A stretch of 64,000 bases of DNA from Persicirhabdus sediminis (lineage in GTDB: Bacteria; Verrucomicrobiota; Verrucomicrobiia; Verrucomicrobiales; Akkermansiaceae), in the NCBI RefSeq assembly GCF_016595495.1, contig NZ_JAENIM010000021.1, positions 1 to 64,000 of the forward strand. Reading direction: 5' to 3'. The notes beneath the pieces are model-generated. The model did no database searches. It was given only the letters and a program-made list of their open reading frames with translations, and was not told the DNA's origin. Below, in pieces: positions 1 through 64,000 of this stretch (positions within the stretch are counted from its first letter, which is position 1; the number at the start of each line of letters is the position of its first letter). The position numbers and the translations under genes are program-made.

Positions 1-127
1 TTCGCTATGTCTTCTACGTGGTTGTGTCATGGTCTCTATGATTCCTTGGTATCAATTAGGAGACCTGCTGGCTAGTATTTTGGGGAAGTTCACACTCAAC
101 CATAACCGCGCACTAACATCGTTAGAT

Positions 128-589
128 ATGACACGCCTATTCTCACTCATTGCAATTCATCTATTTCTAGGCTCAGCACCTTTACATGCCGAGGACATCG
201 ACATGTCAGAGGTCTTTGCCGACAGGGAGCAGGCAACAGCAATTATTTCCTCTTTTATTGAATCAGCCAGAACTCAAGACTTCGGAATAGCGTCATCTGG
301 GAGAAACAGCCGAACATTAATCAAATACGCAGATCATCTTGATTTCAGTAAGCTCGGCATTCCTCAGCTAAAGTACCTGACCCTGAAAAGTTTGCCCGAT
401 ACTAGTGCCTATCCACATAAAGACCTAGTACTCACCATTCATAACATTTCTCGAGATAAGAACACATGGAGCATCAAAGCTACCTATTTCACCTTCCAGC
501 AGAACTCCATAAGCTCCCCCAACGCCAACTTCACAATAAGGAAAGAAGATGGTAAGTTCTCTAGCAAACTCGATTTTGCTTTCGATTGA
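128..589 (+). CDS. Hypothetical secreted protein
   Basis: A 153-residue protein of unknown function. I start it at the ATG at 128, not at an upstream in-frame start at 29, because residues from 128 form a clean signal peptide (MTRLFSLIAIHLFLGSAP, then cleavage after LHA). The earlier start would bury that segment in the middle of the protein. The mature part has no family I recognise. It ends in alternating strands typical of a small beta-rich domain with a charged C-terminus. The start codon lies 4 bases after GTTAGAT (121-127), which fits the canonical 3' boundary GTTRRRY of an integron cassette site. AACAAGCC sequence follows the stop near 598. It may therefore be a cassette gene like those at 2437-6343, although no complete recombination site can be drawn here. 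Confidence 0.6.
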   Translation: MTRLFSLIAIHLFLGSAPLHAEDIDMSEVFADREQATAIISSFIESARTQDFGIASSGRNSRTLIKYADHLDFSKLGIPQLKYLTLKSLPDTSAYPHKDLVLTIHNISRDKNTWSIKATYFTFQQNSISSPNANFTIRKEDGKFSSKLDFAFD

Positions 590-665
590 TTTTTACAAAC
601 AAGCCAACGACTAACAAATCAACTTGCTAAATGTCCATCCTGCCTAATCAAGCATCCTCCACACA

Positions 666-1202
666 ATGATTGAACCGTGGTACATAGCTGTTAAATCATT
701 CTCTCCAGTTAGAGAAGAAGAATGGAAAAAGTATATTCAATGGTCAGGGCTAACTCAGCTAGAGGAAGTCATCGGGCTAGACAATGAACTCTGCCCACGT
801 GTGGTTGATACACTTGAGCCTGATGACTGGAAACACAATGTTCAGCAGGATTACTGCACCGATTTCTTTCGAAACCTAAATTACCTGAAGTCGAGAATTG
901 CGGAAGTTGAAAATTGCAACCTCCTTGCTGTCACTCACAACCCTCAATCCGAGTGTCGAGAAGTACCATTCCATCCTGATTTCCAGTTCAAAGGATACGA
1001 GCTGATAGATACTAAAACGGGCATCAGCGCACTAACTAATTGCAGAGGTTTCCCCCTCGCATTCATGAATGAAGAACTCTCGAAGGCGGGACTCATTTCT
1101 GAGTTAGCCAGAGCGCGAGAGATTCAGGCAGCTTTACGAGAACACTATGCCGAAGAGCCCCACTCACACTGTGATATCCGGGCAGTGTGGAAGATGGCAT
1201 AA
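666..1202 (+). CDS. Hypothetical cytoplasmic protein
   Basis: A 178-residue protein with no signal peptide or membrane segment and no family I can name. It has an acidic, tryptophan-rich N-terminal half (MIEPWYIAVKSF at the start) and a C-terminal part with a Cys- and His-containing end (EEPHSHCD). The motif-like stretch HNPQSECREVPFHPDF around residues 95-110 and the segment ALTNCRGFPLAF look conserved in character, meaning many rare aromatic and Cys residues, but I cannot assign a fold. It sits on the same strand as its neighbours with a 76-base gap before it. The gene is almost free of the CCAGCT word that fills later genes, so it may belong to the accessory block at the window start. Confidence 0.6.
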   Translation: MIEPWYIAVKSFSPVREEEWKKYIQWSGLTQLEEVIGLDNELCPRVVDTLEPDDWKHNVQQDYCTDFFRNLNYLKSRIAEVENCNLLAVTHNPQSECREVPFHPDFQFKGYELIDTKTGISALTNCRGFPLAFMNEELSKAGLISELARAREIQAALREHYAEEPHSHCDIRAVWKMA

Positions 1203-1292
1203 AGGCTGGAGCAAAGCTTGATCGTGACAGAGGAAATTAAGCGATAACTGATATTTGCCAGACCTGCTAGCGCTAGAATAACAAAGCAACAA

Positions 1293-2138
1293 ATGCGAGC
1301 GATTATCATCATTCTATCAGCAATGCTTCTCGCTTGCTCAGAAGAAACAGAGGTGCTAAAAAATCCTAACATGGCAGCAACAACCTATCCTAACGAACAA
1401 TGGAATTTCTTCCCCTGTGCTATGGGAGATGATCAAGCATATATCTACCTGAACACAGGTATTTCAGAATCTATCCATACACAGCCCTCCATGCTTGCGC
1501 GGCTGAGACTGAGTTACAAGGCTCCCAGAGAAGACGGCCTACCAACTAACGAAGAGTTTGAACCAGTAAGCGCCATCGAGGACCAAATCGAAGCCTTTGC
1601 AAAAGAGGCTCATGATTGTTATGTCGGCAGGGGCACAGTAGGCGGACACAGAATATTTTACGTCTACACCAATAGAGACGAGGAAAGCTGGTTGCAGTTC
1701 ATTAGAATGCTGAAATCGGAATCTGGCTACCAAATACAGCTCGCCTATGAAAGGGATCCCGCCCACAAAGGCTATCATGAAGAACTCTATCCGACGGAAG
1801 ATGATTGGCAGGTCATAAGAGACCTGCGTGTACTTGAGAACCTTGCCAGCCACGGCGATGATGGATCAGTTCCCCGCCAAGTAGACCATTGGATCTATTT
1901 TGAAAATCAATCGGCTTCATTAGATTTCCTTAGCTGGGCGAAGAATGCGCAGTATACAGAAGAACCTGGAAATTCTCACCAGGCAGAGGACGGAAGGTAT
2001 TGCGTCAGGGTCTCTCACCACGGCAGTTTGATGATTGGAGATATCAGCAGCCACAGCATTTCGCTGAGCCACAAATCTAAAGAATATGGCGGTGAGTACG
2101 ATGGCTGGGAAACTCAAGTCATCACACCTAACGAATAG
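1293..2138 (+). CDS. DUF695 / RraB-like lipoprotein
   Basis: A 281-residue predicted lipoprotein. A signal segment ends in the lipobox LLAC (Cys15), followed by Ser-Glu-Glu. Residues about 30-135 resemble the DUF695 domain, including a PxxEEFEPV-type segment and a strand pair ending in FYVYTNRDEESW. Residues about 150-275 resemble the RraB domain (regulator of ribonuclease E activity B), with the closing YDGWET that parallels the YDGWGT end of that family. DUF695 fused to an RraB-like domain is a known architecture of unknown role, and the lipobox argues against direct RNase E control in the cytoplasm. The gene is followed by the first copy of the 228-bp repeat. The family call is from recognition of motifs only. 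Confidence 0.65.
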   Translation: MRAIIIILSAMLLACSEETEVLKNPNMAATTYPNEQWNFFPCAMGDDQAYIYLNTGISESIHTQPSMLARLRLSYKAPREDGLPTNEEFEPVSAIEDQIEAFAKEAHDCYVGRGTVGGHRIFYVYTNRDEESWLQFIRMLKSESGYQIQLAYERDPAHKGYHEELYPTEDDWQVIRDLRVLENLASHGDDGSVPRQVDHWIYFENQSASLDFLSWAKNAQYTEEPGNSHQAEDGRYCVRVSHHGSLMIGDISSHSISLSHKSKEYGGEYDGWETQVITPNE

Positions 2139-2199
2139 AATTTATTTTAGCCAGCTATTCCTAAGCACCTAACTCAGTATTCCTATCGCCTAGATATTC

Positions 2200-2427
2200 C
2201 ATTGACTGATTAGAGATTTCTATCACCCTTTAGTGGATTTACTAAACACTGAAAAATTTCTACTGCTAACTAAGGGCGTAGCCCGCCATCCTTTCCGATC
2301 ATGAAAATTATCAAACTAGCTAAACATCCCGCCCGCCAGCTCAACAAAAATAATGGTCGTAGCCTCGGCTAATCGGATTTCTACAATGTTAAATCACTCA
2401 ACCATTACTACGAACCAATACTGTTCG
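2200..2427 (+). repeat. 228-bp repeat, copy 1 (attI-like platform)
   Basis: This stretch matches 4339-4566 over the same length, with scattered substitutions in the first two thirds and about 70 identical bases at the end (from TCGTAGCCTCGG to CTGTTCG). Beyond CTGTTCG the two copies diverge completely, 9 bases before the start codon of two unrelated genes. The identical end carries a TACAAT box (around 2390), which could be a -10 element driving the following genes. The break right at a G-TT is what recombination at an integron attI-type site would leave. Copy 1 starts near CATTGACTG. No protein is evident in it. Confidence 0.8.
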
Positions 2428-2436
2428 CTGAGAAAA

Positions 2437-3132
2437 ATGAAACTCGCTACTATCATCTTTATCGCCATGACTTCATCGGTCTTGGCGAAGGAGTGGGCAG
2501 TGATTGACGGTGGATCACCATCGGAGAAGCATGAACTCGTTACAATACCGATCTTCGACACTGACCCACCCAACGGGACACCGTTCAGAGTTGCGCTCAG
2601 GGACACGGCTTCGAAGAAGATACTTGATTCGTTTCTATGGGAGGGCGATATGGGCGATCCTCAGGCTCACAAACAGAATCAAGCTTTCTGGGCACCCAAT
2701 GGAAGATATGTCGCTGTCTACATGCGTGCTGGTAGGCTGTCGGCTACAACCGCTTACTTCATTGTAGAACGCGGGAAACTCACCCGACTTACTCCTCCCG
2801 ATGCTTGGCAGAATGTACTCGGACGCTTCAAGACTACAAAAGCTGGCCCGAATGGTGGGATTTCCCCCGTCGCTTGGACAGACAAGAACCATTTGAAAGT
2901 CGCAGTCATCGGTTCGGCGGAAACAACGAGTGGAAGAATTCCGTTTCATTACCACGCCATATTCCGTTTCGAAGGCGGCGATGGAGTAGTCCCATGGATT
3001 CGCCTCGAGGGTGCCGTGCCAGCAAAAGACAACAGCGAACAAGACGGCGCTGAGCAACCCGCTCCCGCTCCGGAGTCGAAGTCGGAGGGCGGGAAGAAAC
3101 CTAAACCAGAATCGAAGGGGCGCTCCCAGTAG
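2437..3132 (+). CDS. Hypothetical secreted protein (cassette gene 1)
   Basis: A 231-residue secreted protein. I choose the ATG at 2437 because it opens a signal peptide (MKLATIIFIAMTSSVLA). The in-frame starts before it lie inside the 228-bp repeat shared with another gene. The body has strand-rich WxPNGRYVAVYMRAGRLS and WTDKNHLKVAV segments that resemble single blades of beta-propeller proteins. The last 30 or so residues (Pro, Glu, Lys, Ser rich) are encoded by the palindromic site at 3037-3154, so this tail probably came from the recombination site and not from an ancestral domain. Function unknown. Low CCAGCT content and the flanking sites suggest a mobile cassette. Confidence 0.65.
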   Translation: MKLATIIFIAMTSSVLAKEWAVIDGGSPSEKHELVTIPIFDTDPPNGTPFRVALRDTASKKILDSFLWEGDMGDPQAHKQNQAFWAPNGRYVAVYMRAGRLSATTAYFIVERGKLTRLTPPDAWQNVLGRFKTTKAGPNGGISPVAWTDKNHLKVAVIGSAETTSGRIPFHYHAIFRFEGGDGVVPWIRLEGAVPAKDNSEQDGAEQPAPAPESKSEGGKKPKPESKGRSQ

Positions 3133-3154
3133 CGGGCGCCAGGCCTTGAACGTT
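3037..3154 (+). repeat. attC-like recombination site 1
   Basis: It begins GAACAAGACGGCGCTGAG and ends CTTGAACGTT. CCCGCT at 3058-3063 pairs with AGCGGG at 3131-3136, and outer segments pair imperfectly. Its interior shares GAGTCGAAGTC, AAACCT and ATCGAAG with the site at 3784-3893, so the two are diverged copies. The stop codon of the upstream gene lies inside it, and the next start codon is 8 bases past the GTT, both usual for integron cassettes. The final box GTTATCC does not fit the canonical GTTRRRY, so this is attC-like only. Confidence 0.55.
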
Positions 3155-3162
3155 ATCCTAAA

Positions 3163-3780
3163 ATGAACAACACAACCTTAGTAGTAGGCTATGGCCCTGG
3201 AATCGGTGCGCACCTGTTCCGTGATCTTGACGAGTGCGACTCGAGGATTGGTGTATCTAGAAGTCACTCGGATGATCGACTCTGCACTCAATACATTTGT
3301 TGTGGAGTAGGTGATTTCGGCAAGCATGTGGGTTCCATCGGAGGGAAGGTTTCTCTGGTGGTGTATGTGCCGAGTGAATTCGGCGAGTCAAAGAAACTTA
3401 CCATGGAGGAGTATGATTCATTCATGGATACAGGACCTAGAGGTATGCTGAGCGTTTTTCATAGTCTCATTGATGCAGGTTGCCTCTCGGAGAATGCTCT
3501 GTTTGTTAGCGTCGGTTCTACGGCCAGTGAATCTTCGCATAAACCATCGAACAACAACCCCGTTTATGCTGTAGCGAAGTCGACTCAGAAGTCTCTGGTC
3601 GCTCAATTGGCAGGTGCTCACAAGTCGTATCGGTTTGCTACGATTACGTTGGGTGCTATACAAGATGGTAATAAGGGCGTTGGTTACGACAATATCACCA
3701 GAACAATCAAGTTTCTAAAAGAGATGAATACAGGGGTTCGATACACAGAAATCGAGCTGAATTCGGAGCTAGACATTTAA
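3163..3780 (+). CDS. Short-chain dehydrogenase/reductase family protein (cassette gene 2)
   Basis: A 205-residue Rossmann-fold protein of the short-chain dehydrogenase/reductase family. The N-terminus carries the dinucleotide loop VVGYGPGIGAHL (residues 7-18, a GxGxxG type). A serine lies in the VSVGSTASES strand near residue 118, and the catalytic pair appears as YAVAKST near residue 138 (YxxxK). It is shorter than typical members of about 250 residues, and its C-terminal substrate loop is reduced, so the substrate cannot be guessed. It starts 8 bases after the GTT of the site before it and is followed by a strong inverted-repeat site, so it appears as a single-gene cassette. No signal peptide; cytoplasmic. 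Confidence 0.75.
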   Translation: MNNTTLVVGYGPGIGAHLFRDLDECDSRIGVSRSHSDDRLCTQYICCGVGDFGKHVGSIGGKVSLVVYVPSEFGESKKLTMEEYDSFMDTGPRGMLSVFHSLIDAGCLSENALFVSVGSTASESSHKPSNNNPVYAVAKSTQKSLVAQLAGAHKSYRFATITLGAIQDGNKGVGYDNITRTIKFLKEMNTGVRYTEIELNSELDI

Positions 3781-3783
3781 AAG

Positions 3784-3893
3784 GGATAACAAGGCAGCGC
3801 ACACCATCCACTACCCGCTCTGAGTCGAAGTCTGAATGATAAACCTGAAATCGAAGCTCTCTCTCTGGTAGTGGATGGGTGGCTTTTGACGTT
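3784..3893 (+). repeat. attC-like recombination site 2
   Basis: The clearest of the foldable sites. ATAACAAGGCAGCGCAC opens it, and CCATCCACTACC (3804-3815) is the exact reverse complement of GGTAGTGGATGG (3867-3878). It closes with GTGGCTTTTGACGTT. The layout of outer partly paired arms, inner perfect stem and variable middle is that of an integron attC. Middle sequence (GAGTCGAAGTCTGA, AAACCTGAAATCGAAG) is shared with site 1. The terminal box GTTCCCC is not canonical. It abuts the remnant HAD-like gene that follows. Confidence 0.6.
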
Positions 3894-4057
3894 CCCCCCA
3901 TACCATCCACCAGCTCCCGCAGCACCGAGCGTGTGATACCTTTGTTACTGTCGCACCAGCAGATGTGGTTAAGCATTGCTGGCGTGGCATGTTTGAAGCG
4001 GAAGCTGCAGTCTTCTAGAATCGCGTATTCCTCCACCTCGGGGTGATTTTCTAGCAA
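3894..4057 (-). pseudogene. HAD-like protein, C-terminal remnant, copy 1
   Basis: Read on the minus strand this encodes ENHPEVEEYAILEDCSF followed by RFKHATPAMLNHICWCD and a GITRSVLRELVD end. It matches the copy at 6349-6606 residue for residue over most of 45 positions. The more complete copy begins with a HAD motif, so this is the C-terminal part of a HAD-like phosphatase of the small family often annotated as HAD domain in Swiss Army Knife RNA repair proteins (my recognition, not a search). No N-terminal half exists upstream, because the frame is interrupted before 4080. The fragment ends exactly where the cassette block ends. Confidence 0.6.
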
Positions 4058-4338
4058 ATCTCCAGCTAGCTGCGATGACGCTGCATAGCCCTAATAGGAT
4101 TTGAGCATGATCTAGCAGATTACGCAGATTACATTCTATGGAGTAGCTGGAAGGCGAGTGTAGCATTTTGAGTGCGCGTGCTTTAGCACCGCTCTGAGTT
4201 TCCAGCCAGCGTGTTTTAGCCAGCTAGTTCTTTAGCTACGAAGTGGACAGCTAGCGGAGTTCTTTGCCTCATCCAGAGCCATGGCCAAGCTGCGAAGTGA
4301 GCGCAATCTGTGGTTAACTATTTTGCTACTAACTATTA
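4058..4338. other. Gene-free spacer between cassette blocks
   Basis: About 280 bases with stops in all frames and no gene I can support. It contains several CCAGCT and GCTAGC words (near 4057, 4212 and 4250), the style of the core genome and not of the cassettes, so it may be old chromosomal sequence between the two arrays. A short repeat of CAGATTACG-type sequence lies near 4114-4128. No promoter or terminator is obvious. Confidence 0.5.
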
Positions 4339-4566
4339 CATTGACTGGTTAGATGTTTCTATCAATCTGTAGTAGATTCACTGACAACTAAAACTTTCCT
4401 ACTGCTAACTATGGGCGCAGCCCGCTATCCTTTTCGATCATGAAATCTATCAACCTAGCAAAAAATCCCGCCCGCCAGCTCAACAAAGATAATGATCGTA
4501 GCCTCGGCTAATCGGATTTCTACAATGTTAAATCACTCAACCATTACTACGAACCAATACTGTTCG
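4339..4566 (+). repeat. 228-bp repeat, copy 2 (attI-like platform)
   Basis: Second copy of the element at 2200-2427, the same length, ending with the same CTGTTCG, after which sequence diverges 9 bases before the ATG of the SUKH-like gene. The preserved final 70 bases include TACAAT. The start reads CATTGACTGGTTAGATG, with a GTTAGAT box near its beginning. Two copies of the same upstream element, each followed by different genes and then by the same HAD remnant, indicate duplication of an insertion platform followed by separate gene capture. Confidence 0.8.
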
Positions 4567-4574
4567 GTCCAAAA

Positions 4575-5108
4575 ATGACAATCTTGGAAAAGTACGACGA
4601 TCTGGACGAGGAAGCGCAAGAGGTTTATCCGTACAGGGACTTCCCATCATTAGACGAGGCTCAGCTCCAGGCCTTTGAGCAATCCAACGGTATTCTTCTC
4701 CCTCCTGAGTTGCGTGAGATTCTGCTCGAAGGCAACGGCGGCTACATCAAAGAGGAGTTCCTACGCTGCGACGATGAAGACCCTGACCTGCTCACAGGGA
4801 TTCAAGAGGTCTTTGGTATTTCGAACGATCCCGACCACTGGATGTGCTCCATCGTTCCCCTACCTAAGTGGGTGACCTTCAAGCACGAGATTTACACTTC
4901 GTTTCCGACGGTATCCGAATTGGAATCTATCAATGGCCCGATCTCGAGATATTTCGTCATCTCTGGAGATGGGGTTGTATTCCATTTGTTGGACTACACT
5001 GCCTCTGAGAGCAGCAAGGCAGTCTGCTACCTTGATTTAGTCGGAGGTGATCAGAAGATCATAAGGCTCGGTGACGGGATCGCCAGCGTCATCCAAATCG
5101 AACGCTAA
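4575..5108 (+). CDS. SMI1/KNR4 (SUKH) family protein (cassette gene 3)
   Basis: A 177-residue acidic cytoplasmic protein. Residues about 30-60 carry the hallmark of the SMI1/KNR4 (SUKH) family, LPPELREILLEGNGG, preceded by a helix (DEAQLQAFEQSNGI). The end (VCYLDLVGGDQKIIRLGDG) fits the closing strand and helix of that fold. SUKH proteins are frequently immunity proteins of contact-dependent toxin systems, and they are common among mobile cassette genes. No partner toxin is visible here, so an immunity role is inference. The start is fixed at 4575 because sequence before it is the shared repeat. The downstream site at 5119 begins 11 bases after the stop. Confidence 0.7.
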   Translation: MTILEKYDDLDEEAQEVYPYRDFPSLDEAQLQAFEQSNGILLPPELREILLEGNGGYIKEEFLRCDDEDPDLLTGIQEVFGISNDPDHWMCSIVPLPKWVTFKHEIYTSFPTVSELESINGPISRYFVISGDGVVFHLLDYTASESSKAVCYLDLVGGDQKIIRLGDGIASVIQIER

Positions 5109-5118
5109 ATATCATCAC

Positions 5119-5240
5119 CGAACAAGTCGTGGGAGGTAAGCGCCTCTCGGGGCTGCTCCCTTTTCGACTGGCAGCTCCGAGGGGGTGGGGAGCATCTGGA
5201 TTCTGAGGTTGCAGCAGGGCGCAACCTCCACTATGATGTT
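5119..5240 (+). repeat. attC-like recombination site 3
   Basis: It starts GAACAAGTCGTGGGAGGT and ends ACCTCCACTATGATGTT, giving an outer stem between 5129-5137 and 5224-5232. A second hairpin GAGGTTGC / GCAACCTC lies inside. The 5' motif GAACAAG is shared with sites 1 and 4. The next start codon is 8 bases after the GTT. The terminal heptamer GTTCTCC is not canonical, so the site is attC-like by architecture only. Confidence 0.5.
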
Positions 5241-5248
5241 CTCCAATA

Positions 5249-5884
5249 ATGAAACGCTCCATTCGTCTTGTATCTATTTTCGCAATTGTGTGCACCATAG
5301 CAATTTGCCTCGGAGTCAGCGCTAAAGATCGTGCAAGTGATTTTAGTCGTTCAAGACTAAACGATGGCATTTATGTCGGGGCGCCTGATGGCTTCAGATG
5401 GTGTCGGGACGGAATACATCTCGATCATTTCAAGCTGCTTGCAGGTCCTCCACTGGAGGTAGGTCCTCGGATCGAGTTTGAGAATTCATTGCAGACAGTA
5501 AAGTATAGGTCAGGCATAGATGGTGTCTCTCATGATTTTTATTTTGATCTAGATGGCTTTCTTGTTTCGCGGAGATGGTTTGAAGGTTTAGATGGGGGAC
5601 AAGATCTCGCTGCACCAACTCCAACAACTCCAGCGGGGCTGAGAGCTCAGTATCCACGGATAGTTCCAATGACATGGAAGGGAGATGCTCCCAATGGCTT
5701 TCACATCGAAGTTCAGATACAATACCCCAATGGTGACTGGAATCATTCGTTTGACTACTATACCACCGCCCTCCGAGCTGTGCACCTTCACACAGGTGCG
5801 AACAATGGTAGATGGAGAGTCAGGGGGCTGAATAGTAAGGGGGCAGGTAAGTGGTCTAAGTTCACCACTTTCACATGCAGATAG
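5249..5884 (+). CDS. Hypothetical secreted protein with fibronectin-like C-terminus (cassette gene 4)
   Basis: A 211-residue exported protein: basic start, hydrophobic core (IFAIVCTIAICLGV) and cleavage near SAK, then a globular region of unknown type. The last 70 residues have strands ending in WRVRGLNSKGAGKWSKF, the pattern of a fibronectin type III-like or related Ig fold, where a WRVRA.N..G.G.WS motif recurs. Two Cys pairs (RWCRDG and the final TFTC) could form disulfides outside the cell. It begins 8 bases after the preceding GTT. GAACAAGACGCTG follows the stop at 5893-5905 with no matching 3' half before the next gene, so this gene and the next probably share one cassette. Function unknown. 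Confidence 0.6.
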   Translation: MKRSIRLVSIFAIVCTIAICLGVSAKDRASDFSRSRLNDGIYVGAPDGFRWCRDGIHLDHFKLLAGPPLEVGPRIEFENSLQTVKYRSGIDGVSHDFYFDLDGFLVSRRWFEGLDGGQDLAAPTPTTPAGLRAQYPRIVPMTWKGDAPNGFHIEVQIQYPNGDWNHSFDYYTTALRAVHLHTGANNGRWRVRGLNSKGAGKWSKFTTFTCR

Positions 5885-5916
5885 TAGTGGCAGAACAAGA
5901 CGCTGACTGAAGAAGG

Positions 5917-6343
5917 ATGAATACTGGATTCAAAAGTTTACTCTCAATTGCCCTCCTTGTCGTTGCTGGCTGTTCAACGTTTGAAGTCGATTGGAGCCAG
6001 TACGATGGAATGGCGATCATCGAGGACTCCTTTGGGGGGACCAAGGGTTGTAGAGATTGATGGAGCTCCACCCAATAGGATGTCTCATCAGATTGTGACG
6101 GTTGTTCCATTGGCGTACGTTGAGCCGGGGCGTCACATTTTCAAAATACAAGTTGGTAACAATGGAGTTCTACTCGGTGAAGACTTTTACTTTGTTGAAG
6201 TTCATGCCGTTTTGGAGGAAGGAAGCTATCTTCTCGTAGAGAAAAATGGGACCTACACCTTCGAAAAGAAGGAAGAAAAGCGAGATGCCAACCAAGCGCA
6301 GCTCATAACTCCGGCGGGTCCCTCGACTCCACATGAGTGCTAG
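5917..6343 (+). pseudogene. Hypothetical lipoprotein with a frameshift in a G run
   Basis: The ATG at 5917 opens a lipoprotein signal (SLLSIALLVVAGC), but that frame stops near 6060. The frame that continues to 6343 joins it if one base is skipped in the run of six G at about 6038-6043. Joined, it gives a 141-residue lipoprotein whose mature part (VVEIDGAPPNRMSHQI, VEPGRHIFKIQVG, FYFVEVHAVLEEGSY) is strand-rich. This may be a true pseudogene, a slippery phase-variable run or a read error; I cannot tell. The last residues lie in the foldable site at 6290-6348. No family recognised. Confidence 0.6.
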
Positions 6344-6348
6344 ACGTT
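6290..6348 (+). repeat. attC-like recombination site 4
   Basis: A short site that starts AACCAAGCGCAGCTCAT and ends ATGAGTGCTAGACGTT. AGC-CA-CTCAT in the left arm pairs with ATGAGTGCT in the right arm, leaving unpaired extra bases on one side, as the extrahelical bases of integron attC sites do. The end GACGTTC followed by CCCCAT matches the junction at 3889-3900, so both blocks stop at the same point beside the HAD remnant. Confidence 0.45.
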
Positions 6349-6606
6349 CACCCCATCACATCTACCAGCTGCCGCAGAACAGAGCGTGTGATGCCTTTGT
6401 TAGTGTCGCACCAGCAGATGTGGTTCTGCATCGCTGGCGTGGCATGTTTGAAGCGGAAGCTGCAGTCTTCCTGAATCACGTATTTCTCAACCTCAGTCCA
6501 GCGCAGCCATTCTTCCGGGTGAAAACTCACCGCTGTCTGGATGTCTATCCGTTCCGCGGCAGAGGCGAATCACCCCGTCGAAATCTAAAAAGATCACTTT
6601 CATCAT
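6349..6606 (-). pseudogene. HAD-like protein with internal deletion, copy 2
   Basis: On the minus strand the ATG at 6606 (preceded by GAGGTAA, which may act as ribosome binding site) reads MMKVIFLDFDGVIRL, the DxDG motif of haloacid dehalogenase-like hydrolases. After about 36 residues the frame hits a stop. A shifted frame then gives the C-terminal part (EEDCSF-type, HICWCDTNKGITRSVL) shared with 3894-4057. The middle of the protein with the remaining HAD motifs is missing, so it has an internal deletion plus a frameshift and is not functional. A 35-codon open frame (SSQFGGLLGCQLERG) ends 2 bases before it and may be the tail of a lost upstream gene. Confidence 0.65.
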
Positions 6607-6770
6607 GTTTACCTCTGATGAAATGCCTGCATCTCAGCTGGCAGGGCGATGTTGGTGTTCAGTCCTCGCTCTAGCTGGCAACCTAGCAGCCCACCGAACT
6701 GGCTGGAGTTGTTGGGCTAACTTTGTTGTGAAAGCCGATGGCCTTGAAGCGTGATAGATTCAAAACAAAC
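6607..6770. other. Gene-free region with a partner near 9685-9765
   Basis: No complete gene. About 100 bases (6630-6730) resemble 9685-9765 on the far side of the polyketide operon, sharing CGAACTGGCTGGAG exactly plus CGCTCT-GCTGG and CTTTGT words. Read on the minus strand both encode a similar peptide (SSQF..LL), so they are probably fragments of a duplicated small gene. Confidence 0.4.
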
Positions 6771-6873
6771 CCTGCTACCTGCTACCTGCTACCTGCTACC
6801 TGCTACCTGCTACCTGCTACCTGCTACCTGCTACCTGCTACCTGCTACCTGCTACCTGCTACCTGCAGATCTC
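6771..6873. repeat. Heptanucleotide tandem repeat (CCTGCTA)n
   Basis: Fourteen perfect copies of CCTGCTA followed by a partial copy. The unit length of 7 means any reading frame through it repeats every 7 codons (CYLLPAT). I see no gene using it with a proper start. It lies 78 bases before the methyltransferase gene, in its probable promoter region, so copy-number change could alter expression. Confidence 0.95.
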
Positions 6874-6950
6874 GTGGGCAAAACATAAAACGTGAGTTTT
6901 TGAGAATGGTGGCTTGCCAAATCTATCATCGTGGCTGATGGATAGATAGA

Positions 6951-7583
6951 ATGCAATCTAGGGAGTTAGTCACAGAATGGCTGGATGTTTTGCCAGCAGA
7001 TCATGTTGATGCGATACGCAGTCGGCGCGATTTGGAGATGATCAATTTCTTCATGGGCAACGAGAGGTGGATTCTTCGCCAGCTAGAGCTTTGGCCAGAG
7101 ATTGATTGTGTGGTGGAGTTAGGCGCTGGCACTGGCCAGCTTATCTCGCGGCTGAGCGAGAAATTTCCAGAGAAATCATGCATTGCCATTGATCTGATAG
7201 AGCGTCCAGCTGGCGTAGCTGCGGGAGTCGAGTGGCGTCGCCAAGACGCGCTAGATTTCCAGCTAGCTAGCGGGCGCACCATGGTCATCGCTAACCTATT
7301 TTTGCACCATTTACCAACGGCCCAGCTGGCGAAGCTATTCACTAACATCAGTGCCGCTGATGCCCTGATCTGCGTGGAACCACTGCGAACGCGGCTCTCA
7401 CTAACAATGGCATCGCTGATCTATCCGTGGGTCAATGCGGTGACACAACACGATATGATCGCCAGCATCCGCGCCGGGTTTATCGCTGGTGAGCTGGCTG
7501 AGTGCGCGCCAGCCAGCTGGCAGTGGGATGAATCACCACATCCATTTGGCGGACTGCGCAGCGTGGCAAAAATGCTTCCATGA
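6951..7583 (+). CDS. SAM-dependent methyltransferase (polyketide operon)
   Basis: A 210-residue class I S-adenosylmethionine methyltransferase. The SAM loop VVELGAGTGQL lies near residues 56-66, the acidic strand end AIDLIE near residue 80, and motif III-like FLHHLP near residue 121. It acts in the cytoplasm, presumably methylating the product of the type III polyketide synthase encoded two genes on, since the three genes overlap. Its stop codon overlaps the next start by ATGA, a sign of translational coupling. It starts downstream of a 7-bp tandem repeat. Very similar methyltransferase / FAD oxidoreductase / type III PKS groups occur in Bacteroidetes and other marine bacteria (established pattern), but the natural product is not known to me. 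Confidence 0.8.
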   Translation: MQSRELVTEWLDVLPADHVDAIRSRRDLEMINFFMGNERWILRQLELWPEIDCVVELGAGTGQLISRLSEKFPEKSCIAIDLIERPAGVAAGVEWRRQDALDFQLASGRTMVIANLFLHHLPTAQLAKLFTNISAADALICVEPLRTRLSLTMASLIYPWVNAVTQHDMIASIRAGFIAGELAECAPASWQWDESPHPFGGLRSVAKMLP

Positions 7584-8611
7584 TGGCCCAGCAAATTCAC
7601 ATCATTGGCGGCGGGCTCGCGGGACTGAGTCTGGCGAACGGACTCGCAGCGCGCGGCATCGCCGTGCAAGTGTATGAAAAACGCCGCTACCCGCAGCATC
7701 GTGTTTGCGGCGAGTTTATCTGCGGGGTGAGTGAAGGAGTGCTGAACAAACTACACATCCAACCAGCGCTGGCCGACAGCATCATTCACCGCCAGCTGAG
7801 CTGGCACGTGGGTGATAGGCAGGTTCTATCAAGTGCTCTGCCGACGCCGGCGTATTCCATTTCCCGCTTCCAGCTAGATCACCGGCTGGCGGACCAATTG
7901 ATCGCAGCTGGCGGGTCTATCAGCTACGGCAAAGTAGCTAGCCGAAGCGATGCAGGCTGGGTGAATGCGCAGGGGAAAAACTATCGACCAACAAATACTC
8001 ACAAGAACGATGGCTGGATTGGCTTGAAAATCCACCTCTATCACCAGACTGATGGGCTGGAGATGCATTTGGCTAACAATGGCTACATCGGGCTGTGCTC
8101 GATTGACAGCAAACGGTCTAACGTCTGCGGGCTATTTCGCCTCAACCGCCAGCTGAAAGGAAAAGGGCTAGAGCTAATCATCAACTACCTGCGTGACGGC
8201 GGGCTGAACCAACTCGCCGATCAGCTGGCCAAGTGCGACTACGACAAACAAAGTTTTTCAGCCATTGCGGGATTTGAGTTTGGTGACCAGCCAGCTGAAT
8301 CTGATCGCTTTTGCATTGGTGATGCCGCCAGCCTGATAGAACCATTTACCGGCAATGGCATGTCGATGGCGCTGGAATCTGCCGCGCTGGCGGTAGATCC
8401 TTTAGTCGAGTATGCTAATGGAAATGCCAGCTGGTTAGACACCTGCGCGAGCTACCGAAATGCTCACCACGACAAATTTCACAAAAGACAGCGGATGGCG
8501 AACTCACTGCACCCCTTGATGTTAAACAAACATGGCCAATGGCTGCTCAGCCAACTTTGCCGCACCCGCCTATTGCCTTTCAAATCTATCTTCCACCACC
8601 TGAGAACATGA
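7580..8611 (+). CDS. FAD-dependent oxidoreductase (geranylgeranyl reductase / PHBH-like)
   Basis: A 343-residue flavoprotein. The N-terminus has the FAD-binding Rossmann motif IHIIGGGLAGLSLANGL (residues 6-22) with the acidic strand end VYEKRRYP. The second FAD motif CIGDAASLIEPFTGNGM (near 246-262) is the GD motif of p-hydroxybenzoate hydroxylase-like and geranylgeranyl-reductase-like enzymes. RVCGEFICG near residue 43 fits the Cys-containing loop of the latter group. It likely hydroxylates or reduces the polyketide made by the downstream enzyme. Start codon ATG ATG overlaps the preceding stop, and its own stop overlaps the PKS start (ATGA), so the three proteins are probably made in fixed ratio. 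Confidence 0.8.
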   Translation: MMAQQIHIIGGGLAGLSLANGLAARGIAVQVYEKRRYPQHRVCGEFICGVSEGVLNKLHIQPALADSIIHRQLSWHVGDRQVLSSALPTPAYSISRFQLDHRLADQLIAAGGSISYGKVASRSDAGWVNAQGKNYRPTNTHKNDGWIGLKIHLYHQTDGLEMHLANNGYIGLCSIDSKRSNVCGLFRLNRQLKGKGLELIINYLRDGGLNQLADQLAKCDYDKQSFSAIAGFEFGDQPAESDRFCIGDAASLIEPFTGNGMSMALESAALAVDPLVEYANGNASWLDTCASYRNAHHDKFHKRQRMANSLHPLMLNKHGQWLLSQLCRTRLLPFKSIFHHLRT

Positions 8612-9636
8612 TACTCACTAGCCTAGCTACAGCCACCCCACCCTATCAATATAAGCAGCCAGAATGTCTAACTGCGATGCGCGAGGCCGATTTCTGGCCA
8701 CAGCTCGCGCCGCGCTCTCAGACGATTCTCGAAAAGGTGCTCAGCAGCCGCCAGTCAGGCATAGATAGTCGGTCATTTTGTCTGCCCGACCTGCAGCAAG
8801 CGTGGAGCAAAAATGCTCAAGGGCTCAACGAATATTTCGAACAAGAAGCGCCAAAGCTGGCAGTGGCAGCAGCTAACAAAGCCATCGCAGACGCCCAGCT
8901 AGATATCGGAGAAATCGACGCGCTGATGGTGACCACCTGTACCGGCTACCTGTGCCCGGGGCTCAGCTCGCACATTGCCGAGCAGCTGGGTCTGAAACCC
9001 AATGCCTATCACCAAGATCTAACTGGCTACGGTTGTGGCGCGGCGATTCCGATGTTGCAAATGGCCGACGGCTACCTGCACGCGCAGCCAGCTGGAGCAC
9101 GCGTGCTCACCATTTGTGTGGAAATCTGCTCAGCGGCCTTTTATGTGGAAGACGACTTTGGCGTGCTTATCAGCACCTGTTTGTTTGGTGATGGGGCGGC
9201 GGCGGCTATCTGGACAAAACAACAAGCGGGTGGGTTGAATTTTTCTAACTTCCAATCTATCCACCATCCAGCTGGACGCGAGCTGATCCGCTTCACCAAT
9301 GCCAATGGCCAACTGCGCAACCAGTTGGACCGCAAAGTTCCAGGCTTGGTTGGCGAGACTGCCGCGCAGATCTACCAACAGCGCAGTTTTGATCCTGACC
9401 ACCACATCACACACGGTGGCGGGCGCGATGTGATCGAGGCGCTGGAAGCCGTATTACCTGTCGACCAGCTAGAGCCAGCGCGTGAGGTGATGCGCCATCA
9501 CGGCAATCTATCTAGCCCGTCAGTTTTATTTGCGCTGAAGTACCAGCTGGATAGAAACCCGCAGAGCGACCGCCTGTGGCTGTGTACTTTTGGCGCAGGA
9601 TTTTCCATGCACAGCTGCGAGGCTGTGCGTTGTTAG
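8608..9636 (+). CDS. Type III polyketide synthase (chalcone/stilbene synthase family)
   Basis: A 342-residue homodimeric-type ketosynthase that extends an acyl-CoA starter with malonyl-CoA and cyclises the product. The catalytic triad is visible: Cys143 in TGYGCGAAIP, His269 in ITHGGGRDV and Asn300 in RHHGNLSSPS. The flanking motifs VTTCTGYLCPG and FGDGAAAAIW also fit. I start it at 8608, where ATGA overlaps the stop of the FAD gene; earlier in-frame starts would add an unrelated Pro-rich leader. The neighbours encode a methyltransferase and a flavin oxygenase, so the final product is probably a modified alkylresorcinol, pyrone or quinone-like lipid. That is inference from gene content; chain length and starter cannot be read from sequence. 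Confidence 0.92.
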   Translation: MILTSLATATPPYQYKQPECLTAMREADFWPQLAPRSQTILEKVLSSRQSGIDSRSFCLPDLQQAWSKNAQGLNEYFEQEAPKLAVAAANKAIADAQLDIGEIDALMVTTCTGYLCPGLSSHIAEQLGLKPNAYHQDLTGYGCGAAIPMLQMADGYLHAQPAGARVLTICVEICSAAFYVEDDFGVLISTCLFGDGAAAAIWTKQQAGGLNFSNFQSIHHPAGRELIRFTNANGQLRNQLDRKVPGLVGETAAQIYQQRSFDPDHHITHGGGRDVIEALEAVLPVDQLEPAREVMRHHGNLSSPSVLFALKYQLDRNPQSDRLWLCTFGAGFSMHSCEAVRC

Positions 9637-9781
9637 CGCGAACGACGAAAAATCTATCAACCCAGCTGGTTTAGCAGGCTGGCCGATGATCATGTTTTTG
9701 TCCGCGCTCTGGCTGGCTAGCAGCTCATCGAACTGGCTGGAGGTATTAGGATGATCTTTGTGGCTGGGCAGAACCGCTAGA
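9637..9781. other. Intergenic region between convergent operons
   Basis: 145 bases between the PKS stop and the stop of the CcdA-like gene on the other strand. There is no clear hairpin with a T tract. Much of it resembles 6630-6730 upstream of the PKS operon and holds CCAGCTGG and GCTAGC words. Read on the minus strand it is open (SSQFDELLASQSADKN), perhaps the remnant of a gene. Confidence 0.45.
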
Positions 9782-10480
9782 CTACGGGGCGGTATAAATG
9801 AGATAAAGACCGCCTAGCAGAACAAGCACACCGCATATTTTCTTCAAGATGAGCGCACCTTTTGAGCGTTCATTCCAGTTCATGTAGCGTTGCACCAGAC
9901 CGGTAGAGGTGCCGGCTATGACGATCACGCCACAGTGCCCCACTCCGTAAATCAATATCAATGCTCCGGCATAAATGGGCTGTTCTGGGCCGAGCTTAAA
10001 TGTGACGCCAAGCATGGGAGCCATGAAAGCAAATGAGCAAGGGCCGAGCGCAATGCCAAAGATCAACCCGAGTATGAAGGCGGCTAACAGACCCTTGCGT
10101 TTCATGCCCACACTTCCCGGACCATTTCCCGGCATAGGGATCACGCCTAGCAGATGCAGACCCACCACAAAAAAGATGACAGCCACAAAATAGTTAGCGT
10201 AGCTGCCGAGGTCGCCCATCATTCGTCCAGCGGCGGCAGTGATCACTCCAATCGCTGCGATGGTAATTAGAATACCGATAGAAAATAACAACGAGATACA
10301 GAATGCCCGCCGTGGACTGGTACACCCTTGTTCATCGATAAATCCAACAATCAGCGGGATACTAGCTAGATGGCACGGACTAAGTACAATGCTCAAGATT
10401 CCCCACACCAGTGCCGCCGACAGAGCAATCATCGGCGTGCCTTCCACAGCCTTAGTCAATACGGTGAAAAGTTCTTCCAT
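9782..10480 (-). CDS. CcdA/DsbD-type thiol-disulfide membrane transporter
   Basis: A 232-residue protein with about six membrane helices, of the CcdA family that carries electrons from cytoplasmic thioredoxin across the membrane. The two conserved redox cysteines appear in LSPCHLASIPL (helix 1) and LGPCSFAFMAP (helix 4), the paired PC motifs of the family. It is the last gene of a minus-strand operon, 28 bases after an exported thioredoxin-fold protein that is its natural electron acceptor. Clusters of ArsR, permease, small thioredoxin and CcdA are known in other bacteria and are thought to serve arsenic or metal-thiol handling. The cytochrome c maturation role of classic CcdA is less likely without ccm genes here. 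Confidence 0.85.
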   Translation of the reverse strand: MEELFTVLTKAVEGTPMIALSAALVWGILSIVLSPCHLASIPLIVGFIDEQGCTSPRRAFCISLLFSIGILITIAAIGVITAAAGRMMGDLGSYANYFVAVIFFVVGLHLLGVIPMPGNGPGSVGMKRKGLLAAFILGLIFGIALGPCSFAFMAPMLGVTFKLGPEQPIYAGALILIYGVGHCGVIVIAGTSTGLVQRYMNWNERSKGALILKKICGVLVLLGGLYLIYTAP

Positions 10481-10508
10481 AATAAGATCCTCCTGAGCTT
10501 AAGCCGTT

Positions 10509-10997
10509 CTATTTTCTAGCAGTCTCTGGGAATTCAAAACCCAGCTCTTGCCACTTTGTTAGCATGTCTTCACGAGCAAAAAAACCCTCATGGCGGAAGA
10601 GCTCATTCCCGTCGGCATCGAAAAAGATTTGTGTTGGAATAATGCGGATGTTGTACGGCTTGGCAGCGTCTGGGTTTTCCCACACATCGATAAATTCAAC
10701 ATTCAGGCTGCCGGCGAAAGTCTGCTTCATCTCATCAAGAATCGGAGCCATCATTTTACAGGGAATGCATTTCCCAGCTCCCAGATCCAGCAATCTCGGC
10801 AATGCATTGGCGGCTGCAGGAATTGCTTGAGCCGCGCCTTCTGGCGACATCTTTCCCTCAGGGTTCGCCAACGAGCACATACCGCTCTGGCATCCCGCAG
10901 CAGCATCTTCAGCCTGACGTCGTTTGCTGTTCTTGACTGCCACCACGGCGACGACCGCCATCAGCAATAGGACTACTGTAATGATCTTATTTTTCAT
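10509..10997 (-). CDS. Membrane-anchored thioredoxin-fold protein
   Basis: A 162-residue protein anchored by one N-terminal helix (IITVVLLLMAVVAVVAV) with a thioredoxin domain outside the membrane. The active site is GKCIPCKMM (CxxC near residues 77-80) and the cis-proline is in RIIPTQIFFD. An extra Cys pair, GCQSGMCSL, follows the anchor and may relay electrons or bind metal; it is unusual for simple TlpA-like proteins. Its position before the CcdA-like gene indicates it is reduced by that protein. An inverted repeat TGTTAGCT/AGCTAACA (11036-11043, 11067-11074) lies in the 104-base gap upstream and may tune expression inside the operon. Confidence 0.85.
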   Translation of the reverse strand: MKNKIITVVLLLMAVVAVVAVKNSKRRQAEDAAAGCQSGMCSLANPEGKMSPEGAAQAIPAAANALPRLLDLGAGKCIPCKMMAPILDEMKQTFAGSLNVEFIDVWENPDAAKPYNIRIIPTQIFFDADGNELFRHEGFFAREDMLTKWQELGFEFPETARK

Positions 10998-11101
10998 CTG
11001 AGTTCCTGATTAAATATGCTCAAAACATCTTACGCTGTTAGCTATGATTGACCATCGCCATTGCAAAGCTAACAACTTACCGCGGTAATAATTTTTACCT
11101 G

Positions 11102-11332
11102 CTATTGCAGAATGCTTTTCACGGCTTCTACTGAGGGCACCTTGCCCACCACTTTGACTTCACCATCCACTGCTAGAGCGGGCGTCATCATCACACCAAA
11201 AGCCATGATCTGATTGATATCTTTGATTTTCTCTAGTTCATAGTCTAGTCCGAGCTCGGTTGCGGCGGCTTCGGCTACTTCAGCTAATGTGTTACACTTA
11301 TGGCATCCTGTGCCTAGAATTTGAATTTTCAT
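11102..11332 (-). CDS. Small thioredoxin-like redox protein (TM0996/MTH895 family)
   Basis: A 76-residue cytoplasmic glutaredoxin/thioredoxin-like protein. The active site is GTGCHKCNTL (CxxC at residues 9-12) and the cis-proline loop is MMTPALAVDGE, with a C-terminal helix LPSV-type ending. This matches the family annotated as redox-active disulfide protein or TM0996/MTH895 glutaredoxin-like. It lies 24 bases downstream of the permease gene. In such operons it is thought to pass electrons or bind a thiophilic substrate such as an arsenical for the permease; this is inference from repeated co-occurrence. Confidence 0.88.
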   Translation of the reverse strand: MKIQILGTGCHKCNTLAEVAEAAATELGLDYELEKIKDINQIMAFGVMMTPALAVDGEVKVVGKVPSVEAVKSILQ

Positions 11333-11356
11333 CGTTCTAATCTCTTCTGTTATTTA

Positions 11357-12655
11357 TCAAAAAAATGTACCAAAAATCATACCGCTGCATGTAGCCATCA
11401 CAATGACGAGAGCAATAAAGACGGCGGTTTTTTTTGTTCCAAGCACACTGCGGATCACTAGCATGTTAGGCAGACTCAAAGCAGGTCCAGCTAGGAGCAA
11501 TGCCAGCGCCGGCCCTTTACCCATGCCATTACCTATCAGCCCTTGCAAAATTGGCACCTCGGTAAGTGTGGCGAAATACATGAATGCGCCAGCAAACGAA
11601 GCGACAAAGTTAGCTGATAAAGAATTCCCTCCAACAGCCTTAGAAACCCACTCAGCTGGAATGAGCCCTTCATGGCCAACCCGCCCCAACAGCGCGCCTG
11701 CGATGAGAACGCCCAACAACAGCAATGGCATGATCTGTTTGGCAAAACCCCATGAGGAGCTAAACCACTCCGCGTTTTCCCCTTTATCCGTACTCGTAAA
11801 CCATGAAAGGCCAATCACTGCAGCGGCGAAGGCGAGCATAGGCTGCTCGGGAAAAGCCAGAGCTAGACCTGCCGTTAGGGTCGCAGTTAATCCAACTTTC
11901 CACCACTTGATATCAAACCACAAAACAAGCATCACAGCTAACGCTAACGAAAATCCTGAGGTCAGCAGCCATTTTGAGTTGTAGATGGAAGCCCATAAAC
12001 CAGCTGATTGTTCAGCTTTTCCCCAATTAGCAAAAACCAAGATGCCCACCATGGAGGCAAAGTAGAGAGCGTTTTTCCACAGCGGTCGCGTCACTTCCTC
12101 GTCGGGCAGAAGCATCTGTGCGGCAGCCTTGTTCTTTTCCTCTTGCAGAAATATCACATGCATCAATACGCCGATCACGATGCTAAAAATAATAGCGCCA
12201 ACAGCGCGAGCGATGCCTAACTCTAAACCCAACACCCTAGCGGTTAAAGCGACAGCTAACACATTAATAGCTGGGCCAGCATAAAGAAATGCCGTGGCAG
12301 GTCCAAGCCCAGCTCCCATGCGGTAAATGCCAGCAAACAAAGGTAATACCGTGCATGAGCAAACGGCTAGGATCGTTCCTGAAACTGAAGCCACCCCGTA
12401 GGCCAGAATCTTATTGGCTCTAGCACCAAGGTATTTCATCACTGACGCTTGGCTCACAAAAACAGCAATTGCACCGGCGATGAAAAACGCCGGAATCAAA
12501 CATAAAAGCACATGCTCTTGCGCGTACCATTTAGCTAGATGAAGCGCTTCTAATACCGCTCCATCAAAGCGCTCATTCCCAACAGGCAGGTAGAAAAATA
12601 CTAGAAATAGCCCAGCGATTAAGGCCAATTTTTTCCATTCAGATTTCCAGTTCAT
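11357..12655 (-). CDS. ArsP-type permease
   Basis: A 432-residue membrane permease with roughly ten helices, of the ArsP/DUF318 permease family that exports organoarsenicals or related thiol-reactive compounds. The signature region VCSCTVLPLFAGIYRMGAG, with its CSC pair, and the second repeat TEVPILQGLIGNGMGKGPAL are both present and give internal pseudosymmetry. I start it at the ATG at 12655 (MNWKSEWKK), since the alternative TTG three codons earlier has no better ribosome site. It is the first structural gene after the ArsR-type regulator, so it is probably induced when the repressor binds its metal or metalloid ligand. The exact substrate is not known from sequence. Confidence 0.82.
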   Translation of the reverse strand: MNWKSEWKKLALIAGLFLVFFYLPVGNERFDGAVLEALHLAKWYAQEHVLLCLIPAFFIAGAIAVFVSQASVMKYLGARANKILAYGVASVSGTILAVCSCTVLPLFAGIYRMGAGLGPATAFLYAGPAINVLAVALTARVLGLELGIARAVGAIIFSIVIGVLMHVIFLQEEKNKAAAQMLLPDEEVTRPLWKNALYFASMVGILVFANWGKAEQSAGLWASIYNSKWLLTSGFSLALAVMLVLWFDIKWWKVGLTATLTAGLALAFPEQPMLAFAAAVIGLSWFTSTDKGENAEWFSSSWGFAKQIMPLLLLGVLIAGALLGRVGHEGLIPAEWVSKAVGGNSLSANFVASFAGAFMYFATLTEVPILQGLIGNGMGKGPALALLLAGPALSLPNMLVIRSVLGTKKTAVFIALVIVMATCSGMIFGTFF

Positions 12656-12711
12656 CTCTAGCAATGGTGGGTTAAATTAATACTTCAGAATAAAAATATC
12701 CTCACGGAAGC

Positions 12712-13032
12712 CTACTTCAGCAATGTAGACTGAGCTTTTATCTGCGTCTCAATGACAGCTTCCACACAGCTCATAAACTTGAGCACACAGGGGACTTTTA
12801 GGTGGTAATAAACCTGTTTGCCGCGCTTTTCATCAGCCACAATGCCCGCTTGTTTGAGAACGGATAGGTGCTTTGATATGGTAGAAAAATCAGCATCAAC
12901 CTGATCGACAAACTCACAAACGCAGCGTTCACCGTCAGCTAACTGCTCAGCCATCCATAAGCGAGTCGGATGCGCCAAGGCTTTTAGCACCTTGGCTTTG
13001 GCCTCATATAATAACTTTTCTCTTTCTTTCAT
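12712..13032 (-). CDS. ArsR-family transcriptional repressor
   Basis: A 106-residue winged-helix repressor, counted from the ATG at 13032 (MKEREKLLYEAKAK); an ATG at 13044 is also possible. The DNA-binding helix is STISKHLSVLKQAGIV and the metal site is the CVCEF motif in the alpha-3 helix (residues about 39-43), equivalent to the ELCVC site of ArsR, so it likely senses arsenite or another thiophilic metal. Cysteines near the C-terminus (VPCVLKFMSCVE) may add ligands. The 30-bp palindrome at 13042-13071 lies right at its start, which fits autorepression of the whole operon. A longer reading from 13095 would run through that operator and is less likely. Confidence 0.85.
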   Translation of the reverse strand: MKEREKLLYEAKAKVLKALAHPTRLWMAEQLADGERCVCEFVDQVDADFSTISKHLSVLKQAGIVADEKRGKQVYYHLKVPCVLKFMSCVEAVIETQIKAQSTLLK

Positions 13033-13041
13033 CACCTTATA

Positions 13042-13071
13042 CATTTGAACATATGGCAATATGACCAAATG
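13042..13071 (-). promoter_or_regulatory. Palindromic operator of the ArsR-type operon
   Basis: A nearly symmetric 30-bp element: CATTTG at one end, CAAATG at the other, and ATATG/CATAT-type inner arms (24 of 30 positions symmetric by my count). It sits immediately upstream of the regulator start. This placement and symmetry are those of ArsR/SmtB operators. A shorter palindrome in the ArsR class is usual, so the outer arms may be extra contacts. Confidence 0.7.
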
Positions 13072-13153
13072 TAAAACAATTTCTAAACGACTCATCTTAT
13101 GGCCTGCCTAATCTACATTTGGCTAGCTATCACAAGTGCTGATTCAACTGAAC

Positions 13154-13843
13154 TCAAACCCAGTCGATCTCGCGGGCTGATAGATGGCGCCACTGGCCGG
13201 CTTGTAGCTGTGGGTCTAGCTGGATTTCGCCCATCGACAGCCGGTGCAGGCTGGTGATTCTATTTTCCACGGCGTGGAACATGCGCTTAATCTGGTGGTA
13301 TTTCCCCTCGTGAATGGTGACGCGCGCGCTGTGGTCTGATAGAATTTCTAACTCAGCTGGCGCAATCATTACATCTTCGTAGGCGAAGTACATGCCCTGC
13401 TGGAAAACTTCGATAAGGTCATCAGTGAGCGGATGCTCAACAGTGACTTGATAGACTTTATCTATCTGGTGGTCTGGCTCAGTGAGCCGGCGCGACCACT
13501 GACCGTCGTTAGTGAGAATTAACAGACCGGTGCTGGCGCGGTCTAGCCGACCAGCTAGATGCAGAGGATCCGCTGGATCATCATCAACTAGCTGCATGAC
13601 CGTAGGGTGCTCGGGGTCGGTAGTGGCACTGAGGTAGCCAGCTGGTTTGTTAAGCATGAGGTAGCGAGCGGTGCGGTCCATGAGAATGGCGCCGTCTAAC
13701 TCCACTTTACCAAAGCGGCCAACTTCATGAAGTCTATCTGTGATGACGAGGTCATCGCAGCGCACCAGCCCACGCTCGATGAGCGCGCGCACTTCCCGCC
13801 GTCCGTGACGGGTTTGCTTCATTAGATATTTATCAAGTCTCAT
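13154..13843 (-). CDS. rsuA: 16S rRNA pseudouridine synthase RsuA-like
   Basis: A 229-residue pseudouridine synthase. Residues 1-45 form an S4 RNA-binding domain (MRLDKYLMKQTRHGRREV) and the catalytic domain carries the motif AGRLDRASTGLLIL with the catalytic Asp at residue 101. The segments YLMLNKPAGYLSAT and KYHQIKRMFHAV are the family motifs II and III. This size and layout fit RsuA (position 516 of 16S rRNA in E. coli numbering) more than the longer RluB/RluF types, although the exact position modified is inferred. It is followed closely by the ArsR gene on the same strand. Confidence 0.88.
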   Translation of the reverse strand: MRLDKYLMKQTRHGRREVRALIERGLVRCDDLVITDRLHEVGRFGKVELDGAILMDRTARYLMLNKPAGYLSATTDPEHPTVMQLVDDDPADPLHLAGRLDRASTGLLILTNDGQWSRRLTEPDHQIDKVYQVTVEHPLTDDLIEVFQQGMYFAYEDVMIAPAELEILSDHSARVTIHEGKYHQIKRMFHAVENRITSLHRLSMGEIQLDPQLQAGQWRHLSAREIDWV

Positions 13844-13878
13844 GCCAGCTGGATCAGATTAACAGCTTAGCCGACAAG

Positions 13879-14928
13879 CTATTCATTTGGCGAGCTCGCC
13901 TCTTCTGCGCTTTCCACTTCTAGCTCGTCTTCAGCCAACTTTTCTTCAGCCAGCTGGGCCTTGGTGATTTGCTGAACGTGCTGGATGATTTCTGCGCTCG
14001 CTTGCATGTCGCCGAGTTTGGTATTTTGCGGTGCGCCTTCAGCCACCCACCATTCCATGACGGCTTGTTCGCTTTCCGTTAGCTGAGGTTTATTGCTAGG
14101 CGCCATGCGGTAGTCGTCATCTAATGGCAGACGAGTGAGGACAATCATGAGGCTTTCGTCTAGATTACCCGGCACCAGGCATGGCCCTTCTTCGCCGCCT
14201 TCTAGCATGAAGTCATAGGTATCCATGCGCAGGCTACCTCGTTGTTTTTTATCATTGTGGCAGGAGTAACACTTGGCTTCAAAATAAGGAATGATCACCT
14301 GCTCGTAGACTAGCAGATCGGCTACTCCAGCTGGCTGATCATCAGCAGCGCGGCCAAATGAGCGCTTTTCTTTTTCTACCCATGGCGCTGAATCTAATGG
14401 ATCGCCGTGGGTGATGATGCCGCCGTAGTGGCCAGACGCGCTCATGAGAAAAGTGGAAATGGCTAACATCACGAAGTAGCCCAGCTGGGAACCATTTTTC
14501 AGATCACTGCGGATTTTGATGTAGATCGTCCAGACGAGGAAGACGGTGAAAACCACGCTGCTCCAGAAATGGGCGTCGAGGCTTTCGGTATCAAATTCTC
14601 CAGCTAGAAAGAGCAAGTAACCAAATACCAGAGCGGCGACGGTGGAGACAAAAGTAGCTAGAAGTGGCACCACAGAGGTGCGTGTTTTGTGCGCTTTGGC
14701 ATTGAGCTCCAGCACGATGACCATGAGCAACATGCCGATAGGCAAATGCAGCACGACCGGGTGAAATTTCCCCAGAAAGATGAGCCAGGCAGAGGCCTCA
14801 GCGACGGGCTGCTTGAAAAAGACAGGCAAGGCGATCAACGCCAGCGTGATGATGGCGCAGATAACAGCGACGTAGGGTTTGGCGACCCAGGCGGATTTGC
14901 TAGTTGTCGATTGATTGGCGGATTCCAT
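13879..14928 (-). CDS. DUF2231-like membrane protein with planctomycete-type cytochrome c domain
   Basis: A 349-residue protein: about five membrane helices in residues 15-170 (with HPVVLHLPIGMLLMV, the DUF2231-like start) then a soluble domain with one heme site, KCYSCHNDKKQRGSLRMD (CxxCH near residue 217). The second half matches the planctomycete cytochrome C type domain, including the MAPSNKPQLTESEQAVMEWW region where the Met may be the axial ligand. These domains are typical of PVC bacteria, often beside enzymes for polysaccharide or sulfatase systems. The C-terminus is acidic and disordered (EELEVESAEEASS). It likely sits in the inner membrane with the heme outside. Electron partners are unknown. 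Confidence 0.82.
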   Translation of the reverse strand: MESANQSTTSKSAWVAKPYVAVICAIITLALIALPVFFKQPVAEASAWLIFLGKFHPVVLHLPIGMLLMVIVLELNAKAHKTRTSVVPLLATFVSTVAALVFGYLLFLAGEFDTESLDAHFWSSVVFTVFLVWTIYIKIRSDLKNGSQLGYFVMLAISTFLMSASGHYGGIITHGDPLDSAPWVEKEKRSFGRAADDQPAGVADLLVYEQVIIPYFEAKCYSCHNDKKQRGSLRMDTYDFMLEGGEEGPCLVPGNLDESLMIVLTRLPLDDDYRMAPSNKPQLTESEQAVMEWWVAEGAPQNTKLGDMQASAEIIQHVQQITKAQLAEEKLAEDELEVESAEEASSPNE

Positions 14929-14998
14929 GTCTAAAATCTGTTTTAACGTTACCTCACTATCTGGGATGATCTTTCCTCAGCTGGATGATTTTCAGTAT

Positions 14999-15035
14999 AA
15001 AAAAATTCCCCAGCCACGGTGAGCAGCTGGGGAAT
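14999..15035 (-). terminator. Rho-independent terminator of the aminotransferase gene
   Basis: Minus-strand hairpin with ATTCCCCAGC pairing to GCTGGGGAAT (10-bp stem, loop of 11) followed by a run of seven T. It starts 29 bases after the aminotransferase stop. Confidence 0.9.
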
Positions 15036-15063
15036 GACAATTTTTATGAGCTATAACAAGCTA

Positions 15064-16230
15064 TTAATGAGCGCGGCAGAACTCTTCGAAGCGAGTGATG
15101 GCTTCGTTGAGAACGTCGAGCGTGGTGCAGTAGCTGATGCGGATGCTGTGGTCGTTACCAAAGGCGATGCCTGGAACCACGGCTACACGGTAGCGAGTGA
15201 GCAGCTTGTCGCAGAGGTTTTCTGACTTCAGTCCGAGGCCAGTAGTATCCACGAGGAAGTAGAATGCACCTTTTGGCTCAGTCACCTTGACGTTCGGGAT
15301 GGCCTTGAGACGAGCGTATAGGAATTGACGACGCACGTCGTATTCGCCCACGAGATCGTCGACGAAGTTTTTCCCTTGCTCGAGAGCGGCCAGCGCACCG
15401 TACTGGGCAAATGTAGTCGCATTAGAAGATGTGTGACCTTGGATCTTAGACATCACAGAGGCGAGTGCCTTAGGAGCCGCTGCGTATCCGAGTCTCCAGC
15501 CAGTCATGGCGTAGGCTTTAGAGAAGCCGTTTACCGTGATGGTGAGGTTGTAGATTTCTTTAGAAACAGAAGCGACGCTGACGTGCTCGTTTTCACCGTA
15601 GACCAGCTTGGCGTAGATCTCGTCAGCAAGGATGATGATGTCTTCGTAGCTGGCTACTTCGCCGATGGCTGCGATTTCCTCTTTGCTGTAAAGTGAGCCA
15701 GTTGGGTTACCCGGAGTATTGATGATGATCATCTTAGTACGCGGGCTCATGGCGTCTTCAAACTGCTCAGCAGTGATTTTCCAGTCGTTTTCGGCTGTAG
15801 TTTCTACCATCACTGGCACACCACCGGCGAGACGTACCATTTCTGGATAGCTCACCCAGTATGGCGCTGGGATGATGACTTCGTCACCTTCTTCGACAAC
15901 CGCAAGGATGGCATTAAAACATGCCTGCTTAGCACCGCTCGTGACAACTACCTGAGTGGCGTCGTACTGAACTTTGAAATCAGCAGCCAGATGGTCAGCA
16001 ATCGCCTGACGCAGTTCTGGGATACCTGCAGCTGGTGTGTACTTGGTTTTGCCTTCGTTAAGAGCCTCAATTGCTGCTTCTTTTACAAAAACAGGAGAAT
16101 CTTGATCTGGCTCGCCGCCGGCCAGTCCATAGACTTCTTCACCCCTTGATTTCATTGCCTTTGCCTGGTTGGTAATGGATAGAGTCAATGAGGGAGAAAC
16201 TTTGTTTACGCGAGTTGAAATGCAGTCCAT
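15064..16230 (-). CDS. Aspectate/aromatic-type aminotransferase (class I, AspC/AatA group)
   Basis: A 388-residue pyridoxal-phosphate enzyme of fold type I, exchanging amino groups between aspartate (or prephenate/aromatic amino acids) and 2-oxoglutarate. The motif NGFSKAYAMTGWRLGYA holds the PLP lysine (about residue 237). Other family marks are INTPGNPTGSLYSKEE and PYWVSYPEMVRLAGG. I start at the ATG at 16230, giving the usual MDCISTRVNKVSPSLTL beginning. A TTG at 16284 with GAGGGGAG before it would add 18 residues and cannot be excluded. Single gene with its own terminator. Sequence cannot decide between aspartate and glutamate/aspartate-prephenate use. Confidence 0.88.
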   Translation of the reverse strand: MDCISTRVNKVSPSLTLSITNQAKAMKSRGEEVYGLAGGEPDQDSPVFVKEAAIEALNEGKTKYTPAAGIPELRQAIADHLAADFKVQYDATQVVVTSGAKQACFNAILAVVEEGDEVIIPAPYWVSYPEMVRLAGGVPVMVETTAENDWKITAEQFEDAMSPRTKMIIINTPGNPTGSLYSKEEIAAIGEVASYEDIIILADEIYAKLVYGENEHVSVASVSKEIYNLTITVNGFSKAYAMTGWRLGYAAAPKALASVMSKIQGHTSSNATTFAQYGALAALEQGKNFVDDLVGEYDVRRQFLYARLKAIPNVKVTEPKGAFYFLVDTTGLGLKSENLCDKLLTRYRVAVVPGIAFGNDHSIRISYCTTLDVLNEAITRFEEFCRAH

Positions 16231-16392
16231 AAGAAGAAAATTGTAGTGTTTCGCGCCCAAGAGGCGACGTTTCTGCTTACTCAAAACGCTCCCCTCAAGA
16301 GCTGAGACTTATTTAGCCCATAAATGAAATGGTGCAAGATTAATAGAATTCTAGCAGCAGGCAAATTTGCCCATTGGACCAGCTATTGGCCA

Positions 16393-17688
16393 TCACTGCG
16401 ATGGCTTATTTTGCCACGACTCCACCGCCATGCGCATGCCGCGCGCCTTGTGCAGAGTTTCTTCGAATTCGTTCACCGAGATCGAGTCAGCCACAATGCC
16501 AGCGCCCACGTGGTAATGAATTTCCCCATGTTCGCGCACCAAGGAACGAATCACGATATTAAACTGGCTGACACCATTAGCGCCGAGAAATCCCACCGTG
16601 CCCGTATACAATCCACGCGCCACCGGCTCCAGCTCGTCGATGATCTCCATCGCACGTTTTTTTGGCGCCCCAGTAATACTGCCGCCAGGGTAACACGCGC
16701 GCAGCGCCTCCAGGTGAGAAATGCCCTCGCGCAGCTCGCCGCTCACGCTAGAAACCAGATGGTACACTTGCTCGAGCCGCTCGACATAAAGCATGCGATC
16801 AACTTGCACGCTGCCAAATTCACAAACTTGCCCCAGATCGTTGCGCTCTAGGTCCGTGATCATCACCAGCTCCGCGCGCTCTTTTTCGCATTCAGCCAGC
16901 TCGCGTGCCATCGCCGCATCCTGCTCGGCATCGTCGCAGCGTGGGCGTGTTCCTTTGATCGGACGCGTCTCAATGCGCCGACCGTGCATTTTCAAAAATA
17001 ACTCCGGCGATGAAGATAAAACCTCGCGGCCAGCTAGCTGCATCCACAGCGCATAAGGAGCTGGCGAGCTCTCACGCAGTGATTGGTACAGAGGCAGCAG
17101 CGAGCCACCACTAACATGAGCGGAAAATTTCTGCGCGAGATTCACCTGATAGATATCTCCCGCTGCGATGTATTCTTTAATTCTATCCACCTTGGCGATG
17201 TAGTCAGCCCGCTGCATCTGTGGTTGAAATTCACCCATTTCAAAACCATTCGAGTCGCTAGCTGGAGTGAGCATTTCACTCGCCAGCTGGCCAATCTGCC
17301 ACCATTGATCAGCTAGGTGATCGTAGGCCAAAACCTGATTGTACAAACCAAAACAATACTCGCCAGAGTAGTCGACACTGCCAAATAAGCCACCTAGCGG
17401 AAATGGAAAAGTCGCCGGCCCAAGCTGCAGATTGGCAAATGCCAGCTCAGTGAGCTCCATCACCTCCTGCAGCTGAGAAAAATCATCCGCATCATACAAA
17501 CAACCAGACAAAATAGACACTGGCTGAGCAGCAATGATAGAATACCGCCCATCATTGTCAGCGGGAAAGTTGCCAGCTGAATCGTAAAAAACCACCCCGT
17601 CAAGATGCTGCAATCCAGCCACCACCTCAGCGGGTGAGAATTCTAGCTGAACCAGTTCTGGCGCGACCAATGGAAAGGTGGATATCAT
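16393..17688 (-). CDS. pabB: Aminodeoxychorismate synthase component I
   Basis: A 431-residue chorismate-binding enzyme that uses chorismate and ammonia to make 4-amino-4-deoxychorismate in the folate pathway. The C-terminal chorismate domain carries RPIKGTRPR near residue 240 (the lysine that distinguishes PabB-type enzymes), MITDLERNDLGQVC and GGSITGAPKKRAMEIIDELEP. The N-terminus (about 1-150) is the smaller anthranilate-synthase-like domain. No glutamine amidotransferase (pabA) or lyase (pabC) gene is adjacent, so these lie elsewhere. The call over anthranilate synthase TrpE rests on the PIKGT motif and lack of trp neighbours. Confidence 0.88.
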   Translation of the reverse strand: MISTFPLVAPELVQLEFSPAEVVAGLQHLDGVVFYDSAGNFPADNDGRYSIIAAQPVSILSGCLYDADDFSQLQEVMELTELAFANLQLGPATFPFPLGGLFGSVDYSGEYCFGLYNQVLAYDHLADQWWQIGQLASEMLTPASDSNGFEMGEFQPQMQRADYIAKVDRIKEYIAAGDIYQVNLAQKFSAHVSGGSLLPLYQSLRESSPAPYALWMQLAGREVLSSSPELFLKMHGRRIETRPIKGTRPRCDDAEQDAAMARELAECEKERAELVMITDLERNDLGQVCEFGSVQVDRMLYVERLEQVYHLVSSVSGELREGISHLEALRACYPGGSITGAPKKRAMEIIDELEPVARGLYTGTVGFLGANGVSQFNIVIRSLVREHGEIHYHVGAGIVADSISVNEFEETLHKARGMRMAVESWQNKPSQ

Positions 17689-17954
17689 GCACGCGCATCA
17701 AGCAAAATTTCGCCGCCATGTGCAAGCGAGGATCACGATAATTTCGCAATTATCCCAGCCGCGGGAAATTGCTACACCTCAGCAGCTGCCGCGGAGCACA
17801 CACAGGGGAAAAAAATCCACCCTCTGCCAACCATTACCCCGCATGAAAATGCCCGTCATCAGAGGCAAATTTCGCCCCAGATAAACACGGGTATGAAAGA
17901 ACCGTCTTGCCGTGTTGACACACGCTTACGAACTTCCTAAGTTCCACACCTGAT
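17689..17954. other. Divergent intergenic region
   Basis: 266 bases between pabB (minus) and the gene at 17955 (plus), so it should hold promoters for both. TTGACA occurs near 17914 (GTGTTGACACACGC), a possible -35 element for the plus-strand group. I see no RNA gene. Confidence 0.45.
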
Positions 17955-19190
17955 ATGACTGATGCTCAAAGAATCCCAGAAGTAAAGGCGCTGCGGCCTA
18001 CCTTCGCAATCGCCTGTTGGGTTCTGGCCTTGCTTGCATTTTGCCAGCTGATTGCGCTTGGCACCGCCATCGCCTTGAACTCAATCCCTCTCAAACCAAC
18101 TGATTCCCAACCAGTCACCATTCCTCCTGCAACCCAGCTGGCGGCCACATCAAATCCTGCACACACTCGCAGTATCGAGGAAATCCTCGCCGCCATGGAC
18201 GACGACATGCAAGTGCCACCACTGCGCGACTTTAACCCAGCTGGCGGCAGCCCAGACCTAACACTTAACCCTAGCAGCCAAACTAGCAAATCATCATCGT
18301 CCAAGGGCACCGGCATCGCCAGCGTGCCAAAACACGAAATCACTAGAAAAAATCTTAAACCTCACAACATCGCCAACCCTGAAGTCGCCCAGCTCGTAGA
18401 GCAGGCACAAAACCTCCACCTCGACGGCGACCTCATCAATGCTCTCGTCAAACTCGAAGAAGCAAAGGGCATCGACCCTGCTGAAGCCGCCGTACTCTAT
18501 CAGCTTGGCCTGATTCACGAGGACATGGGCATGGAAGGCGTAGCTGCAGACTACTACAGCCTAGTACAACAAATGGGCATCGCCGCTGGCGAATACTTCC
18601 CGCTGGCCGCTAACAAACTCACCAAAGGCATCGACATGCCACAAGTAGCCTCATCGTTCGACTTATCTATCGGCCCCGTGGCCTCACGCAAATCCAACAA
18701 CGATAGAACCATCACAGTCACCATCCCTCTGCTAGCTAGACCAAATCACGACATCAACCTTGAGTTAATCGAAGTCCGCGTTCATTTCTTTGATAGAGTG
18801 AGTGGCCGCGACATCCAACGCTCCATCGTGCCAAACAGCGAGATTGAAAAAATCTGGCTGCGCGAACCAGTCAACTGGCAGGATTCCAGCCGCGAAGAAT
18901 TGCTAGAAGTCATCTACCATGTGCCTGAGACAAACTCCATCGACGCTCACCTGCTAGGTGGTCGCCGCGAGTACTACGGCCAAGTCATCGAGCTCGTTTA
19001 CGACGGCACCGTCATTGACCAACAAGCATTTCCGCGCCGCCTTAACAGCTTCCAAGGCAGCGATACCCAAAATAACGACATGCCGCTGTGGCTGCCTGAT
19101 TTCCCACAACAAGGGCTACTTCCAAGCAAAGACGATACCAACGCCTACGACAATCTTCCCCTATTGCCACCACTACCTGATTACGAATAA
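17955..19190 (+). CDS. Hypothetical membrane-anchored helical-repeat protein
   Basis: A 411-residue protein with one N-terminal membrane helix (CWVLALLAFCQLIALGTAIAL, about residues 21-41) and a large outside or cytoplasmic part. A linker rich in Pro, Ser and Thr is followed near residues 145-205 by TPR-like helices (AQNLHLDGDLINALVKLEEA, then AAVLYQLGLIHEDMG). The remainder is strand-rich with no domain I recognise. It heads a three-gene plus-strand group with a pseudokinase-SUMF1 protein and an exported protein, spaced 45 and 10 bases. A role as scaffold in an envelope complex is plausible but only inference. Confidence 0.6.
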   Translation: MTDAQRIPEVKALRPTFAIACWVLALLAFCQLIALGTAIALNSIPLKPTDSQPVTIPPATQLAATSNPAHTRSIEEILAAMDDDMQVPPLRDFNPAGGSPDLTLNPSSQTSKSSSSKGTGIASVPKHEITRKNLKPHNIANPEVAQLVEQAQNLHLDGDLINALVKLEEAKGIDPAEAAVLYQLGLIHEDMGMEGVAADYYSLVQQMGIAAGEYFPLAANKLTKGIDMPQVASSFDLSIGPVASRKSNNDRTITVTIPLLARPNHDINLELIEVRVHFFDRVSGRDIQRSIVPNSEIEKIWLREPVNWQDSSREELLEVIYHVPETNSIDAHLLGGRREYYGQVIELVYDGTVIDQQAFPRRLNSFQGSDTQNNDMPLWLPDFPQQGLLPSKDDTNAYDNLPLLPPLPDYE

Positions 19191-19235
19191 TTGGAGCCTG
19201 CCCATACACTCCAGCTAGCCAAGACGATATACCAA

Positions 19236-20729
19236 ATGCAAGCACCCAATAACGGACAATCTATAGGGGATTACCGATTCGACGCCGCCCTTGCCGAGTC
19301 TAACCTGTGCCAAACATGGAAAGCCTTCCAGCTCTCCGTGCAACGGTATGTTGGCGTAGACTACCTCAAGCCAGAGCTGCTAGCGGACGCTAACGCCCGA
19401 CCGTATTTTATCGCCATCGTGCGAGCTCAAGCCAAGGTCGACCACCCACTCGTATCGTCTATCATCGAAGTCGTAGAGCACGATGACCATCACTTCTACG
19501 CCTACGAATGGCTCACTGATGAGACACTGCAAGATTTCATAGACCGCTCAGAGCCGCTCACTCCCAAACAAGTTATTCACATCGTTAGGCAGATTGCTAG
19601 CGTCGCCATGTATCTGAAAAAACATCAGATTGCCAGCGAGCCACTACAGCCGTGGCACATCCACTTGGACAGCCGCTGCCACTGCCGCCTGCGCAACCTC
19701 GCCACCGTAGGTGAAGTTGAGCCAGAGCAAACCACCGCCGATAAACAATCTCTCGCGAAAGCACTGATTTCTCTGCTAGGTGAAAACCAGCCAGGATCTA
19801 CGCGCACAGCATCACTGCTGGGATTCATGATAGATCGCGTCGACAATCCACTCAGCTGGCAAAAAATCGACGACCTCGCCAGAGAAGTTGAATCCTACCT
19901 GAGCAAAAGCCAAAGCCATGAGATGCGCCACCACCAGACAAACGCGCTGGCTAAATGGGCACCCATCGCCGGTCTAGCAGCAATCCTAGCTGGCGGCACC
20001 ATCTGGGCTATCAGCAACCGCCCAGATGAGCAAAAACCATCCAAGGCCCGTGAGTTTACCACCATGATTCACGTCCCAACTGGTGCCTATCCGCTGCGCG
20101 ATGGCGGCAAAATGCGCCTGCAAGAATTTTGGGTATCAGCTCACGAAGTCACCATTTCTGAATACGCCAAGTTTCTAGCAACCATTGATATGCTAGAAGA
20201 AGGTATGAATAACCCATACGCTCACGACGACCAGCCAGCTGAAAAAACCAGCCATCTACCAGACCACTGGGACGAGATGTATGCAGCCGCTAAGTCAGGT
20301 GGCGAATGGGACGGCAGAATAATGAGCCTCAACTCACCAGTGACCTACGTCGATTGGTGGGACGCCTACGCCTACGCGGACTGGGCTCGCCAACGTCTTC
20401 CATCACAAGAAGAATGGATGACAGCAGCCTCGCTCAAAGCCTTTGATCCCAATACTTTAGCCGCCTCTGACTGGGGCGAAGTTGACCACTCATCTACTGA
20501 TAAAACTCCAGCTGGACTATACGGCCTAGCTGGAAATGTCAGAGAGTGGACAAGAAAAAGCGCCATCAACCCTAGCAACCCACTCGCCAGCAAACAATTC
20601 CTCAGCTGCGGTGGATCATTCCTCAAACCACAACGCGGTGCTCTAACGCGCACCTGGCACACTGATAGAAATACTCGCCAAGCCGATCTCGGATTCCGTA
20701 CGGTAGCTGATACACCACCAACAAAATAA
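19236..20729 (+). CDS. Pseudokinase fused to a membrane helix and SUMF1 (FGE-sulfatase) domain
   Basis: A 497-residue protein. Residues about 1-215 look like a Ser/Thr kinase fold, but the key positions are lost: the VAIK lysine is replaced in VGVDYLKPELLADAN, and instead of HRDxKPxN there is QPWHIHLDSRC, with no DFG. A membrane helix follows (APIAGLAAILAGGTIWAI), then a SUMF1-type domain (TMIHVPTGAYPLRDGG, SPVTYVDWWDAYAYADW, RLPSQEEWM, AGNVREWTR, LGFRTV). Proteins of this class include sulfatase-activating enzymes and many non-catalytic sensors; active-site cysteines are not evident, so sensing or binding is more likely. ATG at 19236 is chosen over a TTG at 19191. Confidence 0.78.
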   Translation: MQAPNNGQSIGDYRFDAALAESNLCQTWKAFQLSVQRYVGVDYLKPELLADANARPYFIAIVRAQAKVDHPLVSSIIEVVEHDDHHFYAYEWLTDETLQDFIDRSEPLTPKQVIHIVRQIASVAMYLKKHQIASEPLQPWHIHLDSRCHCRLRNLATVGEVEPEQTTADKQSLAKALISLLGENQPGSTRTASLLGFMIDRVDNPLSWQKIDDLAREVESYLSKSQSHEMRHHQTNALAKWAPIAGLAAILAGGTIWAISNRPDEQKPSKAREFTTMIHVPTGAYPLRDGGKMRLQEFWVSAHEVTISEYAKFLATIDMLEEGMNNPYAHDDQPAEKTSHLPDHWDEMYAAAKSGGEWDGRIMSLNSPVTYVDWWDAYAYADWARQRLPSQEEWMTAASLKAFDPNTLAASDWGEVDHSSTDKTPAGLYGLAGNVREWTRKSAINPSNPLASKQFLSCGGSFLKPQRGALTRTWHTDRNTRQADLGFRTVADTPPTK

Positions 20730-20739
20730 ACCATTTCCC

Positions 20740-21636
20740 ATGACTAAATCCAAATCCATCCTCGCGCTAATCACCCTGCTGGTGAGCATGCTAAGCCTAC
20801 ACGCTCAGGTCGAAGTTAGACTTATCATGAATAAACCTCAGTACGTCATTCATGAGCCTATCACTGCCACCTTGCAGCTCAGTAACCGCACCGGCAGAGA
20901 CATTACCCTGCAGAGCACACCAGACCAAAGCTGGCTCACATTTAATGTCACAAGCCATTCGCGCCGCGATCTCATTGCCGGCCGCAAAGTCATGTTCCAA
21001 GCGGTAAACATCCCAGCGGGAAAAACCGTCAAGCGTAACGTAAATATCAGCCAGAGCTACCTGATCCAACAATACGGCAACTATCATGCCACCGCTATGG
21101 TAAGAGCTCAGGGCATTGGCGTTGAATCATACATCTCCAACAGAGTGCCGTTCACCGTCACCAATGCTCCGCAAATTTTCTCACAAGTAGTGGGCATCCC
21201 AGGCCAGAGGAACTCATCTATCGAGTACCAAGTTTTGCGCTTTAATACTGGTCGCCAAGCTAACAAAGATAGCCACGAGGAATTATACATCAGCATTAAA
21301 GACGTCAAGACAGGTCAAAACCGCGTCACCTATTCACTCGGCGGCGCTCAGCTATTCCGCAACCCAGACATCAAGCTGGATGGTGACAACAACCTTCACC
21401 TGCTCTATCTAATCAGCCCATCTACCTACAAACACCTAACAATCAACACCAACGGACAGATCATCGATCAATCATTCACCAAACGCGGTGCCGTTGGCGA
21501 CCCATACCTCGAGACCTTAGAAGGTGGGGCAGTTCTCACCCGAGGTGGTGTAGCCTATGATCCAAAGGCTGAGGCAGAAAAACGCAATGCCATTAAAAAA
21601 GCTTCTGATCGCCCAGACATTATTTACAATAACTAA
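20740..21636 (+). CDS. Hypothetical exported protein
   Basis: A 298-residue protein with a signal peptide (SILALITLLVSMLSLHA, cleavage before QVEVR). Residues about 20-130 form an Ig-like or macroglobulin-like beta sandwich (IMNKPQYVIHEPITATLQLSN is the start typical of such domains, as in BsuPI or A2M-type modules). The second half repeats short strands with HLLYLIS and GAVLTRGGVAYDPKAEAEKR. It sits 10 bases downstream of the pseudokinase-SUMF1 gene and completes that group. No enzyme motif is seen. A role in outer-surface or periplasmic binding is a guess. Confidence 0.6.
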   Translation: MTKSKSILALITLLVSMLSLHAQVEVRLIMNKPQYVIHEPITATLQLSNRTGRDITLQSTPDQSWLTFNVTSHSRRDLIAGRKVMFQAVNIPAGKTVKRNVNISQSYLIQQYGNYHATAMVRAQGIGVESYISNRVPFTVTNAPQIFSQVVGIPGQRNSSIEYQVLRFNTGRQANKDSHEELYISIKDVKTGQNRVTYSLGGAQLFRNPDIKLDGDNNLHLLYLISPSTYKHLTINTNGQIIDQSFTKRGAVGDPYLETLEGGAVLTRGGVAYDPKAEAEKRNAIKKASDRPDIIYNN

Positions 21637-21674
21637 GTCGACTGCTAACAACCACCCGCTCACCTGACTTTACC

Positions 21675-22286
21675 ATGATTCCTCAACCTCTGCGCCGGCT
21701 AGCTGCCATTGCCATTGCAGCACTCACCCTAAGCCTAACTCACAGCGCCTCGGCGTTTAGTACGGTAGTTATCGACCCAGGCCACGGCGGCCACGATTTG
21801 GGCGGCCACTCAGGTAAAGTCTACGAAAAGCACCTCGCGTTAGACACCGCACTACGCCTCGAACATTACCTGAAATCACGCGGAATTCGCACGGTAATGA
21901 CTCGCCGCAGCGATACCTTTATCTCTCTACCAGGTCGAGTTTCTAAAGCGAACCGCTACAGCAACTCCATCTTTGTTAGCATCCACTACAACTACACCTG
22001 GAAGCGCGACCCACACGGCATCGAGACTCATTATTATTCTAGCCGCAGCAAACGACTGGCGACCTACGTTCAGGCTGGCATGATGAACAAGATCAATACC
22101 ATCAACCGCGGCGTCAAACATTCACGCTTCTACGTCATCCGCAATACCCGCAGCCCAGCAGTACTGGTTGAGTGCGGCTTTGTCACCCACAGCCGTGAGC
22201 GCAAGCGCATGAAAAAAGGCTGGTTCAGACATTCTGTTGCTGAAGGCATTGGCGAAGGAATCATCCGCTACAAAAAATCCCTCTAG
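21675..22286 (+). CDS. N-acetylmuramoyl-L-alanine amidase (Amidase_3)
   Basis: A 203-residue secreted zinc amidase that cleaves the bond between muramic acid and the peptide in peptidoglycan. After a signal peptide (about 1-27, ending SASA) the zinc ligands appear as His37 (DPGHGG), Glu51 (VYEKHLAL) and His104 (VSIHYNY), with the catalytic Glu166 in LVECGFV. The domain is the whole mature protein, so there is no cell-wall-binding or AMIN domain. Its compact size suggests targeting by partner proteins or septal localisation by other means. It lies in a plus-strand run after the exported protein, 38 bases downstream. Confidence 0.9.
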   Translation: MIPQPLRRLAAIAIAALTLSLTHSASAFSTVVIDPGHGGHDLGGHSGKVYEKHLALDTALRLEHYLKSRGIRTVMTRRSDTFISLPGRVSKANRYSNSIFVSIHYNYTWKRDPHGIETHYYSSRSKRLATYVQAGMMNKINTINRGVKHSRFYVIRNTRSPAVLVECGFVTHSRERKRMKKGWFRHSVAEGIGEGIIRYKKSL

Positions 22287-22331
22287 CTGGCTCCCGCTGG
22301 CAAACAAACCCACAAACAAGACCCTAATACA

Positions 22332-22847
22332 ATGATAGACGACAAATTAGCCGCCGCGATCAACTCCCAGATCAATCAAGAATTCTCAGCAGCCTGGTCA
22401 TACTTGGCCATGTCTTTATGGTTAGACGAACAAAACCTCGATGGTTTTTCCAGCTGGATGCGTCTACAACACCAAGAAGAGCAAGCTCACGGAACAAAAC
22501 TCCTCAACTACTTGCTAGACCGAGGTGGCATCATCAAACTAGATGCAATTCCTCAGCCAACTAACGAATTCGCCTCACCGCTAGATGTTTTTGAAAAATC
22601 ACTGCTGATGGAGCGCGACAATACAAACTCTATCAACGAGCTCTACGAGCTGGCAACCCAGCTCAATGATCACGCTACTAAGAGCCACCTGCAGTGGTTC
22701 CTCGACGAACAAGTCGAAGAAGAGAAAAGCTTCGAAGACGTCATCGCCTTGCTGAAAAAAGTTGGCGACGACATCACTGGCCTGCTCTACCTTGACGATA
22801 AAATGGCTGCCCGTTCAGCTGAAGATCACGACGACGATTCTGCTTAA
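22332..22847 (+). CDS. ftnA: Bacterial non-heme ferritin
   Basis: A 171-residue four-helix-bundle ferritin storing iron as ferric oxide. Ferroxidase-site residues can be seen: Glu17 (NQEFSAAW), Glu50 and His53 (QEEQAHGTK), Glu94 (LLMERDN) and Gln127/Glu130 (DEQVEEEKSF). No heme-binding Met of bacterioferritin stands out in the expected place, so FtnA type is preferred. It ends in an acidic and histidine-bearing tail (EDHDDDSA). The gene is likely monocistronic or read through from the amidase (45 bases upstream); no Fur box was recognised. Confidence 0.93.
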   Translation: MIDDKLAAAINSQINQEFSAAWSYLAMSLWLDEQNLDGFSSWMRLQHQEEQAHGTKLLNYLLDRGGIIKLDAIPQPTNEFASPLDVFEKSLLMERDNTNSINELYELATQLNDHATKSHLQWFLDEQVEEEKSFEDVIALLKKVGDDITGLLYLDDKMAARSAEDHDDDSA

Positions 22848-22899
22848 TCGGCACCTATCGTAACTCTGGCTTTTCCAGCCAACTATCTGCTCACCCAAG

Positions 22900-24276
22900 A
22901 TGAATTCTCCACACTCAAGCTGTGGCCAAGCAAAGAACAAACCTTTGCTCCACCGCTTCAATAAATCATGGATCCGTGCTGGCGCCATGATCCTGCTAAC
23001 ACTTTCCGTTAGCTCGTGTGGTCGAGGAGACCTAACGACCTTAAATTTAATGCCGGCGCCAGCGGCATTCACCGAAACAGGTCTGCAGATAAAAGAATCA
23101 ACGAAGGAGAAAATCTTGCATGAAAACTCTATCTTATACGCAACAGATAGAGAGCCAGCTGATAAAAACAGCAAACAAAGTTACTACAAAAATTCACGCG
23201 GTAATGTTCTTCGCCTAGGGGAAGCTGAGGTCGGCTTACAGGATACTTTGCTCACACTGAATGACCTCTATGATGTTTCATTGCTCAAAGATCGCAGTGA
23301 AAAATATCCTATCGGCGTGGATTCAGTCGACGAGTTTGGTGTGCTCAAGGAATCGGTCACTCCCCTGCACACAAGACCAAAATCATTTGATGTTGATGCA
23401 GACATAGCTGGTAGAACTTTCGCTAACAAAGTTAATAACAAGCTCCACCGTTCCGACCACAAGGACATCTATTTATACGTCCACGGTTACAAAGTGACCT
23501 TTGAGAACCCAATTCTCATCGCCGCTGAACTCTGGCATTTCACTGGCTATGAAGGTGTTTTTGTCGCCTACTCGTGGCCCGCAACGCCCAAGGCGCTCGC
23601 CTATATTGGTGACTCAGAAACGGCTTCGTATTCAGCACATAACTTCCGTATATTCCTTAACTATCTAGCAAGTTCAACTGATGCGCGACGCATCCACATC
23701 ATCAGCTACAGCGCAGGTACGCGCATGGTGGTAGATGCGCTAGGCGATATGGCCCTGCAAACTCAACACCTATCAGCTAGCCAAAGAAAAAGTCAGCTAA
23801 AGTTAGGCAATGTTGTTTTGATGGCCAGCGATGTTGATAGAGGCATTTTTGCGGGTAAAATTGCTGATGGTGCGGACCAAATTGTTGACCATCTAATCGT
23901 CTATCAAAATAGCCGAGATAAAGCGCTTAGCATCCCAGAAATGCTCAACGGCAGACGTCGCCTAGGCCAGGCGCTGCCAGATGACAACATCTCTGACGAA
24001 GTTCACCGCTACATCCGAAACAGTAAATCTCTACAGTTCGTTGATGTTAGCAAAGCTGCGTTTTCTACCAAAGCCAATGGCCACGGCTATCTTCGCGCCT
24101 CACCATGGGTGAGCAGTGACATCCTCATCGCCACGTCAACTAACATGAGCCCAGCTGAACGAGGACTCGTGCGCTCTGATGACGATACAACTTGGTCATT
24201 TCCTAGCGACTACATCAGCCGCCTCAAAGGTGCCCTGCTAAAAATCAATCCTGATCTGGAGGACACGTCTGAGTAA
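22900..24276 (+). CDS. DUF900-type alpha/beta-hydrolase lipoprotein
   Basis: A 458-residue predicted lipoprotein. The N-terminal hydrophobic segment (GAMILLTLSVSSCGRG, residues 28-43) has a lipobox-like Cys40, with a long basic leader before it. A later start within the leader is possible. The main domain is a DUF900-type alpha/beta hydrolase: IYLYVHGYKVTFENP (oxyanion loop), VAYSWPA and the nucleophile motif IISYSAGTRMV with the catalytic Ser. The catalytic His would be near NGHGYL toward the end. DUF900 enzymes are serine esterases or lipases of unknown physiological substrate. It is followed directly by a convergent gene with no gap. Confidence 0.78.
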   Translation: MNSPHSSCGQAKNKPLLHRFNKSWIRAGAMILLTLSVSSCGRGDLTTLNLMPAPAAFTETGLQIKESTKEKILHENSILYATDREPADKNSKQSYYKNSRGNVLRLGEAEVGLQDTLLTLNDLYDVSLLKDRSEKYPIGVDSVDEFGVLKESVTPLHTRPKSFDVDADIAGRTFANKVNNKLHRSDHKDIYLYVHGYKVTFENPILIAAELWHFTGYEGVFVAYSWPATPKALAYIGDSETASYSAHNFRIFLNYLASSTDARRIHIISYSAGTRMVVDALGDMALQTQHLSASQRKSQLKLGNVVLMASDVDRGIFAGKIADGADQIVDHLIVYQNSRDKALSIPEMLNGRRRLGQALPDDNISDEVHRYIRNSKSLQFVDVSKAAFSTKANGHGYLRASPWVSSDILIATSTNMSPAERGLVRSDDDTTWSFPSDYISRLKGALLKINPDLEDTSE

Positions 24277-24606
24277 TTAGATATGGTTTCTTCTATCGGC
24301 TAATATGCCGACGATGAAAAAGGCGATGAGAACGATGGCACATAAGTTTAAATCATTCATTCCCTTGAGGTAAGCAGCTAGTATCCCCGCGCATTTGATA
24401 GCCAGCCAGCCGTACCCAAAGGCACAGACCAAAACAAAAACTAATACACGCAGCACAAACATCCAGCTGGAGATCATGCCTTTTACAAATTTTGTTAGCT
24501 CCTTACCATAGATAACTAACAATGACGCAATCCACGCGAAGGTCACCTCACGAAGGTGATCTCTAATCCAAAAAGCAGCGTCGTTTAACAAGGACTGTAA
24601 ATCCAT
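24277..24606 (-). CDS. DUF3392-like small membrane protein
   Basis: A 109-residue inner-membrane protein with three predicted helices (EVTFAWIASLLVIYG, FVLRVLVFVLVCAFGYGWLA and LNLCAIVLIAFFIVGILADRR). The pattern, including FVLVCAFGYG and the ILADRR end, matches DUF3392 proteins, whose role is unknown. The ATG at 24606 gives a normal length; a longer frame to 24732 adds a Cys- and Arg-rich leader with no conservation signs. It converges on the DUF900 gene with stop codons side by side and no obvious terminator between them. Confidence 0.75.
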   Translation of the reverse strand: MDLQSLLNDAAFWIRDHLREVTFAWIASLLVIYGKELTKFVKGMISSWMFVLRVLVFVLVCAFGYGWLAIKCAGILAAYLKGMNDLNLCAIVLIAFFIVGILADRRNHI

Positions 24607-24853
24607 AAGCTGGACGCTAGCTAGAATGCCCAGCGCTGTCGAGTCAGCATCTCGCGGCTGGCGGAGACAGCTCAACAGCCGCCAACCTGCGCAAGCGTTT
24701 GACCGCAAGGAATTACTCCGTGAAGTCTTCATTTTGGACCTTAATCGCCCCTAACTGGACTATTAATGGCCAAAATCCATCCGTTGGCTTGCATAAGTTG
24801 CTACAGATGTGTATGCAAATCGCGCGTTAATCATTAACAACGCGTAATACATC

Positions 24854-27800
24854 ATGCTCAAGTGGATTCTCCAAAAAATCGTCGGCAGTAAGAACCAGCG
24901 CGAAGTGAAGCGCCTTGCCCCTGTCGTCGCCAAAATTAACGAACTCGAAGAGGCTTATCAGAAAGAATCTGAGGAGGCACTTCAAGCCAGAGTTCAAGGC
25001 TGGCAAAAGCACCTACATCGCTATCTTCCACTCGGTGCCCCCACTGTTCGTCAGCTTGAGCAAATGGATAGCGAGCAGCTCGAGGCCGTCGCCGAACTCA
25101 TGAACGAGCGCCTTGACTCATTGCGCTCAGAATATTCATCACTGCCAAAATGTGATGCTTCGGTAGAATCTATCGAAGCTGGTAAAAAAGCATTTACCGA
25201 GATCGAAGACGATTTTCCACGCGCACGCGCCAAGTACCTCGACGAAATTCTACCAGAAGCCTACGCGGCGGTGAAAAATGGAGCACGCCGTTTGTGTGGT
25301 TCAGAGATCAATGTCACCGACACAACCATGACGTGGGAAATGGTTCACTTCGACGTCCAGCTGATCGGCGGTATTGCACTGCACCGCGGCATGATTGCAG
25401 AAATGCAGACCGGTGAGGGTAAAACTCTGGTCGCTACTCTACCCGTTTTCCTTAACGCACTAACTGGTCTCGGCGTTCACGTCGTCACCGTTAACGATTA
25501 CCTCGCACGCCGTGACTCCGACTGGATGGGAGCTGTGTTCCGCTACCTCGGTCTCTCAGTTGGTTGTATTCAGGGGCAGATGCCACCGCACCTGCGCCGC
25601 GAGCAGTACGAATGCGATATCACTTACGGAACCAATGCCGAGTTTGGCTTTGATTACCTTCGTGATAACGGCATGGCTTCTTCAAAAGAAGAACAAGTGC
25701 AGCGCAGCCACTACTTTGCGATTATTGATGAGGTGGACTCCATCCTCATTGATGAAGCGCGTACACCGCTCATCATTTCAGGTCCATCTACCGTTTCTAA
25801 CTCCGACCAATACCCGCTCTACAAACCACTCGTCGAGCAGCTGGTCAAAAAACAAAACGTGCTCTGCAACGAGCTCGCTGGAGAAGCGAAAAAAGCGCTC
25901 AAAGCTGAAGACTTTGAAACCGCTGGACGCGCACTTTTCAAAATCAAGCTGGGCAACCCACGCAACCGTCAGCTGATGCGCTTCATGGAAGAGCCTGACG
26001 CTCGCCGCCTGATCGAAAAGACCGAGCTTTCCATGTACCAAGATTCGCAGAAACGCGACCTCTTTGCCATCAAGGAAGAGCTCTACTACACCATCGATGA
26101 AAAAGCACACGATGCTGATCTCATGGAAATGGGCCGCAACCTGCTAGACCCAGAAGATCCAGAGGCATTTGTTCTCCCAGACCTTGGCACCGCCTACGCT
26201 GAGCTCGACGCCGACGAAGGCCTCAGCAAAGAAGAACGACTCGCTAACAAGCAGAGCTTGCAAGAGCGCCTCGACAATCAAGGTACCAAGATTCACGCCA
26301 TTTCTCAGCTCCTCAAGGCCTACTGCCTGTATGAGAAAGATGTGGAATACGTTATCAGCGAAAACAAAGTGGTTATCGTTGACGAAAACACAGGTCGTGA
26401 AATGCCAGGTCGCCGTTGGTCAGATGGCCTCCACCAAGCAGTTGAAGCCAAAGAAGGAGTAGAAGTTGAACGCGAAACTCAAACCTACGCCACCATTACC
26501 ATTCAGAACTACTTCCGCCTCTATCAGAAGCTAGCCGGCATGACGGGTACTGCGGAAACTGAAGCGGCTGAATTCCACGACATCTACAGACTCGACGTTC
26601 TACCAATTCCGACTAACCGTCCGAACCAGCGCATCGACGAAAACGATCAGGTCTTCAAAACTCGCCGTGAGAAATACAATGCGGTGGTGCAGAAAATTCA
26701 AGAAGCCCACGACAAAGGCCAGCCAGTACTCGCTGGTACAGCCTCTGTTGAATCTTCCGAAACTCTATCACGCATGCTGCAGCGCGCTAAGATTCCTCAC
26801 AAGGTTCTCAACGCCAAACAACACATGCAGGAGGCTGAGATCGTTAGAAACGCTGGTCAAAAAGGAGCGGTTACCGTTTCTACTAACATGGCTGGTCGTG
26901 GTACCGATATTAAACTCGGTGAAGGTGTACCTGAAGCTGGCGGACTCTTCGTTCTCGCCACTGAGCGTCACCCATCACGTCGTATCGACCGCCAGCTACG
27001 CGGCCGTTGTTCTCGTCAGGGTGACCCAGGTCGCAGCCAGTTCTACATCTCATTTGAGGATGATCTGATGCGCAACTTCGCAGCCGCTGACCGCATGACT
27101 GCCATGATGGATCGATTTGGCATGGAAGACGGCGAAGCGCTCGAGCACAAGTGGCTCAACAAATCTGTAGAGACAGCTCAGAAGCGCGTAGAACAACGTG
27201 ACTACATGATGCGTAAGCGCGTGCTCGACTACGATGACGTGATGAACCAACAACGTGAAGTCGTCTACGGCTACCGCAACGAAGTTCTCGAGTCAGAAAA
27301 TCCACGCGACCTAATTAACGAAGTCATCGACAAAGCGATCAGCGCACGAGTCTATCACTTCATGGAAGAGCGTGACGAAGGATCTCCAGATCTGGCTGAA
27401 ATGCTCAACTGGGTGAACTCAACATTCCCACTCCAGCTAGATATCGATAGCTGTGGATTTGCTGACCGCGATAGCGAAGGCAATGCCAAGTTCATCATCG
27501 AGGAAGTCACCAAAGCCTACGAGCTGAAAAACGAAGGTGCAGATGCAGGCATGCTCGACTATAGCGAGCGCCAGATCATCATGACTGCCATCGACAAACT
27601 CTGGCAGGAACACCTCTACAACATGGATGCGCTGCGCGAAGGTGTTCACCTGCGTGCTCAGGGGCAAAAAGATCCACTCGTCGAATACAAAAATGAGGCC
27701 TACGTCTTGTTCGAAGACCTCATGAACAATATCGACAATGAGACGCTCAGCAACCTGTTCCGCTCTAGCGCTAACATGTCTCACTTCGAGCAAATGCTGG

Positions 27801-28009
27801 CAAATATGCCTCAGGAAATGAACAACCCTGAAGACATTATCAACGAGATCAACATGGCCCTCACCGGTAGCTCAGGCAACATCAACCCTGCTGCCGGCAG
27901 TAGCTCAGAGAAACCAATTAAAATCTCATTGCCTAAAAGCAAGCAGAAGAAAGCCATCAGCCTGCCAAAAAAGCAGCGCGCTCCTGAAGCCGAAGGCGAT
28001 AAGGAATAA
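24854..28009 (+). CDS. secA: Preprotein translocase ATPase SecA
   Basis: A 1,051-residue SecA, the motor that pushes unfolded proteins through the SecYEG channel. Walker A is GEGKTLVATL (MQTGEGKT near residue 187), the DEAD-type site is IIDEVDSILIDEAR, and STNMAGRGTDIKLGEG and the helicase motif RQLRGRCSRQGDPG are all present. It is longer than the about 900-residue E. coli protein because of an insertion near residues 320-460 (ELAGEAKKALKAEDFETAG, LMEMGRNLLDPEDPE). It lacks the C-terminal zinc-binding Cys motif and ends in a Lys-rich tail. Motif words such as CCAGCT are less dense here than in neighbours, as in other highly expressed genes. A strong terminator follows. Confidence 0.97.
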   Translation: MLKWILQKIVGSKNQREVKRLAPVVAKINELEEAYQKESEEALQARVQGWQKHLHRYLPLGAPTVRQLEQMDSEQLEAVAELMNERLDSLRSEYSSLPKCDASVESIEAGKKAFTEIEDDFPRARAKYLDEILPEAYAAVKNGARRLCGSEINVTDTTMTWEMVHFDVQLIGGIALHRGMIAEMQTGEGKTLVATLPVFLNALTGLGVHVVTVNDYLARRDSDWMGAVFRYLGLSVGCIQGQMPPHLRREQYECDITYGTNAEFGFDYLRDNGMASSKEEQVQRSHYFAIIDEVDSILIDEARTPLIISGPSTVSNSDQYPLYKPLVEQLVKKQNVLCNELAGEAKKALKAEDFETAGRALFKIKLGNPRNRQLMRFMEEPDARRLIEKTELSMYQDSQKRDLFAIKEELYYTIDEKAHDADLMEMGRNLLDPEDPEAFVLPDLGTAYAELDADEGLSKEERLANKQSLQERLDNQGTKIHAISQLLKAYCLYEKDVEYVISENKVVIVDENTGREMPGRRWSDGLHQAVEAKEGVEVERETQTYATITIQNYFRLYQKLAGMTGTAETEAAEFHDIYRLDVLPIPTNRPNQRIDENDQVFKTRREKYNAVVQKIQEAHDKGQPVLAGTASVESSETLSRMLQRAKIPHKVLNAKQHMQEAEIVRNAGQKGAVTVSTNMAGRGTDIKLGEGVPEAGGLFVLATERHPSRRIDRQLRGRCSRQGDPGRSQFYISFEDDLMRNFAAADRMTAMMDRFGMEDGEALEHKWLNKSVETAQKRVEQRDYMMRKRVLDYDDVMNQQREVVYGYRNEVLESENPRDLINEVIDKAISARVYHFMEERDEGSPDLAEMLNWVNSTFPLQLDIDSCGFADRDSEGNAKFIIEEVTKAYELKNEGADAGMLDYSERQIIMTAIDKLWQEHLYNMDALREGVHLRAQGQKDPLVEYKNEAYVLFEDLMNNIDNETLSNLFRSSANMSHFEQMLANMPQEMNNPEDIINEINMALTGSSGNINPAAGSSSEKPIKISLPKSKQKKAISLPKKQRAPEAEGDKE

Positions 28010-28040
28010 TCTATACTAACTAGATCGCCTATTCATTTAC

Positions 28041-28072
28041 AAAAAGCTGCCCAAGCGGGCAGCTTTTTTTTT
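28041..28072 (+). terminator. Rho-independent terminator of secA
   Basis: AAAAAGCTGCCC pairs with GGGCAGCTTTTT around the loop AAGC, followed by a continued T run. It lies 31 bases after the secA stop. Confidence 0.95.
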
Positions 28073-28114
28073 GTGCCCTGAGCTAGCAAAAAAGGCAGCC
28101 ACCCCGCAGCCCCT

Positions 28115-28155
28115 AGGTGGTACTATATTCTATTTTTTTGATAGTATCCTCACCT
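28115..28155 (+). promoter_or_regulatory. Inverted repeat upstream of the beta-galactosidase gene
   Basis: AGGTG-TACTAT (28115-28126) is mirrored by ATAGTA-TCACCT (28141-28155) with a T-rich loop between. It lies 75 bases before the start codon of the GH2 gene, so it may be an operator or a weak hairpin. Only the symmetry supports it. Confidence 0.35.
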
Positions 28156-28226
28156 GCGCATAATTTTTTCTTATTTGACGCGTATTGATATGTCATCCCC
28201 CCCCCTGTAAACACGGCAAAAGATAA

Positions 28227-31472
<3,246 letters not shown>

Positions 31473-31497
31473 TACACGCTGAATCAATTCAACCTTC

Positions 31498-31548
31498 ATG
31501 CCCGTGGGCCGATCGACCTCTAATGGTCATCAGCTCGCGGGCATTTTT
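31498..31548 (+). terminator. Terminator of the beta-galactosidase gene
   Basis: ATGCCCG (31498-31504) pairs with CGGGCAT (31538-31544), with an inner GACC/GGTC stem, then five T. It lies 26 bases after the stop. Confidence 0.8.
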
Positions 31549-31616
31549 CGTTAGTCACAATGCAACATTTTTACTCAGCCCGTAGTAGCTGAAGCTAAAA
31601 TGCCCCGTCGTAGCAG

Positions 31617-31883
31617 CTAGCGTCCCTTCATCACCATCAACATGTCGTAGATGGCTAATAAGATCACCAGCAAGGTGTAAAAAACGCAGCCAAACCACCA
31701 AATCACAAAGAGCCAGACATGCTTGCCGAGGAAACCAGCTAGCGGCCACGCGCCCAAAACTACGATGATCAATAGAAATATGAGCAGCTGAAACAAGATC
31801 TTACGTCGCAACTCGCGCGTATGAAGAATCGTCTTTGATAGGCCCATACATACCTGAACCCAGCTTGCTCTCTTTTTTGCCAT
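31617..31883 (-). CDS. Small two-helix membrane protein
   Basis: An 88-residue protein from the ATG at 31883 (MAKKRASWVQVC); another ATG at 31847 would give 76 residues. Two strong membrane helices (ILFQLLIFLLIIVVLGAWPLA and WLFVIWWFGCVFYTLLVILL) flank a short loop, and the end is basic (MVMKGR). Its length and pattern occur in many unnamed bacterial inner-membrane proteins. It lies opposite in strand to the polysaccharide genes on both sides, so it is probably not part of that locus. Confidence 0.55.
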   Translation of the reverse strand: MAKKRASWVQVCMGLSKTILHTRELRRKILFQLLIFLLIIVVLGAWPLAGFLGKHVWLFVIWWFGCVFYTLLVILLAIYDMLMVMKGR

Positions 31884-32057
31884 CACCCACACGCTAAGCC
31901 AGATCGAACGCCGCTCCAAGCGCGAATTTAGCCCGCTCACAAACACCTTTGCGCCAGCCAGATGTAGGCAAAGAAGAAATAATCCGCGGCCTAACGACGT
32001 ATTCATTTCACAGACAACCGCCAGCACACGCAGCGAGCTATTTCACCCCGCACGCCA

Positions 32058-33578
32058 ATGACACTTATTTTCCGCCAGGCCATCACCAAACTCAATGCAC
32101 TCGCCTGCCTAACTACCGGCGCGCTTTGCCTGAGCACAGGCGCCCAGCCTGAGGAAAAACCAAACATCATATTTTTCCTCATTGATGACATGGGGCTGAT
32201 GGATACCAGCGTGCCTTTCATCACCGACGAAGCTGGCCAGCCAAAAATCTATCCACTCAACCAATACTACCACACACCAGCTATGGAAATGCTGGCGTCG
32301 CGCGGTCATCGATTTGAAACCTTCTACGCTAACAGCGTGTGCTCACCGTCACGAATTTCTATCATGACTGGGCAGAGCTCCGCTAGACACAGAAGCACCC
32401 AGTGGATCAATCAAGATGAAAGAAATGCGGGGCCAGACGGCTGGCGCTGGGATGGCATTGCAGCCGACCAAGTCACGCTGCCAAAAGTTCTCCGCCAAAA
32501 TGGCTACCGCACCATTCACATTGGCAAAGGCCATTATGGTCCGCTCAACAGCCCGGCGGCGGACCCCAAATTTATTGGCTTTGATATCAACATTGGCGGC
32601 TGCTCTATCGGCAGCCCAGCCAGCTACTCTGGAAAAGATAACTATAGAAGCGGCATCTATCATGTTCCACATTTAGAAGCCTATCATGGCACTGATACTC
32701 ATCTCACCGACGCTCTAACCATAGAAGCCTGTAAGCAGATTGATAAGTCTATAGCCGACGGCAAACCATTCTTCCTGCAGCTCGCCCACTACGCGCTGCA
32801 CGCGCCATTCCAGCCAGATCCACGCTTCGCAGATAAATACAGCGACGAAGCTGACCCACTCATGCCCGCCTACGCCAGTCTGGTAGAGGGCATGGACAAA
32901 TCGCTAGGCGACCTCATCAGCCACCTCGAAGACAAGGGTCTCGGTGAAAATACGATTCTCTTTTTCCTCGGCGATAACGGATCTGACGCGCCTTATCACG
33001 GGCGCAAAAGTAATGTTAGTCAGAAAATCGGCAGCTCTGCGCCGCTACGTGGTAAAAAAGGCACCCATTACGATGGCGGCATGCGCGTGCCATTCATTGC
33101 CAGCTGGGTCACACCTACAGCCAGCTCTGCCTTGCAGAAAAAATGGCCGTTAGCGCAAAATCAAATCACTAGCAAAGAGCATGGATTTGCCTCTATCGAA
33201 GATCTATTCCCAACAACGCTAGAGCTTGCTGGCTGCGACGCGCCTGCTGGTCATCCATTAGACGGCTCCAGCATGCTCGGTGTGCTGGCAACAGCAAACA
33301 GCGCTAGCATGCGCAATGAGTTTCTCATGCATTTCCCTCACGCTCACCGCAGTTCCTACTTTACGGTATTTCGCCAAGGGCCATGGAAAATCATCTATCA
33401 TTACAACAAACCAGCTGATCAAGCTTACGAACTATTCAACTTGCTAGATGACCCAACAGAAGCTCACAACTTAGCCCGTAGCCAGCCAGAAAGACTCAAA
33501 CACATGGCTGCATCTATGCAGCTAGCGCTGAACCAAGCTGGTGCTCAATACATGAAAGATAAGCCCATTTTACCTTAG
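32058..33578 (+). CDS. Type I sulfatase (arylsulfatase A family), paralog 1
   Basis: A 506-residue exported sulfatase removing sulfate esters. The signal peptide is followed by metal-site Asp43-Asp44 (FFLIDDMGLMDTS) and the formylglycine site Cys95 in CSPSR, with FLGDNGSDAP supplying other metal ligands and GKGHYG a substrate lysine/His region. Cys (not Ser) at this site means a formylglycine-generating or radical-SAM maturase is needed; neither is certain in this window. It is 65-75% similar by eye to the next gene, so they are a recent tandem duplication. Substrate probably a sulfated galactan, from the beta-galactosidase nearby. Confidence 0.93.
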   Translation: MTLIFRQAITKLNALACLTTGALCLSTGAQPEEKPNIIFFLIDDMGLMDTSVPFITDEAGQPKIYPLNQYYHTPAMEMLASRGHRFETFYANSVCSPSRISIMTGQSSARHRSTQWINQDERNAGPDGWRWDGIAADQVTLPKVLRQNGYRTIHIGKGHYGPLNSPAADPKFIGFDINIGGCSIGSPASYSGKDNYRSGIYHVPHLEAYHGTDTHLTDALTIEACKQIDKSIADGKPFFLQLAHYALHAPFQPDPRFADKYSDEADPLMPAYASLVEGMDKSLGDLISHLEDKGLGENTILFFLGDNGSDAPYHGRKSNVSQKIGSSAPLRGKKGTHYDGGMRVPFIASWVTPTASSALQKKWPLAQNQITSKEHGFASIEDLFPTTLELAGCDAPAGHPLDGSSMLGVLATANSASMRNEFLMHFPHAHRSSYFTVFRQGPWKIIYHYNKPADQAYELFNLLDDPTEAHNLARSQPERLKHMAASMQLALNQAGAQYMKDKPILP

Positions 33579-33664
33579 GCCAAATCAACTGATAGATAGC
33601 CATCCCATTACCTTTCGGCCAAGTTATATTAATAGCCCGCTACAAAATCACACCATACGTGCCA

Positions 33665-35194
33665 ATGTCATTCTCACTACGCCCAAAATTTCGCCACCTC
33701 TCCAGCTGCCTATTGCTAGCGTTCTCAGCATCCAGCCAGCTCACCACCGCCGCCGAGAGCGAGCAAGCAACACAACCTAACGTCATCATTTTTCTCATCG
33801 ATGACATGGGGCTGATGGATACCAGCGTGCCTTTCATAACAGACAAACAAGGCCAGCCAGAGGTTCAGAAACTCAACGAGTACTACCATACGCCAGCCAT
33901 GGAAATGTTGGCATCCCGTGGCCATCGTTTTGAAACATTCTACGCTAACAGCGTGTGCTCACCATCAAGGATTTCTATCATGACTGGGCAAAGTTCTGCT
34001 CGCCATCACAGCAGCCAGTGGATCAATCCACGCAAACGCAATGAAGGGCCAGCTGACTGGCAATGGGATGGCATCACCGCAGAAAAAATTACCCTGCCAA
34101 AAGTGCTCAAACCAGCTGGCTACAATACCTATCACGTGGGTAAAGCCCACTTTGGTAATCAAAAAAGTCCAGCTAGTGACCCAACATTCATCGGCTTCGA
34201 CGTCAATATTGGCGGCAACTCGATCGGGCGACCAGATAGCTATTACGGCGAAAAAAACTACGGCAAAGGGCTCTATCAGGTCCCAAATCTCGAAGCATAC
34301 CACGGCACCAACACCCACCTATCAGACGCGCTAACAATTGAAGCGTGTAAGCTCATCGACTCCTCAGTAGATGAGAAGAAACCATTTTTCCTCCATTTCG
34401 CTCACTATGCGCTGCACGCACCATTTCAGCCAGATCCACGCTACGTAGACAAATACGCTAATGACTTAGGATCAGAAATGCCAGCTTACGCAAGCCTAGT
34501 GGAAGGTATGGACAAGTCGCTGGGCGATCTAATCACCCACCTCGAAAAAATTGGCCAAGCGGAAAACACACTTATCTTTTTCCTAGGAGACAATGGCTCA
34601 GACGCCCCTGTGGATGGCAGAAAAGGTGACGTGGTTTACGACATCGGCAGCTCTGCACCGCTGCGTGGTAGAAAAGGAACTTATTACGAGGGCGGCATGC
34701 GCGTGCCATTCATCGCCGCTTGGGCAAAACCAAATCTAGAGCATCCAATACAGAAAAACTGGCCGATTGCACAAAATGCGATCACTCACAAATCAGCTGG
34801 ATTTGCCAGCATTGAGGACCTATTTCCAACTATCACCACACTAGCGGGAGCAAGTTCACCAGCAGATCACAAACTCGACGGCAATAATATCCTGCCAGCT
34901 CTAGCTGAAGCTAACACAGCTAGCCCGCGCACCAGCTTCCTCATGCATTTCCCGCATGAGCACCGTAGCTCCGAGTTTACCGTGTACCGCAAAGGAGCAT
35001 GGAAGCTTGTCTATCACTACAACAAACCTGCTGCTGAAGCCTATGAACTCTTCAACTTGCTAGAAGACACCAGCGAAGATAACAACCTCGCTAACAGCCA
35101 GCCAGAAAAACTCAAGTCCATGGCCGTCGGCATGCTGAATGCGCTGGATGACGCCGACGCTCAGTTTACTAAGGACAAGCCAAAACTACCTTAG
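33665..35194 (+). CDS. Type I sulfatase (arylsulfatase A family), paralog 2
   Basis: A 509-residue exported sulfatase, closely related to the preceding gene. It has a signal peptide (cleaved near TTAAES), LIDDMGLMDTS with the metal Asp residues, the formylglycine Cys98 in NSVCSPSRIS, and FFLGDNGSDAPVDG. The ATG at 33665 is used; GTG two codons earlier is possible. The short upstream context GCCAATG is the same before both paralogs, supporting tandem duplication including the start region. Differences cluster in the segment after CSPSR and in VDGRKGDVVYDIG against YHGRKSNVSQKIG, so they may act on different sulfate positions of one glycan. Confidence 0.93.
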   Translation: MSFSLRPKFRHLSSCLLLAFSASSQLTTAAESEQATQPNVIIFLIDDMGLMDTSVPFITDKQGQPEVQKLNEYYHTPAMEMLASRGHRFETFYANSVCSPSRISIMTGQSSARHHSSQWINPRKRNEGPADWQWDGITAEKITLPKVLKPAGYNTYHVGKAHFGNQKSPASDPTFIGFDVNIGGNSIGRPDSYYGEKNYGKGLYQVPNLEAYHGTNTHLSDALTIEACKLIDSSVDEKKPFFLHFAHYALHAPFQPDPRYVDKYANDLGSEMPAYASLVEGMDKSLGDLITHLEKIGQAENTLIFFLGDNGSDAPVDGRKGDVVYDIGSSAPLRGRKGTYYEGGMRVPFIAAWAKPNLEHPIQKNWPIAQNAITHKSAGFASIEDLFPTITTLAGASSPADHKLDGNNILPALAEANTASPRTSFLMHFPHEHRSSEFTVYRKGAWKLVYHYNKPAAEAYELFNLLEDTSEDNNLANSQPEKLKSMAVGMLNALDDADAQFTKDKPKLP

Positions 35195-35202
35195 CCTCAG
35201 CG

Positions 35203-35562
35203 CTACACAAAATAGGTATCGTCGTGTTGATAAGGCGGCGCACAGCAACAGAGGAAGGAGAGGTCCTCTTGCGCGGAAATCTGGTGCCATTCTCCAGCTG
35301 GAATAAGAATGGCATCACCCGCCCCTACCAATTTCTCTTCGCCATTGATTTCCATTTTCCCCGCGCCGCTGACAATGAAATAAAATTCTTCACTCAGCTT
35401 GTGGTAATGGCGGTCCGTAGCGCAGCCAGCTGGCAGAAAAGCTTCTGCTAGACTTTGTTTTTGCACTGGCGCATTGGTTTTATCCAAAATGCTTCTGATG
35501 GTTGATCCGTCTTTGGTGGTAAACGGATCTTGGTCAGCTAGATTATTCACGGTCATAGGCAT
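35203..35562 (-). CDS. Cupin-domain protein
   Basis: A 119-residue small beta-barrel protein of the cupin superfamily. Metal-binding motif 1 is HYHKLSEEFYFIVSG-like (ATDRHYHKLSEEFYFI), and motif 2 is GDAILIPAGEWH, with GAGKMEINGEEKLVG between. Such single-domain cupins can be sugar isomerases, dioxygenases or sensors; no partner gene helps here. The C-terminus has an unusual CCCAPP run. I start at the ATG at 35562, because further upstream the frame runs into the repeat array at 35608 and encodes repeat sequence. It converges on the second sulfatase (8 bases apart). Confidence 0.78.
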   Translation of the reverse strand: MPMTVNNLADQDPFTTKDGSTIRSILDKTNAPVQKQSLAEAFLPAGCATDRHYHKLSEEFYFIVSGAGKMEINGEEKLVGAGDAILIPAGEWHQISAQEDLSFLCCCAPPYQHDDTYFV

Positions 35563-35607
35563 GGCCAAACCATCACCCAAGTCTAGCCAGCTAGCAAGCG
35601 CACCCTT

Positions 35608-36748
35608 TGGAAGAGTGAATTTTGAAGAGAGAAGAGTGAGTTCCAGTACGATGAAACCCTGCCTTTGGAAGAGTGAATTTTGAAGAGAGAAGAGTGAATT
35701 CCAGTACGATGAAACCAAGCTAGCCCAGCCAGCTCCGCAGTTCTGCCGCAGGCTTTGGGAGTGCGGAGATCCTTCTCCGCTTTTTTGTGCTCGCCGGAAT
35801 ACGACGATATCTAGCTCCCTTGCAGGGCGCGTTCAATACTCTCATTTATCCCAGGGCTGAAGCCCTGGGCTTTGTTCTGTAGCGCCTTCAGCGCCATGGG
35901 CTGGCCGGAGATTTTTGAAAAAAGTAATGCACCCTGCGGAAGAGTGAATTTTGAAGAGTGAAGAGTGAGTTCCAGTACGATGGGTACGGGTCAGGACATC
36001 AGTTCAGCAGTTCCGCAGTTCTGCCGCAGGCTTTGGGAGTGCGGAGATCCTTCTCCGCTTTTTTGTGCTAGCTGAACGGCGGGAAGAGTGAATTTTGAAG
36101 AGTGAAGAGTGAATTCCAGTACGATGGGTACGGGTCAGGACATCAGTTCAGCAGTTCAGCAGTTCAGCAGTTCAGCAGTTCAGCAGTTCAGCAGTTCAGC
36201 AGTTCAGCAGTTCAGCAGTTCTGCAGTTCTGCCGCAGGCTTTGGGAGTGCGGAGATCCTTCTCCGCTTTTTTGTGCTCGCTGGAATACGACGATATCTAG
36301 CTCCCTTTCAGGGCGCGTTCACGACTCTCATTTATCCCAGGGCTGAAGCCCTGGGCTTTGTTCTGTAGCGCCTTCAGCGCCATGGGCTGGCCGGAGATTT
36401 TTGAAAAAAAGTAACGCACCCTGCGGAAGAGTGAATTTTGAAGAGTGAAGAGTGAGTTCCAGTACGATGGGTACGGGTCAGGACATCAGTTCAGCAGTTC
36501 CGCAGTTCTGCCGCAGGCTTTGGGAGTGCGGAGATCCTTCTCCGCTTTTTTGTGCTCGCCGGAATGCGACGATATCTAGCTCCCTTTCAGGGCGCGATCA
36601 CGACTCTCATTTATCCCAGGGCTGAAGCCCTGGGCTTTGTTCTGTAGCGCCTTCAGCGCCATGGGCTGGCCGGAGATTTTTGAAAAAAAGTAACGCACCC
36701 TGCGGAAGAGTGAATTTTGAAGAGAGAAGAGTGAGTTCCAATACGATG
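35608..36748. repeat. Mosaic array of non-coding repeats
   Basis: A 1.1-kb block built from at least four modules. A GAAGAGTGAATTTTGAAGAG module is followed by GTGAGTTCCAGTACGATG (copies at about 35608, 35667, 35938, 36082, 36423 and 36703). An AGTTCAGC octamer varies from 1 to 9 copies. A GCGGAG-ATCCTT-CTCCGC hairpin sits in GGAGTGCGGAGATCCTTC. A palindrome block carries CCCAGGGCTGAAGCCCTGGG (35850, 36336, 36615) with the related GCGCCTTCAGCGCC. The full unit is about 270-340 bp, present in two complete copies, one with fewer modules and partial copies at the ends. No gene uses it. Such families occur scattered in PVC and planctomycete genomes. Confidence 0.9.
36145..36220. repeat. Octanucleotide tandem repeat (AGTTCAGC)9
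   Basis: Nine perfect copies plus a variant, while the same position in the neighbouring repeat units has one or two copies. This is a recent expansion by slippage and probably variable between strains. Confidence 0.95.
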
Positions 36749-36874
36749 AAACTTTAAACTATGTCCTGAACCCGTAACCTTTTTCGCGGTGCGTCATCTA
36801 TCAGAAAGTCACTGAAAACTGAAAACTGAAAACTAGCGCAGCCACTGTTCCCTGATCACTGCTCACTACAGACT
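36749..36874. other. Simple repeats upstream of the PEPCK terminator
   Basis: No gene. It contains CTGAAAACTGAAAACTG (three tandem ACTGAAAA octamers near 36810-36836) and CACTGTTCCCTGATCACTG-type words near 36844-36866, the same simple 8-mer style as the array before it. Confidence 0.7.
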
Positions 36875-36919
36875 TAAAAAAACAAAAAACCGCCTCGCTG
36901 CGTGAGCAACGAGGCGGTT
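36875..36919 (-). terminator. Rho-independent terminator of pckG
   Basis: Minus-strand stem AACCGCCTCG / CGAGGCGGTT (10 bp, loop of 12) followed by TTTTTTGTTTTTTT. It is 37 bases after the PEPCK stop. Confidence 0.95.
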
Positions 36920-36956
36920 GATTGCTTATGAATTACTCTGAGAGAGTATTTCGAAA

Positions 36957-38792
36957 TTACTGAGCGTTAACGCGGTCGAGGAGCTCTTGGCGCTTCTCGA
37001 GGATCACTTTAGGAAGCTTGTCGCCAACTTTAGTGAGGAACTCGTCTTGAGTGTTGAGCTCAGTGAGCCACTCGTCTTTCTTAAGTTCCATAGCTGCGTT
37101 GAAGTCAGCTTCAGTGAAGTCAAGACCAGCAGTGTTGAAGTCTTCAAACTTAGGCACGTTACCTACGAATGTTTCTACACCGTCAACTTGACCTTCAGCA
37201 CGCTTGAGGATCCACTCGAGAACGCGTGTGTTCTCGCCGAAGCCAGGCCAGAGGAACTTGCCGTCGTCAGACTTACGGAACCAGTTTACGTTGAAGATAG
37301 CTGGAAGGTTCTTAACTTTAGCACCAACGTCGAGCCAGTTTTGCAGGTAGTCACCTACGTGGTAGCCGATGAATGGAAGCATTGCCATTGGGTCACGGCG
37401 AACGTTACCAGCTTTTACGTCGAGAGCAGCAGCTGTTACTTCTGAGCCCATTACAGAACCGATGAATACACCGTCTTCCCAAGACTTAGCTTGGTATACG
37501 AGTGGCATTGTTGATGGACGACGTCCACCGAATACGATTGCTGAGATAGGTACACCGTCTGGGTTTGTCCAGTCAGCGTCGATTGAAGGACACTGGCTTG
37601 CACGTGCTGTGAAGCGTGAGTTAGGGTGTGAAGAGAGACGTCCACAATCTGGAGTCCAGTCTTCGCCCTTCCAGTCGATGAGGTGCTCAGGAGCTTCGTC
37701 AGTCATACCTTCCCACCATACGTCGCCGTCGTCAGTGAGGGCTACGTTAGTGAAGATTGAGTTCTCGAGCATTGACTCCATCGCATTTGGGTTAGAGTCG
37801 TAAGAAGTACCTGGAGCAACACCGAACCAACCGCTTTCTGGGTTGATTGCGTGGAGTGAACCGTCTTCGTGTGGCCACAGCCAAGCGATGTCATCACCGA
37901 TTGTTGTAACTTTCCAACCTTCTTCTTGAAGCTCTTTTGGTGGAACGAGCATGGCGAGGTTTGTTTTACCACATGCACTTGGGAAGGCAGCAGCAACGTA
38001 CTTCTTCTCACCTGCAGGGCTTTCAACGCCGAGTACGAGCATGTGCTCAGCCATCCAACCGTTCTTACGACCGATTGAAGAAGCGATACGAAGAGCAAGG
38101 CACTTCTTACCGAGGAGAGCGTTACCACCGTAACCAGAACCGAATGAGATGATCTCTTGAGTTTCTGGGAAGTGAGTGATGTACTTGTCGTCGTTACAAG
38201 GCCAGCTGCTGTCTTCTTGACCTTCTTCGAGAGGAGCACCAACAGTGTGGAGGCAGCGTACGAAGTCACCGTGTCCGTCACGGTTGAAGTTTACTTTGCC
38301 GTCTTGCTCTTCTTCGAGACGCTTAAGAACGTGAGCGCCTGTGTCGCACATGATGTGCATGTTAACAACCACGTATGGGCTGTCTGTGATTTCGATACCG
38401 ATCTTGGCGAATGGGCTGTCAAGAGGTCCCATGCAGAATGGGATAACGTACATTGTACGGCCTTTCATGCAGCCTTCAAATTTTGGCATGAGGAGAGCTT
38501 TCATCTCCTTAGGATCCATCCAGTGGTTAGTTGGACCTGCGTCTGCTTCGTTTTCTGAGCAGATGAATGTGCGGTCTTCAACGCGAGCAACATCAGATGG
38601 TGCTGAGCGTGCCAGGAAGCTGTTTGGGCGCTTCTCAGGATTAAGTTTTGTGAAAATACCAGCGTCTACGAGGAGCTGTGTAAGTTCGTCCCACTCTGCT
38701 GTTGAACCGTCAGCCCAGCGAACGTCGCTTGGTTGACACAGAGTTTTCATTTCTTCGACCCACTTTGCTAATGATTTATGTGTAGTGCTCAT
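36957..38792 (-). CDS. pckG: Phosphoenolpyruvate carboxykinase (GTP)
   Basis: A 611-residue GTP-dependent PEP carboxykinase converting oxaloacetate and GTP to PEP, CO2 and GDP in gluconeogenesis. The P-loop [15 protein letters not shown], with the reactive Cys of GTP-type enzymes, is near residue 280. [13 protein letters not shown] and [10 protein letters not shown]-type segments ([16 protein letters not shown]) and [18 protein letters not shown] also match the family. I start at the ATG at 38792 ([11 protein letters not shown]). Codon use is strongly biased to a small set and CCAGCT words almost vanish (two in 1.8 kb), which fits high expression. The gene has its own terminator. Confidence 0.97.
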
Positions 38793-39020
38793 GGCGGTGA
38801 AACTATAAACCCCATTTTTGCTATTGTGCAATTAATCTAGCCGTATTCAGAAGATTTGCACATGTTTTAGCACCCCCAGATCTATCAGAAATAAGGGGTG
38901 GTAAAATATGCGTCATTCGGGGCAATCCTCACACAGTTAGACAAACTAACACCGACACTACAAACGCCTCAGAGCCAGCTAACAAAGGGGCTGATAGCCG
39001 ATACTAGCCCCCCAACAAAA

Positions 39021-42000
39021 TTATTCCCCTCTGAGGAATGGCGCAGTTCGTGATTGTTTGGATTTGGAAACTTTTTGCGGAGTTCCTTGGGCGACTACCT
39101 TGCCACCTAACGCGCCCGCTTCAGGCCCCATATCGATCATGTAATCAGCCGCCTGCATGATGGACACATTGTGCTCGATAACGACCACCGTGTGGCCCTC
39201 GTCGACGAGCCGCTGGAGCACATCGATGAGGCGTAGCACATCTTGCACGTGCAGGCCGATGCTAGGCTCCTCGATGAGGTATAAGTTCCCTTTGCCAACT
39301 AGCGCTTGTTTCGTGAGCTTGACGCGTCCTTTCGCCAGCTGGCTGACGAGCTTGATGCGCTGGGCTTCCCCGCCGCTGAGTGTTGGGCTTGGCTGACCGA
39401 GCTTGAGGTAGCCGAGGCCAGTATCACAGAGCAGCTGGAGCACGCGGTGGAGTTTGTTGTGTTTTTGGAAAAACTCCGCGGCTTCGGCAATGCTCATCTG
39501 CAAGACCTCGCCGATGGAGCGCCCTTGGTAGCGGACTTCCAGCGTGGCGCTATTGTAGCGCATTTGATCGCAGACCTCGCAGGGAATCCAAGTGGTAGGT
39601 AGGAAATCCATCTCCAGCTTGACACGACCATTGCCTTTACATTCTGGGCACTGGCCGTCGCCATTGTTGAATGAGAAGCGGCCAGCGGCAAATCCACGCA
39701 CGCGGGCATCTGGCAGCTGGGCGTAGAGTGCGCGGATGTCGTCGAGGATTTTCACATAAGTAGCTGGGCACGACCGTGAGGTTTTGCCAATTGGCGACTG
39801 GTCGACTTCAAAGCTGGTTTTGATATGCTCAAAGCCCTCGAGCTTGCTCCAATACTTCTCGCCAGTGTATTTTTGCGCGCCCTTAGCATTGAGCAAGCTG
39901 GCTGGACGCAGCACACCACGCATGAATGATGATTTACCACATCCTGACACACCACTGATCACCGTAAGGCGGCCAAGCGGGATGCGCAGGTCAATATCTT
40001 GCAAGTTATTATAATGCGCACCAAAAACTTTCAGCCACGCGTCTTTGGTTTTCACCGTCGGAATCGAGCGCTTGGTAAATTTGCCAGCAGCTTCTTCCAC
40101 CAGCCCTGGCACATCGTGAGTCTTCACCAGCTGGCCACCATTGATGCCGGCACCGGGGCCGAGCTCGATGACATGGCTGGCGCGGGCAATCGTCTCCTCA
40201 TCGTGCTCCACCACCAACAAGGAATTCCCCTTAGCGCGCAGTGATTCCAGCGTATCGAGCAACTTGACATTATCGCGTGGGTGCAGGCCAATCGTTGGCT
40301 CATCCAGCACGTAGAGCACGCCGCGCAGGTTCGATCCCAGCTGGGCAGCTAGACGAATCCGCTGCGCTTCTCCGCCAGACAGCGTGACCGCTGAACGCCC
40401 CAGCTGTAGGTACCCTAGACCGACTTGATCGAGGAAATGCAGTCGCTGGGTGATTTCTGGTAAAATATCGCGCGCAATCAACTTCTCGCGCTGGCCAAAT
40501 TTCCACTGCGAGACCAGCTCGCCAGCATCCACCACTGTGAGCTTAGACAGCTCTGGCAGGCTAACACCGTGCACCATCACCCAGCGGGCGTCTTCACGCA
40601 GGCGTGCGCCCTCACAGGCTGGACAAGTCACCAGCTCGTCGGAGTCGGCCTTGTCCATGCGTTTTTCTTCATCCACTTCGGCATCCAGCACCGAGTCAAA
40701 TTTAGCCACGTCCAGTTTGTTATTTTTCTGCGACGCTGGGATTTCCCCGTAGCCACGACAGCTCGGGCACCAGCCACGCGGTGAGTTGTAGGAAAAATGC
40801 GCTGGGTCGAGTGGCTCAAACGACCGGCCCGTGGCCTCACTGAGCATCGCCGTAGAATGGCTACTCATGGCATCGCGGCCCAGCTGGATGGGTGCCAGCT
40901 GGCCAGCATCTATCACCGCGCTGCGGCAGCTGCCTTTGCCTAGCTCAAGCGCGCGGTCAACCGCTTCGCCTAGCTCGGTGACCGACATCTGGCTGGTACG
41001 CGCCACCACCACATCGATGTCGTGCGCTTTGTAGCGCGCTAGCGGCTGGAAATCCTCGGTGCGGATCAGCTCGCCATCGACCAGCATTTCCTCGTAGCCG
41101 AGCTTGGCGCAGCGTTCGGCGTATTCAGTGTGAAATCCTTTCCGGCCACGCAGCAGCGGAGCGGTGAGCACCAGCTCGCCTTGCTTCATCAGCTGGCGCA
41201 GAGTATCGCGGATAGCCGATGCCGTCTGGCTGACTACTGGCTGGCCGCTTTCTGGGCAATGTTGCACGCCGAGCTTGGAGTACATCAGGCGCAGGAAGTG
41301 GTAAATCTCAGTCACTGTGGCGACGGTAGATTTCCTCCCGCCTTGGGAAATTCTCTGTTCAATAGCGACGGTTGGCGGCAGGCCAGTGATTCTGTCGACA
41401 TCTGGTTTTTCCATCTGGGTGGCAAACTGGCGTGCGTATGGCGACATCGAGTCGAGGAATCGGCGCTGGCCTTCGGCAAATACCAAATCAAAGGCGAGCG
41501 TCGACTTGCCAGAGCCACTCAGGCCGGTGACCACCACCAGCTCGTCGTGAGGAATGGTGACGTCGATATTTTTCAGGTTGTGCTCGCGCGCTCCGTGAAT
41601 CTCAATGGCGCCCATTTTTCCAGCTGCGGCATTTTTGCGCGCTCGCTTGGCTTTGAATTGCTCGCGCTTATCAGCCAGCATTTCCGCCAGCCACTTGCCA
41701 GTTTCCGTCTCGCCAGCGGCTACCTCTTCAGGGGTGCCTGTGGCGACCACACGACCACCATCAGCGCCAGCACCTGGGCCGATGTCGATGATGTAGTCGG
41801 CGGATTTGATCACATCCATCTGGTGCTCGATGACCAAGAGCGAGTGACCGGCATCAACCAGCTTCTGCAGCACTTCCAGCAGACGCTGCACATCTTCAAA
41901 ATGCAGACCCGTAGTCGGCTCGTCCAAGATGAACAAGGTGGACTCAGATTTTTGCGACTGCGCTAGCTGGACAGCCAGCTTGAGTCGCTGAGATTCACCG

Positions 42001-44588
42001 CCAGAGAGCGTATTCAGCGCTTGCCCCAGACGTAGGTAACCGAGACCAACGTCCGCCATGGTGGCTAGACCTTCACAAATTTTGCGATACTGCGTCACCA
42101 TCTTGCGCGCGCAGCCAGCTGGTGGTTTAGCAAAAATCGTCAATGCCTCAGCTACCGTGAGCTCCAGCACCTCGGCAATGTCGTAGCGGATTTGCGCCTC
42201 ACCGAGCGGCACACGGAAATCCATCGCCGCCTTGCTGTAGCGGCGACCAGCGCACTCTGGGCAGGTCACGTACAAGTCGCTGAGAAATTGCATCTCAATT
42301 TTTTCAAATCCATTGCCCATGCACCGCTGGCAGCGCCCATCGCCGGAGTTGAATGAGAAAAACCCAGGCGTCACCCCTTGGGCCACGGCATCTACCGAGT
42401 CGGCAAAAATCTGTCGAATCGGCGCAAAAACGCCCATGAACACAGCTGGCGTGGACCGTGGTGTTTTTGATAAAGCCGACTGGTCAATCAGTTCGATTCC
42501 CTTGAGGCTTTCCCAGCCTTTGAGGTCGCGCACAAACCCTTGCCGCTCGGACACTGGCTGGTTGAGTTTATCCGCCACCGCCTGGTGCAGCAGCTCGTGA
42601 ACGAGTGTCGATTTGCCCGAACCAGAAACCCCAGTGATACAGCAAAATACTCCCAGCGGAAAATCAACATCCACGCCGACAAAATGATGGCAGCTGGCGC
42701 CCAGCAAGGACATCATGCCAGCTGGCTGACGGCGCGATTCAGGCGTGGCAATTTGTTTTTTGCCGCTAAGAAAATCCATCGTCAGCGATTTGACATTTTT
42801 CTTCAACGGACCGGCGTAGCAGATCTCGCCACCGCCCTCACCCGCGGCTGGCCCCATGTCAATGAGGTGGTCGGCGGATTTCATGATTGCCTCTTCGTGC
42901 TCGACGACAACGATAGTATTGCCTTTGTCGCGCAGCCCTTGGATCACGTCAATGAGCGCGGCGATGTCGCGTGGGTGCAGCCCCACACTCGGCTCGTCCA
43001 ACACAAATAAGGTATTCGATAGCGACGCGCCCAGACAGGTGGTCAAATTCACCCGCTCAATTTCGCCACCAGAAAGCGTGCGCGACGGGCGGTCGAGCGT
43101 CAGGTAGCTCAAGCCAGTCTGCACTAGGTAGTGGAGCCGCGAGGTGAACTCGTCGAGCGCATGTTTGAGTGAGCGATCAGCCAGCTGGCTGGGAGAAATC
43201 TCTAGCTCGGCGAGCCAGCTTTGCAGCTGCTTGATCGGCATCGCCCACAGCTCGGGGAGTGATTTTCCAGCTACCGAATAAACCAATGCTTCTGGCTGCA
43301 GACGCCCACCGTCACACACACCGCAGGTGGTGTAGGATTTGTACTGCGAGAGGAAAATGCGCACGTGCATTTTGTAGGTTTTGGTTTCCAGCCAGTCGAA
43401 GAACCCTTTGACGCCATACCAGCCGCCGCGACGTTTGGTTTTGCGTTTGGCTTTGCCATCTTCGTCGCCATACATCAGCCAGTTTTTGTCGTCTTGGCTG
43501 AGTTCGGCATAAGGTGTTTTGGTATCGACGCCAGCTGATTTGCACGCGGCGATGAGGTCGCGCTGGCACTCAGCGCCACGCGCGGTTTGAAATGGTTTCA
43601 CACAACCTTTGGCGATCGACAAGCTCGGGTCGGGCACTGATTTTTCTAAATCGATGCCAATCACACGGCCAAACCCACGGCAAGTAGGACACGCGCCCAG
43701 CGGGTGGTTGAAGGAAAATAAACCCGGGCTCGGTGGACGTAGTTTTTCGCCCGTTCTGGCATTCAGCCATTGGTTGGAAAATGTGCGCAATAGCTCGTCG
43801 CCAGCTACCAGAGCGCATTCACCTTTGCCCAGCTTGAACGCGGCTTCCAGCGCCTCGCGCAATCGTGCTCGGCTGCGCGCGCCCACTTTGACGCGGTCTT
43901 GCACCACGTAGACATTTTCAGGCAGCTCTAGTCCGTCAGCTGGCGGCTCATCGCAGCGCAGTACTTGGCCATTGATCCACACACGCAGGTACGCCTGCTG
44001 CTCGAGGAAGGTGAAAAATTCCGCTGGCTGGGTGCCAGCTGGAACAGGCACAGCAAAAACCACCATGAGGTTTTCAGCTGGCTGATTTTCCTCTGCCCAG
44101 CTGACGATTTCATCCACCGTGTCCGGTTTGATTTCCTCGCCAGTCTCAGGGTCGAATGCGCGCGCCATGCGGGCAAATACGATCTTCAGGTAATCATTAA
44201 CCTCAGTGAGCGTGCCCACGGTCGAGCGCGTCGTGCGGATGTTGTTTTTCTGCTCAACAGCAATCGCTGGCGGAATGCCATCCACGCTGCCAACGCGTGG
44301 TTTATCCATGCGGTCAAAAAACTGCCGCACGTAAGGAGAAAAGGTCTCAACATAACGCCGCTGGCCCTCGGCGTAGAGAGTGTGAAATGCCAGTGATGAT
44401 TTACCCGAGCCAGATGGTCCCGTGACCACGGTGATCTCGCCAAGCGGGATGTCGCAGTCAATCCCCTTGAGGTTATGCTGCTCGGCATTGCGAATGCGGA
44501 TCACCTCACCATCAGCGGATGATTTTCCAGCTGGCTGGGATGACTTGCTCTTGGATCGGGACTGGGATGACTGGGATGATGCTGACAC
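39021..44588 (-). CDS. uvrA: Fused double UvrA (excinuclease ABC subunit A)
   Basis: A 1,855-residue protein equal to two UvrA copies end to end, hence four ABC ATPase domains. Walker A motifs occur near residues 57 (GPSGSGKSS), 656 (GVSGSGKST), 1024 (GLSGSGKST) and 1548 (GVSGCGKSS). There are four LSGGE signatures (IERVNL, SQRLKLA, AQRIRLA and AQRIKLV after them) and several CxxC zinc modules. Such double-length UvrA is known from Chlamydiae and relatives and replaces the homodimer in nucleotide excision repair (damage recognition, loading UvrB). The start is GTG at 44588; the first 28 residues are Ser/Lys-rich and unstructured. The hairpin at 44580-44613 covers the start codon. Confidence 0.95.
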   Translation of the reverse strand: MSASSQSSQSRSKSKSSQPAGKSSADGEVIRIRNAEQHNLKGIDCDIPLGEITVVTGPSGSGKSSLAFHTLYAEGQRRYVETFSPYVRQFFDRMDKPRVGSVDGIPPAIAVEQKNNIRTTRSTVGTLTEVNDYLKIVFARMARAFDPETGEEIKPDTVDEIVSWAEENQPAENLMVVFAVPVPAGTQPAEFFTFLEQQAYLRVWINGQVLRCDEPPADGLELPENVYVVQDRVKVGARSRARLREALEAAFKLGKGECALVAGDELLRTFSNQWLNARTGEKLRPPSPGLFSFNHPLGACPTCRGFGRVIGIDLEKSVPDPSLSIAKGCVKPFQTARGAECQRDLIAACKSAGVDTKTPYAELSQDDKNWLMYGDEDGKAKRKTKRRGGWYGVKGFFDWLETKTYKMHVRIFLSQYKSYTTCGVCDGGRLQPEALVYSVAGKSLPELWAMPIKQLQSWLAELEISPSQLADRSLKHALDEFTSRLHYLVQTGLSYLTLDRPSRTLSGGEIERVNLTTCLGASLSNTLFVLDEPSVGLHPRDIAALIDVIQGLRDKGNTIVVVEHEEAIMKSADHLIDMGPAAGEGGGEICYAGPLKKNVKSLTMDFLSGKKQIATPESRRQPAGMMSLLGASCHHFVGVDVDFPLGVFCCITGVSGSGKSTLVHELLHQAVADKLNQPVSERQGFVRDLKGWESLKGIELIDQSALSKTPRSTPAVFMGVFAPIRQIFADSVDAVAQGVTPGFFSFNSGDGRCQRCMGNGFEKIEMQFLSDLYVTCPECAGRRYSKAAMDFRVPLGEAQIRYDIAEVLELTVAEALTIFAKPPAGCARKMVTQYRKICEGLATMADVGLGYLRLGQALNTLSGGESQRLKLAVQLAQSQKSESTLFILDEPTTGLHFEDVQRLLEVLQKLVDAGHSLLVIEHQMDVIKSADYIIDIGPGAGADGGRVVATGTPEEVAAGETETGKWLAEMLADKREQFKAKRARKNAAAGKMGAIEIHGAREHNLKNIDVTIPHDELVVVTGLSGSGKSTLAFDLVFAEGQRRFLDSMSPYARQFATQMEKPDVDRITGLPPTVAIEQRISQGGRKSTVATVTEIYHFLRLMYSKLGVQHCPESGQPVVSQTASAIRDTLRQLMKQGELVLTAPLLRGRKGFHTEYAERCAKLGYEEMLVDGELIRTEDFQPLARYKAHDIDVVVARTSQMSVTELGEAVDRALELGKGSCRSAVIDAGQLAPIQLGRDAMSSHSTAMLSEATGRSFEPLDPAHFSYNSPRGWCPSCRGYGEIPASQKNNKLDVAKFDSVLDAEVDEEKRMDKADSDELVTCPACEGARLREDARWVMVHGVSLPELSKLTVVDAGELVSQWKFGQREKLIARDILPEITQRLHFLDQVGLGYLQLGRSAVTLSGGEAQRIRLAAQLGSNLRGVLYVLDEPTIGLHPRDNVKLLDTLESLRAKGNSLLVVEHDEETIARASHVIELGPGAGINGGQLVKTHDVPGLVEEAAGKFTKRSIPTVKTKDAWLKVFGAHYNNLQDIDLRIPLGRLTVISGVSGCGKSSFMRGVLRPASLLNAKGAQKYTGEKYWSKLEGFEHIKTSFEVDQSPIGKTSRSCPATYVKILDDIRALYAQLPDARVRGFAAGRFSFNNGDGQCPECKGNGRVKLEMDFLPTTWIPCEVCDQMRYNSATLEVRYQGRSIGEVLQMSIAEAAEFFQKHNKLHRVLQLLCDTGLGYLKLGQPSPTLSGGEAQRIKLVSQLAKGRVKLTKQALVGKGNLYLIEEPSIGLHVQDVLRLIDVLQRLVDEGHTVVVIEHNVSIMQAADYMIDMGPEAGALGGKVVAQGTPQKVSKSKQSRTAPFLRGE

Positions 44589-44613
44589 GCAGCGAAGCTA
44601 GCGCGTGTCAGCA
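44580..44613 (-). terminator. Hairpin between the kinase gene and uvrA
   Basis: TGCTGACACGC pairs with GCGTGTCAGCA (10-11 bp stem, loop of 12). It follows the kinase stop but has no good T tract, and the GTG start of uvrA falls inside its stem. It could be a terminator for the kinase transcript or a structure that limits uvrA translation. Confidence 0.55.
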
Positions 44614-44638
44614 TTTCCGCAAAGCCGGAAGCAATAAA

Positions 44639-46492
44639 TTACTTAGAATTTTTGATATACTTGATGAACGAATCAATGCTGTCGCCACACTTGGCTTTTT
44701 CCGCCATCACTGCCTTAGCACGCTCGTTTTCTCCTCCAGCACGCAGCTTTTGGGCCATTTCATCGAGGTTTTTATAATAATGAGTTCTCAGCTTACCCGC
44801 CTTGACTTTGAAATCCGCATCAATGCTCTGCTGACGCATCAGGCAATCCTGCACTTGCTCACGAATCTGAGGCACCATTTGATTCAATGGCACATCTTTC
44901 TTCAGCCTGAAGTTGGTCACATTTTCGCTGATCGCCTCAACCGACGGCTGAAGACTTTTCTGACGTCCGTGTGGCAATCCTTTGATGTAGGCGCCAATGC
45001 CGAAGTTCATCTTTTTGATGTTATTTTCGTACTCAGATTTGAATTCACTGCGGTAACGTTTGAGAACTTCTCTGCCTTTTTTGCGCAGCTCAATCACCTC
45101 AGGCTCCTCTGGGATTTCCTGCTTCGTGGTCTGAGCCAAGGCTGCTTGTGCACGTTCTTCGCGGCGCTGCTCTTTCTTGAGCTCTTGCTCTCTCATCTCC
45201 TGAGCTAAAATATCGCGCTGTTCTTGGGCGGCAATGGCGGCTTTGTAGCGCTCTTCACGAGCTTTTGCAGCCGCTTCATTCTTGGCTTTTCTTGCTGCTT
45301 CAGCTTCTTGCATCTCCCTGAGACGAGCATCTTTTTTCGCCTGGTCTTTCTGCTCGATGGCAATGCGCTCGGCTTCGGCATTTGCCTTCTTACGATCCAG
45401 TGCGCCCATGGCGTAATAGATCGCAATCAAGAGAATCACGATAATCGCGATATTGCGCATGACAGTCGACGAATTCGAAGACTGCGACATCGCCATTTGA
45501 GCACCTGTCGCGTGGCCAGTGGCGCCAGTGATTGGGCCAGTAGCCCCGGTCAGCGGACCTGTGGCCCCAGTAATCACACCTGTTCCCGCTGCTGTTCGCA
45601 GTGGAGCTGGGCGAGCACCAGATTTTGGAGCCGCTGTGATAAGTGGGTTAAATGGCTCATCCTCTTCACGCTCGATGTCGCGCATGAGATCTTCAACGGC
45701 CTTGGCCATATCAGCTGCGCTTTCGTAGCGATCTTCTGGCAGTGGCGCCATCGCTCGGCTGACAATCGCGTCGTAACGTGGGTCACAATCAACAATCTCA
45801 GATGGTGACTCGTATGGGTCTTCCGGCATGCCGCCAGTGAGCAGTTCATACATCATCACACCCACAGAATAGATATCACTGCGGTGGTCAACTGCCTCAG
45901 GGTGATGCACAACCTCTGGCGCGGTGTAGCCAGGTGTGCCAAAAACTTCTTCGCCTTCGCCGTCAGCGACAGGACGAGCTAGACCAAAATCACCAATCTT
46001 TGGTGTGGCTGTGGGGTCGAGCAGAATGTTCGACGGTTTGATATCACGGTGCAGAATGCCATTGGCGTGCGCATTGGATAAGCCGCGACATGTCAGAGCT
46101 ACCAATCGGCCAGTCTCTTCTGGGTCAATCGCCATGCCGTGAGATGAATGGTAGAGCGACTTACCTTTCACAAACTCCATGATAATATAGAGGTATCCAT
46201 TGACTTCACCGAAGTCGTAAATCTGGATCAAGTTCGCATGGTTGAGTTTGGCCATGCTCTTCGCTTCAGTCTCAAATTGACTGCGGAATGTAGCATCGTC
46301 ACCAAACTCGCGAGGCAAAACTTTGATCGCCACGTGACGGTCCAAAGAAATTTGTCTAGCCAGATAGACAACTCCCATTCCGCCCACTGCGATCAAGGAG
46401 ATCATCTCATATGCTGGCAGCATTTCGCCAACTTCTTCTATATCAGGCGCTGACAACCCTGTGTGTTCGATTTCTTGAGATTCTTCGCTCAT
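44639..46492 (-). CDS. Serine/threonine protein kinase, membrane anchored
   Basis: A 617-residue eukaryotic-like kinase. The kinase domain spans about residues 28-290 with GGMGVVYLA (glycine loop), Lys57 (VAIKVLP), HRDIKPSNILLD (catalytic Asp150, Lys152), DFG at 168-170 and APEVVHH. All catalytic residues are present, unlike the pseudokinase at 19236. A linker then holds the tandem GATGPLTGATGPITGATG segment (about 310-335). One membrane helix follows (IAIIVILLIAIYYAMGAL), then a long Glu/Ala/Lys/Arg coiled coil (about 370-470) and a folded end. Typical of PVC signal proteins that sense outside signals through the C-terminal part. Targets unknown. Confidence 0.9.
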   Translation of the reverse strand: MSEESQEIEHTGLSAPDIEEVGEMLPAYEMISLIAVGGMGVVYLARQISLDRHVAIKVLPREFGDDATFRSQFETEAKSMAKLNHANLIQIYDFGEVNGYLYIIMEFVKGKSLYHSSHGMAIDPEETGRLVALTCRGLSNAHANGILHRDIKPSNILLDPTATPKIGDFGLARPVADGEGEEVFGTPGYTAPEVVHHPEAVDHRSDIYSVGVMMYELLTGGMPEDPYESPSEIVDCDPRYDAIVSRAMAPLPEDRYESAADMAKAVEDLMRDIEREEDEPFNPLITAAPKSGARPAPLRTAAGTGVITGATGPLTGATGPITGATGHATGAQMAMSQSSNSSTVMRNIAIIVILLIAIYYAMGALDRKKANAEAERIAIEQKDQAKKDARLREMQEAEAARKAKNEAAAKAREERYKAAIAAQEQRDILAQEMREQELKKEQRREERAQAALAQTTKQEIPEEPEVIELRKKGREVLKRYRSEFKSEYENNIKKMNFGIGAYIKGLPHGRQKSLQPSVEAISENVTNFRLKKDVPLNQMVPQIREQVQDCLMRQQSIDADFKVKAGKLRTHYYKNLDEMAQKLRAGGENERAKAVMAEKAKCGDSIDSFIKYIKNSK

Positions 46493-46647
46493 TTTTGATG
46501 ATGTTGGATACAGATACTTGCCACTTTTTCTCTCTAATCAATGACAAATACACATAATAAACGTACATCACATGATGCTGATAACTCGTAGCTAAGCATT
46601 TACAATTTCACCCAAATTTTCCCATCACTAGGGAAAATAATCACAAT

Positions 46648-47418
46648 CTATTGACTATAAATGAGTTTACCCACAGCTAACTTTATAACAGCTGAGGTGT
46701 TAATAAATTTTTTCAGCTCATCTTCAGCTGCAATTCGGTCATCATGATACTGACAGTATCCAGGACCTATCCATACACCCGCCGAGTTACGCAATTCATA
46801 ATGCAGATGTGCCAAATATCGACCATCAGCGGTGCCCACGGTACCAATTTGAGTTCCACCAGCGACTAATGCGCCCGAATTCACCGTGAATGATTCCAGA
46901 TGAGCGTACATGGTAGAAACGGTATCTCCCTCGCCATTCACGTGAGATAAAATAATCACCTTGCCCCAGCCAGGTGACGGGACTCCGCGATAAACCACAC
47001 GACCATTGGCCGCCGCATAAACAGGGTCGCCCAGATCGGTATTCATACCGCCAATGCCATTCAAATCCTCACCACTATGGTGGCCACCGCGGCGATCGTT
47101 CATTTCCCAGAACCGCTGCGCATTGTAAACCAAACCACCTTGCTCGGTGCCCAGCGGGTAATCCATGCGCTGGAAACGTGGTGTCTCAGCGCGCTCAAAA
47201 ACTGGCACCTCGAGGAAACGTGGATCAAATGATGAGGCCACAAAATCATCGCCCTGCAGCACTGGAAAACCCAGCGGCGCCTGCGCCTGCTGCCAGCTGC
47301 GCATCGACTTCACTGGCGGAATCTTTGCTGCCCGGCTGCGTAAAAACCCACGCCCCATCATGACAAACAAAACCACAATCAGCCCCCAGATAATAAAATT
47401 TAATGCGTGTCTAGCCAT
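46648..47418 (-). CDS. M23 family metallopeptidase (LytM-type)
   Basis: A 256-residue zinc endopeptidase of peptidoglycan. It has an N-terminal membrane anchor or signal (LNFIIWGLIVVLFVMMGRGF). The zinc ligands are His114 and Asp118 (HHSGEDLNG) and His206 in the AHLHYEL motif (H204xH206), with the catalytic His173 in MYAHLES. All residues of an active LytM enzyme are present, so it probably cuts peptide crosslinks, not acting as a scaffold. Upstream of the domain a linker of about 60 residues has no domain. It precedes a kinase gene and follows an OmpA-like envelope protein on the same strand, all envelope related. Confidence 0.9.
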   Translation of the reverse strand: MARHALNFIIWGLIVVLFVMMGRGFLRSRAAKIPPVKSMRSWQQAQAPLGFPVLQGDDFVASSFDPRFLEVPVFERAETPRFQRMDYPLGTEQGGLVYNAQRFWEMNDRRGGHHSGEDLNGIGGMNTDLGDPVYAAANGRVVYRGVPSPGWGKVIILSHVNGEGDTVSTMYAHLESFTVNSGALVAGGTQIGTVGTADGRYLAHLHYELRNSAGVWIGPGYCQYHDDRIAAEDELKKFINTSAVIKLAVGKLIYSQ

Positions 47419-47455
47419 GGTCTTGTTGTTGCGTAATCTTGCACGAGCTTAGCGG

Positions 47456-48724
47456 CTACCCTTCGAAATCCAATAAAATCTCAGCACGGCGATTAGCGCG
47501 GCGGCCAATTGGATCATCGCTCCCGTCATCTTTAGTATTAGGGGCTCGCGGCGCCATTCTGCCCAATGACTTTGTCTTAATCTGCGCCTCAGGCACACCC
47601 AGCTCAACAAAATACGCTTTCACCGCCAGCGCCCGTTGTTGGGATAAATTCAGGTTATACGCGTCCGATCCCAGCGCATCAGTATGGCCAGAAATCACCA
47701 GCGTTTTCACTCTGTCCTGCTTGAGAATATCTCCCACCACAGACAGCTGACGTTTGGATCTAGGTGTGAGCTCTTTTTCCTCGTAATCAAAATAGACCAG
47801 AACCGAGTCGCCACCCTTCGGGTTCACCACCAATGGCGTGTAATAGCTGTCGCCACCCGCATATTGCTGCGAATAATTCTCCAGCAGTTTGTCTAAATTC
47901 ACCTCAACTACTTTCCAAGTATCGCTGGCATCCGCACGCTCCAGGCTGAGCGCAAACATCGCAGACGTGCCCGCCTTATCACGCAAATGAACCAAATATC
48001 CAGCTCGTGTCTCACGCTCAAACATCTTGCGCACAGGCATGCGATCACGCAGGCCATACTCGCCCTCTTCAAATAAGATGCACATGCCCACCAGCTTGGC
48101 GTAGGAAACTTTCGACAGGTCGATAAACCCACGAGCCCTCTCTACATCCAGCTCAGACACCGCTTTGACAAAACTTCCAGCCACCGCTTCAGAGCCAGTC
48201 TTCGCAGCTAGCTCTGGCTGACCGTCCGCTTCCGCTGGCTGCTGGCCACTAGCCGGTGCCGCTGGCAAGACTTCATACTTTTCACCCACTTTGGCAAACT
48301 GCAGAGTCTCACCATTTTCCAGCTCCAGCTCCCAAACTTCCTCCATACCGTCCTGAGGAGCTACGCGCTTGAGCCGAGATTTCAGCTTAGCCGCCTTAGC
48401 TAATGCCGCCACCTTCTGCTGTTGATCACTGGTCAACCCACTATCGCCCAGCGCTTGCAGTACCGCACTGATATCACCGCGTTCATCTGCCAAGGCCATC
48501 ACCCGGTCCAGCTCGTCCAAAATATCTTGATCAATAGTATCCGAGCCATCGAGCTCAGCACCTGATGAAAAATCAGGCTCCGCAGCCACCTCTGGCTCAT
48601 TATTGGCCAGCTCGTCACCTCCCTTTTGGTTCATTAGGAAAAAGACCAAAGCCACTAGGCTGATGATCACTAAACCCACAACAAATAATCCTCCCGGGCC
48701 CCTTGAAGCTTTGCTTGCTTGCAT
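47456..48724 (-). CDS. OmpA-domain envelope protein
   Basis: A 422-residue inner-membrane anchored protein. The ATG at 48724 places the helix GLFVVGLVIISLVALVFFLM near residues 10-30. A long acidic and coiled middle follows (DQDILDELDRVMALADERG), then the C-terminal OmpA/MotB-like peptidoglycan-binding domain (VLVYFDYEEKELTPRSKRQL, TLVISGHTDALGSDAYNLNLSQ, RRANRRAEI). The Asp and Arg that contact diaminopimelate are in the HTDALG and RRANRR regions. In Pal/OmpA style it anchors the cell envelope; here with a single inner helix it may link inner membrane to peptidoglycan. It is followed by the M23 peptidase gene 37 bases later. Confidence 0.85.
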   Translation of the reverse strand: MQASKASRGPGGLFVVGLVIISLVALVFFLMNQKGGDELANNEPEVAAEPDFSSGAELDGSDTIDQDILDELDRVMALADERGDISAVLQALGDSGLTSDQQQKVAALAKAAKLKSRLKRVAPQDGMEEVWELELENGETLQFAKVGEKYEVLPAAPASGQQPAEADGQPELAAKTGSEAVAGSFVKAVSELDVERARGFIDLSKVSYAKLVGMCILFEEGEYGLRDRMPVRKMFERETRAGYLVHLRDKAGTSAMFALSLERADASDTWKVVEVNLDKLLENYSQQYAGGDSYYTPLVVNPKGGDSVLVYFDYEEKELTPRSKRQLSVVGDILKQDRVKTLVISGHTDALGSDAYNLNLSQQRALAVKAYFVELGVPEAQIKTKSLGRMAPRAPNTKDDGSDDPIGRRANRRAEILLDFEG

Positions 48725-49035
48725 GCCCAAAAGATAACCATTCCCGCTGAGAATTCGACTGATTTTTTCACCCACATAGCAAGAAGTTGCAGCATTGCCA
48801 AAAAACGCTCAACTCGATCAATTTTTCCAGCCAACAAAACCATCAACCATCTCACAAACGATCACAAATAGAGTCATTTAGCTCACAAATTAACACCTCA
48901 CAGCAAAGATCGCATTAACTGCTCGGAAAACGCCAAAAAACAACACTCAAACGACTGAAAACCATCAACTTACAACCCTTTACAACAAGCCTTTAACATC
49001 TTACCAGCTAGCTGAAATCAGCCAACCATATCCCA
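48725..49035. other. Divergent promoter region with three TCACAAA boxes
   Basis: 311 bases between two divergent envelope genes. TCACAAA occurs three times in the same orientation (48852-48858, 48862-48868, 48883-48889), spaced 10 and 21 bases, roughly one and two helical turns. The sequence is A/T- and C/A-rich with long ACAAA and AACAACA words. No gene or terminator. Confidence 0.5.
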
Positions 49036-49929
49036 ATGCAACGCTTCTCAGCCACCATCACACTCTGTCTGCTTCTCGCTTTTTCACATTCATCACTAGC
49101 GGGTGAAAAAAGTATCGTTGATGATCTTAACATCATCCCGCCAATGCCGACCAAAGAAGACAAACGTCACTGGAAAGGGCTCTGGCCAGCACTTACCGAC
49201 GACGCCGTCAGCCGCGGGTACGACCTGCCACTGCCATTTGGTATTTCTGCCAGCTACCTCAGCCTAGAGCGTAGCGTGGAAGTAAAAAGCGTCAAAGCTG
49301 GCTTCAACGGCAACCTCAATAACGTCACGCGCCGAGTTTCCGTAGATACACAAAATGAGGTCCAATCTGGCATTCTCAAGCTAGACACCTTCATCCTACC
49401 ATTCCTCAACGTCTACGCCTTTGGTGGTAAAATCGACAACCAATCCGCTGTCGACCTCTCCGTCACCTACCCATGGTTTGGCGGCGACCGCACCTACGAA
49501 ACCAGACTCTTCCCAGACCTCCAAGCTGATCTCTGGGGCGCAGGCATCAGCCTATCAGGTGGCTACAAAAACTTCTTCACCACCTTAGACGTCACCTATT
49601 CGTCTACCGACTTTGGCGGAGCCTTCAGCGAGCGTATCGAAGCCTTCATCTACTCATCACGCATCGGCTACCGCGGATCTATCGGAAAATACACCACCTC
49701 CATTTTTGCCGGTGCAGCCTACTGGGATACCGAAAGCGTCATCAAAGGCAGCATCCCTATCGGCGGCAACAACCTCGACTTCGAAGTGCTTCAAGGACCA
49801 TCTAACCCATGGAACGCCATGGTTGGGGCAGCTATTGATTTCAGCGACCGCTGGCAGTGTCACGGGCAGTTCGACTTCAACTTCGACGACATGACAATGT
49901 TAGTCATCGGCACTACATTCAGATTCTAA
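49036..49929 (+). CDS. Hypothetical outer-membrane beta-barrel protein
   Basis: A 297-residue exported protein with signal peptide (TITLCLLLAFSHSSLA, cleavage before GEK). The mature part has alternating strands with aromatic ends (ISASYLSLERSVEVKSVKAGF, FFTTLDVTYSSTDFGG) and finishes with FDDMTMLVIGTTFRF, whose final Phe is the usual end of an outer-membrane barrel recognised by BamA. The pattern recalls small barrel porin/transporter families, but none is named confidently. It lies in a region divergent from the OmpA-like gene, so the two may share control. No enzyme motif. Confidence 0.7.
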   Translation: MQRFSATITLCLLLAFSHSSLAGEKSIVDDLNIIPPMPTKEDKRHWKGLWPALTDDAVSRGYDLPLPFGISASYLSLERSVEVKSVKAGFNGNLNNVTRRVSVDTQNEVQSGILKLDTFILPFLNVYAFGGKIDNQSAVDLSVTYPWFGGDRTYETRLFPDLQADLWGAGISLSGGYKNFFTTLDVTYSSTDFGGAFSERIEAFIYSSRIGYRGSIGKYTTSIFAGAAYWDTESVIKGSIPIGGNNLDFEVLQGPSNPWNAMVGAAIDFSDRWQCHGQFDFNFDDMTMLVIGTTFRF

Positions 49930-50095
49930 TAACACCTGAACCCACTAATCGTCGTAACGACGAACTGGATTTTCATCTAGGCCAAGGCAATAGGTGAACG
50001 CGTAGCCAGCTACTCGATCACCAATACATGCCCGCCTAGTTGAAAAAAACAGGATCCCCCAATAATATCCTCAGCTAGCTAACTGAGAGAACCGT

Positions 50096-51064
50096 CTAAC
50101 GACGAATCACATCACTTAAGGCACGGACATGTGCGCGCACCGCACTAGCCGTACCAGCTGGATCATAGCCACCTTCCAGCACAGACACTAACTTGCCATC
50201 GCAATAGCGACGCGCCCAGCCGCGCACCACCTTCGTCAGCTCGGCAAAATCATCATCAGTTAGCTTCAGGTCGCCAATAGGATCACCCACGCGCGCGTCA
50301 AAGCCAGCTGATAGTAAAATAAACTGCGGCTTGAACCACTCTAACTTCGAGCCAATCTCCCGCTGCCAAAAATCTATCATTGCCCGCCCATCACTTCCAG
50401 CTGGCAGTTGTTGGTTGAGCGTATAGCCCACGCCATCGCCGTCACCACTCTCGTTTTCATAACCAGTATGTGGAAAAATCCCCTTCTCGTGGCTAGAGGC
50501 AAAAAATACCTTCTTGCTCTCGTAGAAAATATCCTGAGTGCCATTGCCGTGGTGAACGTCCCAGTCTAAAATAGCCACCCGCTCAAGACCATAGTGATCT
50601 AGCAAATACTGCGCAGCGATCGCCACATTGTTGAAAATACAAAACCCCATGCCCCTGCCTGAAGAAGCATGATGGCCAGGAGGGCGCACCGCACAAAAAG
50701 CATTCTTCAGCTCGCCAGATTGCACTCTATCAACAGCCTCTAGCGTCGAGCCAACAGCATGCATCGCCACATCATAGGAGTCAGGACAAATCGCCGTATC
50801 GCCCGTGCGTAATACATCCGCTAGATTATCAACATCCATCCTAACGAAGTCGTGGTAGTACGCGTCGTGGCACAACAAAACCTCAGCCACTGTAGCCCGC
50901 CTTAGCGGTATCTCACTAGTCTCCCCCTGCAGATCAGCTAGGGCTGCTAGAATGGCACGGTAGCGCTCCTCACTCTCTGGGTGACCTGCTCCTGTATAGT
51001 GGTCTAGATAGAGAGTATCAGCGTGTACCCCTGTGGAAAGATTACTGGTGTCGACTACCTGCAT
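50096..51064 (-). CDS. Histone-deacetylase-family protein (AcuC / acetylpolyamine-type)
   Basis: A 322-residue zinc deacetylase of the arginase/deacetylase fold. The tandem His131-His132 lies in RPPGHHASSGRGMGF, the metal Asp169 and His171 in LDWDVHHGNGTQD, the second Asp in SAGFDARVGDP, and the late motif EGGYDP near the end. These are all catalytic marks of the family that includes AcuC and class II HDAC-like enzymes. It is encoded 9 bases downstream of the CoA-transferase/GNAT fusion, so the pair resembles an acetyltransferase and deacetylase couple that control acetyl-CoA enzymes by lysine acetylation, as AcuA/AcuC do in Bacillus. This role is inference. Confidence 0.85.
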   Translation of the reverse strand: MQVVDTSNLSTGVHADTLYLDHYTGAGHPESEERYRAILAALADLQGETSEIPLRRATVAEVLLCHDAYYHDFVRMDVDNLADVLRTGDTAICPDSYDVAMHAVGSTLEAVDRVQSGELKNAFCAVRPPGHHASSGRGMGFCIFNNVAIAAQYLLDHYGLERVAILDWDVHHGNGTQDIFYESKKVFFASSHEKGIFPHTGYENESGDGDGVGYTLNQQLPAGSDGRAMIDFWQREIGSKLEWFKPQFILLSAGFDARVGDPIGDLKLTDDDFAELTKVVRGWARRYCDGKLVSVLEGGYDPAGTASAVRAHVRALSDVIRR

Positions 51065-51073
51065 CCAGTTAGC

Positions 51074-52933
51074 CTAATCAGATTTTTCTCTATGTGCAAC
51101 AAGATCATCGACATCCAGCCAATAATCGTCGCTATCTTCACCAAACTCGCTTTCTTTATTCGCTCCAGCACGCACAAATAGATCACCCATTGGCTTATTG
51201 CGCTTCAGCACCGATGCCCAGAACCTTTTGATGCCGCGCTTTTGCGCAATCACCGCCATCTCGCGTAACAAATATCTAGCAAGGCCAACTCGGCGTAGAT
51301 CTTCGTGAACCACAAAAGCCACTTCCGCAGTCTCACCATTGCTGTCTCGATAGAATCTAGCAACCGCACGGATTTCCAGCCGGTGATCATATTCCTCAAA
51401 CAGCGCCAGAGCCAAATCAACATTCTGATCAACCGCCACCATCCGGTAGGCTGCCTCACTACTCATGCGCTCTTTAGCATGGCCGTAGCGCAGTCTAACG
51501 GTCTCCTCATCGTGTGAATAGAAAAACTCCTGCAGCGCTCGAGTATCACTCGGCAGCAGTGGCCGCAGCTGGTAATTTTTCCCATTCACAATCACCCGCC
51601 GCACCTGCAGGCCCTTACTAATCTCCCCCGGACTCGTCGGACTAACATTGAAAATCTTAGGAATCCACCCCCAGCTATGAGCCTGCTCCATCAATGACTC
51701 ACGAAAATCTGGATGGGCAATTTCTACCATGCTCAGCACGCGCTCGCGAATGCTGCGGCCACGCATTCTAGCAATGCCAAACTCAGTCACCACATAGTGA
51801 ATATCACCACGACCAGTCACCACCCCGCTACCCGGCTCCAGCCCAGCCACAATGCGCGACCTTTTGCCACTATCAGCGGTGCTTGTTAATACAATGATTG
51901 GCCGCCCATGAGAGCTATGCGCGGCGCCACGGATAAAGTCCTGCTGGCTGCCAATCCCTCCAACAAACTCGTGACCACGAGAGTCTCTAATCGCTTGCCC
52001 AGTAAGATCCACTTCGTGCGCTTCATAGATAGCTACCATGCGTTCATTCTGTGCAATACGCCATGGATCACCTAACCAGTCAGAGGTGCGCATTTCTAGC
52101 AAGTCATTCTTATTGGCAAATTCGTAAAGCTTGCGGCTACCTATCACCTGATTGGTCACACACACACCATCGTGTATCCCCTTCATGCTATTATCTACCG
52201 CTCCGCACTTCACCAAATCCATCATGCCGTCGGTAAAGATACCTGTGTAAATGCCCAGATGTTTGTGGTTCCTCAACTCACCTAACACAGCTTGTGAACC
52301 CGCGCTCAATCCCGCTTGGATCGTTGCCCCGTCGTCCACCAAGTGCGCCGCATATTCAGCAGCCTTAGCCTGCGCATCACATTCTAGCGGGAAAAATAAC
52401 TCAGGTAGATCAGCCTCCGCTTCTAGGTAATAATCGATCCGTTCGATAGAAATTTTCGAATCCCCACCCGTAACCGGCATCTTCGGGTTGATCTGCGCCA
52501 CCACTCGCCTAGCCGACTTCACCGCCGCTTTTACCACATCCACGCTAACACCTAATGAAACGTAACCGTCAGCATCTGGCGGTGAACACTGAATCAAGGC
52601 CACATCTATCGGCACCAGCCGCTCAGAAAATAAACGCGGAATGTCAGAAAACGGACAGGGTGTGTAATCCGCTCGCCCTGCACGCAGAGCTGCCCCCATC
52701 TCAGCCGTTAGAAAAAAAGTATGTGCGCGCATCGCCCCAGCGTACTTCACATCCACCCAAGGAATTTGACCCAAGGTGTAGGTATGGCTGATCACTACAT
52801 CTTTGTAAAATTGCGCCTGTGTTAGCATAGAATCTATCAAGGCATGAGGCACCGCCGCACCAGAGCCAAAGAATACACGATTCCCCGGTAGAACAATATC
52901 TTTCCACATCTCTGGCTGTAGGCATTTCATCAC
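51074..52933 (-). CDS. Acetyl-CoA hydrolase/CoA-transferase fused to a GNAT acetyltransferase
   Basis: A 619-residue two-part protein. Residues 1-440 are a CoA-transferase of the acetyl-CoA hydrolase / 4-hydroxybutyrate CoA-transferase family: FFGSGAAVPHALIDSML, QINPKMPVTGGDSKI and GRGDIHYVVTEFGIARMRG, with the acyl-binding Glu in the GGIGSQQDF region. Residues about 460-615 are a GNAT domain (EVAFVVHEDLRRVGLARYLL, acetyl-CoA loop RRVGLA, and FVRAGANKESEFG). This joined form occurs in several bacterial groups; the GNAT half may acetylate the enzyme itself or partner CoA ligases. The next gene is a deacetylase, so regulation of acyl-CoA metabolism by reversible acetylation is likely. Start at the first or second ATG (52933 or 52930). 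Confidence 0.85.
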   Translation of the reverse strand: MMKCLQPEMWKDIVLPGNRVFFGSGAAVPHALIDSMLTQAQFYKDVVISHTYTLGQIPWVDVKYAGAMRAHTFFLTAEMGAALRAGRADYTPCPFSDIPRLFSERLVPIDVALIQCSPPDADGYVSLGVSVDVVKAAVKSARRVVAQINPKMPVTGGDSKISIERIDYYLEAEADLPELFFPLECDAQAKAAEYAAHLVDDGATIQAGLSAGSQAVLGELRNHKHLGIYTGIFTDGMMDLVKCGAVDNSMKGIHDGVCVTNQVIGSRKLYEFANKNDLLEMRTSDWLGDPWRIAQNERMVAIYEAHEVDLTGQAIRDSRGHEFVGGIGSQQDFIRGAAHSSHGRPIIVLTSTADSGKRSRIVAGLEPGSGVVTGRGDIHYVVTEFGIARMRGRSIRERVLSMVEIAHPDFRESLMEQAHSWGWIPKIFNVSPTSPGEISKGLQVRRVIVNGKNYQLRPLLPSDTRALQEFFYSHDEETVRLRYGHAKERMSSEAAYRMVAVDQNVDLALALFEEYDHRLEIRAVARFYRDSNGETAEVAFVVHEDLRRVGLARYLLREMAVIAQKRGIKRFWASVLKRNKPMGDLFVRAGANKESEFGEDSDDYWLDVDDLVAHREKSD

Positions 52934-53034
52934 TAAGCATCATGCCAAATCTTCCCCGAAGAGCAAGCTCACCAAGTGTAATGCATGCATTATTTTGACA
53001 TTGGCATCGCCCTGCCAGCTACTATGCTCAGCTC

Positions 53035-53439
53035 ATGGCAAAAGGATACGACATACACCAACAGCGCAAAATGACGCTTTCCAAGTTTGGCAAAGACCTC
53101 GTGCGGCGAGCCAAATCAAAATGCGAACTCTCACAGGCAGACCACGAATCACTCGTCATCTACGAAGTAGAGCCAGTGCCAGCTGAACCAGACATCAGCC
53201 ATTGTTTAATGGTTTCCAACGAGGTCGTCGAGCAACTTACTAACATCAAACAGCTAGACGCCGATAAATGGCGCCACCTCAACGAACTCATCTGGAGCGA
53301 AATTCCAGCTGTGCAAGTCATGGCCTACCGCATTCTCAGCCACATCAGCAAGAACCACGTCTGGGCCCAACAAATCCTCGACGAAGCCTTTCTCGATGAG
53401 GAAATCATCGAATGGGGTGATAAGGCTCCGCTTAGTTAG
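53035..53439 (+). CDS. PhnA-like protein with a partial zinc ribbon
   Basis: A 134-residue protein. The N-terminal KGYDIHQQRKMTLSKFGKDLVRRAKSKCEL and the later HWRCL-like part (DKWRHLNELIWSEIPAVQVMAYRIL) are close to the family annotated as PhnA or PhnA-like. The usual zinc-ribbon cysteines are reduced: one Cys is seen in SKCELS, where CELC is normal, and one later (HCLMVSN). So metal binding may be lost. Despite the name the family has no proven phosphonate role. Start ATG at 53035 follows TCATGG; no operon partners. It is convergent with the VIT gene and only 10 bases separate the stops. Confidence 0.65.
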   Translation: MAKGYDIHQQRKMTLSKFGKDLVRRAKSKCELSQADHESLVIYEVEPVPAEPDISHCLMVSNEVVEQLTNIKQLDADKWRHLNELIWSEIPAVQVMAYRILSHISKNHVWAQQILDEAFLDEEIIEWGDKAPLS

Positions 53440-53449
53440 TTTTTTCTAA

Positions 53450-56400
53450 TCATTCGGTGAATTGGTGAACGATTGGCGTCAAGTTTACCCCGTCCTTGCC
53501 ACCGTCGTGCGTCACCACCAGATAGCTGGAAGTTTCATTCTCACGCCCCCAGTTTCTGTAAACACGCACAAATATCATCTGCGCTGAAGAAGAGCCTATC
53601 TGGATTTCTAGCAGGCCTGGCAACATGCGCTTCTGCGCTAATTCCACACCACCCGTGAAGCGAGTTAGACGGGTTCCGTGATCGCTTGTCCATTCTCGAT
53701 CTCCGCTCTTCAATCCCAGCTCCACAGCTTCTGGCGCATCCTTAATCGTCACTGAAATGGGCGAACGCATATCGCTATGCAATAAGACAACACGCACATC
53801 TAACTCCTCGTTCTTGTAAACGGTTTTATATCTTTCAGGAAAGGCAATATCCCCGCCATGTAGAGCCATCATCAATGCTTGCCCTCGCATCGCTCTATTC
53901 AACCATTGATCGCTAATGACCTCTTTCAGCTGAGAATTCAACTTCGCTGGCTCAATGCGCTGCATTGCCTGCTTCACTACAGCCATGGCAAAAGATAAGC
54001 GGTCTACCTTTGGATAGACTCGCTTAGCTAGATCAAGCACTCGCACCGCCTCATCCAACTGGTCAATCTGAACTAACACATAGGCGTAAGCCAAATATCC
54101 TGATGGTTCATACCGGCCACGCTCCAGCAAGTTAGACGCCACCTGTCTAGCCAGATCTTCATGCCCAGCGTCAGCTAATAGCTTAGCAGCGCGCATGTAA
54201 AAGGCCTCATGGCGAATACGCCCCGCCTTAAGCTTGTGATAGCTAGCAGCGGCATCTTTTGTAGACTTCAAATCTTGCGCGAAGCTTTCCATCCACGCCT
54301 GGTCTAGCGGCTCACCAGCTAGAACATTTACTTTCGCGGACTGCTCATGCTTAGCACCACCTAGGGACTCACCGCCCCCAACAGGATTCATCCGCTGAGC
54401 TTGCTGCATATTCAGCCGCATTGAGTTTTTACTCACTGCAGGCTTCGACGAGGGATCAGATCCTCCCGCGCAAAAACAATCCCAACCATCACCATAGGGA
54501 TCCTCGCCTACCAACACCACCATGTCTCCAGGTTTCATCGGCTCATCGACATACTCTTTACTAAATAAATTGTATAGGGAACCGCGACCATTTCGGTAGA
54601 CCGCTACACGCTCTAAATCACTCGGGTTATATGTCCCGCCAGCTTTGATTAGAAATTGCTTCAAGCTAGCATCGTCCTCAGATCGATAAACATCTGGAGA
54701 CAAAACACGCCCCCTAACGGACACAGCTAGAACTTGATTCTTTTCTCGCTGCACCGGCCAGTTTTCAGACGCTAGCCAACGTTCCAGCCAGCTAGCGCGT
54801 TTCGCTTTCCATTTATCGAAATCTTGCAGGCTACGCACGTCAGCTGAGGCCTCAATCAACTTCTTGCCGTCATCACGTAGCGTCACAAAATCAGCCCTAA
54901 CACTCACATCCAGCTCATCTGGCTGGAAAACTTCATCTTGCGCCTTCAGCCAATAATCCAGCTGGGCATAAGTTGGCAATAGACTACTTTCTATCGAAGG
55001 ATAAGAACTCTGATACCACGCCTGTCTAGCTGCCCACCAATCGCGCAGGTGAGAATCGGGCATTACTGAAAAAGGATCTCTCTCTTCTTTGGCTCTCATT
55101 TGCTGCCGCCACTTGAGATGCATCTGACGATCTGGTGGCGGAATCTCAAAACGCACGTAATCAGACAATTTCTCCAGCACAATCATCGATGTGTAATCGC
55201 TAACAAGACCGTGCTTTTTGCTATGTCTAATGATCTGCTCAGCATTCCCTTCCTTCTCTAATTGAGCTAGCTTCTCCTGCGCCCATATTTTCTCTATCAA
55301 ATGAGATGCCAGCGAGCTGACATGCTTCACATTATCTCCAAGCTGCAGCGTCTTCGCGCCAGCGTGAGCGTTTTCAAATACAGCAGAGTAAGACCCATTC
55401 CTTGAACCAGGAACTAACATATCAACTACTTCTCCCGCGACGACAGGCTTATACCCATTGTAGATATTTCTATCATCGTCCTTGATCTTCGTGAGTTTGT
55501 ACGGGGCCATCGTCAACGCAGCCAGATGATCACTTTGTTCACCTTCTGACAAATCAACCACTTCATAGCCAGCCTGGTCACTAGCAGCTGAGTCATCAAA
55601 CGTTTCTACTCTACCAGCTAGATCGAGATAAAACCACGCAGCTCGCTGATGCAGTTTATAAGACACCTCGCTGGCCTTGAGGCTATTTCCATCTGTAATG
55701 CACAATACTACTCCTGACGATTTGATAGCTTGCCACTCTTTACTACCATAGCCAACCAGTGACCAATCGACCATGCCGTCGTAGTAGATTTCGTCCACGT
55801 GCTTTTTCAGCTGAGCTAAGCCATTGCCCTTGAGGACAAACTTCCCAACAACTTCCAGCTCATTGCGCAGAGTAACTAACTGTACCGACTCCGCATCCAC
55901 TTCAGCTAGATACTGATAGATTAGTTCAACTACCTTTTCTTTTTTATATGCCAGCATCGACTCCGAAACATCCCAGAGCAAAGTCACTTGCTTAGGTTTG
56001 GGTCTAGCTACAGGCAATAAATCCTCCGGCACTCGAAACATGATTGAGCTGAAAGTGCGGTTTCCACTTTGTTTTGTTATTCGCGGCAGCTCACCTAAAC
56101 CAATCTCACATTTTACCAAGCCAGCTGGCTGGAAATTCTCTTGCGTCGCTTTTAAATAATCCAGCTCTGCTACAAATTCTAATTTATCAGCCTTAATGCA
56201 GCTCTCATCCAGACCAATTCCTCGCAGAATAAAGCTGAATTTCCCTAACTTACCCGGCTGACCAATCGCCTGCTGGTAGATAAATTTCCCGTCTTCTTGT
56301 GGCAGCCGCTCGACGTAGCCAATACGCATGCGCTTCAGCCCATTAGCTGGAATAGGAAATACTCGAGTTCTATAGACATTGTTAGCTTCGCGCTCGACCA

Positions 56401-56749
56401 AGCCGGGGTCCACCATTTGTGCTTTGATCGTCTCATAAGCGTGCCGAGCTCGCTCTTTCTCCACCACTACGCCATCGCGCATTTCTCCATTCACATCTAG
56501 AGCATATGAAGAAATGGTCGCCCCAGCTGGCAGCGGCATGACAAACTCGCCCTCTTGCATGCTTGATGTATCGTTAGCAAATACCACCTCAATGGTAGTC
56601 TCCGCCATGCTATCAACCACCTGAACCTGATAGTCTAGCGATTCAATGCGAAGCGGCACGCGACCGGTGCCATCTTTCACCCACATTTGTGGGGCTGCCA
56701 CAGCACTCACCAGCATGAGTAACTGCAGGATAAATCCTAAGCGTCTCAT
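53450..56749 (-). CDS. Secreted VIT / vWA / SLBB-like multidomain protein
   Basis: A 1,099-residue exported protein. Signal peptide (LGFILQLLMLVSAVAA); VIT domain about 25-155 (YQVQVVDSMAETTIEVVFAND, QEGEFVMPLPAGATIS, EKERARHAYETIK); vWA-like domain about 245-390 with a MIDAS motif in LLWDVSESMLA (DxSxS). A helical middle follows, then an SLBB-like domain about 650-735 (VRGRVLSPDVYRS and KPGDMVVLV, as in polysaccharide-export proteins) and TPR-like helices near 850-960. VIT and vWA pairs bind protein ligands by metal. An SLBB-like part suggests glycan or export contact. It is preceded 8 bases upstream by the small secreted gene at 56758, so they form one operon. Role unknown. Confidence 0.85.
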   Translation of the reverse strand: MRRLGFILQLLMLVSAVAAPQMWVKDGTGRVPLRIESLDYQVQVVDSMAETTIEVVFANDTSSMQEGEFVMPLPAGATISSYALDVNGEMRDGVVVEKERARHAYETIKAQMVDPGLVEREANNVYRTRVFPIPANGLKRMRIGYVERLPQEDGKFIYQQAIGQPGKLGKFSFILRGIGLDESCIKADKLEFVAELDYLKATQENFQPAGLVKCEIGLGELPRITKQSGNRTFSSIMFRVPEDLLPVARPKPKQVTLLWDVSESMLAYKKEKVVELIYQYLAEVDAESVQLVTLRNELEVVGKFVLKGNGLAQLKKHVDEIYYDGMVDWSLVGYGSKEWQAIKSSGVVLCITDGNSLKASEVSYKLHQRAAWFYLDLAGRVETFDDSAASDQAGYEVVDLSEGEQSDHLAALTMAPYKLTKIKDDDRNIYNGYKPVVAGEVVDMLVPGSRNGSYSAVFENAHAGAKTLQLGDNVKHVSSLASHLIEKIWAQEKLAQLEKEGNAEQIIRHSKKHGLVSDYTSMIVLEKLSDYVRFEIPPPDRQMHLKWRQQMRAKEERDPFSVMPDSHLRDWWAARQAWYQSSYPSIESSLLPTYAQLDYWLKAQDEVFQPDELDVSVRADFVTLRDDGKKLIEASADVRSLQDFDKWKAKRASWLERWLASENWPVQREKNQVLAVSVRGRVLSPDVYRSEDDASLKQFLIKAGGTYNPSDLERVAVYRNGRGSLYNLFSKEYVDEPMKPGDMVVLVGEDPYGDGWDCFCAGGSDPSSKPAVSKNSMRLNMQQAQRMNPVGGGESLGGAKHEQSAKVNVLAGEPLDQAWMESFAQDLKSTKDAAASYHKLKAGRIRHEAFYMRAAKLLADAGHEDLARQVASNLLERGRYEPSGYLAYAYVLVQIDQLDEAVRVLDLAKRVYPKVDRLSFAMAVVKQAMQRIEPAKLNSQLKEVISDQWLNRAMRGQALMMALHGGDIAFPERYKTVYKNEELDVRVVLLHSDMRSPISVTIKDAPEAVELGLKSGDREWTSDHGTRLTRFTGGVELAQKRMLPGLLEIQIGSSSAQMIFVRVYRNWGRENETSSYLVVTHDGGKDGVNLTPIVHQFTE

Positions 56750-56757
56750 GACACTAA

Positions 56758-57531
56758 CTATTTTACGAATTTAATGTCAGAGCGAACCAGTACCATCAAC
56801 TTGCGGCTATGGTCAGTAGTACCATCTGCGCGCTTCGGTGATAGAGTAGCCACGACTTGAGCTTTGCCATCTATCATGGTCAATGCAGTGGTCACTTTTA
56901 GAGTATAGAACAAGGGCATCTGAATATCTGTCTCTAACTCATCATTTTTTATTTTTGCGTAATATTTTTCACCAACGTGAAACACAATCTCAGGGGCCAT
57001 ACGCAAATCGATGGTTCGGTTATCAGGTCCGATAGTTGGTTCAATCTCGAAATTATTCCCCACATTGCGCGTCTCAAAGGCAGTTGCCGTCGGCGGTGCA
57101 TAGGAAGCCAAAGTGGCTACACCCTCATCATCCTCGTTGCCTTCAGACAGCGCCCAGAAGGGTTCATACTCAGTTGGGTATATCACTTCTAAAATTGATT
57201 CAGCTGACGCTTTCTCACCACTTCTTGCGACTAAATGCATGCTATCAAACAAACTAACATCCTCTGTTTTGCGTAGCTCCTTCAGCTTGGCTAACATTTT
57301 GAGATCATCTTTTCTCAGAGACTCATCATCCATCAGTGTCTCGTACACACTTGTCGACATTTCATAATAATCACAAGTTACAGTTACATACTTAGGCACA
57401 TCTGAATCCATCACTAAACCCAGCGGATCAAAGACCTCTTCATCCTGCGCATCTACGTAAAAGGGTGAAACCAATACTAAAGAGGCCGTCAGAGAGACTA
57501 AGAAATTTTTACACATAAAACTAAAATGCAC
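56758..57531 (-). CDS. Hypothetical exported protein with a secretin-like C-terminal domain
   Basis: A 257-residue exported protein (signal MCKNFLVSLTASLVLVSPFYVDA). The region about 30-110 is helix-containing (DDESLRKDDLKMLAKLKEL). The second half has strands ATAFETRNVGNNFEIEP, TIGPDNRTIDLRMAPEIV and FYTLKVTTALTMIDGKAQVVATLS. Those match the amphipathic strands seen in the C-domain of secretin proteins (GspD/PilQ style), although the length allows only a part of a gate. It is upstream of the VIT protein and probably co-transcribed. Whether it forms a pore is unknown; an ancillary sandwich domain is as likely. Confidence 0.6.
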   Translation of the reverse strand: MHFSFMCKNFLVSLTASLVLVSPFYVDAQDEEVFDPLGLVMDSDVPKYVTVTCDYYEMSTSVYETLMDDESLRKDDLKMLAKLKELRKTEDVSLFDSMHLVARSGEKASAESILEVIYPTEYEPFWALSEGNEDDEGVATLASYAPPTATAFETRNVGNNFEIEPTIGPDNRTIDLRMAPEIVFHVGEKYYAKIKNDELETDIQMPLFYTLKVTTALTMIDGKAQVVATLSPKRADGTTDHSRKLMVLVRSDIKFVK

Positions 57532-57559
57532 ACTCTAACAGAACCAACAAGAATAAAGT

Positions 57560-57597
57560 ATAACAAAATGGCGCACAAGGGAGTCCCTCGTGCGCCA
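57560..57597 (-). terminator. Rho-independent terminator of the gene at 57643
   Basis: TGGCGCAC (57569-57576) pairs with GTGCGCCA (57590-57597), with an inner AGGGA/TCCCT stem; on the minus strand it is followed by TTTTGTTATA. Confidence 0.85.
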
Positions 57598-57642
57598 GAA
57601 ATAAAAATACGGCAGCTAGAATTGCCAGCTAGCTAGAAATGA

Positions 57643-58893
57643 TTAGAACTCTTTAGCTAACAACAATCCGACTGACCAGCCGCTGATGTCTTGATCGAAA
57701 CTACTAGGTCCAACATCTCCGTCGAAACTTTGACTCCAATCATAGCGAGCAAAGCCGCTCAGCGAAATAGTATCTGTGAACGAATAGCCAAGCCCAGCCT
57801 GTGCGTAGAGACCAAACAGAAACTCTAAGTCGTCATTATCAAACGACGCGCTGGAATAGCTACTAATGGCACCATTATCAAAACTCTGCAAAGCGCGCTC
57901 ACTGTGACTGGCATCCCAAGGCACAATATTTAGCGCCCCTCCGGCACTGCCGTTAACAAACCAATCACCCCAAGTTCGTTCAGCTCGGTAACCAAGGTCC
58001 AAAGTAATAACATAAAATTCTAACTCCAGATCTACAGGTGAATACAAAGAGACATCATACGATACCACATCTTCATCTCGGTCCAACTCCCTATCGAATG
58101 GTTGATTAGGGTCCGGCACCCTATTGGAAGGCTGATTAGGAATCAGCGGTCCAGTAACACTTCCATCATTCTGATGCACATCGTTAGGATCTAATGAGCC
58201 AACTAAGCTAGGATCAAGCTGGTAAGTATCAGTCACCCCAACACCATAATCTTCAACGTGAATGTTACCAGAAAAGGCAGAAACCCCATTGATCGATGAC
58301 GAACCTTTGAAAATTGAAAAGCCGATTACTGGACCAGTACTCCAGCCATTGCCGTGATCAGTCAAACGGTCTAACTCGATACGAAAACCAAATTCATTTT
58401 CGTCACTACCTGAAACTCCAACAGCGCCAGTCTGCAGCGTGCTTTGAGAAATATCCCTAGCTGATCCAGCCAGTTGACCAGCAGCACTCACACTCATCGT
58501 TAGAGTATTATTAGAGGCATTATATTGGCCCGCTGAGTCGTAACCCCAATATGAAGTATTACCATCATTCACTGTGCCAGCATCGGTATTCACATAGCCA
58601 TCATCGTACTGACGGTTAGCGTACGCTGCATCATCGCCAACTGAGCTGGGTAAATTATAGTACCCTTGGCCATATGGCGTCGGAAATACTGAGCTACTAG
58701 CAGCCGAACCTACCTTAAAATCCGCGCCTTGCACCTGCCGCATCATTGGTCCAGCAGATAGACGCCAACTAGACGCTGGAGCTGTAGCCGCGGGCATTAC
58801 CATGGCATGTTTTTCTCCAGCAACCGCAACTCCACAAATGGGAGCGATGACTGTTATATAAACTAGGCTTGGGAGCTTTCTCTTTGTAGTCAT
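57643..58893 (-). CDS. Hypothetical outer-membrane beta-barrel protein
   Basis: A 416-residue exported protein. The signal peptide is SLVYITVIAPICGVAVA, and the mature part has many Asp/Asn/Gly turns and alternating strands (FGFRIELDRL, GPVIGFSIFKGSS, FYVITLDLGYRAER, LFGLYAQAGLGYSF, ISLSGFARYDWSQSFDGD) and the final SVGLLLAKEF with an aromatic C-terminus. This is an outer-membrane barrel, perhaps with eight to twelve strands after a surface region (about 60-240). A linker with repeated DPNQPF/NQPSNRVPD segments sits in the middle. It follows the huge repeat protein at 58922 with a 28-base gap, so it may be its membrane partner. Family unknown. Confidence 0.7.
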   Translation of the reverse strand: MTTKRKLPSLVYITVIAPICGVAVAGEKHAMVMPAATAPASSWRLSAGPMMRQVQGADFKVGSAASSSVFPTPYGQGYYNLPSSVGDDAAYANRQYDDGYVNTDAGTVNDGNTSYWGYDSAGQYNASNNTLTMSVSAAGQLAGSARDISQSTLQTGAVGVSGSDENEFGFRIELDRLTDHGNGWSTGPVIGFSIFKGSSSINGVSAFSGNIHVEDYGVGVTDTYQLDPSLVGSLDPNDVHQNDGSVTGPLIPNQPSNRVPDPNQPFDRELDRDEDVVSYDVSLYSPVDLELEFYVITLDLGYRAERTWGDWFVNGSAGGALNIVPWDASHSERALQSFDNGAISSYSSASFDNDDLEFLFGLYAQAGLGYSFTDTISLSGFARYDWSQSFDGDVGPSSFDQDISGWSVGLLLAKEF

Positions 58894-58921
58894 ATGATTC
58901 TATGTTTGGGTTAGGGTTTGC

Positions 58922-61900
58922 TTAATCTTCTTCGCTAAGCTCAATAATGCGGTAAAATCGCTGACTCACACTGCTAGGATGTGAATCCGTTTTGGGCTGA
59001 CCACTATCAACCCACTCGGTTTTGTTAGCTACAGCAACAATAGGGGTAGCATTCAACCAATCTGACAAGCCAGTGCTACAATACTGCACACGATATCTAC
59101 GCCCGACGATAGTAGCAAACTCTATCGCCACGCTGCCGTCGTCACCAGTCATCGATATTTCTATTGCTTCACTGAGCAGGCCAACCTGCAGAGCGGCTTC
59201 CTCATCAGACAAATAATAGAGTTCAATTCGGTAATCGGGCACGAAGGAAACATCCCTCGACGCTCTGTAATACTCGACTAACACCGTTTGGCTAGCTCCA
59301 GAAGCTATAGCACCAGCTATCTCAATAAATGGAACATTAGATTCTCCATCATGCGCAGCATAACCACTGGCATTATTCACCTGCACATCAGCTGGCAATC
59401 CGTGGATGAAGATTTTCATCGCAGCCACTTCCTTTGAGTTTTGATTCGTCACTGTCAACTCGTGAACTAACAAACCAGTTTGAATCGAGACTACCGGGTT
59501 CACAGTCAAGTTTACAGAGCCGATGCTTTCAGCACTCAAGATACTAGTTAAAAGAGATGCACTGTTGTTGCCTAACTCACTATCTAGCTCAACAGCATTA
59601 ACAGAAGCGCTAGTTTCTATCACATCTGTTCCAGCTACCGCAGTCTCATCCACATCAATAGTCAATACCAAACTAGCCCGGCTCCCATTGGCTAAATGAT
59701 CTATCGACCACTGCCCATTTTGATAGAAACCCACGCCATAGCTCTCCACTGCGGACAAGCTCACTCCAGCTGGCAGCGCATGACTAAGATCAACGACCAG
59801 TTGGCTAGCATCACTCGGTCCATCATTTTTCACGGTCACCACATGAACGAGCTCGTCTCCGTCAGAACCAGCAATTGCAGGGTCTAGCGACTCAGCTATA
59901 GCTACTGATAAATCCACACTTCGAACAATATCAGCAAACGCCTCAACTTCATCGTCATCTAGCAAGATAAGGTTTTCGTTAGCTGAAATTACCTCCAGCT
60001 GGATACCGACTACATCGACACCTACTTCAGCTGAACTTTGTACTGTGTAGCTGAGATCTAATGTCGCTACGGAGCTAACATCCAATGAGCCAATCGTCCA
60101 TATTCCCGCGGAAATTGTACCCACATCGGCAGAAATATTACTGATAACCACTCCAGCTGGCAAAACCTCCAGCAGTTGGATTTGTACATTTGTCGCCACT
60201 GATGGACCATCGTTAGTGGCGCGCACTCGATAACTTAAATTGGCCTCACCTGATCCAGCTAACACAGAAGTCGCTGACTCTTCTATGCCTAACTGGATAT
60301 CCACATTGCGTCCAATGCTAGTATTCTCTGTAGCGCTATCATTAGTATCATCTCCATCAACTTCGCTCACCGATGTAACCGCAGCTTGTAGTGAAATAGC
60401 TTCCACCGCCTGTTCTGCCGATTCCGATACCGTAAACTTGAGCTGCAGTGTGGCGGACGCCGAACTAGCTAGTGACCCAACATTCCAGCTACTCCCAACA
60501 ACCGCCCCCTGACTGGCTATTTTAGCGCCAGCGTTGACCCCAACTGGCAAGCTCTCAGCCAGCGACAAAGCAATGTTAGTCGCTTCTGACGGGCCTTGAT
60601 TCGTTACCGTCACGGTATAGGTCAAATTCTCGCTACCACTTCCAGCGATCACAGGATCAGCCGAATCCACGACGCTCACAAGCAGGTCAATTGATCTTTC
60701 GATATCTGTAGACTCGTTAGCACTATCATTTTGCGTATTAATTAGAGTTTCATTTGCATTAGTTACCGAGCAGCTAATACCTATAACTCCATCCCCTTCT
60801 GCGGCAGTTTCAGCTACGGTAAGAACCACAGTCAAAGTCGCACTCTCCCCCTGAGCTAGATTTCCTAACGTCCAGTTATCACCAGAAATTGACCCTACAC
60901 TCGGAGTACTTGATTCAACACTAACACCAGCTGGCAAGGTGAGCAAACGATTCAGACTCACTCCTGAGGCATCAGATGGGTACTTGTTATGAACGGTTAC
61001 GACATAAGTTAAATTGCCGACTCCAGATCCAGCGACCACCGAACTAACTGACTCGTCAATGCTCACCTGTAGGTCCACCTCGCGAGAGATGCTGGTAAAT
61101 TCAGAAGCTTCTTCTTCTAGCAAAATATCTCGAGCTTGTATTCCAGCTGGAATCAGAGAGAGCTCATTTTCATTAACGCCTGTGACCGATGCTACTAGCC
61201 CCACGACATCTACGCCTGCAATAGCCGATGATGAGGCAGTCAAATAATAGCTCAGACTAGCGGACTCACCACTATCCAATGTACCGACCGTCCATTCTTC
61301 CTCGCTACTATCGTATGATGTTCCAGCTGAACTCAGTTCTCTATCAACGACCACGGCGCCAGATGGCAAAATAGCGGCGCTATCTATCAAAATCCCCGTA
61401 GCTTCTGAGGGGCCATTGTTGGTTACCGTAAGTTGATAATTTAAATTCTCGTCTCCAGAACCTGCTATGACGGGGTCTATGCTTTCGACTATGGCTAGAT
61501 CCAAATCTACCAGACGGTTAATGCTGGTCGTTTCTGTATCACTATCATCCGAGGTATTCGCTAGATCTTCTGTCACGGAAAAGAGAACCGCTGCTGCGGT
61601 GACTTGATCATCATGAGCCGCTTGGCTAGACACATCCACGTATACTGTCAGCGTCGCGCTGGCATCCTTAGCTAGAGAATTTATGGTCCATTTGCCATTT
61701 GCGAAGCTTCCAGCTGACTCCGTGTAACTATCAACCACTGCATGTGTGGCTTCCGTCATGTTAACATCTATCACCACATTACTTGCTACCGATGGACCCT
61801 TGTTCCCCACCGTCACCTGATAGACTAAATTATCATCACCCGACCCTGCAATAACAGGATCCACATTTTCACTCACGCCTACCTCTAGGTCGACTAACTT

Positions 61901-64000
61901 GGTCGCACTTAAAGTAGCCTGAGCCGGTCCGCTGTTGCCTAAGTTTGAGGTCAGATCACCAGTCAGCGTGACAAACTCACCATCTACCGTCACTAACACG
62001 TCAACCTGTAGCATGCAGCTAGAACCAGCTGGAGCGCTACCGCCAGTGTAGCTCAGCACCGAGGAGCCAGCCACCGCGGTGATCGTGCCTCCTATGCAAG
62101 TTGTGCTAGCCGCAGGCACCGCTGCAATTTCTACGCCCGCAGGCAGATTCAAAGTAAAGTCTAGCGAACTAGCTGCTACTGAGCTTAATGAATTATCAAT
62201 TGATAGAGTCAATGTACTATTTTGACTGACTGATACTGATGTAGGACTATAGGCCATACTGAAGCCCGGAGCTGGATTCACCCGCAGTGAATCCGAAGAA
62301 GTGCCACTATTCCCCAGGCTTGAAGTAAGGTCTCCAGAAGTATTAGAAAAAACACCAGCTACCTCAGCAACGACATCCACTGAGACGGTACCACTAGCTC
62401 CAGCGCTCACGCTTCCCCCCGTATAACTAATCGTCCCAGTGCCAGCTACGGCGTTCAACGTCCCGCCCGTCAAGGTGGTCGATGCGTTAGGAGTTGCGGC
62501 AATGACCATTCCAGCTGGCAAATTATTAGTGAAATCTAGCGCTGAAGCATCAGCCGTGCTGCCAGAGTTATCTACAGCAAAGGTCAAGGTGACGACTTCG
62601 CCGATAATCACAGGGTCAGATGAAAAACTTTGGTCAAATCCAGGCGTAGGATTGATGTGCAAATTTGCGCTAGCCGTTCCGCTATTACCTGAGCTGGATG
62701 TCAAATCACCCGTGGTATTCACAAAACTGCCCGCAGTTGAGGCAACGACATCTAGCTGGATTTGCCCACTGGCTCCAGCAGCTAGCGAGCCACCTGAGAA
62801 ACTCCAATTATTGGCGCCAGCTAGCGCGGTCAAGGTGCCACCAGTTAGCGTCGTACTCGCATTCGCCGAGCTAGCTATTTGCATGCCTGCTGGCAGATAG
62901 TTGGTAATAGCAATCGACGAAGCTGCTAGTGAGCTAGCTGAATTATCCACTGTCAGGGTTAGAGTAACCGGCTGTCCAACCACATGTGGGTCAGGTGACA
63001 GAGTCATACTTACTGTTGGAGCAGGTTCAATAGACAAACTCGCTGATGTCGACTCAGCCACAGTTAGCCCATTGGCTCTCAGGTCGCTACTGATAAATGC
63101 GTAATCACCTGCTGCAACTTCACTGGGAACTACGATAGAGACATCTATCTGGCAACTTTCGCCTCCAGCTAGAGAACCTCCCGTCATGGTGATAAAGTTG
63201 GTTCCAGCTAGCACTGAGCCACTGCCACAAATGTCATTTTCAGGCAGACCAACAGCCACGGTTCCAGCAATACCAGCGCTCAGATTTTCAGAAAAGGCGA
63301 TGCCATTCACTGATTGCACGGCGTCGTTGTTAGTTATGGTATAGCGAAGTGTCGCCGTGCCACCTACTACCGATGGGGCCAGAAATGATTTTTCAAAGCT
63401 AACATTTTGCACTGATAAAGTATCAGAGGCCGACGAGCCATATACAGCAAGGCCATCCAGCTCACCAGTTAGTTCACTGGTTGAACTAATGTATTCCCCA
63501 GCTGGGGCATCTACAGGAACCTGCAAATTGACACTGAAGGTAACGCTGCCGCCCGCGGCTATGGAGCCAGCAGTTAAAGTAAGCACATCAGCTCCGCTGA
63601 GTTGTGAACCATTGCCGGCAATATCATCAACAGGCAAGCCAACAGCTTCTAGGTCTGAGAGCGCAGCTCCTAGATCGTCAGTGAATGAGATATTAGTAAC
63701 CGCCTCAGTTTCACTGAGGTTTATTAATGTGTACTCTAATGTCACCATTCCTCCCGCGGCTACAGGATCGTTAGTGAATGATTTGCTCAGCTGGATCCAC
63801 TCGGAATTTAGTTCTAATCGACTGGCTGAACTTGGCACAATGATAGAGCTTCCATCTATAGTCGCAGTGAGGTTACTTGTTGAGCTGTTATAGCTGCCAT
63901 CACTAGCGGATTGAGGAATCAAAACCTCAAGGTCAAAGCTGCAACTCGTGCCAGCGGGCACGGACCCGCCAACCACAATAATGAAGCTTGGTCCATTAAC
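58922..64000 (-). CDS. Giant repeat adhesin with Ig-like and DUF11 repeats (5' end outside the window)
   Basis: An open frame of at least 1,692 residues that continues beyond the window end, so the true start is not seen (a GTG at 63976 is not a real start). It has two repeat families. At least five Ig-like units of about 130 residues near the visible N-terminal side carry PAGM or PAGV, TTLTGGTL and GDLTSSLGNSG. Six DUF11-like units of about 150 residues each begin like VDLxVxxxESxDPVIAGSG and hold TVTNNGPSEAT. The last 60 residues (RRYRVQYCSTGLSDWLNATP, RFYRIIELSEED) fit the C-terminal domain found on verrucomicrobial secreted proteins and used for secretion or anchoring. Likely a surface adhesin or matrix protein. 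Confidence 0.88.
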   Translation of the reverse strand, partial: VNGPSFIIVVGGSVPAGTSCSFDLEVLIPQSASDGSYNSSTSNLTATIDGSSIIVPSSASRLELNSEWIQLSKSFTNDPVAAGGMVTLEYTLINLSETEAVTNISFTDDLGAALSDLEAVGLPVDDIAGNGSQLSGADVLTLTAGSIAAGGSVTFSVNLQVPVDAPAGEYISSTSELTGELDGLAVYGSSASDTLSVQNVSFEKSFLAPSVVGGTATLRYTITNNDAVQSVNGIAFSENLSAGIAGTVAVGLPENDICGSGSVLAGTNFITMTGGSLAGGESCQIDVSIVVPSEVAAGDYAFISSDLRANGLTVAESTSASLSIEPAPTVSMTLSPDPHVVGQPVTLTLTVDNSASSLAASSIAITNYLPAGMQIASSANASTTLTGGTLTALAGANNWSFSGGSLAAGASGQIQLDVVASTAGSFVNTTGDLTSSSGNSGTASANLHINPTPGFDQSFSSDPVIIGEVVTLTFAVDNSGSTADASALDFTNNLPAGMVIAATPNASTTLTGGTLNAVAGTGTISYTGGSVSAGASGTVSVDVVAEVAGVFSNTSGDLTSSLGNSGTSSDSLRVNPAPGFSMAYSPTSVSVSQNSTLTLSIDNSLSSVAASSLDFTLNLPAGVEIAAVPAASTTCIGGTITAVAGSSVLSYTGGSAPAGSSCMLQVDVLVTVDGEFVTLTGDLTSNLGNSGPAQATLSATKLVDLEVGVSENVDPVIAGSGDDNLVYQVTVGNKGPSVASNVVIDVNMTEATHAVVDSYTESAGSFANGKWTINSLAKDASATLTVYVDVSSQAAHDDQVTAAAVLFSVTEDLANTSDDSDTETTSINRLVDLDLAIVESIDPVIAGSGDENLNYQLTVTNNGPSEATGILIDSAAILPSGAVVVDRELSSAGTSYDSSEEEWTVGTLDSGESASLSYYLTASSSAIAGVDVVGLVASVTGVNENELSLIPAGIQARDILLEEEASEFTSISREVDLQVSIDESVSSVVAGSGVGNLTYVVTVHNKYPSDASGVSLNRLLTLPAGVSVESSTPSVGSISGDNWTLGNLAQGESATLTVVLTVAETAAEGDGVIGISCSVTNANETLINTQNDSANESTDIERSIDLLVSVVDSADPVIAGSGSENLTYTVTVTNQGPSEATNIALSLAESLPVGVNAGAKIASQGAVVGSSWNVGSLASSASATLQLKFTVSESAEQAVEAISLQAAVTSVSEVDGDDTNDSATENTSIGRNVDIQLGIEESATSVLAGSGEANLSYRVRATNDGPSVATNVQIQLLEVLPAGVVISNISADVGTISAGIWTIGSLDVSSVATLDLSYTVQSSAEVGVDVVGIQLEVISANENLILLDDDEVEAFADIVRSVDLSVAIAESLDPAIAGSDGDELVHVVTVKNDGPSDASQLVVDLSHALPAGVSLSAVESYGVGFYQNGQWSIDHLANGSRASLVLTIDVDETAVAGTDVIETSASVNAVELDSELGNNSASLLTSILSAESIGSVNLTVNPVVSIQTGLLVHELTVTNQNSKEVAAMKIFIHGLPADVQVNNASGYAAHDGESNVPFIEIAGAIASGASQTVLVEYYRASRDVSFVPDYRIELYYLSDEEAALQVGLLSEAIEISMTGDDGSVAIEFATIVGRRYRVQYCSTGLSDWLNATPIVAVANKTEWVDSGQPKTDSHPSSVSQRFYRIIELSEED

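Follow-up and report, generated by a model that had tools for sequence, protein, structure and literature searches.

The locus raises the question of how integron cassettes come to stand in two successive blocks that no integrase gene adjoins, and of what kind of integron such blocks belong to. The window analysed here is a stretch of 64,000 nucleotides from Persicirhabdus sediminis (contig NZ_JAENIM010000021.1, positions 1 to 64,000). Positions 2190-6346 contain two blocks of genuine integron gene cassettes, each headed by a copy of attI. The two attI repeats are 247 nt long and 87% identical (2190-2436 and 4329-4575). A probable degenerate attI end (CACTCAACCATAACCGCGCACTAACATCGTT, 93..123, + strand, repeat family D4) has 8 mismatches over the 31 positions of the attI end, and a comparable match was absent from 20 mononucleotide-shuffled windows; tentatively, a third block is possibly running off the left end of the contig, with its tail starting at 93.

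All the features of the two blocks lie on the + strand, except for the last one. The first repeat includes a conserved element that will be called the A box (ATTGACTGATTAGAGATTTCTA, 2201..2222, with a -35-like TTGACT), a 23-codon leader frame (MKIIKLAKHPARQLNKNNGRSLG, 2301..2372) and an attI core (TACTACGAACCAATACTG|TT, 2406..2425) with its crossover after G2423. It is followed by cassette 1 (2424..3152), which encodes a secreted protein (ORF 2437-3132) and whose attC (3034..3158; 88.7 bits with our attC covariance model, a member of its training set) overlaps the 3' end of the ORF, and by cassette 2 (3153..3891), which encodes an SDR-like protein (ORF 3163-3780) and ends in another training-set attC (3784..3897; 99.1 bits, bottom-strand folding z=-2.6). 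The unit between two crossover points (3892..4562) is made up of an antisense HAD-like tail, a spacer, a second A box (4340-4361), a second leader (4440-4511) and attI core 2 (4545-4564). Cassette 3 (4563..5238) encodes a SUKH protein (ORF 4575-5108; Pfam PF09346, E=2.5e-10) and its attC (5117..5244) was recovered at E=1.4e-5 although it lies outside the training set (bottom-strand z=-2.4). The starts of these three cassettes complement their own R'' at 4/4 positions (TTCGCT with AGCGAAC, TTATCC with GGATAAC and TTCGGT with ACCGAAC, respectively). The remainder (5239..6345) consists of two apparently fused cassettes: a secreted protein (ORF 5249-5884) followed by a truncated attC at 5890 (model match E=0.76), and a lipoprotein (5917-6343) whose frame is broken (5917-6060, then 5948-6343). 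The site after the lipoprotein (~6286-6351) looks degenerate and folds no better than shuffled sequences, but keeps the end GTGCTAGACGTT common to intact attC sites. The longest copy of the HAD-like sequence (6346..6606, - strand) forms the right end of the array, followed by chromosomal genes.

Much of this layout had been noticed in a preliminary description. The 228-bp repeat that it placed before each block is real, and so is the shared HAD-like repeat (D3; 152 nt, 3888-4039 and 6343-6494, 89% identical). The HAD identity is a tentative reading of MKVIFLDFDGV from 6605 downward, and a Pfam search with the 60-aa piece gave zero match. The genes do start shortly after a GTT (ATG at 2437, 3163, 4575 and 5249, with the preceding GTT ending at 2425, 3154, 4564 and 5240, a gap of 8-11 nt), the heptamers GTTATCC, GTTCCCC, GTTCTCC and GTTCACC read as stated, and the word CCAGCT/AGCTGG is indeed scarce in the cassettes (0.00-0.68 per kb vs 4.64 per kb over 6700-64000). 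Two other claims stood in part: three of the foldable sites proposed after genes match the attC model, but those at 5890 and ~6286-6351 are respectively truncated and degenerate; among the gene identities, SUKH was confirmed, and SDR received weak support (PF00106, E=1.4e-4, under the curated cut-off).

The attC sites form a covarying family: 11 of 12 stem pairs present compensatory changes, and none of 500 shuffles reached the observed level of pairing. They have AAC/GTT ends and an imperfect hairpin with unpaired bases, as attC sites do. The covariance model finds 77 sites genome-wide, as well as attC sites in all eight long arrays of relatives that were scanned. Among the cassettes located behind an attC, R'' complements the cassette's own start at the four positions in 34 of 44 and at three or four positions in 39 of 44 (mean 3.59, vs 1.97 when shuffled); behind an attI, three or four positions match in 12 of 17 cassettes (mean 2.76 vs 1.90). 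The other five attI-adjacent cassettes show little R''/R' agreement, which may reflect wrong pair assignments, decay or a different origin. The consensus GTTRRRY fits only 9 of 62 heptamers, most of those in this genome following GTT[CA][GT][CG][CT], and the attI-adjacent heptamers of relatives deviate from it as well. As R'' and the start of the cassette to which it belongs are complementary, the unusual heptamers are normal here and are treated as lineage variation that gives no ground for exclusion from integrons.

The same genome encodes an intact-looking IntI of 497 aa on contig C16. This protein passes the TIGR02249 cut-off (344.9 bits vs 265), aligns with IntI4 (2a3v) over the whole catalytic part (E=2.7e-68) and carries a long N-terminal extension. 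Among 289 genomes of the order, 126 encode a homologous IntI. An IntI search of genome contigs yielded distant hits only (38-59% identity), and the relatives searched include no genome of the same genus. Directly upstream of intI, 137 bp (C16:92-228) are 91% identical to the window repeat, and the attI core located there is identical over its 20 bases to both cores of the window. In addition, identity among the attI copies collapses at the IntI crossover point G|TT. Because a 91% match adjoins intI and conservation ends at G|TT, the window repeat is identified as the attI region of the host integron. The intI-proximal array runs on into C19 through an exact overlap of 95 bp, and no extra attI was seen along it. 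Within the array regions that were fetched, intI was found only on C16 and, reduced to its first ~53 codons, on C42.

Instead of the canonical single attI at the intI-proximal end, the genome contains 28 candidate attI cores, of which ~24 are well supported and four are weak, although the number of loci is uncertain because assembly breaks fall inside arrays. These copies are spread over at least ten contigs, all but two lack an adjoining intI, and the genes downstream differ for nearly all of them. The repeat copies located elsewhere are 71-94% identical to those of the window. The decay of some copies (for instance, GTC replaces GTT on C15), together with the four weak cores, makes it likely that not all of them are functional. 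Many of the units on C15 have a different, not HAD-like, upstream sequence. The attI motif is too short and variable for a sequence-only model across the order.

The A box is conserved across most attI units and has 43 matches in the genome at no more than one mismatch, vs 10 for the reversed pattern. It lacks a clear -10 partner and is here considered a putative promoter element. Its use as a general host promoter was not supported, as exact matches are mostly found at attI units; the A box also stands by itself, with no attI core, at some sites. The leader frame is retained in most copies; selection on a leader peptide, comparable to ORF11 of attI1, was unsupported (codon-position differences 0.26/0.29/0.21, dN/dS ~1.1). 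The same applies to a second in-frame start (ATGTTAA) toward the cassette, which roughly half of the copies contain and which is usually stopped near the junction. Finally, the Acido-Lenti-1 RNA found beside attI units was set aside as a part of the system; it overlaps palindromic REP-like repeats and appears at some units only.

Four integron-bearing relatives were scanned over the whole genome for copies of their own attI, and two of them had extra ones. Both of these genomes are complete and have one or two extra platforms each: one (G017) has an orphan attI followed by an array, and the other (G222) has three platforms, two of them with damaged intI, that resemble segmental copies of intI-attI. 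These two genomes show the same phenomenon in a milder form.

In a usual integron, mainly the first cassettes are expressed from the platform promoter. In P. sediminis, each block opens with its own attI copy and putative promoter, with no intI adjoining. The most probable reading, to which we give a probability of roughly 0.78, is that the blocks stand on orphan platforms, each a putative promoter plus attI, on which one IntI acts in trans. The single integrase, encoded elsewhere with an attI of its own and an ordinary array next to it, would insert cassettes at the orphan sites through attI x attC recombination, and many cassettes would simultaneously lie right behind a putative promoter. 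The reading presumes an active IntI that works on the orphan sites. What stands out is the attI copy number; the integron itself belongs to no new class.

Several scenarios may account for the copies. One is that an array end, together with its attI, was duplicated in tandem and recombined; IntI would then have replaced cassettes, or the blocks would now be inert relics. The tandem blocks on C15, C14 and C21, whose similarity is partly local (86-92% among the C15 units), agree with it, as do the range of identities to the window copies, the decayed cores, the damaged last block of the window and the segmental aspect of the G222 platforms. Yet, the dispersal of copies to sites within C42, C46 and C47 demands more than tandem duplication, and many attI copies are followed by cassettes whose R''/R' pairing is intact, which favors the insertion of whole cassettes. 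We rate this scenario as a serious contender, at slightly less than even odds.

Alternatively, the unit composed of the HAD-like tail, the promoter and attI could be a mobile cassette-like element, moved by IntI like delta-attI-type cassettes. This proposal differs from the orphan-platform reading in the origin of the copies and keeps the same function. For IntI1, both excision and insertion are known of cassettes that have delta-attI as their end (PMC12901181). In 7 of the 9 genome copies, the HAD-like tail begins at an attC-type end G(T/C)T and the 3' boundary of these units is the attI G|TT; in addition, copies are dispersed and unit 1 of the window is closer to a unit on C46 (91%) than to its neighbor (88%). 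Nevertheless, identical boundaries would result if the HAD-like sequence simply flanked the final cassette and the blocks had been duplicated, the other upstream sequences of many C15 units do not fit, and neither an empty site nor a circle was observed. We hold mobility of the unit to be rather unlikely. If true, a portable platform with a complete attI 3' end would make a new, expressed cassette-capture site wherever it landed, turning one integron into a dispersed network.

The preliminary description was right to see integron-like cassette arrays, as the covarying attC family, the R''/R' complementarity and the IntI in the same genome attest, and its statement that no integrase is visible holds within the window but not genome-wide, where a search for intI found the gene on C16. 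Its suggestion of a divergent or undescribed integron class, inspired by the heptamers and to which the long N-terminal extension of IntI might be added, appears highly improbable given the TIGR02249 score, the canonical attC structure, the prevalence of a homologous IntI in the order and heptamers that are typical of the genome. Even less credible is an unrelated dispersed repeat, such as a REP or promoter element, standing before genes by chance: the A-box-only copies and the other repeats nearby would suit it, but the 3' part of the repeat is the sequence adjoining intI, its conservation ends at G|TT and attC partners follow.

The orphan platforms may be compared with several known systems. 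One attI per integron is typical (PMC9024848), and no matching report of multiple or duplicated attI was found among openly licensed papers. The P. sediminis integron is like sedentary chromosomal integrons in its IntI family, attC hairpins, cassette layout and array joined to intI, whereas these have one attI and there are ~24 well-supported copies here, nearly all of them without an adjoining intI. CALINs consist of attC arrays at a distance from intI, for which mobilisation in trans is proposed (PMC12444791); the window blocks are likewise attC clusters without an adjacent integrase, but CALINs are defined as lacking attI, while these blocks start with attI and a putative promoter. The delta-attI-type cassettes known from integrons of classes 1 and 2 (PMC12901181) are crossover-bounded units with an attI-derived 3' site replacing attC, a layout that the HAD-tailed units may share; they carry a resistance gene and, in most cases, a partial attI, in contrast to the putative promoter, full attI and many copies found here. 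Insertion at attG, in which IntI places cassettes at non-attI genomic targets (Loot et al. 2024, as cited in PMC12444791), also occurs off the integron platform, but the targets as described there differ from the recognisable attI copies of this genome.

With dispersed attI sites, one integrase could take up many cassettes in parallel and have them expressed, and the founding and continued use of cassette clusters without integrase would be explained. Since attI sites other than those of class 1 have been little described and escape the standard finder (PMC9024848), and two of four relatives have extra copies, orphan attI platforms may be common but overlooked.

Judged by its sequence, the 247-nt repeat that opens each block of the window is an attI region. 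A 137-bp copy with 91% identity lies directly upstream of intI, in attI position, on another contig of the genome (C16:92-228). The repeat has 48 matching pieces in the genome, together with 28 candidate cores TACTACGAACCAATACTG|TT, about 24 of which are clearly related; the weak candidates are C31+4445, C31+6722, C39-10032 and a short copy on C47. The aligned copies present, in order, a putative promoter element with a -35-like TTGACT (the A box), a variable segment, a 23-codon leader and the core, with almost no conservation beyond. Their mean pairwise identity is 0.58-1.0 over the 20 positions that end at the junction and drops to 0.22-0.34 from ~11 nt beyond it, a short A-rich stretch lying in between, ahead of the start codons, and the ORF that follows differs for nearly every copy. 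This collapse of identity in front of different ORFs is what characterises a recombination site, and it places the exchange point at G|TT.

The preliminary description saw no integrase. This is correct for the window but not for the genome: the window is the start of one (C21) of 47 contigs, which together yield three hits for tyrosine recombinases as a family. Two of them look like XerC/XerD, by eye and by their length. The third (C16:404-1897, stretch L003) encodes a protein of 497 aa whose score against the integron integrase family TIGR02249 is 344.9 bits (cut-off 265 bits); its catalytic part, together with the insert that characterises integron integrases, aligns with IntI4 (2a3v, E=2.7e-68). 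The apparent lack of an integrase was therefore a limit of the window. This IntI has a long N-terminal extension, with around 190 residues ahead of the part covered by TIGR02249; its residues from about 90 onward are kept in relatives of the order. A second integron platform, on C42 (L073), has an intI reduced to its first ~53 codons, followed by an attC array.

Within the window, repeat comparison and sequence reading recovered the two-block plan already described, made up of repeats, genes spaced from a GTT and a HAD-like remnant. The repeats (2190-2436 and 4329-4575) are 87% identical, the HAD-like sequences (3888-4039 and 6343-6494) 89%, and genes start 8-11 nt past the GTT in both blocks. 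CCAGCT/AGCTGG is indeed almost missing from the cassettes, which have one occurrence in 1468 nt and none in 1783 nt; positions 6700-64000 have 4.64 per kb. Damage is seen at the end of the second block, where the attC at 5890 is cut short, the reading frame of the lipoprotein is broken and the site after it is degenerate. Immediately past the array end there is a tandem heptanucleotide array, (CCTGCTA)n (6769-6865), and consecutive methyltransferase, FAD-binding oxidoreductase and type III polyketide synthase-like genes (6951-9636) adjoin the array. On the other side, a lipoprotein-like gene that combines a DUF695 with an RraB domain (1293-2138) lies in a CCAGCT-poor stretch and is possibly cassette-borne; no attC was found for it.

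The attC sites were studied in an alignment of 16 sequences. Their consensus hairpin has 12 pairs, 11 of them with compensatory changes, and 86.9% of the alignment cells are paired, versus 63.6% in shuffles (observed level reached by 0 of 500) and 34-46% when the partner is slid. The resulting model detects 77 sites in the window's genome and attC sites in eight of eight long arrays from relatives. Its matches in the window are 3034-3158, 3784-3897 and 5117-5244, the last of which was outside the training set (E=1.4e-5). The R'' of each cassette is expected to be complementary to the cassette's own first bases; this complementarity reaches 3.59 of 4 behind attC (1.97 shuffled, n=44), 2.76 behind attI (1.90 shuffled, n=17) and 4/4 in each of the three window cassettes that could be assessed. 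GTTRRRY describes just 9 of the 62 heptamers. As the pairing is kept and the attI-adjacent heptamers of relatives likewise deviate, the departure from this consensus is a lineage trait.

The genome holds two kinds of arrays. The first is attC-rich and joined to intI-attI: the end of the intI-attI contig overlaps the end of C19 (95 bp, 100%), which, like the similar small contigs C4, C6, C10, C18, C28 and C40, has many attC sites, and searches with the window repeat found no attI copy on these seven contigs. The second consists of attI-rich blocks on C8, C9, C14, C15, C21, C31, C39, C42, C46 (two places) and C47, to which partial attI copies or lone A boxes on C12, C41 and C45 may be added. Many contig ends fall within arrays, which leaves the count of distinct loci uncertain; nevertheless, the positions internal to C42, C46 and C47 show that the copies are truly dispersed. 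A tmRNA lies ~350 bp ahead of a weak attI unit on C47 (L074:8124-8483 and nearby) and a tRNA ~1.5 kb ahead of the units on C46 (L069:3368-3439), both of which may be due to chance.

Two scenarios fit the origin of the units. In the window, a HAD-like tail and then an A box separate the last attC of a block from the next attI. One possibility is that the unit is a cassette-like element carrying attI, as the tail starts at an attC-type end, G(T/C)T, in seven of nine copies. Alternatively, units could have arisen by repeated duplication of the array end, which is compatible with the same tail boundaries. The C15 spacer consists mostly of REP-like palindromes and CCAGCTAG repeats. Some units are most similar to others nearby (C15, C39), some to a unit at another locus (the first C21 unit with C46). 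Palindromes GCCCATGGCTTCAGCCATGGGT of REP-like appearance near several attI units match Acido-Lenti-1 RNA (RF01687; L064, L070).

Among 289 genomes of the order, 126 have an IntI match at E<=1e-20; where found, the intI-adjacent attI has a common core form, AATA..ACTGTT. The window's own unit was found in none of the 386 other genomes of the order that were searched. Four relatives were searched genome-wide with their own attI. In G132 and G121 the attI used as the query occurs once. The single contig of G017 has a second attI (L152; 93% over 106 bp, including a TTGACT element) ~240 kb from its intI, with a long array of many attC sites behind it; the 16 kb examined around this attI gave no match to intI. 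That of G222 has three platforms ~97-99% identical (L154, L155, L126), followed by different cassettes and with a damaged intI in two of the three. Orphan or duplicated attI platforms thus exist elsewhere in the order, and the window's genome is the extreme case among those seen.

Integrons as such are well known; what appears to be new is the many attI copies. A typical integron has one attI (PMC9024848), whereas about 24 clearly related copies are present here, and our literature search turned up no integron described as having many. Outside class 1, attI sites are poorly described and go undetected by IntegronFinder 2.0 (PMC9024848). Most likely, all copies would be served in trans by one IntI. 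The use of extra attI sites is plausible by analogy, since IntI1 has been reported to recombine attI1-gene-attI1 and delta-attI-type cassettes (PMC12901181). In that case, cassettes would enter directly behind many putative A-box promoters, which would ease the limit of expression mainly to the first cassettes of an array.
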